This document shows, piece after piece, positions 1 to 40,121 of a stretch of 40,121 nt of DNA. Below the pieces are notes generated by a model that was not told the DNA's origin, ran no database searches, and saw only the letters and a program-made list of their open reading frames with translations. Positions within the stretch are counted from its first letter, which is position 1. The number at the start of each line of letters is the position of its first letter. Position numbers and translations under genes: made by a program. The DNA is from Bacteroidia bacterium (lineage in GTDB: Bacteria; Bacteroidota; Bacteroidia; UKL13-3). The stretch spans positions 1 to 40,121 of the forward strand of contig JACMQU010000033.1 of the NCBI GenBank assembly GCA_014376805.1, written 5' to 3'.

Positions 1-2861
1 ATATTTTTCTGCCATTTAAGTACACTGCCTCTTTTGCCACTTAATGTAATGGTAACATTACTACCTGTGCACACTGTATCATTGCCGCTTAATGTGCCTC
101 CCAATGTTGCAGAATCAACACTAATCAAAGCCGGAACTGAATTAACAGCATTGCATGCCCCCGAGATACCATTTTGAACAACTGCCCTGTACTTTGTGCT
201 TTGTGTTATACCTGAATAAAACATTGAAGTTGTTGTATTGACTATGGACAGCCACGAGCTGTATGGCGCATTTGCGTATTCCCATCTTAAAACAGAACCG
301 GTATGCCCGGCTAAAGTTAGGCTGCCCGATGAGCCACTACAAATGGTATCAAACAATATATTTAGAGCACCCGGGTTTGTTGCCGGATATACCCTGATGG
401 TATCATACGAAAAAGTTGAACTACAACCCGACTGTGCGATTGTCCATTTATAAACATACACCGAAGGGTTACCTGTGTTACTGAGCCCTGTAATATTGCT
501 GTTTGGCGAAGCTGATGAAGTAATTGCATCACCTGTTGGTCCGGATATTTTGCTCCAGTTGCCACTCCCTATAACGGGTGTATTGCCGTTCAGCGTGGTT
601 ATACTAACGCCACACAATACCTGGTTTGCACCGGCATTGGCTATGGTTGGCGGCGGATTAACAGTGATTAGTTGGGTATCTTTAAGTGAGGTGCCACACT
701 CATTGATTGCAGTAACTAAAACCCTGTAAATAACGGTTAAGGTTGTTGTATTGGTAAATGAAATGACAGGGTTACGGCTGCTGCTGTTACCACTTATAAA
801 TGTATATCCCGCCGGAGATATACTCCAGTTATAGGATGTAATGTTTCCAAAACTGCTGTCGTAAAAAGGAGTATGAGATATATTGGTGGAATTAAAGGCC
901 AGTACCTGCAGGCTATCACAATAAGTTTTATCAGATGGTAAGGTAACTACAGGAACATCTTTCACAGTTATGAAGGTATCTTTATTCACGGCACCACAAC
1001 TGTTGGTAACCGTTAATCTTATTCTGTACTTCCCCTTTGTAGTAAAATTGAACACGTTGTTTATGCTTGATGAGTTGGTTCCAACATAAGTAAACTTGCT
1101 ACCTGCCGGCACATTTAATAAGGTAAGACTGTCTGCAATACTCCATGCATAATTGGTGGTACCACAACTGCTTAAAGTGTTTGAAAGATTGGTAAAAGTA
1201 ACAAGACTATTGCTGCATTTATTTACGGGTGATTGTATAAATGTAAATGCAGGTAAAGGGGGTGGCTGAACACAAATTGTTTTGGTGATTGTATCTCTAC
1301 CACAAGGTGAATTGTTATTTAATATTATAAGTCTTACTGTATAATAGCCAAGATTTTGAAAACTCACAGACAAAGTATTTGTTGCACTTAAACCCGTCAT
1401 AGTTCCACTTAATAAAGTCCAACCAGTAGAAGGTAGAATTGACCAAGTTTTAAAATAATTGGTATCACAAACACCTGCAAGTCCCGCAGTGTTTGCAGTT
1501 GCTAAAATATACCTACCTGCTATTGAAGAATTGAAAATGGAGACAGGGGTATTTATACATGCAATTGAATCTGGTGATACACTTATCCTAGCTATTGGTT
1601 TTGATGAAAGTTGAATCGGATCTACTGTATTGGTTGATGCTCCGCATAGATTGATAGCGGTAATCTTCAAATAATACGAGTTTGGGTAAGAATTAGGGGT
1701 AACATAACCACATGAATTGTTAAAATAAGTTTTAACAAAAGTGCTTGGCGGAGGATGTTGAAAAATTGTATCCACACCTTTATCATTACTTTCAATTTTA
1801 TAGATAGTACCTGGGCTGTTTGTTGAAAAACCAGATATATTAAAACTATAAGATCGCGGTATACATTGACCAGTTGTACTTCCTGGATTAGGCATTGAAA
1901 CAGAGGGATTGGATCCTATATAAATGCCATAATTTTTCGAAATCGAACAGGCATTTGAATTGGTTACAGTAAGTGTTAGTGTATATGACCCAATATTAGT
2001 ATATGAATGTGCAACGCTTGAGAAAGTTGAAGTACTATTATAGTTAGTGGTAGCATCACCCCAAATTATATTATAATCCGTATTACTTGAAATTGTACTA
2101 CTAAAGTCTGCCACAGTCAATGTATATGGAAATGAATCACAATCTGTAAAAGAAGTAGCTGAAACGGCTGAAAAATTAGGTGTGGTGAATGGATCAATTA
2201 TTAAACTAGGGTCCGGTATTTTCTTCACACCTACATTCTGACTCAGACTATCTTTACATCCATACGCATCAGTCACTACTAATTTAACACCGTATATAAC
2301 AGTTCCTCCACCAACAACAGCATTAAACTGAACGGATGGATTGGGGGTTGTGGTTGCAGATGGCGCTCCTGCAGTAGTACTAAAGTTCCAGCTGTTAGTT
2401 AATGTTCCAACACCTGTTGAGGTGTCTGTAAAATTAACAGTAGTACCGGCGCATGCATTATTTGGCGTAAAGGTAAAACCTGCCACAGGTTTTGTGATCG
2501 CAATATTGAGCAGCGTATCTCCAACAATTAATGTGGGAGATAACCTCACAATTCTTAGCGAATAGGTATTTGCCGGTGATAATCCGGTGGGAATGGTAAT
2601 TGTAAAAGATTTTGTTGTGGCTGAACCAACTATACTGAACGAAGAAAATGAACCACCGGGATTGCTGAACTGCGCCGTAAAAGTTGAACTGCCAAATGAA
2701 CCCGTTGTATCAAAGGTTACAGTATAAGTACGCCCTAGACAAAAATGAATATTGGTGCTGTCGTTGTTGATTTTTGTGCGTAGTATGGACTGTCCTTTTA
2801 CCCCAAAGATACTTGCACTCCACAAAAGCAAAACAATTATAATGGGTAGTACTTTTTTCAT
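1..2861 (-). CDS. Giant secreted PKD/Ig-repeat adhesin-like protein, 3' end outside window
   Basis: The minus strand is open from an ATG at 2861 to the window edge, about 953 codons with no stop. The N-terminus is a signal peptide (MKKVLPIIIVLLLWSASIFG). After it come many beta-sandwich repeats of PKD and Ig-like type: one around residues 125-200 has the NFTDTSTG and SVQFNA pattern, the next has WGDATTNYNS followed by AHSYTNIGSYTLTLTV, the classic PKD ending. Later repeats carry paired cysteines and a GANQVLCG type opening. This is typical of very large cell-surface proteins of Bacteroidota exported by the type IX secretion system, usually ending in a gliding-motility-type C-terminal sorting domain; that end is not in this window, so the export route is inferred. 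A weak -7-like TATCTTTC lies at 2902-2909 upstream. Small open frames on the plus strand here are shadows. Adhesion or matrix function is a family inference. Confidence 0.85.
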   Translation of the reverse strand, partial: MKKVLPIIIVLLLWSASIFGVKGQSILRTKINNDSTNIHFCLGRTYTVTFDTTGSFGSSTFTAQFSNPGGSFSSFSIVGSATTKSFTITIPTGLSPANTYSLRIVRLSPTLIVGDTLLNIAITKPVAGFTFTPNNACAGTTVNFTDTSTGVGTLTNSWNFSTTAGAPSATTTPNPSVQFNAVVGGGTVIYGVKLVVTDAYGCKDSLSQNVGVKKIPDPSLIIDPFTTPNFSAVSATSFTDCDSFPYTLTVADFSSTISSNTDYNIIWGDATTNYNSTSTFSSVAHSYTNIGSYTLTLTVTNSNACSISKNYGIYIGSNPSVSMPNPGSTTGQCIPRSYSFNISGFSTNSPGTIYKIESNDKGVDTIFQHPPPSTFVKTYFNNSCGYVTPNSYPNSYYLKITAINLCGASTNTVDPIQLSSKPIARISVSPDSIACINTPVSIFNSSIAGRYILATANTAGLAGVCDTNYFKTWSILPSTGWTLLSGTMTGLSATNTLSVSFQNLGYYTVRLIILNNNSPCGRDTITKTICVQPPPLPAFTFIQSPVNKCSNSLVTFTNLSNTLSSCGTTNYAWSIADSLTLLNVPAGSKFTYVGTNSSSINNVFNFTTKGKYRIRLTVTNSCGAVNKDTFITVKDVPVVTLPSDKTYCDSLQVLAFNSTNISHTPFYDSSFGNITSYNWSISPAGYTFISGNSSSRNPVISFTNTTTLTVIYRVLVTAINECGTSLKDTQLITVNPPPTIANAGANQVLCGVSITTLNGNTPVIGSGNWSKISGPTGDAITSSASPNSNITGLSNTGNPSVYVYKWTIAQSGCSSTFSYDTIRVYPATNPGALNILFDTICSGSSGSLTLAGHTGSVLRWEYANAPYSSWLSIVNTTTSMFYSGITQSTKYRAVVQNGISGACNAVNSVPALISVDSATLGGTLSGNDTVCTGSNVTITLSGKRGSVLKWQKN

Positions 2862-2929
2862 CAGGTAGTGGGCAGTTGATTTATTGGTTAAGATAAGTAT
2901 GGAAAGATAAATTTTTTTTAAATAAAATA

Positions 2930-3106
2930 TCAGCACATCCTCATAAATACCACATTTGCATGAGTATGCTTTTGATTATTCATCATATGTTTTTCATTTA
3001 CCACGTTAAAAATTTTATTGTTTCTGGTTAGCTCATCAACTACATGGCCACGATGCGCTTGCAGCCAATATGTTGAATGTTTGAACAACCTGCAAAAATG
3101 AGCAAT
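2930..3106 (-). other. Possible gene remnant in the 2862-3246 intergenic region
   Basis: The 385-base gap between the adhesin start and the DUF3307 gene holds no complete gene. On the minus strand a frame is open for 58 codons between a TAA at 3107-3109 and a TGA at 2930-2932. It has no good start and reads protein-like (for example STYWLQAHRGHVVDELTRNN). I do not recognise it. It may be a decayed gene end or chance; an open frame this short is not strong evidence. Confidence 0.2.
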
Positions 3107-3116
3107 TTAATTGCTC
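3100..3116. repeat. Perfect 17-bp palindrome (GAGCAATT-T-AATTGCTC)
   Basis: Two perfect 8-bp arms around a single central base. It sits between the adhesin promoter region and the 3' end of the DUF3307 gene. It could be a protein-binding site or a weak hairpin; there is no T-run, so it is not a convincing terminator. Confidence 0.4.
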
Positions 3117-3246
3117 CAAAAAATACCACTTTATAGGTATTTTTTAACTTTGGAAGCGTATAAAAAAAATAAAATGTTTTAAATGGATCAGTTGTTACCG
3201 TTCCAGTTTGATACTGTAAAAATTAAGTACATTTGGGCTGATCAAA

Positions 3247-4017
3247 TCAAGCTATGAAAATTTTTAGCAAGCAGTTTATACCCACACCAACCAAGATACA
3301 AATAGCATAACTCATCATGGTTCCAACCAGCACATATTCACTTCGTAAATGAGAATCTTTGTCGGCAAAACGAATGATACTTTTACCCGTTATCAAAAAA
3401 CCAATCGCTTCATATTGCCCCAATAAAACAAAAGTAAGAATGATAATGCGTTCAAATATCCCGATGATGCGCCCACCATTTTCATTGGTATTATTTTGCA
3501 CCCCATGTTCATTTTCAATTCCTTCAAGAGTGGATTTTCGAATTTTTTTAGTAGCCAGTTTTATGACCATACCTACAGGCAGAGTTACTAAAACATAGCC
3601 AAGCAATATAAGACTAAGCCTGTAATCGGTAAAAGGTAAGCGATACGCAACCTCAAGTTGCTGCCACAAATCGAAATGCCAGGCCCATGCTATGATCAAT
3701 ACCGTAATATGTAAGAGCTGATCGGCGATAAAAAGTTTCATAGCCGAAAGAAATGGATTTTGCTGCGCCTTAATCTTCAATCCATCAATGAGGTAATGGA
3801 GCAGGGCTATTAGAGCTGAACCAAACCACCAGCCAGTTATTAGGGCTGTACTCATATAAACCCCTATGATGTGAAATAGCATTGAACGCGTAAGCCAACC
3901 TTTATTCTGAACCATCTTATTTGATTGTAAAATAAAATCGCTCAACACATGAGCCAATACTAATCGTATTAAAAAACTTCCATGTTCGGGGGTAAACAGC
4001 ATAATTTGTGAGTTCAT
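3247..4017 (-). CDS. DUF3307 family integral membrane protein
   Basis: 256 residues starting at ATG 4017. The opening LVLAHVLSDFILQSNKMV is the hallmark of the DUF3307 family (a histidine- and aspartate-bearing first membrane helix), followed by several more hydrophobic segments (about 45-75, 105-125, 138-160, 195-215, 230-255) with a polar loop around residues 160-190. The biochemical role of the family is not known to me. It lies 16 bp downstream of the satD gene on the same strand, so the two are very likely co-transcribed. SatD and DUF3307 proteins are often neighbours, which suggests a functional pair of a cytosolic regulator and a membrane partner. Inner-membrane location is inferred from hydrophobicity. 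Confidence 0.8.
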   Translation of the reverse strand: MNSQIMLFTPEHGSFLIRLVLAHVLSDFILQSNKMVQNKGWLTRSMLFHIIGVYMSTALITGWWFGSALIALLHYLIDGLKIKAQQNPFLSAMKLFIADQLLHITVLIIAWAWHFDLWQQLEVAYRLPFTDYRLSLILLGYVLVTLPVGMVIKLATKKIRKSTLEGIENEHGVQNNTNENGGRIIGIFERIIILTFVLLGQYEAIGFLITGKSIIRFADKDSHLRSEYVLVGTMMSYAICILVGVGINCLLKIFIA

Positions 4018-4033
4018 AGGTTCATTTGTTAAT

Positions 4034-4723
4034 TCATTTATTATAAATTATTTCAAAGCGTTTTACCATCCCTTCAATTGCGTTCCAACCGGCGCTATTG
4101 GATCGCTGATTTACCGCTGATTGCGCAATTTTCAATTTATGAGCAATCTCTGTTTCGGTGTAGCCCAATAGTTTTAAATTAATAACTTCACACTGTAATG
4201 CCGTAGTGCGCGATATAATATAATCAAGCAGCAAACATTCAATTGCTAGCTCATTCGAAAAGGAATCTTCTGTAGCTATCCCCATACTTTGTTTACCCTG
4301 GGTAAGCTTATCCAATAAATGCCCGGATAACAAAAACGCAGGTCCGTTTGCTGTGCCTAATTTATTAAGGCCCTTATCAACGTTACCTATACCAATACCA
4401 ATGCGTGTATCAAACATGGATACCGGCAAAGCCATCTCATTTTTTTTTGCATTCTTAGCTCTCGATCTTAGTTCGTTTGATTCTGTGGGATTGAGGCTCT
4501 TAATAAAAGTTTTTATAATTAGCGCTATACGTAAAGCATATTCAGGTGTGTGTAAAAGACATTGAAAACTATCGCCCCTGTACATTTCAACCTGCATCCC
4601 ATAGTCTTTACCCCATTGCCTTAAAGCCGCATCAACACTTGTAATAAGCATTTGCCGTTCCTTAATACACATTTTGGTTGATCGAACAATATCACCGGTT
4701 ATGACTGCCTTTTTAAATATCAT
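4034..4723 (-). CDS. SatD family protein: cyclase-like N-terminal domain plus C-terminal HTH
   Basis: The likely start is the ATG at 4723 (229 residues); a longer frame would need a TTG at 4735 that lies at the edge of the palindrome array. The N-terminal half matches the SatD family, opening with AVITGDIVRST. Motifs in order are ITGDIVRST (Asp11), YRGDSFQ (Asp51), RIGIGIG (about 107-113) and GPAFLLSG (about 127-134). By eye these parallel the order of motifs in class III nucleotidyl cyclases (two metal-binding Asp, RIGI, GPAVN). The last ~50 residues (LKLLGYTETEIAHKLKIAQS) form a sigma-region-4-like helix-turn-helix. A DNA-binding regulator with a nucleotide-sensing domain is my inference; catalytic activity is not established. 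The five-palindrome array directly upstream is a plausible target, implying autoregulation of satD and the downstream DUF3307 gene. Confidence 0.8.
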   Translation of the reverse strand: MIFKKAVITGDIVRSTKMCIKERQMLITSVDAALRQWGKDYGMQVEMYRGDSFQCLLHTPEYALRIALIIKTFIKSLNPTESNELRSRAKNAKKNEMALPVSMFDTRIGIGIGNVDKGLNKLGTANGPAFLLSGHLLDKLTQGKQSMGIATEDSFSNELAIECLLLDYIISRTTALQCEVINLKLLGYTETEIAHKLKIAQSAVNQRSNSAGWNAIEGMVKRFEIIYNK

Positions 4724-4735
4724 AATTTTATGCAA

Positions 4736-4871
4736 TATAAGGTTATAGCCTTATAATCTTCAAATATAAGGTTGTAGACTTATATTAGTCTATTATAAGG
4801 TTTAAACCTTATAATGGGTCAATATAAGGTTATAACCTTATAATCGTTAAATATAAGGTTTAAACCTTATA
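4736..4871. promoter_or_regulatory. Array of five 20-bp palindromes at exact 29-bp spacing (candidate operators)
   Basis: Palindromes occupy 4736-4755, 4765-4784, 4794-4813, 4823-4842 and 4852-4871, so starts are exactly 29 bp apart. Copies 3 and 5 are identical and perfect (TATAAGGTTTAAACCTTATA); copy 4 is perfect with TATA at the centre; copies 1 and 2 are imperfect variants. The four 9-bp spacers (4756-4764, 4785-4793, 4814-4822, 4843-4851) are mostly unrelated. The array ends 12 bp before the satD ATG. Palindromes with almost no loop suit a dimeric DNA-binding protein better than RNA hairpins. SatD carries an HTH and is the obvious candidate binder. The array does not look like CRISPR: spacers are too short and no cas genes are present. 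Confidence 0.8.
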
Positions 4872-4925
4872 TTAACTTTAAACAACATTTGCAGATACTC
4901 ATTAAAAAACAACCTCTTTGTTTTA

Positions 4926-5537
4926 CTAAAACAACCCGTTCACTTCTCCCTCAATCCTGCTGATAATAGCACCAAGATGCTCTGAGTTCTCGGCAAAATT
5001 TAATTCATCCACTTCAATAATCAGGTGCTTCGGCTTATAACTGCTGATCCATGCTTCGTAACGCTCGTTGAGCCTTCGCAGATAATCTAAACGGATACTG
5101 TCTTCATATTCTCTTCCGCGCTTTTGTATATTGTTTACAAGACTTGGAATGGATGCCCGTAAATAAATTAAAAGATCTGGTGCTTTAACGGTCTGGCTTA
5201 ATGATTCAAACATCTTCTGGTAGGTTTCGAAATCGCGGGTGCTCATCAGACCCATGCTATGCAGGTTTGGTGCAAAGATATGAGCATCCTCATATATGGT
5301 GCGATCCTGAATAATGTTCTTTTTTGATTTTTGAAGGTGAAGTAAGGTATTGTAGCGTGCATGCAAAAAATAAATCTGCAGATTAAAGCTCCAACGCTGC
5401 ATGTCTTCATAAAAATCGCTGATATATGGATTGTCTTCTACATTCTCATAATGTGGTTCGAATTTGTAGTGCTTTGAAAGCAATGTGGTAAGTGTGGTTT
5501 TACCTGACCCTATATTACCCGCGATGGCTAAATGCAT
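4926..5537 (-). CDS. Deoxynucleoside kinase family protein
   Basis: 203 residues from the ATG at 5537; a longer frame exists but needs a TTG and adds an unconserved 19-residue extension. It opens directly with the P-loop (MHLAIAGNIGSGKTTL). Further family marks are YISDFYEDMQRWSFNLQIYFL (substrate-binding region), a DRTIYEDA segment equivalent to the DRS motif, and RGREYEDSIRLDYL near the lid. It should phosphorylate deoxynucleosides using ATP in the salvage pathway; the exact base specificity (dA/dG versus dC) cannot be read. It lies upstream of satD on the same strand but is separated by the palindrome array, so satD may have separate control. A TAGATTTG -7 match sits upstream. Confidence 0.88.
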   Translation of the reverse strand: MHLAIAGNIGSGKTTLTTLLSKHYKFEPHYENVEDNPYISDFYEDMQRWSFNLQIYFLHARYNTLLHLQKSKKNIIQDRTIYEDAHIFAPNLHSMGLMSTRDFETYQKMFESLSQTVKAPDLLIYLRASIPSLVNNIQKRGREYEDSIRLDYLRRLNERYEAWISSYKPKHLIIEVDELNFAENSEHLGAIISRIEGEVNGLF

Positions 5538-5591
5538 AATTAGTAGCTTAATTGTATATCCCTGCAAAAAACAACTTTTATACCGAACGAA

Positions 5592-5599
5592 CAAATCTA
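5592..5599 (-). promoter_or_regulatory. Candidate Bacteroidota -7 promoter element (TAGATTTG)
   Basis: Exact match to TAnnTTTG, 54 bases upstream of the kinase ATG at 5537. I see no convincing -33 element at the usual distance, so this is a weak call. Confidence 0.35.
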
Positions 5600-5640
5600 T
5601 ATGAACTTAGTGGATATTTTATTGTTCCCTCAGATTTTTT

Positions 5641-7062
5641 ATGCAAATTGCCAGTATGCAATTAGAATTTTACGGAGCAGCAAGAATGGTAACAGGAAGC
5701 AAACATCTGTTAGCCACCCCCAAAGGCACAAAAATACTCCTCGATTGTGGCCTTGTACAGGGCCATTTAGATAATCGTGATGAACTGAACCATAATTTTG
5801 GGTTCAACCCGCGGGAAGTGGATTACCTCATCCTTTCTCATGCACACATTGATCATTCGGGGCTCATCCCTCGCTTAGTTAGGTTGGGCTTTAAAGGCCT
5901 GATCTTTTGCACGCCTGCCACTAAAAGTTTGTGTGAACTAATGCTTATGGATTCTGCTTTTATTCAATCAGAGGATCTGAAATTTACCAATAAACGCAGA
6001 AGGAAAAAAGGAATGCCGCTCCTGGAACCTTTATATGATATAACCGATGTGGAACATGCATTGAAGTTATTTGAAGATGTAGGGTATGATGAACATCTGC
6101 AAATTGATGAAGAGATTAGCCTGTGCTTTAATGATGCAGGTCATTTGTTGGGAAGTGCCATTGTGAACCTGGATATTACAACTGGTGAGGAAGAGATGAT
6201 AACTATTACTTTCAGTGGCGATGTAGGCAGATATAATGACCCCATTTTAAGAGATCCTCAAGCTTTCAGGCAATGCGATTACTTAATTTGCGAGAGCACT
6301 TATGGCAACCGTTTACACCCCCTGATAAAGGATGCCGAAGGGGAGTTACTGAGCATTGTTAAACATACCTGTATAGACAAAAAAGGGAAGTTGATCATTC
6401 CTGCTTTTAGTGTTGACCGTACCCAGGAAATTATCTATATTCTGGATGAAGCGGCAAATGCCGGAAAGTTGCCCGACATTAAAGTATATGTTGATAGTCC
6501 GCTCTCTGTAAAGGCAACTGATGTTATCCGCAAACACCAGGAATGTTTCAGGAAAGAATTCATTGCTTATATAGCTAAAGACCCTGAGCCTTTCGGTTTC
6601 AAAAATCTTATCTATATTACAGATGTAGAACAATCGAAAAAGCTGAACGATTCTACCGAACCCTGCATCATCATTTCGGCAAGTGGAATGGCTGAGGCAG
6701 GCAGGGTCAAACATCATATAATGAATAATATCGAAGACCCTAAAAACACCATTCTGTTAGTTGGATATTGTACACCTGAAAGCCTGGGTGGTCATTTAAA
6801 AAATGGAGATAAGGAGGTAAGGATCTTCGCCGAAACCTACCCTGTAAAAGCAGCAGTAAGATCATTGGAATATTACAGTGCACATGCAGATTACAGCGAA
6901 CTTTTAAAATGGCTCGAATGCCAGGATGCCACAAAAATTAAAAAGGTGTTTTTAGTGCATGGAGAATATGAAGTGCAGCAAATCTTCAGGGAAAAACTAT
7001 TGGAAAAAGGGTTTGGTGATGTTGTAATCCCGGCAAGAGGGGAATCATTTAACATAAGCTGA
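5641..7062 (+). CDS. MBL-fold beta-CASP ribonuclease/exonuclease
   Basis: 473 residues from ATG 5641; an in-frame ATG at 5656 (MQLEFYGAARMVTGS) is equally plausible and fits the usual family start. The metallo-beta-lactamase motifs are complete: LLDCG (about 33-37), HAHIDH (67-72), DAGHLLGS and FSGDVG. The beta-CASP insertion follows, with CESTYG, then ISASGMAEAGRVKHH and YSAHADYSELL supplying the later metal-binding histidines, and FLVHGE near the end. This architecture is that of CPSF73-like/YSH1-type RNA-processing nucleases widespread in bacteria, so a two-zinc RNase in the cytoplasm is expected; the substrate is not known. It is divergent from the kinase gene, with about 100 bp between them. 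Confidence 0.9.
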   Translation: MQIASMQLEFYGAARMVTGSKHLLATPKGTKILLDCGLVQGHLDNRDELNHNFGFNPREVDYLILSHAHIDHSGLIPRLVRLGFKGLIFCTPATKSLCELMLMDSAFIQSEDLKFTNKRRRKKGMPLLEPLYDITDVEHALKLFEDVGYDEHLQIDEEISLCFNDAGHLLGSAIVNLDITTGEEEMITITFSGDVGRYNDPILRDPQAFRQCDYLICESTYGNRLHPLIKDAEGELLSIVKHTCIDKKGKLIIPAFSVDRTQEIIYILDEAANAGKLPDIKVYVDSPLSVKATDVIRKHQECFRKEFIAYIAKDPEPFGFKNLIYITDVEQSKKLNDSTEPCIIISASGMAEAGRVKHHIMNNIEDPKNTILLVGYCTPESLGGHLKNGDKEVRIFAETYPVKAAVRSLEYYSAHADYSELLKWLECQDATKIKKVFLVHGEYEVQQIFREKLLEKGFGDVVIPARGESFNIS

Positions 7063-7163
7063 AAGAAAGTTGATAGTTAATGGCCCATAAAAGAAATAGC
7101 GTAGGCCATGGTTGTGTAAGTGAGCGGTATCAGTTATGGTTTGATTGAAATTAAATAGGTAAA

Positions 7164-7610
7164 ATGCAAATTAAAATAACAACATTGAATAAAATTCTGA
7201 CTGTAATTATAGTTTTTTTATTCCTCACCTCGTGCGCAAAAATGACTGAAAAGCATTACAAATCTTCAGATGCAACAACTGGTGGTTTTATGGACGTGCA
7301 ACTCGACCTTAACACCGATAAGGCTTTACTTTTAATTTGTATAAACCAGAAGGAAGTAAGTGAGAATGATGCGGGGACTACATACAAGCCCGATACACTT
7401 TACGTAAAAGGTACCTGGAAAATTTCGGGAGACAAAATATGTTGTGAAATAAATGAGTCGGAAGAATTTATCGGGGACGCCTTTTTCAAATCAAATTTTC
7501 AAACTAAAGAAATTTCACAGAAGCACCATCAAATTTATTTTCCCATTTCTACAGATACTATTTTTATATTTGGACAACCTTGTATTGATACAGCAAACAC
7601 AAACCGCTAA
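7164..7610 (+). CDS. Small lipoprotein of unknown function
   Basis: 148 residues. The N-terminus is a lipoprotein signal: charged start, hydrophobic stretch (ILTVIIVFLFLTSC) and a lipobox LTSC with Cys24. The mature part has alternating beta-strand pattern (FMDVQLDLNTDKALLLIC, TLYVKGTWKISGDKICCEI) similar to small lipoproteins whose body describes a value scaled by dose, but I do not recognise a family. The stop codon overlaps the left end of a GC-rich imperfect palindrome (7606-7678), so this gene and that element may have arrived together. It lies 101 bp after the beta-CASP gene; co-transcription is uncertain. Confidence 0.7.
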   Translation: MQIKITTLNKILTVIIVFLFLTSCAKMTEKHYKSSDATTGGFMDVQLDLNTDKALLLICINQKEVSENDAGTTYKPDTLYVKGTWKISGDKICCEINESEEFIGDAFFKSNFQTKEISQKHHQIYFPISTDTIFIFGQPCIDTANTNR

Positions 7611-7678
7611 CCAAGCTGCAAGGCCTAATGTTGCGACCCACAGGCCTTGCTCAAGGGCCGCTTACACAGGCCAGTAGC
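7606..7678. repeat. GC-rich imperfect palindromic element flanked by AAACC direct repeats
   Basis: The 310-base gap 7611-7920 starts with a stretch clearly richer in G and C than its surroundings. It begins GCTA and ends TAGC, holds a perfect 9-bp inverted repeat GCAAGGCCT (7618-7626) / AGGCCTTGC (7642-7650), and has AAACC on both outer sides (7601-7605 and 7679-7683). No T-run follows, so it is a poor terminator. It could be a small non-autonomous mobile element, an attC-like site or a dispersed repeat. The rest of the gap, 7684-7907, is AT-rich and holds nothing I can name. Confidence 0.45.
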
Positions 7679-7907
7679 AAACCATTCTTTTAACAGGTAC
7701 TTACGGATCAAAAATATGTTAGTCGTTTTTTTCATGTGACTTTAACTATTAAAAAGTTTAAAGTTCAACGTTTATTTGGACTGTTTTTACCCACTATATT
7801 CAACATAGAGCCATAATTTAGCATCAACAAAAGAAATTAACTGTTAACATCAGAATTTAGTTAAGGTCTATAAACTTTGAACTTTTTTCAACTTTATTTT
7901 TTTTCAT

Positions 7908-7915
7908 TACCTTTG
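7908..7915 (+). promoter_or_regulatory. Candidate -7 element (TACCTTTG) next to the methyltransferase start
   Basis: Exact TAnnTTTG match ending 5 bases before the ATG at 7921. If used, the transcript would be leaderless or start near the second ATG at 7927. No clear -33 element. Confidence 0.3.
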
Positions 7916-7920
7916 GCACC

Positions 7921-9099
7921 ATGAATATGTTATATCAAATGGTGGCCAAAACGCAATTTGGCCTGGAAGGTGTTTTGGCTAAAGAACTTACAAACTTAGG
8001 TGCACAAGATGTTGAGGAACATAACAGGGCCGTTAGTTTTAAAGGCGATAAAGGTCTGATGTATAAAACGAATCTATATTTGCGTACTGCTTTAAAAGTA
8101 TTGGTACCTGTAAAAAAATTTATTGCAGGTAATGAACAACAATTATATGATGAAATAAAAAAAATTGACTGGTCACAATACCTCTCCAACGATGGGACTA
8201 TGGTGGTGCATACCAGTCTTAAATCAGATTACTTTAACCATTCACAATATGTATCCCTTAAAACCAAAGATGCTATTGTAGATCAGTTCAGAGAAAATAC
8301 GGGAATAAGGCCCGACATTGATCTGATTAGACCCGACCTGAGCATTGATATCCATATTAACAGCAACGAGGTTACAGTATCGCTGGATAGCTCAGCAGAG
8401 TCATTACACCGCAGAGGATACAGAAGTGAAAACACACTTGCTCCCATTAATGAAGTAACAGCAGCAGGAATGATTTTATTAACCGGATGGAATGGAAAGG
8501 GCAACTTTATGGACCCGATGTGTGGTAGTGGTACTCTTTTAATTGAGGCCGGATTAATCGCAAAAAATATTCCTGCCAATATGCTCAGACAAAAATTCGG
8601 CTTTGAAACGTGGAAAGATTTTGAACCTGAAACATGGAAGAAAATTAAAGAAGAAGCTGTTGCAAACATCAAAGAAAGTGAAGCCAATATAATAGGCAGT
8701 GATAAAACTTTTAAAGCTATAGAAATAGCCCGGGAAAATATAACCAGAGCCGGTTTAGATGAAGATATAAAAGTAAGCAACAAACAATTTGATGAGGTAA
8801 AACCACCAGAAGGCGGAGGCATTGTTATCATGAACCCACCTTATGGCGAGCGTTTACCTATTGAAGAAATTGATGCATTCTATAAAGCCATGGGAGATAA
8901 GATGAAAAAGGATTTTGAAGGCTTCCAGGTTTGGATTATTTCCTCAAATATCGCAGCCATGAAACGCATTGGATTGGCCGCTTCTAAACGTCTGAACCTA
9001 TTTAACGGTGCACTCGAATGCAAATACCATATGTTTGATATCTACAAAGGCACCAGAGATAAGAGGAAGCTGGAAGCCGCCGGCAACCCACTTTCGTAA
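7921..9099 (+). CDS. THUMP-domain class I SAM-dependent rRNA methyltransferase (RlmL-like)
   Basis: 392 residues. The N-terminal ~150 residues form the ferredoxin-like/THUMP RNA-binding region (KTQFGLEGVLAKEL opening), followed by a Rossmann methyltransferase domain with MDPMCGSGTLLIEA (SAM binding, about 199-212) and the catalytic MNPPYGERL (about 304-312), the NPPY motif of amino-N methyltransferases. This is the RlmL/YcbY N-terminal-type family that makes N2-methylguanosine in 23S rRNA; it lacks the second RlmK domain present in the E. coli fusion. The specific target (G2445) is family knowledge, not visible here. The gene ends at a hairpin repeat and is convergent with the arfB-like gene. 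Confidence 0.88.
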   Translation: MNMLYQMVAKTQFGLEGVLAKELTNLGAQDVEEHNRAVSFKGDKGLMYKTNLYLRTALKVLVPVKKFIAGNEQQLYDEIKKIDWSQYLSNDGTMVVHTSLKSDYFNHSQYVSLKTKDAIVDQFRENTGIRPDIDLIRPDLSIDIHINSNEVTVSLDSSAESLHRRGYRSENTLAPINEVTAAGMILLTGWNGKGNFMDPMCGSGTLLIEAGLIAKNIPANMLRQKFGFETWKDFEPETWKKIKEEAVANIKESEANIIGSDKTFKAIEIARENITRAGLDEDIKVSNKQFDEVKPPEGGGIVIMNPPYGERLPIEEIDAFYKAMGDKMKKDFEGFQVWIISSNIAAMKRIGLAASKRLNLFNGALECKYHMFDIYKGTRDKRKLEAAGNPLS

Positions 9100-9119
9100 A
9101 GACGTTGCTTTCAACGTCT
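9100..9119. repeat. Perfect hairpin AGACGTTG-cttt-CAACGTCT, dispersed repeat family
   Basis: Two perfect 8-bp arms and a 4-base loop, starting at the base after the methyltransferase stop codon, between convergent genes. No T-run follows. The core GACGTTG also forms the centre of the palindrome at 25611-25645, so the two look like members of one dispersed palindromic family. Confidence 0.55.
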
Positions 9120-9133
9120 CATGCCACATAGTG

Positions 9134-9547
9134 TCACTCACCGGCACTTTTGAGCTTGCGGTTTTCTTTTAATCCGGCATTGCGCTTTTTGGTTTGCAGT
9201 CGTCTTTCATTTGCCCCTTTTGTAGGTTTCGTGGCTTTGCGCTTTTTTCTAAATACAAAACATTTATTAAATGTGAGATAAAGTTTTTTGATTGCAATTT
9301 CTTTATTACTCAATTGCGATCGTTCGCTTTGTACTACTACCTGGTATATATTTTCTGAAGTTAATTTTGAACCCAGGGCATTGATCAGAATTTGCTTTTC
9401 ACCGGCATTTAACAGCAATGAATTGTCAATATCAAAATTCAACTGTACTTTGGTAGCAACCTTGTTTACATTTTGCCCGCCTTTACCCCCGGAAAGGCTG
9501 GTTTTAAATGTGAACCCGGCATGAAGACAGGGTGATTTGAAATGCAT
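9134..9547 (-). CDS. arfB: ArfB/YaeJ-like peptidyl-tRNA hydrolase (ribosome rescue)
   Basis: 137 residues with the release-factor catalytic loop SLSGGKGGQNVNKVATKVQL, GGQ at residues 23-25. It lacks the stop-codon-recognition domains of full release factors and ends in a lysine/arginine-rich tail (KKRKATKPTKGANERR and beyond), the layout of ArfB, whose tail enters the empty mRNA channel of stalled ribosomes. It therefore should hydrolyse peptidyl-tRNA on non-stop ribosomes as a backup to tmRNA. Single gene, convergent with the THUMP methyltransferase. Family assignment is firm; an alternative is the generic class I release-factor-like hydrolase label. Confidence 0.88.
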   Translation of the reverse strand: MHFKSPCLHAGFTFKTSLSGGKGGQNVNKVATKVQLNFDIDNSLLLNAGEKQILINALGSKLTSENIYQVVVQSERSQLSNKEIAIKKLYLTFNKCFVFRKKRKATKPTKGANERRLQTKKRNAGLKENRKLKSAGE

Positions 9548-9661
9548 TATTAAATTGCAAATTTAAAGGTGTTCAGTTAATACTTGTTAAAAAAAATAAT
9601 TTTTAACGATAAAAGATGAACCCGCTTCATTTTAAACATCAAAATTATTAAACGCACTTGC

Positions 9662-9990
9662 TTAAACTGGGATGTCTGATGCACTATAACCTTTTCTTAA
9701 TTTCTGCTGAATGAGCCTTTTCATTTCTGAATGTGCCTGTGAATTTGTTTCAAATATTTTGTTCAGTTTCTGTTCTTTAGTATTTACTTTCCCGTATATA
9801 ATAAGATTTATATCTTCTGCATAATTTCCCGGAATGTATTGCTGTAATTATTATTATTATTATTATTTAACAATCGGATAACTCTGTTCTTTGGTTCAGG
9901 TTTAACTATACTAATAATGGTATGTGAATTTCCTTCAACAGATAATTAGGAGGCATATAAATAGCTGTTTCAATCTAATAACACCTCACT
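9662..9990 (-). pseudogene. Frameshifted gene remnant with an (AAT)7 asparagine tract
   Basis: Read on the minus strand, three frames join into one protein-like path. The 5' piece includes AIYMPPNYLLKEIHI (about 9930-9985). The middle piece runs VEGNSHTIISIVKPEPKNRV then RLL and seven Asn from seven AAT codons (ATT copies at 9847-9867). The 3' piece, shifted by one base, runs YIPGNYAEDINLIIYGKV through to SASDIPV and a TAA at 9662-9664. No start codon or single open frame spans it. Conserved family unknown to me. The joins sit near the trinucleotide tract, but trinucleotide slippage itself would not change frame, so this is decay by indels rather than phase variation. Confidence 0.55.
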
Positions 9991-10000
9991 TTCAAACTAA

Positions 10001-10279
10001 ATAGGCTTATATAAAGGAAATTTAGAGTGTGAAACTATTCATATCATTTACAACAACAGTATCGAATTTATATTGTTCACAGATCAAATTGATTTGAGAC
10101 AAGCATCGAATAACCTAGACTCAATTAAAGTAAACAATCTGTGGTATAAAAACATTTTAATAGCAATTCGATTTAATAATTAAAAAGCGGCAAAACTCTC
10201 TTATAATCGAAAGTTTGGTATTTTGAAAATTCAAAATAGTGATTCAACAGAAATCTGGGAATTGATCAATAAAAAATAA
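10001..10279 (+). pseudogene. Gene remnant interrupted by one in-frame stop
   Basis: One frame runs from 10001 to a TAA at 10277-10279, broken only by a TAA at 10181-10183. The first 60 codons contain LECETIHIIYNNSIEFILFT and DLRQASNNLDSIKVNN; the part after the stop reads AKLSYNRKFGILKIQNSD then STEIWELINKK. There is no ATG in the first part, so the 5' end is lost as well. Composition is protein-like. Family not recognised. It abuts the next broken gene on the same strand. Confidence 0.45.
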
Positions 10280-10291
10280 TTGTATAAGCCT

Positions 10292-10922
10292 ATGAAAAAT
10301 CTTACAGTCATCCTTTTTCACCTCATCATTATTTATTGTAATGCTTTCTCTCACAAAATTAAAAAAGAAAAATGTGAAGATGGCCAATATTGGGAATATG
10401 ATGCCATTAATTATCAAAATTATCCCTATACTACTTTTGATCAAGTTGGAGACATAAGTATTGAGCAACAAAAAGAAAATATACGACAATTAATATTACA
10501 TGATAAACACACCACACCACAGGGAGAGTTTTATATTATATACCAGAGTCTTTGGGAATTCGCATGTAAGGCAATGCCAGATAATGTTGATGCTGCAGGT
10601 GATGCTCCAGGCAATCTTGCTGAGTGGGCAAAAGCTCACGCATTTATTTACTATTTAAATTTTGATACGGGTGGGCATAGATTTGATTCGATGTATGATG
10701 CAAACAGTTTTGCATGGTTAGCAGAGAGAGCTATACAAACTATGGCGTATGATGTACCTACAGATCCAAATAAACTTTTAATACGAAGCTGAGAACCGTC
10801 AATATTTCCTTCTGCTCTATGAACCTGGCATTGCACATGATGCCGGTGATGCCGGAGGTACACATGAAGTTGATCTCAGAAATATGATTATTCAACTTGT
10901 TCACATAGAAAATAAGGACTAA
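10292..10922 (+). pseudogene. Exported protein of unknown function, broken by a frameshift
   Basis: The gene starts at ATG 10292 with a signal peptide (MKNLTVILFHLIIIYCNAFS); a TTG at 10280 is a less likely start. The first frame ends at TGA 10790-10792 after the segment YDVPTDPNKLL. The +1 frame continues without a gap as EAENRQYFLLLYEPG, a DAGDAGG stretch and VDLRNMIIQLVHIENKD to a TAA at 10920-10922, so an indel near 10775-10790 (around the CTTTTAATA run) split one ~210-codon gene. The intact part has NLAEWAKAHAFIYYLNFD and an Asp/Gly/Ala-rich segment. I do not recognise the family. If the frameshift is an assembly error the gene is intact. Confidence 0.6.
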
Positions 10923-11099
10923 TTCAGATATGCTGAAAAAGTTGTATTAAAACTTTATCCATGCCACCCCATACATTTGGCACCTATATCAAACAACTTA
11001 CTATTATGGTAATCTTTAATTTCTTTGCTACTGATCAATAATTTTGAAATTGCTATACTACTCTTCAAATTTAGCAAACCATCTTTTCTTCCGTTTTAT

Positions 11100-11107
11100 T
11101 ATATTTG
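11100..11107 (+). promoter_or_regulatory. Candidate -7 promoter element (TATATTTG) for cbpA
   Basis: Exact TAnnTTTG match 21 bases upstream of the cbpA ATG at 11129, a normal distance. No clear -33 element seen. Confidence 0.4.
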
Positions 11108-11128
11108 TCCTGATTGAACAATATTAAA

Positions 11129-12055
11129 ATGGAATTTATCGATTACTATAAAATTTTAGAACTAGATAAGAGTGCTGATATCAATGCGATTAAAAAAGCT
11201 TATCGCAAGCTGGCCCGTAAACTACATCCCGACCTGAATCCTAATGACTCACAGGCAAAAGCTAAATTTCAGCAGATAAATGAGGCTAATGAAGTATTAA
11301 GTGATCCGGAAAAAAGAAAGAAATACGACAAATACGGAAAGGACTGGAAGCATGCTGATGAGTTTGAGAAAGGGGGATATCAGCGAAGTCCTTATGAAAA
11401 TAATTCAGGTGGGCGCCAGGAAAGAAAAAGTAATACCGGTGGATTTGGTGGATTTGAGGGAGGTGACTTCTCAGACTTTTTTGGTTCTATGTTTGGGGGT
11501 CAGGGTGGTGGACAGAGAAGTGGTAAAGTTAAGTACAGAGGGGAAGATTTTAATGCGGAACTCAAACTTGATTTAAAGGATGTTTTTACAACACATCAAC
11601 AAACATTATCAGTTAATAATAAAAGTATCAGGCTAACTATTCCTGCAGGTGTAGAAAACGGTCAAACCATTAAAATTCCGGGTCATGGCAACGTAGGTGC
11701 AAATGCAGGACCAAACGGAGATTTGTATATTACATTCTTAATTAGTAATCATACAAAATTTAAGCGGGAAGGAAATGATCTTTTTTCAACGGTTGAAATG
11801 GACTTGTTTACTGCTGTTTTAGGTGGAGATATTACCATAGATACTTTTGACGGCAAAGTAAAACTTTCCATTAAAGCAGAGACGCAAAATGGAGCAAAAG
11901 TTAAGTTAAAAGGTAAAGGATTTCCTGTTTATAAAAAAGAGGGAATTTATGGTGATCTCTATATTACCTGGCAAATAAAAACACCCGTAAACTTAAGTGA
12001 AAAAGAAAAAGAATTATTCATAGAACTCTCAAAGTTAAATAAAGATGGAAAATGA
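11129..12055 (+). CDS. cbpA: DnaJ-like co-chaperone CbpA (class B J-domain protein)
   Basis: 308 residues from the ATG at 11129 (MEFIDYYKILELDKSADINA); an upstream TTG would add five residues with no support. The J domain covers residues 1-70 with HPD at 33-35. A Gly/Phe/Ser-rich linker follows (GGFGGFEGGDFSDFFGSMFG). The C-terminal two-lobed substrate-binding region contains LTIPAGVENGQTIKIPGHGN and a GDLYI repeat in each lobe (about 195 and 290). There is no CxxCxGxG zinc-finger region, so this is CbpA-type rather than true DnaJ. It should stimulate DnaK. Its last 11 bases overlap cbpM, a compact operon as in other bacteria, where CbpM binds the J domain and restrains it. Confidence 0.92.
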   Translation: MEFIDYYKILELDKSADINAIKKAYRKLARKLHPDLNPNDSQAKAKFQQINEANEVLSDPEKRKKYDKYGKDWKHADEFEKGGYQRSPYENNSGGRQERKSNTGGFGGFEGGDFSDFFGSMFGGQGGGQRSGKVKYRGEDFNAELKLDLKDVFTTHQQTLSVNNKSIRLTIPAGVENGQTIKIPGHGNVGANAGPNGDLYITFLISNHTKFKREGNDLFSTVEMDLFTAVLGGDITIDTFDGKVKLSIKAETQNGAKVKLKGKGFPVYKKEGIYGDLYITWQIKTPVNLSEKEKELFIELSKLNKDGK

Positions 12056-12344
12056 AAAGTTAATACCGGTAGACCAGTTTTGCAAGCATTATAATATTGA
12101 GTTCTCCTTCATTAATACCTTAACTGAATTCGGACTGATACAGATAACCCGCATAGAAGAAATTCCATGCATTCCATATGATCAGATTAAAGATCTGGAG
12201 AAACTGATTCGCTTGCATTACGACCTTGAAATTAACGTGGAAGGTATTGATGCTATTTCACATTTATTGAATCGAGTAGATCAATTACAAATGGAGATGA
12301 AGTTATTAAAGAACCGTTTGAGATTATATGAAAACGAAGAGTAA
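12045..12344 (+). CDS. cbpM: Chaperone modulator CbpM
   Basis: 99 residues, overlapping the 3' end of cbpA by 11 bp and starting with ATGGAAAATGAA. The sequence (LIPVDQFCKHYNIEFSFINT, then LRLHYDLEINVEGIDAI-type helix and a C-terminal coiled coil around QLQMEMKLLKNRLRLYE) matches the MerR-like CbpM family. In characterised cases CbpM binds the CbpA J domain and inhibits both its co-chaperone and DNA-binding activity. Translational coupling to cbpA is likely given the overlap. Confidence 0.88.
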   Translation: MENEKLIPVDQFCKHYNIEFSFINTLTEFGLIQITRIEEIPCIPYDQIKDLEKLIRLHYDLEINVEGIDAISHLLNRVDQLQMEMKLLKNRLRLYENEE

Positions 12345-12459
12345 TATTTTATGACTTTCCTATATTTCTGAACACGATTACAAACGACCAAATAATGATG
12401 GAAACCAGGCAGGCAAAAGCGGTTCTTTCTTATGATTTGCATAAATAAATTATAGCTTA

Positions 12460-13179
12460 ATGACAATGAAAAACATGTTTTTATCATTTGGACTGTTAGT
12501 ACTTTGCATGGGCCCATTTAATGCAACTGCGCAGATAAAAAATAAAATGGAAGCCAAAGAGTTTTCGGAATTTTTTCAGCAACAGAACTGCAGTTTTGAA
12601 ACAACCGGTAAAAATGAATATTTTATTTTAGAGCCCGGATATCAGTTAGTGCTTGAAGGAATTGAAGATGCTAAACAGGTGAGGCTGATCATTACCGTGC
12701 TTAATGAAACTAAATTAATTGGAAATGTGGAAACACGTATAGTAGAAGAAAATGAATCGGTAAATGGTAAAACAGCGGAGATCTCCAGAAACTATTATGC
12801 TTTTTGCAAACAAACGGGCAGCATACATTATTTTGGAGAAGAAGTAGATATATATAATGATGATGGGAAAGTTGTCAGTCATAATGGAGCTTGGATTGCA
12901 GAAGGAAAGAACAGAGCAGGTGTAATGATGCCTGGGTTACTTTTATTAGGCTCCAGGTATTACCAGGAAATTGCCCCTGATATTGCTATGAACAGAGCCG
13001 AGATAATCAGCACATCTGGTATAAAGGAAACGACTTTAGGTAAATTTAGTCATATCTTAATTATTGAAGAATCTACGCCGCTTGAGCCCAAAAGAAAAGT
13101 ATATAAATTTTATGCCCCGGGCATCGGACTAATTAATGGAGGAAACCTATTACTGGTAAAATACGGTCCTGTAAAATAG
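12460..13179 (+). CDS. Exported protein of unknown function
   Basis: 239 residues from ATG 12460; the in-frame ATG at 12466 gives a cleaner signal peptide (MKNMFLSFGLLVLCMGPFNA, cleavage after TAQ). The mature protein is about 210 residues with mostly beta pattern: LEPGYQLVLEGIEDAKQVRL, EISRNYYAFCKQTGSIHYFG, a PGLLLLGSRYYQEIAPDIA segment, and an ending FYAPGIGLINGGNLLLVKYG. I have seen this ending style in uncharacterised exported proteins of soil bacteria but cannot name a family or function. Periplasmic location is inferred. It follows cbpM by 115 bp and may have its own promoter. Confidence 0.72.
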   Translation: MTMKNMFLSFGLLVLCMGPFNATAQIKNKMEAKEFSEFFQQQNCSFETTGKNEYFILEPGYQLVLEGIEDAKQVRLIITVLNETKLIGNVETRIVEENESVNGKTAEISRNYYAFCKQTGSIHYFGEEVDIYNDDGKVVSHNGAWIAEGKNRAGVMMPGLLLLGSRYYQEIAPDIAMNRAEIISTSGIKETTLGKFSHILIIEESTPLEPKRKVYKFYAPGIGLINGGNLLLVKYGPVK

Positions 13180-13224
13180 CTAAAACTTAGTGTTCAACTT
13201 AAAAGAAAAAAATTAGTTTCGCAA

Positions 13225-13908
13225 AAATTTAAAATTTAAAAAAAATCATTTTCTACCTTACTTATGCTGCTAACTTGCAGTTTAATTTTTGACTCAAAAA
13301 AAAAAGATTCCATTAAAAAACTTTCGTATAAAAGTATTGTTAAAGAATTACCTGATGTTTCTTGATTAAAGAGAATGCAGTAACTACTAATGCTGAAACA
13401 AAAAATTTAAGTTATCTTTCTTTACCAATATCAACTAATACATTTACTATAAAGCGGATGAAAGCACTTTTATAATTGATGGTAAAGAATTAAAACCAAC
13501 AAAAAACCCTTCTTATTGAGCCAAATGAAACTGATTACCGGACCTTGAATCTGAAAGCCGTCAACTTTAATAGCATCAAAAACTATACTTTTATAATGGA
13601 TGGCTTATATTGCATTTCATCTGAAGTAAAAATAATTCATGCTCCCGATTTTAGATTGCCAGCTTCAGAAAATAATTTTAAAGCAAGAAGTTTTACTTGG
13701 AATTTAATAAAAATTACCGATCAGGATGAAAGGGGCAGAAGATAAATTTAAAATGCAATGGGGAAGAATACCCGGTGGAAAAATGAATGACATGAAATTG
13801 GTTCAAATGTTTATAAAATGGAACAACACTTTTAATGAAGAAAACCCGGCTAAACAAAAAGCTAAACGTTTTGAACCAGATATGGATGAAACTAAAAGCA
13901 AAGAATAA
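13225..13908 (+). pseudogene. Lipoprotein pseudogene with several frameshifts
   Basis: The stretch between the exported protein and pepD holds one decayed gene. A lipoprotein-like start (LLMLLTCSLIFDSKKKDSIK, lipobox LLTC, about 13258-13317) stops at a TGA; the next frame gives ENAVTTNAETKNLSYLSLPI; the next gives YYKADESTFIIDGKELKPTK; then LLIEPNETDYRTLNLKAVNF to DERGRR (stop at 13743-13745); and finally a frame from 13726 reading GAEDKFKMQWGRIPGGKMND to a TAA at 13906-13908. That is at least four indels in about 215 codons, one next to a 10-A run. The two short open frames at its end are fragments of it, not genes. Family not recognised. Confidence 0.6.
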
Positions 13909-13964
13909 AGATACCCGCTACGAATTAAAAAGCATGTTTCAAAATATTTAAACATACTTTTCAA

Positions 13965-15428
13965 TTAGTGTTTTTCAGGAATTCTTTTCAGTGTTTCCAA
14001 TAAAAAAAACCAGTATTTCTGAACCGAACTAATTTGTACTTTTTCATCAGGAGAATGTGCACCCGTAATATTAGGACCGAAAGAAATCATTTCAACATCA
14101 GGATAATTGGTTCCTAGAATGCCGCATTCCAAGCCTGCATGACAAGCATCTACTAAAGCATCTTCCCTAAAAAGTTCTTTATAAAGATTGCTCATCAGTT
14201 TCACAATTGGTGCCTCTGGTTTGGGTATCCAGCCAGGATAAGAACCGCTTAACGTAACCGATGCACCAGCTAATTCAAAACAGCATTGTATGGCTTGAGC
14301 CAGATCGGTTTTCTCACTTTCTACAGCGCTGCGGGTAAGACATTGCAAGGAGTAAGTACCGTCTTTTAAAAGTACCCTTGCTAAATTATTAGAAGTTTGT
14401 ACAAGACCCTCCATATCCGGACTCATTCTGAAAATTCCATTTGGGCAAGTGTAAAGGGATCGCAAGAAATTATTCTGAAATTGTTGAGAAATTATTGAAT
14501 CAGGTAATACAATGGGTTTAATGGTTACACTCAGATTGGGATCCGTGCTTTGGTATTCTTTTTTCAAAAGCTGTTCCTGTGTTTTTATCAGGTTTAACAA
14601 TTCATTTTCTACTGTGCTAACCACAACTACATCTGCAATAGATTCGCGTGGTATAGCATTGCGCAAACTACCTCCATCAATTAAATTAATCCTTACTGCA
14701 TACTGTTTGGCAGCCAGGTAAAGCAAACGGTTCATTAGTTTATTGGCGTTACCCCTTCCCTTGTGTATATCCATGCCCGAATGCCCTCCAGTTAAACCGC
14801 TTATTGCAATTCGAAATGCTAAGGTACCCTCACCAACAGGATCTGAAGAATAATTTCCATTTGCGGAAACATCAACACCTCCTGCACAGCCAATAGTTAA
14901 TTCATGGTCATCTTCCGTATCCAGGTTAAGCATAATTTTTGCGTTCAGCAAACCACCTTTTAAACCAAAGGCTCCGGTCATTCCTGTTTCTTCATCAATG
15001 GTAAATAAGGCTTCGATGGCAGGATGAGGAATATCTTTGGATGCAAGTATGGTCATAATGGAGGCTACACCAATGCCATTATCAGCACCTAGGGTAGTTC
15101 CATTAGCTTTTACCCAGTCGCCTTCAATAAGCATCTCTATCCCTTGTGTGGCAAAATCAAATGAGGTGCCTGCATTTTTCTGGTGAACCATATCGAGGTG
15201 ACTTTGCAAAGCAAGAACAACCTTATTCTCCATACCGGCTGTTGCATTTTTCTTAATGATCACATTACCCGAATCATCCTTATGCGTTTCCAATCCCAGG
15301 CTCTTGCCAAAATCAATCATGAAAGTGATTACCTTTTTCTCCATTTTCGATGGGCGTGGTACTTCATTTAAATCTGCAAAATGATTCCATAATTCTTTTG
15401 GTTCAAGGTTTCTTACATTGCTGCTCAT
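13965..15428 (-). CDS. pepD: Beta-Ala-His dipeptidase / aminoacyl-histidine dipeptidase (M20 family)
   Basis: 487 residues from the ATG at 15428 (MSSNVRNLEPKELWNHFADL); a TTG 18 bp upstream would add six residues with no support. Zinc ligands and catalytic residues of family M20 are in place: SHLDMVH (about 76-82), TLGADNGIG with Asp116, DEETGMTG with the Glu-Glu pair about 146-147, NLDTED, and the late GAHSPDE histidine. The dimerisation insert carries GLTGGHSGMDIHKGRGNANK. It cleaves Xaa-His and other dipeptides in the cytoplasm and salvages amino acids. It is divergent from the HD-domain gene with 279 bp between them. Confidence 0.92.
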   Translation of the reverse strand: MSSNVRNLEPKELWNHFADLNEVPRPSKMEKKVITFMIDFGKSLGLETHKDDSGNVIIKKNATAGMENKVVLALQSHLDMVHQKNAGTSFDFATQGIEMLIEGDWVKANGTTLGADNGIGVASIMTILASKDIPHPAIEALFTIDEETGMTGAFGLKGGLLNAKIMLNLDTEDDHELTIGCAGGVDVSANGNYSSDPVGEGTLAFRIAISGLTGGHSGMDIHKGRGNANKLMNRLLYLAAKQYAVRINLIDGGSLRNAIPRESIADVVVVSTVENELLNLIKTQEQLLKKEYQSTDPNLSVTIKPIVLPDSIISQQFQNNFLRSLYTCPNGIFRMSPDMEGLVQTSNNLARVLLKDGTYSLQCLTRSAVESEKTDLAQAIQCCFELAGASVTLSGSYPGWIPKPEAPIVKLMSNLYKELFREDALVDACHAGLECGILGTNYPDVEMISFGPNITGAHSPDEKVQISSVQKYWFFLLETLKRIPEKH

Positions 15429-15666
15429 TATATATTTTTTTAGCAATATTAATAGTTTGTTCTGAATCTGTTATATGATTTTTTGAAGTTTAAGTATTCC
15501 CGATTTTCTAATAGATTAATTCTGCAACGCCTGAAATATTAACTTTAAACAGGGTTAACAAATAACTACGGTACATTAATGAAAACCGTGAAAATTTAAT
15601 TCAAAGTGATCGTAATTGGCAAATCCGGTGGCAAATTTTCGCAAACCAAAAACACTAATATCTAAA

Positions 15667-15699
15667 AATTAACAATTTATCAAAAAAAAATTGTTAATT
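15667..15699. promoter_or_regulatory. 12-bp perfect inverted repeat in a divergent promoter region
   Basis: AATTAACAATTT (15667-15678) and AAATTGTTAATT (15688-15699) are perfect complements around a 9-base loop, ending 8 bases before the HD gene ATG. It lies between divergent genes, so it could be an operator for one or both, or a hairpin in the 5' leader. Confidence 0.45.
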
Positions 15700-15707
15700 C
15701 GACCAGC

Positions 15708-16295
15708 ATGAATTTTAAAGACGCCGAAATTTTCATTCAGGAAAAACTTAAGAAGGAACTGCCAGCATATTTATATTACCATAGTTATGCGCATACAACA
15801 GATGTATTGCAGGCGGCCATACTGCTTGCTAAGCTTGAAAAGCTGAATGTGAATAAAATTCTATTATTAAAAACAGCAGTACTTTTTCACGACTCTGGTT
15901 TCACCATTCAGGCCTCAAATCATGAAGAATTAGGTTGTGAGATTGCACGACAATTTTTGCCACAATTTGAATACATCGAAATGGAAATTGAAACGATTTG
16001 TGGAATGATCATGGCTACCAAAATACCTCAGACACCTAAAAGCAAACTGGAAGAAATTATATGTGATGCAGATCTTGATTATTTAGGAAGAGATGATTTT
16101 GAATTGATAGCAAGTACTCTTTTTAAAGAACTGAAAATCTACCACCTCATATCAAATGAAAAAGAGTGGAACCGCTTACAGTTAAAATTTTTACAGGAGC
16201 ATCATTATTTTACCAAAAGTGCTATTTCTTTGCGGCAGGATAAAAAAGAAAAACATATTCAAAAAATAAAAGACATTGTTAATTCCTATCATTAA
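15708..16295 (+). CDS. HD-domain phosphohydrolase
   Basis: 195 residues. The metal-binding HD signature is complete: YHSYAHT (His25 region), VLFHDSGF (His61-Asp62), and the late Asp in EEIICDADLDYLG (about 122-130). HD proteins of this size act on nucleotides or related phosphate esters in the cytoplasm; the Bacteroidota versions like this one are uncharacterised to my knowledge. It opens a compact plus-strand run: the universal stress gene begins 9 bp after its stop and the hydrolase 15 bp after that, so they are probably one transcript. A 33-bp inverted repeat just upstream may control it. Confidence 0.82.
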   Translation: MNFKDAEIFIQEKLKKELPAYLYYHSYAHTTDVLQAAILLAKLEKLNVNKILLLKTAVLFHDSGFTIQASNHEELGCEIARQFLPQFEYIEMEIETICGMIMATKIPQTPKSKLEEIICDADLDYLGRDDFELIASTLFKELKIYHLISNEKEWNRLQLKFLQEHHYFTKSAISLRQDKKEKHIQKIKDIVNSYH

Positions 16296-16304
16296 AAAAC
16301 TATT

Positions 16305-17132
16305 ATGAACCAAAAACCTATTCTATTAGTACCCACTGATTTTACACCTGTTGGCGATAGTGCTGTTGCCTATGCAAGTCAGTTATCTAAAATTCTCCAT
16401 GCACGTATAGAACTATTGCATGTAGTTGGAAATACCAAAGATGCAGCTGTGGCAAAAAACACACTGGCAACTCACGTAAGCTCGCTTGAAAAAGACAATA
16501 TTGATGCCGGCAGTATGGTGGAAATCGGGAATATTTTTGATGACATTGGAAAGGTGGCCGACAAGCTTAATGCTAAATTAATAGTTATGGGTACACACGG
16601 AGTAAAAGGCATGCAGCATGTAATGGGTTCAAAAGCACTAAAAGTGATTACCAATTCTGATGTGCCATTTCTTGTTGTTCAAAGAAAACCCATGAAAGCT
16701 GAAGGTTTTAAAAATATTATTATTCCGGTAGATTTTAACCAGGAAGTAAAACAAAGTATTAAATATGCCTGGGAAATTGGCAAATATTTTCACAGTAAAA
16801 TTCATATTATTTATGTGAAAGAAAAAGATCCTTTCATAGCGGCAAAGATTGAACGAAACATTCCTTATGCGAAAGATTTATTGGAAGAAAGTGGTGTTGC
16901 TTATGAGATTATGGGTATAGAAAAAAAAGATTTTGATAAAGAGGTTGTCAAAATAGGACAGCGAATAGATGCTGATCTGATTACCATAATTAATAACCAT
17001 GAAAATATCTTTACCTATTTTGGTGGTTCATTTGAACAAAGCATTATAGGCAATAATGGCGAGATCCCCGTATTGGTGATCAACCAGATTGCTTCTAAAT
17101 CTCCATATAGCTTTAGCATTTTCTTTGGGTAG
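16305..17132 (+). CDS. Universal stress protein with two Usp domains
   Basis: 275 residues with tandem Usp domains. The first (residues 1-130) opens PILLVPTDFTPVGDSAVAYA and has the nucleotide-binding loop in degenerate form: VMGTHGVKGMQHVMGSKALK (canonical G-2x-G-9x-G-S/T). The second (about 138-265) begins FKNIIIPVDFNQEVKQSIKY but its loop reads NNHENIFTYFGGSFEQSIIG, so it has probably lost ATP binding. Two-domain Usp proteins with one weak half are common in Bacteroidota and are linked to stress survival. It lies tightly between the HD gene and the YheT-like hydrolase. Confidence 0.88.
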   Translation: MNQKPILLVPTDFTPVGDSAVAYASQLSKILHARIELLHVVGNTKDAAVAKNTLATHVSSLEKDNIDAGSMVEIGNIFDDIGKVADKLNAKLIVMGTHGVKGMQHVMGSKALKVITNSDVPFLVVQRKPMKAEGFKNIIIPVDFNQEVKQSIKYAWEIGKYFHSKIHIIYVKEKDPFIAAKIERNIPYAKDLLEESGVAYEIMGIEKKDFDKEVVKIGQRIDADLITIINNHENIFTYFGGSFEQSIIGNNGEIPVLVINQIASKSPYSFSIFFG

Positions 17133-17147
17133 CGTATCGTCTTATTC

Positions 17148-18110
17148 ATGCCATACATTGAAAGTTCGTTTACCGGAAATAAATTCATTTTAAACGGCCA
17201 TCTCGAAACTATTATCCCCTCACTATTCAGAAAAGTTCATATCATTTATAAGCGAGAGCGGTTAAATCTTGCAGATGGTGATTTTATAGATCTGGACTGG
17301 ATTAAGCAGGAACATAAGAAACTGGTGGTGTTATTTCATGGGCTTGAAGGTTCATCTCAATCTCAATATATAAAAGGCTTTGCCAAATATTTTAGTGAAC
17401 GCCATTATGATATTTGCGCTGTAAATTTCAGAAGCTGCAGTGGAGAACCTAACCTGCTTATGAAAAGCTATCACAGCGGGGTAACGGCAGATATACAAGA
17501 AGTAATTTCGCATATTCATCTTCATACTTCTTATACTTCAATCAACCTGATCGGATTTAGTTTGGGTGGCAATGTTTTACTTAAGTACTTAGGTGATGGC
17601 ATCTTTGAGCACGATTTAGAAATAAAAGCTGCAGCAGCATTCTCAGTACCCATAGATTTGGCAGGAGCGGCTATTAAACTGGCCAGATTTTCAAACAAAC
17701 TTTATATGAGACAATTCTTAAAAACAATGACCCGGAAATTAGAAATGAAATCTTTACAATTCAATGGCAGCATAAATATAAAAAAACTTCAAAAGATAAC
17801 GACTTTTGAAGAATGGGATACGATGTTTACAGCACCTATTAATGGTTTTACAGATGCTGCAGATTATTATGCAAAATGTAACAGTAAACAATTTTTGAAA
17901 AATATAAAAATTCCAACTTTGTTAGTAAATGCGCTCAATGATCCATTTTTATCTCAGAGTTGTTATCCCTCCCCCTTTCTGGAAACTGGCCAAAACCTCT
18001 TCTTCGAATCTCCTGCAGGCGGCGGACATGTTGGGTTTATGAAAGGCTTGCCTCATGAAAATTATTATAGCGAAGAGAGAGCGTTTCAGTTTTTTAGTCA
18101 ATACAACTAA
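17148..18110 (+). CDS. Alpha/beta hydrolase, YheT family
   Basis: 320 residues. The YheT signature is present at the start (NGHLETIIPSLFRK, residues 16-29). Catalytic elements: oxyanion HGLEGSS (64-70), nucleophile elbow GFSLGGN with Ser138, acid in NALNDPF (about 265-271) and histidine in GGHVGF near the end. The NFRSCSGEPN segment is also typical of this family. It is a cytoplasmic hydrolase whose physiological substrate is not settled; E. coli YheT is an uncharacterised esterase-like protein. It starts 15 bp after the universal stress gene, so it is likely cotranscribed. Confidence 0.88.
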   Translation: MPYIESSFTGNKFILNGHLETIIPSLFRKVHIIYKRERLNLADGDFIDLDWIKQEHKKLVVLFHGLEGSSQSQYIKGFAKYFSERHYDICAVNFRSCSGEPNLLMKSYHSGVTADIQEVISHIHLHTSYTSINLIGFSLGGNVLLKYLGDGIFEHDLEIKAAAAFSVPIDLAGAAIKLARFSNKLYMRQFLKTMTRKLEMKSLQFNGSINIKKLQKITTFEEWDTMFTAPINGFTDAADYYAKCNSKQFLKNIKIPTLLVNALNDPFLSQSCYPSPFLETGQNLFFESPAGGGHVGFMKGLPHENYYSEERAFQFFSQYN

Positions 18111-18129
18111 TATATATATTCCTGTTTGT

Positions 18130-18137
18130 TATGTTTG
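18130..18137 (+). promoter_or_regulatory. Candidate -7 element (TATGTTTG) before the polyprenyl synthase
   Basis: Exact TAnnTTTG match 7 bases before the ATG at 18145. This would give a very short leader. No clear -33 element; the gene may instead be read from the upstream operon. Confidence 0.3.
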
Positions 18138-18144
18138 AACACAA

Positions 18145-19113
18145 ATGAAAAATTATTCTGAATTATTAAAGATTATTAACGATAAAATTGCTGTTACTTC
18201 TTATGGTTCAAATCCAAAAAATCTGTATGACCCAATAAATTATATGATGGAACTTGGCGGTAAAAGACTTCGTCCGGTTTTAACATTAATGGCCTGCGAT
18301 TTGTTTGATACTAATATAGTACAAGCTTTGGATGCCGCACTTGCTATTGAAGTTTTTCATAACTTCACCCTGGTTCATGATGACATAATGGATAATGCAC
18401 CCATAAGACGCGGTAAAGAAACGGTTTACAAAAAATGGAGCATGCCTATTGCTATTTTAAGCGGCGACCTGATGTTGATAAAAGCAATTGATTTGCTGGC
18501 CCTCACCACAGCAACGCCACTGCTTCCCATTCTACAGGTTTTTAATAAAGTAGCTGCAAATGTTTGTGAAGGGCAACAGATTGATATGAATTTTGAAGAA
18601 CGCGATGATGTAAGTTTTCAGGAATATATTGAAATGATAGCATTAAAAACAGCAGTGTTACTGGGAGGAGCATTAAAGATTGGTGCACTTATAGGAGGTG
18701 CTGTAAAAGAAGATGCAGATAACTTATATAATTTCGGCAAAAATATTGGAATTGCATTTCAGATTCAGGATGATATTCTGGATAGTTTTGGAGAAGGCAA
18801 GCAGGTTGGTAAACGCATTGGCGGCGATATTGCCTCTAACAAAAAAACATTGTTACTGATTGAATTAATGGAGGTAGTACATAAAGATGATAAAATCTTA
18901 TTAAAGTCCATTCTGAATAATGCTAACCCTGATAATAAAATTAATGAAGTATTGAAGCTCTATGAGAAATACCAAATCAAACAATTTGCTGAACAAAAAA
19001 AACAAGAATATTTAAAAACCGCATTCGAACATTTAAAATTGGTTCAAACAGAAAGTGAACGAAAAAAAATACTGGAACATACCGCCCTTGAGCTGATGAA
19101 CAGGATGAGCTAA
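18145..19113 (+). CDS. Polyprenyl diphosphate synthase
   Basis: 322 residues of the trans-isoprenyl diphosphate synthase family. Substrate motifs are complete: GGKRLRP (38-44), first aspartate-rich motif DDIMD (79-83) with RRG downstream, and second motif DDILD (209-213) followed by SFGEGKQVGKRIGGDI. It condenses isopentenyl diphosphate with an allylic diphosphate in the cytoplasm. The short DDxxD first motif, without the two-residue insertion of bacterial FPP synthases, favours a GGPP-type or longer product, but chain length cannot be fixed by eye. It follows the YheT-like hydrolase by 34 bp on the same strand. Confidence 0.9.
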   Translation: MKNYSELLKIINDKIAVTSYGSNPKNLYDPINYMMELGGKRLRPVLTLMACDLFDTNIVQALDAALAIEVFHNFTLVHDDIMDNAPIRRGKETVYKKWSMPIAILSGDLMLIKAIDLLALTTATPLLPILQVFNKVAANVCEGQQIDMNFEERDDVSFQEYIEMIALKTAVLLGGALKIGALIGGAVKEDADNLYNFGKNIGIAFQIQDDILDSFGEGKQVGKRIGGDIASNKKTLLLIELMEVVHKDDKILLKSILNNANPDNKINEVLKLYEKYQIKQFAEQKKQEYLKTAFEHLKLVQTESERKKILEHTALELMNRMS

Positions 19114-19281
19114 TTCAATTAATTGAGGACAGCAGGGGATAACCGATAAGTGAGTTAGGGCTCAAATTTAAACGAAGTTTTATATTCGTTAATTTAAAAT
19201 AATACAGGTGTCGGAAAATTGATGAAGGGAAAATAAATAATACCGGTTCTCCTTTAAAACAGTCAAAACTTTTTTTGTACT

Positions 19282-19839
19282 TTAATCAAGATGAAAGTGT
19301 TTAATTACATTCCATCCGGTAAGATCACGCTTTAAAAGTGCAATTTTATTGGCATAAAAACTGCCTTCAAAATCCACATGCTTTATTTTATTCCAAGCCT
19401 TCACTAAGGCATTCTTTTTGAGATCGCCGTTAGCTAAAATTAACTGTCCATTTATATCATTCATACTAAGTTGATGCTCGCTTGCATGGAAAGAGAAATA
19501 ATCTTTAAAATGAATATGACAGGCATCAAACAAATTATTTGAATCTGTAGGCATAAACAATTGTTTCTTGTCCTGATTGCAGGCAATACCTTTTATATTT
19601 ACTTCGAAAGAATATAAGTGAGGTAATATATTTTTAATATGGTGAACCAATAAATATTCTTGTTTATCGCACCAATAAAACATGGGGAAGACAGTAATAT
19701 GAGGTTGCTGAAATACGGTTTGATCTATAAATTTTTCTATCGTTTTTTTAATAGCCAATAAACTGGATGCCAGAGGCTCTTCCGGCACAATGACAAGAAG
19801 ATAAGGGTATAAAGTATTAAATTGATCAGGCTGCATCAT
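19282..19839 (-). CDS. 2H phosphoesterase (2'-5' RNA ligase-like) with a degenerate second motif
   Basis: 185 residues starting with a double ATG at 19839/19836. The first HxTx motif is intact (QQPHITVFPMF, about 44-54) and the C-terminal strand FEGSFYANKIALLKRD matches the LigT/2H fold of Bacteroidota. Where the second HxT/S motif is expected (typically HITI before a DLKK segment) this protein reads GQLILANGDLKKNALVKAW, so the histidine and threonine are missing. Two histidines are normally needed for 2',3'-cyclic phosphate chemistry, so this copy may be inactive or act as a binding protein. Single gene, convergent with the polyprenyl synthase. Confidence 0.72.
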   Translation of the reverse strand: MMQPDQFNTLYPYLLVIVPEEPLASSLLAIKKTIEKFIDQTVFQQPHITVFPMFYWCDKQEYLLVHHIKNILPHLYSFEVNIKGIACNQDKKQLFMPTDSNNLFDACHIHFKDYFSFHASEHQLSMNDINGQLILANGDLKKNALVKAWNKIKHVDFEGSFYANKIALLKRDLTGWNVIKHFHLD

Positions 19840-19924
19840 TTACGGTTGCAAGGTAACATTCAGGATCAAATCGTAATAAACTATGTTTGGCAGAGTGTAT
19901 CCTTTTGTTTTACCGGACTTAATT

Positions 19925-22024
19925 TTAGGATATCCTGCCCCATTTAGCTGTTTTGCGGTATAAAGCATAATGTTGGGCCAGAGGCTTATTCACATTTAAA
20001 AGCAATTGCGGGTCTTCATCCAACACCATTTGCGCAGCCATTCGAGCCTGTGCAAGTATTTCTGTATCGTTTGCCAGGTCGGCAATTTTTAAATCGAGTA
20101 TGCCACTTTGCGCTGTTCCTTCCAGTTCTCCGGGGCCTCGTAATTTTAAATCAACTTCCGCAATTTTAAAACCATCATTGGTTTCGCACATTGTTTTTAT
20201 ACGTTGTTTGGCTTCGTTACTCTGTTTAACATCGCTCATTAAAATACAATACGATTGATCGGCACCACGCCCTACCCTACCGCGTAACTGGTGCAATTGT
20301 GATAGTCCGAATTTTTGCGCGCTTTCAATAACCATTATACTTGCATTGGGTATATTAACGCCAACTTCAATTACGGTTGTGGCAACCATAATTTGAGTTT
20401 CGCCACGTACAAAGCGACTCATTTCAAATGCCTTTTCGGCCGCCTTTAACTTGCCATGTAATATGCTTACCTGGTATTTGGGTTCAGGAAATTCTTTGCA
20501 AATACTCTCATACCCTTCAACAAGATTTTTGAAGGTTAATGTTTCCGATTCTTCAATTAACGGATAAACAATATATACCTGACGGCCTTTGCTTATTTCA
20601 TTTTTTAAAAAGCCAAAAATAGCGAGCCGGCTCGAGTCATAACGCATAATAGTTTGAATAGGCTTGCGTCCTGCAGGCATCTCATCAATAACCGATGTAT
20701 CCAGGTCGCCGTACAAAGTCATGGCCAGGGTGCGTGGAATTGGCGTTGCTGTCATTACCAGCATGTGAGGCGGGAATTTGTTTTTTTGCCACAGTTTAGA
20801 TCGTTGTTCAACCCCAAATCTGTGCTGTTCATCAACCACAGCCATACCCAGGTTTTTAAAAACAACCTTACTTTCAATAAGCGCATGGGTGCCAATAAGA
20901 ATATCCAATTCGCCGCTTTCCAATTGTTCATGAATAATCCTTCGTTCTTTAATGCCGGTTGCACCCCGCAGTAATTTAACCGTTACCGGCAGGTCTTTTA
21001 GCAGGCTGCTAACTGTTTGCAGGTGTTGTGTTGCAAGTATTTCTGTTGGAGCCATCATACATGCCTGGTAGCCGTTATCAATTGCCATAAGCATGCTCAT
21101 TAATGCCACAACGGTTTTGCCGCTGCCTACATCGCCCTGCACAAGCCTGTTCATTTGCACACCTCTTTTAACATCAACACGAATCTCCTTTATTACACGC
21201 TTTTGCGCATTGGTTAAATCAAACGGCAGGCATTCATTATAAAATTTATTAAACAAATCGCCAATCTGTTCAAGCCTGATTCCGTTTATCAACTGGGTAC
21301 GTTTCATCCTGAACCTAAGCAGCCTTAACTGGATGAAAAAGAACTCTTCAAATTTTAAACGAAACTCTGCAGCAGCAAGCGCGGCAAAATCTTTGGGGAA
21401 GTGTATAAGTTGCAATGCATCTTGCCTGTTCATTAATTTTTGCTGAACACAAATTGACGCGGGTATATCTTCTTCCACAAAAAATTTAGGATCAAGCAAT
21501 AAGGTATTAATCATACGCATGATTGCTTTAGAATCAACACCTCTAGCTTTCATTTTTTCGGTAGTTGTGTACAAGGGCATAATGTGCAGGTACTTTTTAG
21601 TTTCCACATCATCGGGGTCGTCCATGTTTGGGTGCACCATAGAATAGCTGCCGTTAAACTCGTTGGGTTTACCAAAAACAAGGTAGGTTTTATCGGCCTT
21701 TAATGCATCTTTAAGCCACTTATGACCCTGAAACCACACAAGCTCAATCATGCCACTTCCATCTCTTAGCTCTGCCACCAGCCTCTGTGCGCCCGCACTG
21801 CCCAATGTGCGCATGTTCGAAAGTTTTCCTCTTAATTGTATGAAAGGTAACTCGCCGTTTACTTCGCTTATCTTATACACCTTACTGCGGTCTATATGCC
21901 GGTACGGAAAGTGAAATAGCAGGTCGTTAAAAGTAAAAATCTGCAATTCTTTTTTAAGCAAATCGCCCTTAGCCGGACCAACGCCTTTAAGGTACTCAAC
22001 AGGGGTGCTTAAATAAGAATTCAT
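19925..22024 (-). CDS. recG: ATP-dependent DNA helicase RecG
   Basis: 699 residues, normal family length. The N-terminal wedge/OB-fold domain includes VRLRGKLS-like FIQLRGKLSNMR (about 61-72). Helicase motifs follow: Walker A GDVGSGKT (297-304), DEQHRFG (398-404, the DEQH motif II), TATPIPRTLAM, and motif VI QLHQLRGRVGRG. The C-terminal LKLRGPGELEGTAQSG element is diagnostic of RecG. It remodels stalled replication forks and branched DNA. It ends 85 bp from the 2H gene on the same strand. The upstream side borders the left tandem array of the four-helix-bundle cassette. Confidence 0.95.
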   Translation of the reverse strand: MNSYLSTPVEYLKGVGPAKGDLLKKELQIFTFNDLLFHFPYRHIDRSKVYKISEVNGELPFIQLRGKLSNMRTLGSAGAQRLVAELRDGSGMIELVWFQGHKWLKDALKADKTYLVFGKPNEFNGSYSMVHPNMDDPDDVETKKYLHIMPLYTTTEKMKARGVDSKAIMRMINTLLLDPKFFVEEDIPASICVQQKLMNRQDALQLIHFPKDFAALAAAEFRLKFEEFFFIQLRLLRFRMKRTQLINGIRLEQIGDLFNKFYNECLPFDLTNAQKRVIKEIRVDVKRGVQMNRLVQGDVGSGKTVVALMSMLMAIDNGYQACMMAPTEILATQHLQTVSSLLKDLPVTVKLLRGATGIKERRIIHEQLESGELDILIGTHALIESKVVFKNLGMAVVDEQHRFGVEQRSKLWQKNKFPPHMLVMTATPIPRTLAMTLYGDLDTSVIDEMPAGRKPIQTIMRYDSSRLAIFGFLKNEISKGRQVYIVYPLIEESETLTFKNLVEGYESICKEFPEPKYQVSILHGKLKAAEKAFEMSRFVRGETQIMVATTVIEVGVNIPNASIMVIESAQKFGLSQLHQLRGRVGRGADQSYCILMSDVKQSNEAKQRIKTMCETNDGFKIAEVDLKLRGPGELEGTAQSGILDLKIADLANDTEILAQARMAAQMVLDEDPQLLLNVNKPLAQHYALYRKTAKWGRIS

Positions 22025-22175
22025 TACTTACGCAATATGAGAAATGGCATGTACAATGACAAGTAGAAAATGTGCGGGGCAGTAATCCATGGTCCATAGT
22101 TGTTGGTATTGGCCTTTAGTTTCTGGCCTCCCGGCCTTTGGCAAATTCGCAAAATTTGAATGCTACACTTTCAGA

Positions 22176-22323
22176 AGTCGATTAGTCGTAAGTGGATTAG
22201 TTGTTAGTCGATTAGTCGTAAGTCGATTAGTCGTTAGTCGATTAGTCGTAAGTCGATTAGTCGTAAGTGGATTAGTCGTTAGTCGATTAGTGGGTTAGTC
22301 GTTAGTGGGTTAGTAGGTTAGTT
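22176..22323. repeat. Left tandem array, 15-bp period (AGTCGATT + AGTCGTA/T)
   Basis: About ten repeats made of alternating 8-mers (AGTCGATT, AGTGGATT, AGTGGGTT) and 7-mers (AGTCGTA, AGTCGTT). The array overlaps the last bases of the four-helix-bundle gene and supplies its stop codon. The same AGTCGTAAGT core occurs in the right array on the opposite strand, so the two arrays form inverted flanks around the gene. On the plus strand it makes a short valine/serine/arginine-rich frame that is not a gene. Confidence 0.85.
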
Positions 22324-22674
22324 ATTAGGCGAAAGAGATTTAATAAGTCCTCGTATTATTTTACTAACTTCATTACATTTATCTACCAATAACAACGTTT
22401 GCTCACTATTCAAATAGTTTAGCCTTTCTGATAAATAAAGCATTGACTTTACTTCGCTGCAAGATGCTAAAGCAATATAAAGGAACCAAACAAATTGCTT
22501 ATCACTCATCCTATCAAAGCCTTCGGCAATATTATTTGAAATCGAAACTGAAGCTCTTTGTATCTGATCCCTAAAACCAAAATCCCTTGAAATATTAAAC
22601 AATTTATAAATATCTACGGCCAAATCCTGCCCTTTTTGCCAGGCTATTATATCTTCAAATTTTTGTATTTTCAT
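22318..22674 (-). CDS. Four-helix bundle protein (23S rRNA intervening-sequence family)
   Basis: 118 residues. The opening KIQKFEDIIAWQKGQDLAVD, the SVSISNNIAEGFDR core (about 42-55) and the ELKSMLYLS-like EVKSMLYLSERLNYL helix identify the S23/IVS four-helix bundle family, first named from proteins encoded in 23S rRNA intervening sequences and structurally related to the Avd accessory protein of diversity-generating retroelements. There is no rRNA or reverse transcriptase here. The molecular role of stand-alone copies is unknown. The gene sits between inverted arrays of short tandem repeats and its stop codon is inside the left array, which suggests it moved as a cassette. Confidence 0.88.
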   Translation of the reverse strand: MKIQKFEDIIAWQKGQDLAVDIYKLFNISRDFGFRDQIQRASVSISNNIAEGFDRMSDKQFVWFLYIALASCSEVKSMLYLSERLNYLNSEQTLLLVDKCNEVSKIIRGLIKSLSPNN

Positions 22675-22682
22675 AAATTTCC

Positions 22683-22997
22683 ACTTTCTAACTTAACACT
22701 TTTTACTTTCAACTCAACTTACAACTTTTTTTACTAACGACTTACGACTCTCTAAACTTACAACTTTTTTTTACTTACGACATACAACTATCTAAACTTA
22801 CAACTTTTTTTACTAACGACTTAAGAATCACTAGACTTACAACTATCTAAACTTACAACTTTTTTTACTAACGACTTACGACTCTTTTTACTTACGACTT
22901 ACGACTCTCTAGACTTACGACTCTTTTTACTTACGACTTATGACTCTCTAGACTTACGACTCTCTAGACTTACAACTATCTATACTTACGACTATCT
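22683..22997. repeat. Right tandem array, units related to ACTTACGACTCTCTAG
   Basis: About twenty degenerate units such as ACTTACGACTCTCTAG, ACTTACAACTATCTAA and ACTTACAACTTTTTTT, in 16- and 23-base spacings, filling most of the 430-base gap between the four-helix-bundle start and the WG-repeat gene. Reverse-complemented, the core is AGTCGTAAGT, the same as in the left array. The bases 22998-23104 hold nothing else I can name beyond a possible promoter for the WG gene. Confidence 0.85.
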
Positions 22998-23104
22998 GCG
23001 GCAAAGCCCCTCCTAAAATAAAAATTAAGAAATCAAATTTACTTCGCACTTTAATGTAGAAATCTTTTTTCGCATTACATTAAATTGCACATTAATTTAG
23101 CGGC

Positions 23105-24217
23105 ATGAGAAATTTATTATTCATTCTGCTATTTTTATTTGATTTACTTGCATCGGGCCAGCAATTATATCCTATTTCTAAAAACAAAAAATGGGGTTAT
23201 ATGGATGCAAGCGGCAAAATAGTAATACCCTGTAAGTATGACCTTGGACAAAATTTTAATGAGGGGTATGCATCTGTTGCCCTGGGCAATATGCCGTGCC
23301 TGATTGATGTTAAGGAAAGGCGGATAATTGATACCGGACTTTACCAATATATAGGAGCATTTTCTGAAGGCCTCGTATCGGTTATGGATTATAAATACAG
23401 GCGCTTTTTTTTAAATAATAAAGGACATGTGGTGTTAACATTACCAAATGAAATTTATGATGCCCGTACTTTTTACCATAATATTGCCAGGGTTGGGAAA
23501 AAGATAGACATTGTACAGAACAAATTTGGATTTGATGTGAGTAACCTAGGATATAAATTCGCATACATTAAAAAAGATGGAAGCTATTTAACAGAATTTA
23601 TTTTTGACGATGGCGAAGATTTCCAGGATTATCCGGTAAGAGTTTTAATTGGTCAGAGTTTTGGATTATTAGACACTAATGGAAAGATGGTAACCACGGC
23701 CACTTACAGCACCCTCAGTAATTTTAATGATAGTTTGGCAGTGTTTTCCGTGAATGGTAAATTTGGGTATTTAAATAAAGTGGGTAAAGTAGTAATTACC
23801 CCGCAGTTTATGTATGCCAAAGAATTTAATCAGGGTTATGCAGCAGTTGAAATAGATGGGAAAATGGGTTATATTAATAAAAAAGGAGAGCTTGTTGTTC
23901 CGGCAATTTATGATGATGTAAGGCCATTTGCAGAAGGGCGTGCGGCTGTGTTATTCACCAATAAATGGGCATTTGTTGATTCTCAGGGTAATTATATATA
24001 CCAGCCTTATTTTCAGGAAGCGGGTTATTTTAATGAAGGTCTTTGCCCGGTAAAAATTAAAGGCAAATGGGGAGCCATCGATAAAGAAGGACATATTATT
24101 GTACCTTTTGAATTTGAGAATGTAGGAATCTTTGAAGATGGGCTGGCAGAAGTTATTTACAAAGGAATTAATTTGTATGTAAACAGAAGAGGTGTATTAT
24201 TACCTCATGTTAATTAA
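23105..24217 (+). CDS. WG-repeat exported protein
   Basis: 370 residues with a signal peptide (MRNLLFILLFLFDLLASGQQ). The body consists of WG repeats of about 45-50 residues: KKWGYMDASGKIVIPCKYD (about 28-46), FGLLDTNGKMVTTATY, GKFGYLNKVGKVVITPQF, GKMGYINKKGELVVPAIYD, NKWAFVDSQGNYIYQPYF and GKWGAIDKEGHIIVPFEFE. Such repeats form beta-propeller-like or solenoid surfaces in Bacteroidota envelope proteins; the ligand is unknown. A single gene downstream of the right tandem array. Confidence 0.88.
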   Translation: MRNLLFILLFLFDLLASGQQLYPISKNKKWGYMDASGKIVIPCKYDLGQNFNEGYASVALGNMPCLIDVKERRIIDTGLYQYIGAFSEGLVSVMDYKYRRFFLNNKGHVVLTLPNEIYDARTFYHNIARVGKKIDIVQNKFGFDVSNLGYKFAYIKKDGSYLTEFIFDDGEDFQDYPVRVLIGQSFGLLDTNGKMVTTATYSTLSNFNDSLAVFSVNGKFGYLNKVGKVVITPQFMYAKEFNQGYAAVEIDGKMGYINKKGELVVPAIYDDVRPFAEGRAAVLFTNKWAFVDSQGNYIYQPYFQEAGYFNEGLCPVKIKGKWGAIDKEGHIIVPFEFENVGIFEDGLAEVIYKGINLYVNRRGVLLPHVN

Positions 24218-24474
24218 AAATATAATCTCATAACGCTTTTAAATGTTAGCACTAATTTGCCGGCAGATGGTAAAAGTTTTTTTAATTAATATCTAAATTA
24301 CTTGCAACATAATTCTATGACATACGTGATTTTTATAAAATTTTCTGCTCCTAATTCAAATCTACTTATCAATGCAAAATTAAATACTTACGATAAAAAA
24401 AAAATACAATACCAACTATTATTAAATTACAAGTTGAAAATACTATACCCCAAATACTAAAAGTAAATTATCTG

Positions 24475-25050
24475 CTATAACGACTCGGCAATTACTTCTT
24501 TAACCTCAGGGATCATCTTGGTTAGCATACCCTCAATTCCGCGTTTTAAGGTAACTGTAGACGATGGGCAGCCACTGCATGAGCCTTTCATCTCTACGGT
24601 TACTACACCGTTCTCAAACGACTTAAATGAGATCATTCCGCCATCTGTTTCAACAGCCGGTTTAATATAGGTATCAAGCACATCAATAATTTGCGCTACA
24701 ATAACGCTATCAGCACCCTCATATTTACTTGCCGGAGTATGGTTGGCCACTATGGGCTCTTCAGCTTCCACATAGCTTTTCAAAAACTCTTTTACAATCG
24801 GAATTACTTCATACCATTCTGTTCCGGGCAAACGGGTAATGGTTACAAAATTATTCATAATAAAAACACCGTTCACAAAACTGAATTCAAATAAGCTTTT
24901 AGCTAATGGCGATACCTGCGCTTTTTCACGTGTGGGGAAATCAACAGCATCATCATCCAGAATCATAAAATTAAATACAAATTTCATGGTTTCGGGGTTC
25001 GGAGTTTCTTCGGCGTAAACTGTAATATATTTTGTTTGTGGTTCAGACAT
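24475..25050 (-). CDS. NifU/NfuA-type Fe-S cluster carrier
   Basis: 191 residues with two domains. The N-terminal one (about 8-95, YAEETPNPETMKFVFNFMIL and FVNGVFIMNNFVTITR) is the Nfu N-terminal scaffold domain. The C-terminal one (about 110-190) is the NifU C-terminal domain with its cluster ligands in GSCSGCPSS, Cys158 and Cys161. The protein binds a 4Fe-4S cluster as a dimer and hands it to apo-proteins. The linker contains an EEPIVAN segment. A perfect -7 element lies 20 bases upstream of the start. recX lies upstream on the same strand but is probably a separate transcript given the promoter between them. Confidence 0.9.
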   Translation of the reverse strand: MSEPQTKYITVYAEETPNPETMKFVFNFMILDDDAVDFPTREKAQVSPLAKSLFEFSFVNGVFIMNNFVTITRLPGTEWYEVIPIVKEFLKSYVEAEEPIVANHTPASKYEGADSVIVAQIIDVLDTYIKPAVETDGGMISFKSFENGVVTVEMKGSCSGCPSSTVTLKRGIEGMLTKMIPEVKEVIAESL

Positions 25051-25070
25051 TTTGATTTGAGTTTAATTAG

Positions 25071-25078
25071 CAAAAGTA
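25071..25078 (-). promoter_or_regulatory. Candidate -7 promoter element (TACTTTTG) for the nfu gene
   Basis: Exact TAnnTTTG match, 20 bases upstream of the ATG at 25050. -33 not obvious. Confidence 0.45.
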
Positions 25079-25133
25079 AGACTTATTCTTAAATACTCAC
25101 CTAACTAAAAATGTCTACCAAAAAGAGTCCATT

Positions 25134-25601
25134 TTAAAACGCTTTCAAACAATCCCACACAGGATCATTTTCATATCCTTTTGCAAGCATATATTGAGCA
25201 GTTTTATACTTACGCTGCATATCATTAACCGCTTTTACAGTTTTGTATTTATGCTGAATCAACTCATTTATATTACACAGATAATCATCTTCATCAATTT
25301 CATTTAAAGCCTGCCGGATACAATAATCAGAAATATTGCGCAACTTTAGTTCACGTTTTATTTTTTGTTTACCCCACTGTTTCACTCTAAATTTGCCTCC
25401 TGCATAACTCTTGGCAAAACGCTCTTCATTCACATAATTATCCTGAATGAGCCGCAATAGCATTTCATCTGCTTCTAAACCAAATACGCCAAGCTCCGAT
25501 AGTTTTTCGCGCACCTCTTTATGGCAACGTTCCTGATATGCACAATAGCCTGCAACCTTTATTAAGGCATCTTTTTCGCTAATGTATTTTTTCTTTTCCA
25601 T
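25134..25601 (-). CDS. recX: RecX family regulatory protein
   Basis: 155 residues of three-helix repeats typical of RecX: AGYCAYQERCHKEVREKLSE in the first repeat, LIQDNYVNEERFAKSYAGGK in the second (the D-x-R-FA core) and KIKRELKLRNISDYCIRQAL in the third. RecX binds the RecA filament and limits its growth. In many bacteria recX is next to recA; here recA is not in view. The gene is separated from nfu by 83 bp. A 35-bp imperfect palindrome lies 10 bases upstream of its start. Confidence 0.88.
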   Translation of the reverse strand: MEKKKYISEKDALIKVAGYCAYQERCHKEVREKLSELGVFGLEADEMLLRLIQDNYVNEERFAKSYAGGKFRVKQWGKQKIKRELKLRNISDYCIRQALNEIDEDDYLCNINELIQHKYKTVKAVNDMQRKYKTAQYMLAKGYENDPVWDCLKAF

Positions 25602-25610
25602 TTATATGCG

Positions 25611-25645
25611 CATGCAGAGACGTTGCAGTGCAAAGTATCTGCATG
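25611..25645. repeat. 35-bp imperfect palindrome containing GAGACGTTGCA
   Basis: Left arm 25611-25627 and right arm 25629-25645 pair with only two mismatches in 17. It lies between recX and the MFS permease gene. Its core GACGTTG matches the hairpin at 9100-9119, so I place both in one dispersed palindromic family. It may be a REP-like element or a regulatory site. Confidence 0.5.
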
Positions 25646-25735
25646 CTACCCGATATACCCGCGCAAAATAATACATTGAACAAATAAATTTGAAAGATTG
25701 GATAACTAAACCGAAATTTACCACAAAGAAACTAT

Positions 25736-26995
25736 GTGACCAACAGGAGACCATTATTTTTACTTTTCACAGCCAACGCTATTTCAGGTTTTGCACAAGG
25801 CATCAGTTTACTGGCCATCCCCTGGTATTTTGCAAAAACGCAACAGAGTGGATTGTTTACCATTGCCTATGGGTGTATTACCATACTGATTCTTTTCTTC
25901 GGTTTATATGCAGGTACACTCGTAGATAAGTTCAGCCGTAAAAAAAATTTTATGGGCATAAACCTCCTATGTGGGATTATAATATTCAGTATTTCTCTTT
26001 GGGGATATATTAATCACTCGCTTCCAAATATTTTCATTATTGGAGTATTCGGTATAACACTGCTCAATTTTAATATTCATTATCCCACACTTTATGCCTT
26101 TGTCCATGAAATTACAGAACCTCACCAGTACCAAAAGGTAAACTCCTGGATAGAAATAGTGGGACAAAGTACTTCTGTATTGTCTGGTGCGTTAGCGGCT
26201 TTATTAATTGAGGGGGTAAGCAATAGTTCAGGCAAAATTGCGGGCATACCTATCCATATTCCTTTCGAAATTAAACGTTGGGAGATCTGGGAAATATGCA
26301 TGGCCGATGCCGCCACTTATTTTGTGGCTGTGGCACTCATTGCCTTTATAAAATACGTAAAAATAAAAGATATTCCCTTAGAGGCGGGATCGATTTTAAA
26401 AAGAATAAAAACGGGTTTCAGCTACTTAAAAAACCACCCTGCATTGCTTGTATTTGGCTTATTTTCTTATTCGGTATTTGCAACTCTACTGGTTAGCATT
26501 CATTCTCTTTTACCCATATATGTTGAACGCCATTTAAATGAAGAAGGAAGTGTTTTTGCCGCCGCCGATTTGGTTTATGCAATGGGAGCCTTGTGTGCGG
26601 GACTATTTGTATCGAAGGTATTTAAAAAAAGCAATTCCATTAAATCTATTATTATACTTACCTTACTGGCAACCATTTTGTTTATGTGGATGTACTTTGC
26701 AAAAAGTGTAATTGTTTTATATGTCTTTTGTCTTCTTTTAGGATTCAGCAATGCGGGAATTAGAGTCTTGCGTCTTACCTATTTTTTTAACCATATACCC
26801 AACGAATTGATGGGAAGGGTTAACAGCATTTTTAATATGGCAAATGTTTTTATCAGAATTGTATTTATATTTTTGTTTTCCCTCCCCTTCTTTACTTTTG
26901 GAAACCAGGTAATATGGGCTTTTTTTATCATGAGTATTTTTCTTGGAGTATCTGCATTTATTTTGGTTGTGAACCGCAAAAAATTAATTGATTAA
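25736..26995 (+). CDS. MFS transporter
   Basis: 419 residues from a GTG at 25736 (no ATG in frame before the upstream stop at 25703-25705). Twelve hydrophobic segments can be counted; the loop after the second carries GTLVDKFSRKK, the MFS A-motif (GxLaDrxGrkk). An extended loop around residues 150-185 has NSSGKIAGIPIHIPFEIKRW. The family resembles the enterobactin-exporter/macrolide-efflux type MFS, but substrate cannot be inferred. It is in the inner membrane. Its TAA lies one base before the MurF-Alr ATG, so the two are cotranscribed or coupled. Confidence 0.82.
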   Translation: MTNRRPLFLLFTANAISGFAQGISLLAIPWYFAKTQQSGLFTIAYGCITILILFFGLYAGTLVDKFSRKKNFMGINLLCGIIIFSISLWGYINHSLPNIFIIGVFGITLLNFNIHYPTLYAFVHEITEPHQYQKVNSWIEIVGQSTSVLSGALAALLIEGVSNSSGKIAGIPIHIPFEIKRWEIWEICMADAATYFVAVALIAFIKYVKIKDIPLEAGSILKRIKTGFSYLKNHPALLVFGLFSYSVFATLLVSIHSLLPIYVERHLNEEGSVFAAADLVYAMGALCAGLFVSKVFKKSNSIKSIIILTLLATILFMWMYFAKSVIVLYVFCLLLGFSNAGIRVLRLTYFFNHIPNELMGRVNSIFNMANVFIRIVFIFLFSLPFFTFGNQVIWAFFIMSIFLGVSAFILVVNRKKLID

Positions 26996-26996
26996 A

Positions 26997-29462
26997 ATGT
27001 ACAATGTGAAATTACTGTCAGATGCGCTGCATGCAGAATCGGTTCAAACCCCTTATCCTTTAAGTGTGATTGACCATATTTTAATTGATTCACGAAAACT
27101 TATTTTTGTGGAGAATGCATTATTTGTTGCTATAAAAGGTGTCAGAAACGATGGTCATCTATACCTGAAAGATGTATATGATGCCGGCGTTAGAAATTTT
27201 ATTTTAGAACATAATTCTGTTACCGGCGAACTTATTGGCCAGTTGCCAGCGGCCAATATTCTTATCGTAAAAAGTGGCCTTTTAGCTTTACAGCAGATAG
27301 CCATTTTTCACCGCAAACAATTTGAGATACCAGTTATAGGAATTACCGGAAGTAATGGTAAAACAATAGTAAAGGAATGGCTTAGTCATTTATTAAAAAA
27401 TCAATACAACCTGGTACGCAATCCAAAAAGTTATAATTCACAATCCGGCGTTCCACTCTCTATCTTGCAAATGCAAGAACACCACACTTTAGGCATATTT
27501 GAAGCCGGAATTTCTGAACCGGATGAAATGCAACAACTGGAAAAAATAATTATTCCTACTCTTGGTATTTTTAACCTGTTAAGTGATGCACATGACCAGG
27601 GTTTTGAAAGCAAAGAACATAAAATTACTGAAAAATTAAAATTGTTTATTCATTGTAAGCAGGTTTTATATTGTAGTGAGCAACCTGTAGTTAAGAAAGC
27701 CTTCACCGAATTCTACAGGCAACATCCCTCCTGCCATGTTATAACCTGGTCGCGTACGCAAAAGTCGGCCACTTTTTTTATACAGGTTGAACCTGCTTTA
27801 AATGGAACAAAACTTAATTTAAATAATACTACAGTTGAGATCCCATTCACTGATGAAGCATCTATCTGGAACGCATGTACTTGCCTGGCTTTTTTATTTC
27901 AGATTAAATGTACGGATGCTGAAACGCTACAACTTTTTAAAGATCTGCCCGTTTTAGATATGAGATTACAATTGAAAGATGCACATAATAACTGCCTTTT
28001 AATTAATGATAGCTACAGTGCAGATTTGGGTTCATTATCCATTGCACTTGATTTTTTAAAACAACATGCCGGAGTTTATAAACGTACCGTTATTTTATCT
28101 GATATTTTAGAAAGTGGCAAACCTAATGAACAGCTTTATCAATCCATGGCAAAAGCATTGGATGAAACACCTATTGATAAAGTAATTGGCATTGGTTCAG
28201 GCATAAGCTCTCAGGCGCATTTATTTAAACAAAAAGAAGTATCTTTTTATAAAGACACAAAAAATTTCCTTTCTCAATCGCAGGTTATAAGTTTCCAGAA
28301 TGAAATAATTTTATTAAAAGGCGCACGGAGTTTTGCCTTTGAAAAAATAGGAAGATGGCTGGAAAAAAAAGTACATCAGACGGTATTTGAAGTGAACCTG
28401 AATGCATTGGTAAATAACCTAAATGTTTACAAGGCTCAGCTTGATCCTAAAGTAAAAATAATGGCTATGGTTAAAGCATTTAGTTATGGCGCAGGGAGCT
28501 ATGAAATTGCAAAAGTGCTTGCTTACAACCGTATAGATTATCTTACGGTAGCCTATGCAGATGAAGGTGTGGTACTCAGAAAAGCCGGTATTAAAATTCC
28601 CATTATGGTAATGAACCCTGAATCAAATAGTTTTAATACCATTTTTGAATATAACCTCGAACCTGAAATCTATAATTTTGAGATTCTGAAGAGTTTATTA
28701 ACAGCTGCAGATGGTATAGAAACAAGCATCCATATAGAGATTGACACAGGTATGAAACGCCTTGGCTTTGATCAGGGACAGTTAACAGAATTAGTCAGCG
28801 TCATCAGGCAAAATCCATCTATAAAAGTAAAATCTGTTTTCACACATCTTGCTGCAAGTGAGGCTCCCGAACATGAAGCCTTTACCCTTAAACAGATCAA
28901 CAGGTTTGAGCAAATGGCAGAACAGGTTTGTACCGCATTTCCCTATTCTGTGTTAAAACATTGTCTCAATAGTGGAGGGATCAGCCGTTATAAACACGCT
29001 CATTTTGATATGGTACGTTTGGGCATTGGCTTGTATGGAATTGATCCTGCTAATAACCTTCAGAAACAATTGCAAAACATAGGCACCTTAAAAACGGTGA
29101 TTTCTCAAATCAGACATATTGATGTGGATGAAAGCATTGGTTATGGAAGAAAAGGCCATCTCCCCAATGGTGGTAAAATAGCTATTGTAGCAATTGGATA
29201 TGCAGACGGCCTTGACCGAAAATTAAGTAATGGCAATGGGTATATGATGGTGAATGGAAAACCGGCTTTTATTGTTGGAAATATTTGTATGGACATGACG
29301 ATGCTGGACATTACTCATATTGATTGCCAAACGGGAGATGAAGCAATTGTTTTTGGTGAACAACCCCACTTAAATGAATTATCATTGCAATCAGGCACTA
29401 TCCCTTATGAGATTTTAACAGGTATTTCTCAAAGAGTTAAGCGGGTTTATTATTATGAATAG
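26997..29462 (+). CDS. Bifunctional MurF ligase / alanine racemase
   Basis: 821 residues from the ATG at 26997 (a TTG nine bases earlier overlaps the MFS stop). Residues 1-455 are MurF: HLYL-type substrate loop, ATP-binding GITGSNGKT (about 115-123), NYNSQSGVPLS-like YNSQSGVPLS and LINDSYSADLGSL. Residues about 460-821 are the PLP-dependent alanine racemase: MAMVKAFSYGAGS with the PLP lysine, the EIDTGMKRLGF strand, and the late CMDMTMLDI motif with the catalytic tyrosine region before it (IGYADGLDRKL). It makes D-alanine and joins D-Ala-D-Ala to UDP-MurNAc-tripeptide. The fusion is characteristic of Bacteroidota. Confidence 0.92.
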   Translation: MYNVKLLSDALHAESVQTPYPLSVIDHILIDSRKLIFVENALFVAIKGVRNDGHLYLKDVYDAGVRNFILEHNSVTGELIGQLPAANILIVKSGLLALQQIAIFHRKQFEIPVIGITGSNGKTIVKEWLSHLLKNQYNLVRNPKSYNSQSGVPLSILQMQEHHTLGIFEAGISEPDEMQQLEKIIIPTLGIFNLLSDAHDQGFESKEHKITEKLKLFIHCKQVLYCSEQPVVKKAFTEFYRQHPSCHVITWSRTQKSATFFIQVEPALNGTKLNLNNTTVEIPFTDEASIWNACTCLAFLFQIKCTDAETLQLFKDLPVLDMRLQLKDAHNNCLLINDSYSADLGSLSIALDFLKQHAGVYKRTVILSDILESGKPNEQLYQSMAKALDETPIDKVIGIGSGISSQAHLFKQKEVSFYKDTKNFLSQSQVISFQNEIILLKGARSFAFEKIGRWLEKKVHQTVFEVNLNALVNNLNVYKAQLDPKVKIMAMVKAFSYGAGSYEIAKVLAYNRIDYLTVAYADEGVVLRKAGIKIPIMVMNPESNSFNTIFEYNLEPEIYNFEILKSLLTAADGIETSIHIEIDTGMKRLGFDQGQLTELVSVIRQNPSIKVKSVFTHLAASEAPEHEAFTLKQINRFEQMAEQVCTAFPYSVLKHCLNSGGISRYKHAHFDMVRLGIGLYGIDPANNLQKQLQNIGTLKTVISQIRHIDVDESIGYGRKGHLPNGGKIAIVAIGYADGLDRKLSNGNGYMMVNGKPAFIVGNICMDMTMLDITHIDCQTGDEAIVFGEQPHLNELSLQSGTIPYEILTGISQRVKRVYYYE

Positions 29463-29468
29463 AACTAT

Positions 29469-30077
29469 ATGAAATCCACCATAAAATTATTATTGCTTTT
29501 ATGCTATTTGATTTTTAATGGTTGTGCTGTTGATAAAATAAAAAGCCGGGTTGATAATAAACATACCATCTCCAGATCAAAGCCACATAAATATATATTT
29601 TTCGCCCTCAGCAACAATACCATTAACAGTCGTATTGCACAGGATGAACTTGTGCGTTTAAGCAGCAGCCCTTCCATACAATCTTATTTATATTTAAAAG
29701 GCGAACGCATTAATGAAGGTAACAGATCATTGATCCATCAACGCTTACTTAATGATGGTTACGATTATGCTTTTTTTATGTACCTTGTTGATTCGGTAAC
29801 GGAAAATGAATACATTCCAGGTACCTATAAACCCGGCGATAAAAGCATGTATGGTGATTACAGTTTTAATATTGATCCTTATGCTTATAACCCGGGGTAT
29901 GAACGTGTAAAAAAAGTGTTCAGAGTAAAAACAAATCTTTATTACATTGCTGAAGACAAACTTGTATGGACCGGCATCAGCAACATTTATAATCCAAAAT
30001 CTGTAGAGACGGCAGTTAAACAAAATGCAAGACTGATGATTCAAAAAATGAAGAAACAGGGGTTTATGCATAAGTAA
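29469..30077 (+). CDS. Lipoprotein of unknown function
   Basis: 202 residues, 6 bp after MurF-Alr. The lipoprotein signal ends in FNGC (Cys19). The mature part has a mixed alpha/beta pattern (KYIFFALSNNTINSRIAQDE, YAFFMYLVDSVTENEYIPG) and an ending DKLVWTGISNIYNPKSVETA followed by a Lys-rich helix. This layout (binding-like beta sheet ending in a VWTG strand and SV-helix) resembles small envelope lipoproteins annotated only as hypothetical. Likely cotranscribed with MurF-Alr. It is followed by a perfect 26-bp palindrome that may end the transcript. Confidence 0.75.
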   Translation: MKSTIKLLLLLCYLIFNGCAVDKIKSRVDNKHTISRSKPHKYIFFALSNNTINSRIAQDELVRLSSSPSIQSYLYLKGERINEGNRSLIHQRLLNDGYDYAFFMYLVDSVTENEYIPGTYKPGDKSMYGDYSFNIDPYAYNPGYERVKKVFRVKTNLYYIAEDKLVWTGISNIYNPKSVETAVKQNARLMIQKMKKQGFMHK

Positions 30078-30083
30078 ATGATT

Positions 30084-30109
30084 AATCTTTTAAATTAATT
30101 TAAAAGATT
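30084..30109 (+). terminator. Perfect 26-bp palindrome after the lipoprotein gene
   Basis: Perfectly self-complementary (arms begin AATCTTTTAAA) starting 6 bases after the stop, followed by CTTAATATTTA. Being A/T-only it is a weak terminator; a binding site is the alternative. Confidence 0.45.
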
Positions 30110-30162
30110 CTTAATATTTAATGTAAAATCGTAGCATATATTAAAATTAATATTAATATTAA

Positions 30163-30861
30163 AAATATGCCTACTCCATCCCAAATCCAAACAATTCTTA
30201 TGACTCTGCTGGCCTTGACCACAACGCAGGTTTATATTATTTTATAAGTAATTTTGATCCCAATCTTGCACCAGTCGATACCCTGTTGATTAATCAATGT
30301 ACAAATTTTGGCGTATCGTATTTCGGGTTAAATTATCAAGACACATTGTCTTCTTTAACAACTCTTTACTCAGAAGTTCAAACTTTATTATCAAATAATG
30401 CTGGAGATATCCCTAACACGATTTCAGAAATCAATTTAAATTTGGGGGCTTCAAATGTTGCAAAAGAATATTTCGCTGATGTCACTGATTTAATATTAGA
30501 TTATGATAATTCTAATGAGATAGATACATTAATTGATGAAATTAAATTAGTTGAGACTACAATTTTAGCTGACACTTCCTTAACTTTCGAAGAAACTCAA
30601 CAACTTTTAACATCAGCTTCTATAGCGAGATTTAGCAGGTATTATTGGTTTACTGTGTATAACAGTGATCCATCCAATTGGCCTACCAATACAGGCACTA
30701 ATAGAGCTCCGTTTTGGGATTGGGTTAAGGAAAACTGAAAAAAAATACTTGCGACCGCATGCATGGATGTGGCAACTGTTATTCTTTCATATACAGCTGC
30801 ACCGCTCGGGGGCGTAATAGTCGGAAGCGCATTGGTATCTATATCCACTATACTATCTTAA
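30163..30861 (+). pseudogene. Secreted-type protein, 5' truncated and interrupted by an in-frame TGA
   Basis: One frame is open from 30163 (after a TAA at 30160-30162) to a TAA at 30859-30861, broken only by a TGA at 30736-30738. The 5' part reads NPNNSYDSAGLDHNAGLYYF and has no ATG and no signal peptide, so the true start is gone; the first usable start (TTG 30286) would cut into conserved-looking sequence. The part after the TGA is a hydrophobic Gly/Ala-rich tail (YTAAPLGGVIVGSALVSIST). I have seen this build (NPYDSxGxxHN start, W-rich stretch, glycine-zipper tail) in uncharacterised Bacteroidota proteins, but the function is not known to me. Probably a pseudogene; translation of the middle 150 codons cannot be excluded. 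Confidence 0.55.
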
Positions 30862-30879
30862 TTTGACCTGTCTTTGCTT

Positions 30880-31224
30880 ATGAAAATAATACTTCTCTCC
30901 TTTTTCGGTTTGCTAACTTTAATCACTTCTTTATTTAATATCAAAAATAAAGAAGAATCGATAAAAGTTGAATATGCCTTGTTGGTTATAGGGCAATACG
31001 GAGCTGGAATTAACAAAGCTTATGTACTGTTTGAAAACAGCGAAAGAATGGATCTTGAAAAAAAATTTAATATAAAAATAAATGGAAGTTGGGATATTGA
31101 GAAAAACTTCACCGCAGAAAATAGGGCGTTTTCAATTCTAAATCAAAAAGGTTATAAACTGCTATCACATGCATGCAGTAACAAAAATAACAATACTGTT
31201 TATACATTTATTTTTATAAAGTAA
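30880..31224 (+). CDS. Small exported protein of unknown function
   Basis: 114 residues from ATG 30880 (MKIILLSFFGLLTLITSLFN, a signal peptide or N-terminal anchor); a TTG six bases earlier is less likely. The mature part has strands VEYALLVIGQYGAGINKAYV and ends TVYTFIFIK, with a central helix around AENRAFSILNQKGYKLLSHA. It looks like a small two-layer alpha/beta domain. I do not recognise the family. It starts 18 bp after the broken gene upstream and may have been part of the same transcript. Confidence 0.55.
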   Translation: MKIILLSFFGLLTLITSLFNIKNKEESIKVEYALLVIGQYGAGINKAYVLFENSERMDLEKKFNIKINGSWDIEKNFTAENRAFSILNQKGYKLLSHACSNKNNNTVYTFIFIK

Positions 31225-31248
31225 TATTAACACGGTAATTTCCATTCA

Positions 31249-31388
31249 TCACGCATGATGACAAGGCTTCCCTTTTAAAATGGCAAATGCCCTGTATAAT
31301 TGTTCTGAAAAATTATGGGTACCAACTGGTGCGAGAATGTAAATGTTGATAAAGATAACATGGCATTTGCCCTTTTATAAATAGCTTC
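31249..31388 (-). pseudogene. Diverged copy of the rlmH 3' end (C-terminal ~46 codons)
   Basis: Reading the minus strand from 31388 gives AIYKRANAMLSLSTFTFSHQ then LVPII, and after a one-base deletion in a T-run near 31310 continues SEQLYRAFAILKGKPCHHA and TGA (31249-31251). The real RlmH (32087-32551) ends VVYKRANALLSFSTFTYSHQ ... GEQLYRAFTILKGEPYHHA and TGA. My hand alignment finds about 34 identical residues of 46, with mostly conservative changes. Homology stops at about 31388, inside the gene, and includes the stop codon. The fragment lies in the same orientation as rlmH, on the far side of the DUF433/DUF5615 module. Confidence 0.82.
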
Positions 31389-31453
31389 ATGAACCCATAA
31401 TAGATTCAAAATATTTGTTAACCTTGTCAAAATATTTAATTCATATTGGAGTT

Positions 31454-31678
31454 ATGAACTACGCAGCATACATAGAATCAAATCATGCAGTGATATTAGG
31501 CAAACCAGTAATTAAAGGATCAAGAATAACGGTAGCGCTCGTTTTAAAAAAGTTAGCGGAAGGTGCAAGCATAGCTGACCTCATTACAATGTATCCACAT
31601 ATTACCAAACTTGATGTGAGGGATTGTCTGGAATATGCCTCTGAAGTTATATCCCATGAGTTGGTTTTTCCGGAGTAA
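31454..31678 (+). CDS. DUF433 domain antitoxin-like protein
   Basis: 74 residues from ATG 31454 (MNYAAYIESNHAVILGKPVI); a TTG at 31415 would add 13 residues that match nothing. The body is the DUF433 signature: GKPVIKGSRITVALVLKKLA, EGASIADLITMYPHITKLDV, then CLEYASEVI. DUF433 proteins have a helix-turn-helix-like fold and are typically the antitoxin partner of DUF5615 PIN-like toxins, repressing their own promoter. The toxin gene that follows directly is broken, leaving this as an orphan antitoxin. Confidence 0.88.
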   Translation: MNYAAYIESNHAVILGKPVIKGSRITVALVLKKLAEGASIADLITMYPHITKLDVRDCLEYASEVISHELVFPE

Positions 31679-32036
31679 TCATCATCACTGCTGATTTGAA
31701 AATATTCCGATAAAAATGCTGGAAAAATTAACTGTATGTGGATTTCAGCTAATTTCTATTCTTGAAAAATATCGAGTTCATGATGATTTTAGAATTATTT
31801 AAATTGCTCAGCAAAATGAAAACGCAATTATCCTCACCGAGGACAAAGGTTTTGGTGAGTGTATATTTGCCTATCATATTAAAAACATAAGTGTGGTTTT
31901 TCTAAGGTATCATTTTACCGACACCCAAATTATTATTGCTTTAGTTGCCAACCTTTTTGCAGAGAGACAAAAGGACTTACTTAATAAATTTACAACAGTA
32001 ACGACCAGAAAAATAAGAACGCGTGATTTAATTTAA
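31679..32036 (+). pseudogene. DUF5615 PIN-like toxin pseudogene
   Basis: Right after the antitoxin stop, the frame reads IIITAD, then needs a shift of frame to continue ENIPIKMLEKLTVCGFQLIS, the usual DUF5615 opening where ADENIP holds the first catalytic Asp. The frame then meets a TAA at 31800-31802 and goes on as NENAIILTEDKGFGECIFAY, SVVFLRYHF and NKFTTVTTRKIRTRDLI to a TAA at 32034-32036. The TEDKGFGE motif and the C-terminal pattern identify the family. One frameshift and one nonsense change leave no functional toxin, although the DNA is still clearly recognisable, so inactivation seems fairly recent. Confidence 0.78.
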
Positions 32037-32086
32037 AAAGAAACATCGAAATGCGTTAGAATGCTGAATTCATTTAAAAAATTCCA

Positions 32087-32551
32087 TCAGGCATGATGGT
32101 AAGGCTCCCCTTTAAGAATAGTAAATGCCCGGTACAGTTGTTCGCCAAACAACATAGGCATTAGTTGATGTGAATAGGTGAAAGTGGAAAACGAGAGGAG
32201 TGCATTGGCACGTTTATATACAACTTCATCAAAGCCATACGCACCACCAATAACAAACACCAGTTGTTTGTGTAAGCTTTGATATTGCTCCAGTTGATGG
32301 GCCCATTTTTCGCTACTTAAATGCTTGCCCGTTTCATCTAATAAAACTACAAAATCTGTTGGCTGAATTTTTTTAAGAATGGCATCTGCTTCCGTTTTTT
32401 TTATCATGCCCGCCTCTTTACTCTTGCAATTTACAAGCAATAATTCATCGGTAAAGTTACAGTAATGCTGCAATCTTTTTTGATATTCGTTAAAGCCTGC
32501 CTGCGCAAAATTAAGATGAAGTTTATTAATGCGGATAAGTATGATCTTCAT
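32087..32551 (-). CDS. rlmH: 23S rRNA pseudouridine(1915) N3-methyltransferase RlmH
   Basis: 154 residues, full family length. SPOUT-fold knot motifs are present: FVVLLDETGKHLSSEKWA (about 73-90), QLVFVIGGAYGFDEVVY with the GGAYG SAM-binding loop (about 98-114), and the C-terminal HQLMPMLFGEQLYRAFTILK plus YHH ending that reaches into the active site. It methylates pseudouridine 1915 in helix 69 of 23S rRNA on the assembled ribosome. It lies downstream of clpC beyond a strong terminator, so it has its own transcript. The rlmH 3' end is the known integration site of SCC elements in staphylococci; a diverged copy of this 3' end lies 0.7 kb away. Confidence 0.95.
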   Translation of the reverse strand: MKIILIRINKLHLNFAQAGFNEYQKRLQHYCNFTDELLLVNCKSKEAGMIKKTEADAILKKIQPTDFVVLLDETGKHLSSEKWAHQLEQYQSLHKQLVFVIGGAYGFDEVVYKRANALLSFSTFTYSHQLMPMLFGEQLYRAFTILKGEPYHHA

Positions 32552-32595
32552 TTTTTATTACGCATTAGCATGGTTATTTTACAGCAGGTGTTATA

Positions 32596-32637
32596 TAAAA
32601 ACACCATAACAAAGTTGGATCAACCTTATTATGGTGT
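32596..32637 (-). terminator. Rho-independent terminator of clpC
   Basis: On the minus strand a 9-bp stem ACACCATAA (32637-32629) / TTATGGTGT (32609-32601) with an inner GTTG/CAAC hairpin is followed by TTTTTATAT. It begins 17 bases after the clpC stop. Confidence 0.72.
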
Positions 32638-32653
32638 ATAAAAATTACATTAT

Positions 32654-35203
32654 TTATTCAGGCTTATCAGTGGTGGGTGCATCCTTCTTTTTACGAGGTA
32701 TTTTTTTAACAGCACCAGTAATTTTTAGTTCACCTGTATTGGCTTCTTTGTCGTAATCTATCTCTAATAATTCACCATCGCCAAGTTCCATTTTCAATAT
32801 CTCCTCAGCAATCGGGTCTTCTACAAACTTTTGTATAGTTCTTGCTAATGGGCGAGCACCCAAATCCGGATCAAAACCTTTATCGGCCAGAAACTCTTTT
32901 GCAGCATCGGTAAATTTAACTTTGAACCCTAATTCTTCCACACGTTTAAATAACTTTTCTATGTTTATTTCGAGTATTTTAACAATAGATGCTTTTTCTA
33001 ATGAAGAGAATACAATCACATCATCTATACGGTTTAAAAACTCAGGCGAAAAGAAACGTTTTAATGCGGTTTCAATAACACTCTTTATATTTTTATCAGT
33101 ATCAGCACTCTTACTTGGAGTTGAGAAACCAACACCACCGCCAAAGTCTTTAAGTTGTCTTGAACCTAAGTTGGAAGTCATGATAATGATAGTATTTCTA
33201 AAATCAACTTTTCTACCCATGCTATCGGTAATAAAGCCTTCATCCAAAACCTGCAGCAGAATATTAAATACGTCAGGATGTGCCTTTTCAATTTCATCAA
33301 GCAAAACAACGGCGTAAGGTTTTCTGCGAATTTTTTCTGTTAGCTGTCCGCCTTCTTCGTAACCTATGTATCCTGGAGGCGCTCCAACCAAGCGGCTCAC
33401 AGCAAACTTCTCCATGTATTCACTCATGTCAATACGGATCAATGCTTCTTCGGTATCAAACAAATATTTGGCAAGCACCTTTGCCATCTCTGTTTTACCA
33501 ACTCCTGTAGGACCAAGAAACACAAATGACCCTATTGGTTTATTAGGATTTTTTAAACCCGCACGGGTACGTTGAATGGCTTTGGTAAGCTTTTTAATAG
33601 CTTCATCCTGACCAATTACTTTACCGGCAAGTTCGTTACCCATGTTCAATAATCGCTGACCTTCACTTTGAGCAATCCGTTTTACCGGTACACCCGTCAT
33701 CATTGCGATAACTTCTGCCACATCATCCTCGGTTACCGAGTATCGTTGTGTTTTTGTTTCTTCTTCCCAACGCAATTTTTCAGACTCAAGTTGCTCTAAC
33801 AAATGCTTTTCTTTATCGCGAAGTTTAGCAGCCTCTTCGTACTTCTGGCTTTTAACAACTTTATTTTTCTCAACCTTAATTTCTTCTATCTGCTTTTCAA
33901 GTTCAAGAATATTCGGAGGCACATGAATATTACTTAAATGCACTCTGGCTCCTGACTCATCGAGCACATCAATGGCTTTATCGGGAAGGTGTCTGTCTGT
34001 TAAATACCTGCTACTCATTTTCACGCAGGCATCAATAGCAGCTTTATCATAATTTACACTGTGATGTGCTTCGTATTTATCTTTAATATTATTTAAGATT
34101 TCTATGCTTTCTTCAGGTGTAGCGGGTTCAACCAAAACCATTTGAAAGCGGCGTTCGAGTGCGCCATCTTTTTCAATATACTGGCGGTATTCATTTAAAG
34201 TAGTAGCTCCAATACATTGAATTTCGCCGCGGGCTAAAGCCGGTTTAAACATATTGGAAGCATCCAGAGAACCACTTGCCCCGCCTGCACCAACCAGTGT
34301 ATGAATCTCATCAATAAACAAAATAACATCAGGCGATTTTTCAAGTTCATTCATAACTGCTTTCATCCGTTCTTCAAATTGGCCACGGTATTTTGTACCC
34401 GCTACCAAACTTGCCAGATCAAGCATAACAATACGTTTGTTAAACAGCACCCTTGATACTTTTCTTTGAATTATGCGCAAAGCAAGACCCTCAGCAATTG
34501 CTGTTTTACCTACACCGGGTTCACCAATTAAGATTGGATTATTTTTCTTTCTTCTTGATAATATTTGAGACACTCTTTCTATTTCCTTTTCTCTGCCAAC
34601 TATAGGGTCTAACTTACCTTCTTCTCCTGCTTTAGTTAGGTCTCTGCCAAAATTATCAAGCACAGGAGTTTTAGATTTCACATCACCTTTGCGGGGTTCA
34701 GATTTCCTTTCTTCAGGAGAAGGGCTAAAAAACTCATCTTCTTCGGCAGGCAATTCGCTTTTGGTTTCGCTAAGATTGTTTTCAACACCAGCTTTAAAAA
34801 TATCATAAGTGATACCATACTGACTTAAGATCTGTGAAGCCAGATTGTCTTCATCACGCAATATTGACAGCAACAAGTGTTCTGTTCCAATAATATCCGT
34901 TTTAAAAATCTTTGCTTCAAGATAAGTAATCTTCAATACTTTTTCGGCTTGTTTAGTAAGCGGAATATTTACAAAGTTAGTATTGTTAGATGCCGAACTA
35001 CGGATATTATCTTCAATGGTTTTTTTGAGCCGCAACTGGTCTACATCTAATGCTTTTAAGGTTTTAAGGGCCTTTCCATCTCCCTCTCTTATTAAACCCA
35101 GTAACAAATGTTCAGTGCCGATATAATCGTGTCCTAAACGGATAGCTTCTTCTCTGCTATAAGAAATAACATCTTTTACCCTAGGTGAAAATTTAGCTTC
35201 CAT
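32654..35203 (-). CDS. clpC: ATP-dependent Clp protease ATP-binding subunit ClpC
   Basis: 849 residues from the ATG at 35203 ([20 protein letters not shown]); a TTG further upstream would add 21 unconserved residues. Order of domains: double Clp_N repeat ([20 protein letters not shown] and [20 protein letters not shown]), first AAA+ domain with Walker A GEPGVGKT (227-234) and [11 protein letters not shown], a coiled-coil middle domain with the UVR-like [20 protein letters not shown], and a second AAA+ domain with GPTGVGKT and [11 protein letters not shown]. It unfolds substrates and feeds them to ClpP; ClpP is elsewhere. Ends at a clear terminator. Confidence 0.95.
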
Positions 35204-35374
35204 AATATTTATTTTTTCTAATGATACAGGATACACAAATGCAGTTCCACAATTTATTTTATGCAATTTAAGCAGTTATTTTCAATTTTACATACACAAC
35301 TACTAAGTCAGAATATAAATTTACCGTCAAACAACTTTTGTTTTTAGCTGCATTCTTTACAAATAAGTAATTAC

Positions 35375-37006
35375 TTACAAATGTTCTTTTAATATTCTGT
35401 TCAGCCATTTAAGCATTGCAAACATACCAATGGCTGCCAGACCCAATAAAGTACAGTTAACAAAAAAGAAGTTTGCTTTGTTTTCATATCCATCCCAGAG
35501 GGTGGCCAAAATACCGGAAAGTTTGTTACCTAATGAAGTAGCCAGAAACCAACCTCCCATCATAACAGCGGTAATTCTTTTAGGACTGAGTTTTGAAACC
35601 AGTGATAAACCCATGGGGCTTAAAAATAATTCTCCTACAGTTATTACACCGTAACAGGCAATGAGCCATGCGGGCGATGCTTTAACAGCACCATTGCTGC
35701 TTACATATACAGCGGCGGCCATTACGAGTGTAGATAAAGAAGATATTAATAAGCCAACTGCAATTTTAGTGGCAGTACTTACATTTATATTTCGTTTTTT
35801 TAAAAAGGCAAAAAACCCAACAACAACCGGTGTAAGTACAATAACCCAAAACGGGTTAATGGACTGGAATAATTCTGTGTTAAACAAGTAAGTTGTTTCA
35901 CCTTCAGGAGGACTTTTCTGTGGATCAATATTTTTAAAATATACAGGTTTTGCAAAAATCTTTTTAGGCTTATCATGTTCCTTAATAACCTGAAATTTTT
36001 CATTATAAGCAATCACAGAATCCATTTTGTTTATCATTTTTTCTGCCAGGTAAAGTTCGTTTGCTTTTGGCTGAATAACAGTGGGCATTTCGCGGTTGGT
36101 ATAAAATTGTGCCCAGGTAGTTAAGGCCGTTCCGTTTTGTTTAAACACGGCCCAAAAAATAACAGAAACTGCCATGATAGAAAGCAATGCAGCTAATGGG
36201 CGTTTATCTGCAAAAGAAGCACGCAGATATAAACCAATATAAAACATAATGATTGGTATAGTTGCGAAAATAAAGGCATCAGTGCTATCTGAACCAAAAA
36301 TATTACCGGGAAAAAACCAGGCACCTGCACCTACCACAAGTGCGGGTAAAAAAACCTGTACCATAATTTTAGCAAGCGGCATATCTTCTGGTTGAACCGG
36401 CTTAATAATATCTACATGACGGTAATGACGAAGTCCAATCATAAAGGTTGTTATTCCAATAAACATTCCTACTCCGGCAGTTGCAAATGCATAACCCCAG
36501 CCATACCGGTTACGCATATAGGCAGCAAATAAGGTACAAATACAGGCTCCAATATTTATGCCCATATAAAAGATATTGAAGCCTGAATCTTTTTGATCTT
36601 TATAGATTGGTTCATTATATAAATTACCTAATAAGGTTGAAATATTTGGTTTAAAAAAACCATTGCCAAATATGATAAGTCCTAAGGATGGATAGAAAAA
36701 AGCAGTTCCGGGAATGGCCAGGCCCAGATATCCTAATCCCATTAATACACCACCAATTAAAATAGCGTTTTTATATCCCATTATTCTATCGGCCAGTAAG
36801 CCTCCCAGGAAAGGTGTAAGAAATACCAGTGCTATAAAAGTCCCATAAATATCGGCAGCCTCCTTCCGGTCCATTCCCATGCCGCCCTTCTCGGTAGTTT
36901 CTGTAAGGTACAATTGAAAGATCCCGATCATGAGGTAATAACCGAAGCGTTCCCACAACTCCGAAAAAAATAAATAGTATAAGCCTTTTGGATGTTTTGC
37001 ATTCAT
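35375..37006 (-). CDS. POT/PTR family proton-dependent oligopeptide transporter
   Basis: 543 residues from ATG 37006 (MNAKHPKGLYYLFFSELWER); the longer frame needs a TTG. The POT signature ELWERFGYYLM (proton-coupling ExxER-type region) stands at the start, followed by a GGLLADRIMGYKNAILIGG loop and NIFYMGINIGACICTLFAAY (PTR2 signature, about 145-165). About 12-14 membrane helices are visible, and a long periplasmic-like insert (about 300-370) separates two helix blocks, as in other Bacteroidota POTs. It imports di- and tripeptides with protons. It is upstream of clpC on the same strand with a 170-bp gap. Confidence 0.9.
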   Translation of the reverse strand: MNAKHPKGLYYLFFSELWERFGYYLMIGIFQLYLTETTEKGGMGMDRKEAADIYGTFIALVFLTPFLGGLLADRIMGYKNAILIGGVLMGLGYLGLAIPGTAFFYPSLGLIIFGNGFFKPNISTLLGNLYNEPIYKDQKDSGFNIFYMGINIGACICTLFAAYMRNRYGWGYAFATAGVGMFIGITTFMIGLRHYRHVDIIKPVQPEDMPLAKIMVQVFLPALVVGAGAWFFPGNIFGSDSTDAFIFATIPIIMFYIGLYLRASFADKRPLAALLSIMAVSVIFWAVFKQNGTALTTWAQFYTNREMPTVIQPKANELYLAEKMINKMDSVIAYNEKFQVIKEHDKPKKIFAKPVYFKNIDPQKSPPEGETTYLFNTELFQSINPFWVIVLTPVVVGFFAFLKKRNINVSTATKIAVGLLISSLSTLVMAAAVYVSSNGAVKASPAWLIACYGVITVGELFLSPMGLSLVSKLSPKRITAVMMGGWFLATSLGNKLSGILATLWDGYENKANFFFVNCTLLGLAAIGMFAMLKWLNRILKEHL

Positions 37007-37094
37007 TGCATTCAAATTTTATTGGGAAGCAATATGCTGTTTTTTTGCTAATTTTAATAAAAGAAAAAAGACCGGTATATACCTAAAACTGTGT

Positions 37095-37622
37095 TTATTT
37101 GAAGTTGAAATTTCTGCCTATGCTCACTCCCACCCAATGTATAATTTCATTATTTTTATACAATGGTATATAAGTTATTCTAAAACATACCCTGTTTGTT
37201 TCCATTACACGTAACCCAAACACCAGATTGGGTACAATTTCACGGTCTAAAAAATTCTTTGTTATCATGGTAAAGCCGGCTCCAAATTCCAGTTTTTCTT
37301 TGCCTGCTCCTTTTAAAATAGTTGTGGTAAAAGGCACCATAAATGAATTGCTTAAAAGTTCAACTTTATTTAATAATTTGTGTTCAGCCGGAAAATCTAT
37401 GGGATTAAAACCAATGCCTATTCTGCCAAGCCAGGTAAAGTTTTCTTTCTGATTGCGGTATAAATACTTTTCATAATTTACAGAGTATAATAAGGCAGCA
37501 CCTCCCAGTTCAACATACCAGTTATTAAGTCCCTGTGGTGGCGTATAATTCTCTTCCTGAGCCTGTAGATTAAGCGATAAAATAAGCAAGAAAAAAAGTG
37601 TGCAATTTTTGATCATATACAT
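37095..37622 (-). CDS. Outer-membrane beta-barrel-like exported protein
   Basis: 175 residues from ATG 37622 (MYMIKNCTLFFLLILSLNLQ, signal peptide ending at AQA-type AQEE); the longer frame uses a TTG. The mature part shows amphipathic beta strands with aromatic ends: NNWYVELGGAALLYSVNYEK, FTWLGRIGIGFNPI, KLEFGAGFTMITK, PNLVFGLRVMETNRVCFRIT and HWVGVSIGRNFNFK, ending in Phe-Asn-Phe-Lys. This is the look of a small outer-membrane beta-barrel (about eight strands). Function unknown. It lies 88 bp upstream of the POT gene on the same strand. Confidence 0.72.
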   Translation of the reverse strand: MYMIKNCTLFFLLILSLNLQAQEENYTPPQGLNNWYVELGGAALLYSVNYEKYLYRNQKENFTWLGRIGIGFNPIDFPAEHKLLNKVELLSNSFMVPFTTTILKGAGKEKLEFGAGFTMITKNFLDREIVPNLVFGLRVMETNRVCFRITYIPLYKNNEIIHWVGVSIGRNFNFK

Positions 37623-37760
37623 TTTTACTGATCGCAAAGTAAACTGCAAATTGCAATCAACAAATTAATATTTTATGGCCAAATGATAATTTATTGTCAT
37701 TAAAGTAAAAACTGCTATTGGTTTAATTTTAAGGAGCGCAGTAACCTTAAACAAAAATGC

Positions 37761-38201
37761 TTAATGAATATCTAATTCCGTTAGTTGAGATTCATGTATG
37801 GTTAACATATTTAAGTCTACTAAATTATCAACATTAATCTCATCAGCAGTGCCAGGAGCAACTACTCTGAAATGTTGGGATAATAAGTATTTTGATTTTA
37901 ATTCAAACCTCACTTTACCTTCCATTACCTGAGACTTATCTATAACATTATAGTTCTCATCAAATAATTGTACCAACATACCTTCTGCAGAAAAATTAGG
38001 ATCTTTAGAAACTGCTTTTATTTTTATTTCAAGTGTAGCCAAACTAGATGGAGTAATTATCTTATGGATGATATTATAAAATTCTTTTGCGGAATTTACA
38101 TTTTTTGCGTAGTTGGGAGATATATTTAAAACATCTGCAGTTAAAATGATAAAGGCAGGTATAAAAATTATGGTCCAGATATACTTAACAAATATTTTCA
38201 T
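37761..38201 (-). CDS. Membrane-anchored protein of unknown function
   Basis: 146 residues. The N-terminus is a hydrophobic anchor or signal (YIWTIIFIPAFIILTADVLN). The rest has a helix (SAKEFYNIIHKII) and then a beta-sandwich-like stretch: LATLEIKIKAVSKD, GMLVQLFDENYNVIDKSQVM, EGKVRFELKSKYLLSQHFRV, close in feel to carboxypeptidase-regulatory-like domains but without a firm match. I do not recognise the family. Single gene on the minus strand. Confidence 0.6.
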   Translation of the reverse strand: MKIFVKYIWTIIFIPAFIILTADVLNISPNYAKNVNSAKEFYNIIHKIITPSSLATLEIKIKAVSKDPNFSAEGMLVQLFDENYNVIDKSQVMEGKVRFELKSKYLLSQHFRVVAPGTADEINVDNLVDLNMLTIHESQLTELDIH

Positions 38202-38388
38202 TATATATGTTCTTTTGCATAGATAGTGCCAGCATAAATAATATCCTGAAAAACAGCCATATAATATAAATCAACTCCTATAAAACAGTGTCATTTTGAG
38301 ACAACATTTACTATTTTTAACAAATAGGTCTTGAATTAATTATGAAAAATGGCTCTTTGTTGAAAATAGAAGTCATAAATAATATTAT

Positions 38389-39561
38389 TTAATCAACCAT
38401 TAAAAACAAACCTTTTAAATATTCACCTTCCGGATGATAAATATTAATAGGATGGTCTTCGGGTTGCGAAAGTTGTTTGAGGATACGCACATTGCGTTTT
38501 ATATCAGCAGCCGCACCAAAAACAATTTTTCTGAACAGGTCTTTATTTATATGCTGACTACAACTATAGGTAAATAGTATGCCCCCGGGTTTTACTTTTT
38601 GTATGCCCAGCATATTTAGATTTTTGTATCCTCTTGCTGCATTATCAACTGATCGGGCATTTTTGGCAAAAGCGGGCGGGTCAAGAATAATAATATCATA
38701 GAAATTGGGTTCAGCGGCTTTTAAAAACTCAAAACAATCTAAAACAAAACTTTCATGTCTCTCTTTATAATTTCCCATTGCAACATTGGCCTCACCCATA
38801 GCAATCGCATCTTTAGAACTATCAACCGAGTGCACCAGTTTAGCCCCTGCCCTTAAAGCATACAGGCTGAACCCACCCGAATAGGAAAAAGTATTCAGAA
38901 CATGTTTTCCCTTAGACCACTCTCCTAGCGTTTTTCTGTTCTCACGCTGATCTATGAAAAAACCTGTTTTTTGGCCTTTTTCAACGTCTACAAGAAACTT
39001 TACCCCGTGCTCTAATACCATAACAGGCATTGGCATCGGATCGCCTATCCAGCGACTGCTTTGCTCAACACTTTCGAGCAATTGGGTGGTTTGTTTAGTT
39101 TTTACATAAATATGGCTGAACCCAAGTTGGTTCAACCCACCAAAAATTATAGAAGCAATTTGTTCAACACCTTTAACCAGTATTTGCACAACAGCAACCT
39201 TATCATATATATCTACAATAATACCCGGAAAAAAATCTCCTTCGGCATGTAGCAAACGATAGCAATTTGTTTCGGCAAAATTAAATAGGCGCTTTCTTAA
39301 TGCGTAAGCATTGGCGAGCTTATTGTGCCAAAACTGTTCATTGAGTTCTTTAGGTTCAGAAGTAAACTCAAAAACCCGGCAGGTTATCTGGCTATTGGGC
39401 GAAAAAAAACCGTATCCCAGCAGATCGTTATGATTGGTAACTATTTGCACTACTTCGCCGTTTAGTGCATCAGGCATATCTTTTACCGCTCCTGAGAACA
39501 CCCAGGGATGGCGATTGAGCAGCGATCTTTCCCGACCACTTTTTAATACTAACTTTTTCAA
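38389..39561 (-). CDS. RlmI-like class I SAM-dependent rRNA cytosine methyltransferase
   Basis: About 390 residues. No ATG is near the start. I choose the TTG at 39561 (LKKLVLKSGRERSLLNRHPW), because the upstream TTG at 39588 lies inside a TATCTTTG -7 element and would overlap the divergent gene. The PUA domain covers residues 1-80 (RHPWVFSGAVKDMP). The methyltransferase domain carries DQRENRKTLG, NTFSYSGGFSLYALRAGAK (SAM binding), VDSSKDAI, and DPPAFAKNARS, then FTYSCSQHI with the catalytic cysteine. RlmI makes 5-methylcytosine 1962 in 23S rRNA; target by family. Divergent from the last gene. Confidence 0.88.
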   Translation of the reverse strand: MKKLVLKSGRERSLLNRHPWVFSGAVKDMPDALNGEVVQIVTNHNDLLGYGFFSPNSQITCRVFEFTSEPKELNEQFWHNKLANAYALRKRLFNFAETNCYRLLHAEGDFFPGIIVDIYDKVAVVQILVKGVEQIASIIFGGLNQLGFSHIYVKTKQTTQLLESVEQSSRWIGDPMPMPVMVLEHGVKFLVDVEKGQKTGFFIDQRENRKTLGEWSKGKHVLNTFSYSGGFSLYALRAGAKLVHSVDSSKDAIAMGEANVAMGNYKERHESFVLDCFEFLKAAEPNFYDIIILDPPAFAKNARSVDNAARGYKNLNMLGIQKVKPGGILFTYSCSQHINKDLFRKIVFGAAADIKRNVRILKQLSQPEDHPINIYHPEGEYLKGLFLMVD

Positions 39562-39575
39562 GAATATTTGTTTAG

Positions 39576-40121
39576 ATGAAAGCAACAAAGATAATAGCTT
39601 TATTAATGGTTACCTTTATATATAGAAACGCCTTTTCTCAAAGTATATTTATCAAAGGCTTTATACGTGATGCCCGCACCGGCATGGCCTTAAGTAATGT
39701 ATCAATACTTAACCAAACACAATACAAAAAGTATATCACTAACCTATACGGAGCCTTTACCATAAATACTCAAACAGGCGATTCCGTTTTGGTAACAGCC
39801 ATCGGGTATAGGCCTTTATCAATAATTATATCCGCTGCGCAGGCAAATGACATTCAGCAATGGGAAATTTTTCAAACCCCAATTAAACTCAAAACTTTTC
39901 TGTACCACTATCAGAATACAGATTCAATTGCGGAATTATATGCCAGGCAAATAAAATCCAACTCCCTTTTAAACGATTATCAGCATATTTTTAACAGGCC
40001 AAAAGGTGCACCCTTAAAATACATGCCCTTATTAATAATTTTTGGAGGCTGCACCGGTTGTATAACTTCATTATGGGAAAAGTTTGCTAAACGAGGAAAA
40101 GAACTCAACAAATTTGAAAGG
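39576..40121 (+). CDS. CarboxypepD_reg-like exported protein, 3' end outside window
   Basis: The frame opens at ATG 39576 and stays open for 182 codons to the window edge. A signal peptide (MKATKIIALLMVTFIYRNAF, then SQS) is followed by a carboxypeptidase-regulatory-like/Greek-key domain: IFIKGFIRDARTGMALSNVS, NLYGAFTINTQTGDSVLVTA and IGYRPLSI. This domain caps many Bacteroidota envelope proteins, including TonB-dependent receptors, but the later part (TDSIAELYARQIKSNSLLND) is not a plug domain, so it is more like the small DUF-type envelope proteins with this cap. Full identity cannot be known from the truncated end. The start lies 14 bp from the proposed RlmI start, so their promoters overlap the opposite coding regions. 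Confidence 0.78.
   Translation, partial: MKATKIIALLMVTFIYRNAFSQSIFIKGFIRDARTGMALSNVSILNQTQYKKYITNLYGAFTINTQTGDSVLVTAIGYRPLSIIISAAQANDIQQWEIFQTPIKLKTFLYHYQNTDSIAELYARQIKSNSLLNDYQHIFNRPKGAPLKYMPLLIIFGGCTGCITSLWEKFAKRGKELNKFER
39586..39593 (-). promoter_or_regulatory. Candidate -7 element (TATCTTTG) for the RlmI-like gene
   Basis: Exact TAnnTTTG match on the minus strand, 24 bases upstream of the TTG start at 39561. It lies inside the first codons of the divergent gene and rules against the longer RlmI start at 39588. Confidence 0.45.

Follow-up and report, generated by a model that had tools for sequence, protein, structure and literature searches.

A phase-conserved operator array in a widespread cassette of satD and a membrane-protein gene

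The palindromic array before satD in the window (the whole stretch of DNA analysed, 40,121 nucleotides) belongs to a widespread two-gene cassette, composed of a regulator and a membrane protein, with a phase-conserved operator; the system is larger than the earlier note on this DNA supposed. In the reading that we favour, and regard as likely, the array is the operator of a self-regulating cassette of satD and the membrane-protein gene, where SatD dimers bind in series and repress the operon.

Such a reading would give two protein families of unassigned function their first testable mechanism. SatD occurs in about a fifth of the sampled Bacteroidota genomes (matches in 78 of 395, above the PF16264 cut-off in 69 of 395), and the pair is also carried on plasmids of other phyla. 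The more than 100 matched regulator-operator pairs form a natural set with a readable recognition code and, as site spacing is kept while site sequence is repeatedly replaced, what sets the pitch of an operator becomes testable. Full-text searches for SatD, DUF3307 and related ideas, which drew satellite-DNA noise and covered mainly literature outside subscription papers, listed no match that concerned the array or a SatD operator by title or abstract.

The array in the window

The array (4736..4871, no strand) comprises five 20-bp palindromes, each with a 7-bp half-site TATAAGG on either side of a 6-bp centre, at a pitch of exactly 29 bp. Unit 1 (4736..4755), the closest to satD, has one mismatched pair and unit 2 (4765..4784) has three; unit 3 (4794..4813) is a perfect palindrome whose sequence recurs in unit 5 (4852..4871), and unit 4 (4823..4842) is perfect with a different centre (no strand is assigned to any unit). 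Re-reading of the letters thus bears out what the earlier note had claimed of the five starts, of the exact period and of the grading of the copies into two identical and perfect, one perfect with another centre, and two imperfect. The note was also right that the spacers differ: the four of 9 bp, together with the 9 bp beyond the last unit, are all different. Tandem Repeats Finder describes the array as having period 29, 4.8 copies and a score of 155. Between its end and the satD ATG (4723, minus strand) lie 12 bp, as the note had stated, and a TTG at 4735 offers an alternative start in frame with satD.

Perfect 20-bp palindromes number four in the 40-kb window, three of which lie inside the array; the fourth is AT-rich and isolated (30087-30106). 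Other tandem repeats, with periods that include 15, 23, 39 and 55 bp, occupy window positions 22176-22997. CRISPR arrays consist of repeats separated by long unique spacers, with cas genes alongside. Such an identity was rejected for the present array, with its 9-bp spacers and its neighbours satD, DUF3307, a deoxynucleoside kinase and a beta-CASP nuclease, the last of which scores 407 bits against a cas14 model with a cut-off of 800.

Architecture across satD loci and restriction of the sites

Loci containing satD were picked by protein similarity alone, without regard to arrays. They were drawn from relatives of the window genome (10 of 98 genomes with a match), from a Pfam search of 395 genomes of the phylum, and from named loci in a public genome collection (the best 80 of 558 confirmed). 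Seven (L001-L005, L015 and L016) were dropped because they duplicated the window or were fragments of another locus; merging four whose SatD was identical to another then reduced 173 loci to 169 distinct satD genes, window included. Each locus was scored by its best pair of 20-bp palindromes, sought over the 250 bp before the gene and its first 30 bp, and any period from 20 to 44 was allowed.

A score of at least 30 was reached in 134 of the 169 upstream windows, and the period was 28 or 29 bp in 128 of these 134. Dinucleotide shuffles reached the same score in 346 of 6760 cases, 34 of the 346 at 28 or 29 bp, and windows inside satD in 4 of 169, none at those periods. At a score of 34 or more, the counts were 102 of 169 upstream, 16 of 6760 among shuffles and 1 of 169 inside satD. 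An earlier run on the 80 named loci, in which palindrome length was also free, gave 28 or 29 bp in 67 of the 70 loci scoring at least 30; of 233 control windows from the named loci, 3 reached 34, and the top one of these (L020) is itself a 29-bp array. The selection on phasing proposed in the earlier note is supported by this concentration of free periods.

By a strict call, arrays are present at 137 of the 169 loci, and the possibility that they are absent from all other satD loci, which the note had named as a refutation, is contradicted; 13 of the 32 loci without a strict call have weaker units by a second caller. Among the 137, the first caller counted three units in 83, four in 28, two in 18, five in 6, six in 1 and eight in 1. 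These numbers depend on the caller because the first chose a spacer-centred register in some arrays; hence the second, which used a list of allowed starting triplets and gave three units in 90 of 144 arrays. Of 129 arrays measured, 44 have a pitch of 28 bp, 69 one of 29 bp and 16 a mixed pitch. The 6-bp centres are palindromic at just 466 of 1206 positions, from which it appears that mainly the half-sites and the pitch are kept. One locus (L011) has eight units upstream of satD with near-identical spacers at exactly 28 bp, an array caught soon after its tandem expansion.

What recurs is the architecture rather than the letters. The note had expected TATAAGGTT..AACCTTATA at other satD loci; that sequence is not conserved, and we rejected the literal TATAAGG palindrome as a conserved feature, as it stands at satD in some genera only. 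Half-sites vary by clade, from the TATAAGG of the window to TATAAGC/TATAAGT, TATAACC, ATCAACC, TATCGGC, TATTAGT, TATAGGT and dozens more.

At nine loci (L039, L041, L043, L047, L052, L065, L071, L148 and L153), the array lies between satD and its partner, and no 28/29 array was called upstream of satD. The least clear is L043, whose upstream window scores 29 at 29 bp, just below the threshold. Just ahead of satD, L039, L041 and L071 show what looks by eye like the end of another open frame. A further locus, L042, scores in both places, although its downstream score of 30 may be due to chance. Since the array of the nine loci stands between the two genes, we infer that it must control the partner, which would be its required target, satD usually being part of the same transcript.

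The sites are largely restricted to satD. In the whole assembly from which the window comes (3.88 Mb, 88.5% complete), TATAAGGTTNNAACCTTATA with at most two mismatches occurs at the five array places only; at three mismatches the palindrome pattern has eight more places, and a reversed control pattern has four matches. Ten genomes with TATAAGG-type arrays were searched with TATAAGGNNNNNNCCTTATA, one mismatch being allowed. In nine, two to four matches at array spacing stand at the satD place only, and three of these genomes have one extra isolated match elsewhere; the tenth (G495) has three single matches, one at satD; the reversed control gave 0-8 matches per genome. A two-unit pattern applied to seven Bacteroidales genomes found the satD place and no other in five and had no match in the remaining two; its control had none at all. 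Taken together, each with the pattern of its own type, 14 of 17 further genomes have array-spaced repeats only at the satD place. Across 60 relatives of the window genome, matches lie at satD in four (G000, G014, G078 and G032), and isolated ones occur once each in G061, G067, G032 and G078. Within the genus (19 genomes), satD is confined to G000 and G014, and the array to the same two.

One exception was seen: at L020, satD has a single clear unit before it, and an array of some four units at 29 bp lies behind the cassette, ahead of the next gene. Arrays without satD at many unrelated loci, the other refutation that the note had named, were not encountered in the genomes searched. The L020 array begins about 1600 bp after the satD start, behind DUF3307, and is of the TATAGT..ACCTATA type; SatD may control a third gene there.

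Plasmids extend these observations beyond the phylum. Five of the six plasmid records encoding a relative were examined (L210-L214), Salinivibrio costicola being left out, and all five have a DUF3307 gene annotated beside satD. With the period left free, Vibrio lentus (three units by eye), Segatella copri and Salinivibrio proteolyticus came out at 28 bp and Enterobacter kobei at 29 bp; for each of the four, no shuffle out of 100 attained the score. No array was found with a free period in the Sphingomonas insulae copy. Four of the five plasmid copies hence bring their own array, three of them in Pseudomonadota, and from these 28/29-bp arrays it follows that a cassette with its own operator exists in at least two phyla. 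Named loci of other phyla, such as L026, L057 and L065, come from metagenome assemblies and are weaker evidence. IS transposases lie near satD-DUF3307 in two of the five plasmids, and the Sphingomonas insulae copy is situated near Pycsar, TIR and ImmA-type genes.

SatD, its partner and the operator letters

In the window, satD (4034..4723, minus strand) encodes a domain of the class III nucleotidyl-cyclase fold followed by a C-terminal helix-turn-helix. The cyclase-like domain spans residues 1-155 (4259..4723, minus) and contains the conserved Asp11 and Asp51; the recognition helix, which covaries with the operator, spans residues 201-210 (4094..4123, minus). The protein scores 28.9 bits (E 1.1e-6) against the SatD family of Pfam, PF16264, whose cut-off is 29. 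A structural model (pLDDT 90.5) has the cyclase fold and then the helix-turn-helix, and every one of the 50 Foldseek matches listed for it is a nucleotidyl cyclase (best E 1.2e-6; TM about 0.44 relative to the full query). Profile matches to 3mr7 and Ma1120, at E 0.0026-0.007, extend over the N-terminal half. The metal-binding aspartates are kept at nearly every locus (Asp11 in 168 of 169, Asp51 in 169 of 169). Positions 131 and 135, matched by eye to what we take to be the catalytic, transition-state Asn and Arg in a half that the profile alignment does not resolve, are variable among the 169. Because these positions vary and a DNA-binding domain is fused to the fold, SatD is, judged by its sequence, probably a sensor and not a cyclase.

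The operon's second gene (3247..4017, minus) encodes a DUF3307 membrane protein of 256 aa, which matches PF11750 at 57.8 bits, above the cut-off of 23, over residues 16-118, in its N-terminal half. A profile of DUF3307 proteins finds a match downstream in 147 of the 169 satD loci. In most of the remaining lineages the partner has some 100-110 residues, which correspond to the C-terminal membrane half alone; a profile built on this half finds a membrane partner downstream of satD in 160 of 169. Among the nine misses, three have fewer than 300 bases after satD and two (L065 and L148) do match DUF3307. Short partners resembling the C-terminal half were observed at L118, L120, L122, L123, L125-L132, L134-L136 and L138. 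As these short partners resemble the C-terminal membrane half, which is the commoner across lineages, the core that the pair conserves is not the Pfam DUF3307 domain. The model of the partner is all-helical (pLDDT 92.5), and comparison with the PDB gave no fold match at E ≤0.001. DUF3307 matches a phage membrane-protein family, PHROG 2470 (E 1.5e-9); tblastn of both window proteins against a phage collection found nothing, and viral contigs scanned with SatD yielded no confirmed relative. A jumbo-phage genome table (PMC8504454), in the only paper listed by the searches that names DUF3307, includes such a protein.

The divergence of half-sites among clades allows their letters to be compared with the protein that might read them. 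A canonical half-site was called in 144 of the 169 loci, by a caller that required one of 13 starting triplets and thereby restricted position -8. The covariation set of 129 comprised loci with consistent half-sites and a partner match, plus L029, L052 and L074 where qualifying. When SatD columns were ranked by mutual information with the half-site, residues 206 and 202 came out as the top two; residue 45, in the cyclase-like domain, took third place, 203 came fourth and 207 eleventh. The mean summed z is 20.9 for the region of the recognition helix (198-211) and 7.9-13.8 for other regions. All 30 helix-turn-helix columns, taken together against the rest, do not differ significantly (Mann-Whitney p 0.12), the signal being confined to the recognition helix. 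At the 119 loci where both proteins could be compared, the highest summed z is 58 for a SatD column and 30 for a column of the partner.

Individual pairings are close to rules. At residue 206, Q is paired with G at -5 in 44 of 46 loci and K with C at that base in 41 of 48, and E accompanies both G at -5 (13 of 14) and C at -7 (13 of 14). At 202, Q goes with C at -8 (24 of 25) and S or P with T (90 of 92); at 203, A goes with A at -6 (62 of 66) and S with G (22 of 29). Between proteins with 30-40% identity outside the helix-turn-helix, the operator core is common in 171 of 240 pairs equal at 202/203/206 and in 356 of 4140 unequal pairs; at 60-70% identity, the share with a common operator is independent of these residues (37 of 43 against 24 of 28).

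Shared descent was allowed for with a tree built without the helix-turn-helix columns and with path-independent pairs, on all branches of the best tree. Residue 206 against base -5 gave 14 independent pairs, 12 changing the same way and none the opposite way (sign p 0.0005); 203 against base -6 gave 15, with 10 the same way and none opposite (p 0.002). Too few pairs were available for 202 (three, of which 2.9 on average changed the same way) and for E/D at 206 against C at -7 (five, four the same way), so that significance on independent pairs is reached by 206 and 203 only. When 185 columns were tested alike against C at -5, as commonest residue versus the rest, 206 came first, 200 second and 202 third. 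Well-supported branches alone leave three pairs for 206, too few to test. The correlation of pitch (28 or 29) with residue 137 of the cyclase-like domain was not upheld: its mutual-information z is 22.9, yet on 10 independent pairs 3.6 change the same way, none the opposite way and 6.4 show no difference. As its significance is lost when phylogeny is taken into account, we retain it as a lead and no more.

The covariation of operator letters with the recognition helix, above that of the partner and of the rest of SatD, is strong evidence that SatD itself would read the array. The earlier note had proposed binding by the adjacent helix-turn-helix protein, and the covariation argues in favour of this proposal.

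Regulation, rival readings and known systems

The direction of regulation was approached through predicted promoters. In the window, TATATTTG (4761..4768, minus) matches the Bacteroidota -7 element TAnnTTTG, a consensus taken from PMC7366714, and overlaps the satD-facing edge of unit 2. Among 121 loci with upstream arrays, an exact TAnnTTTG lies within 60 bp of the ATG in 62 (shuffled mean 8.2, maximum 16 in 100 runs), a count partly helped by the operator's own TTATA letters, which contribute to the box in the first of the registers listed below but not in the last. Within 250 bp the exact box is present in 70 loci and lacking in 51. Relative to the end of the last unit, it starts at -33 (8 loci, window included), -4 (12), -2 (4), +7 (5) and +17 or +18 (18), so that six fixed registers hold 47 of the 70 boxes; the other 23 are at other offsets. 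Which part of the predicted promoter the array covers depends on the clade: -33 region, spacer, -7 box or transcript start.

An activator is expected to keep one geometry, and a repressor can act in all registers. The overlap of array and predicted core promoter takes several registers, which suits a repressor better; on this basis we infer negative autoregulation, SatD being likely to repress both satD and its membrane partner. Sites near a promoter do occur for activators too, and the SatD-bound array could instead recruit RNA polymerase to the satD-DUF3307 promoter. The 18 loci whose last unit ends 17-18 bp before the -7 box (17 of them with half-sites of the CAACC/CAACT type) speak for recruitment, since the unit there overlaps the -33 region in the manner of a class II activator site. 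In 16 other loci, however, the last unit sits on the -7 box (at -4 or -2), and in 8 it lies past the box (at -33); a unit on the box or in the predicted leader suits occlusion, not recruitment; one architecture would need to activate in every register. We therefore think activation unlikely.

Three further explanations dispense with binding by SatD or with selection on pitch. An operator beside a gene does not itself name its binder, and the sites might belong to another host regulator, with SatD merely a gene under its control. This is highly improbable given that the letters track the recognition helix of SatD above its other parts or the partner, that array-spaced repeats stand only at the satD place in 14 of the 17 further genomes (one of the others having single matches only and two no match), that in the genus the array accompanies only the two satD genomes, and that the four plasmid copies, three of them in Pseudomonadota, come with arrays of their own. 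Neutral tandem duplication, whereby the pitch is inherited from the repeated unit without selection, clearly did produce some arrays, such as the eight near-identical units, spacers included, of L011. As a general account it is very unlikely: spacers and centres have diverged in the window and in many arrays, and half-sites vary by clade, yet 28/29 bp persists across phyla, and the low palindromy of the centres suggests that it is mainly half-sites and pitch that are kept. Palindromes would also fold in RNA, and the exact -7 box of the window puts the nearest unit in the predicted leader, as an element of tandem leader hairpins controlling translation or termination would require. An RNA-level reading is nevertheless scarcely credible: in the loci whose -7 box follows the last unit by 7-18 bp, the predicted start site leaves the entire array outside the transcript, and no Rfam family matches the window.

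Under repression by SatD, residues 202, 203, 206 and probably 207 of the recognition helix would read the 7-bp half-sites, one dimer would occupy each 20-bp palindrome, and two to eight dimers, usually three, would stand in series at the 28-29 bp pitch. Bound SatD would most likely block RNA polymerase and keep the operon low. The cyclase-like domain may sense a signal, for which a metal-bound nucleotide is the obvious candidate; the signal would release SatD, and the membrane partner would then be made. In Streptococcus pyogenes, according to PMC11323703, satD is essential in the strains tested yet accessory across the population (178 of 249 genomes), which is as expected of a gene restraining a harmful neighbour, if the S. 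pyogenes neighbour is the same.

A pitch of 28-29 bp corresponds to 2.67-2.76 turns of 10.5 bp, so that each site is turned by about -120 to -86 degrees from the one before; the spiral or co-operative filament that the earlier note suggested would be compatible with such a geometry. A bolder, and at present doubtful, proposal is that SatD is a nucleotide-gated factor polymerising on DNA: cyclase-like domains would join the dimers, the filament would set the 28/29-bp pitch, and ligand would break it and release the membrane effector; the cassette would move horizontally and acquire new targets by exchanging its recognition helix and its array at the same time.

Several known systems invite comparison. 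The two window genes match Pfam families, PF16264 (at a score just short of its cut-off) and PF11750, whose titles ('SatD family' and 'Protein of unknown function') state no function. With class III adenylyl and guanylyl cyclases, among them Ma1120, a bacterial light-regulated cyclase and a bacterial cUMP synthase, SatD has in common the predicted fold and the two metal-binding aspartates; it has a fused DNA-binding domain, and probably differs in the transition-state Asn and Arg, whose positions, matched by eye, are not conserved. Pycsar is an anti-phage system of a cyclase and a membrane effector. The cassette resembles it in pairing a cyclase-fold protein with a membrane protein, and one plasmid copy lies near a Pycsar effector gene; SatD is set apart by its helix-turn-helix and operator array. 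Identity with a listed defence system, Pycsar or other, was rejected, as PADLOC models gave no match to SatD or its partner up to E 0.1. Autoregulated toxin-antitoxin operons are known with serial palindromic operators, for example that of HipB on hipBA. The likeness here, which for the partner is one of gene order alone, lies in a small DNA-binding protein that, in the case of SatD, would cover several palindromes over its own promoter, followed by a second gene; what distinguishes SatD from HipB is its cyclase-like domain and a pitch of 28-29 bp conserved across phyla.
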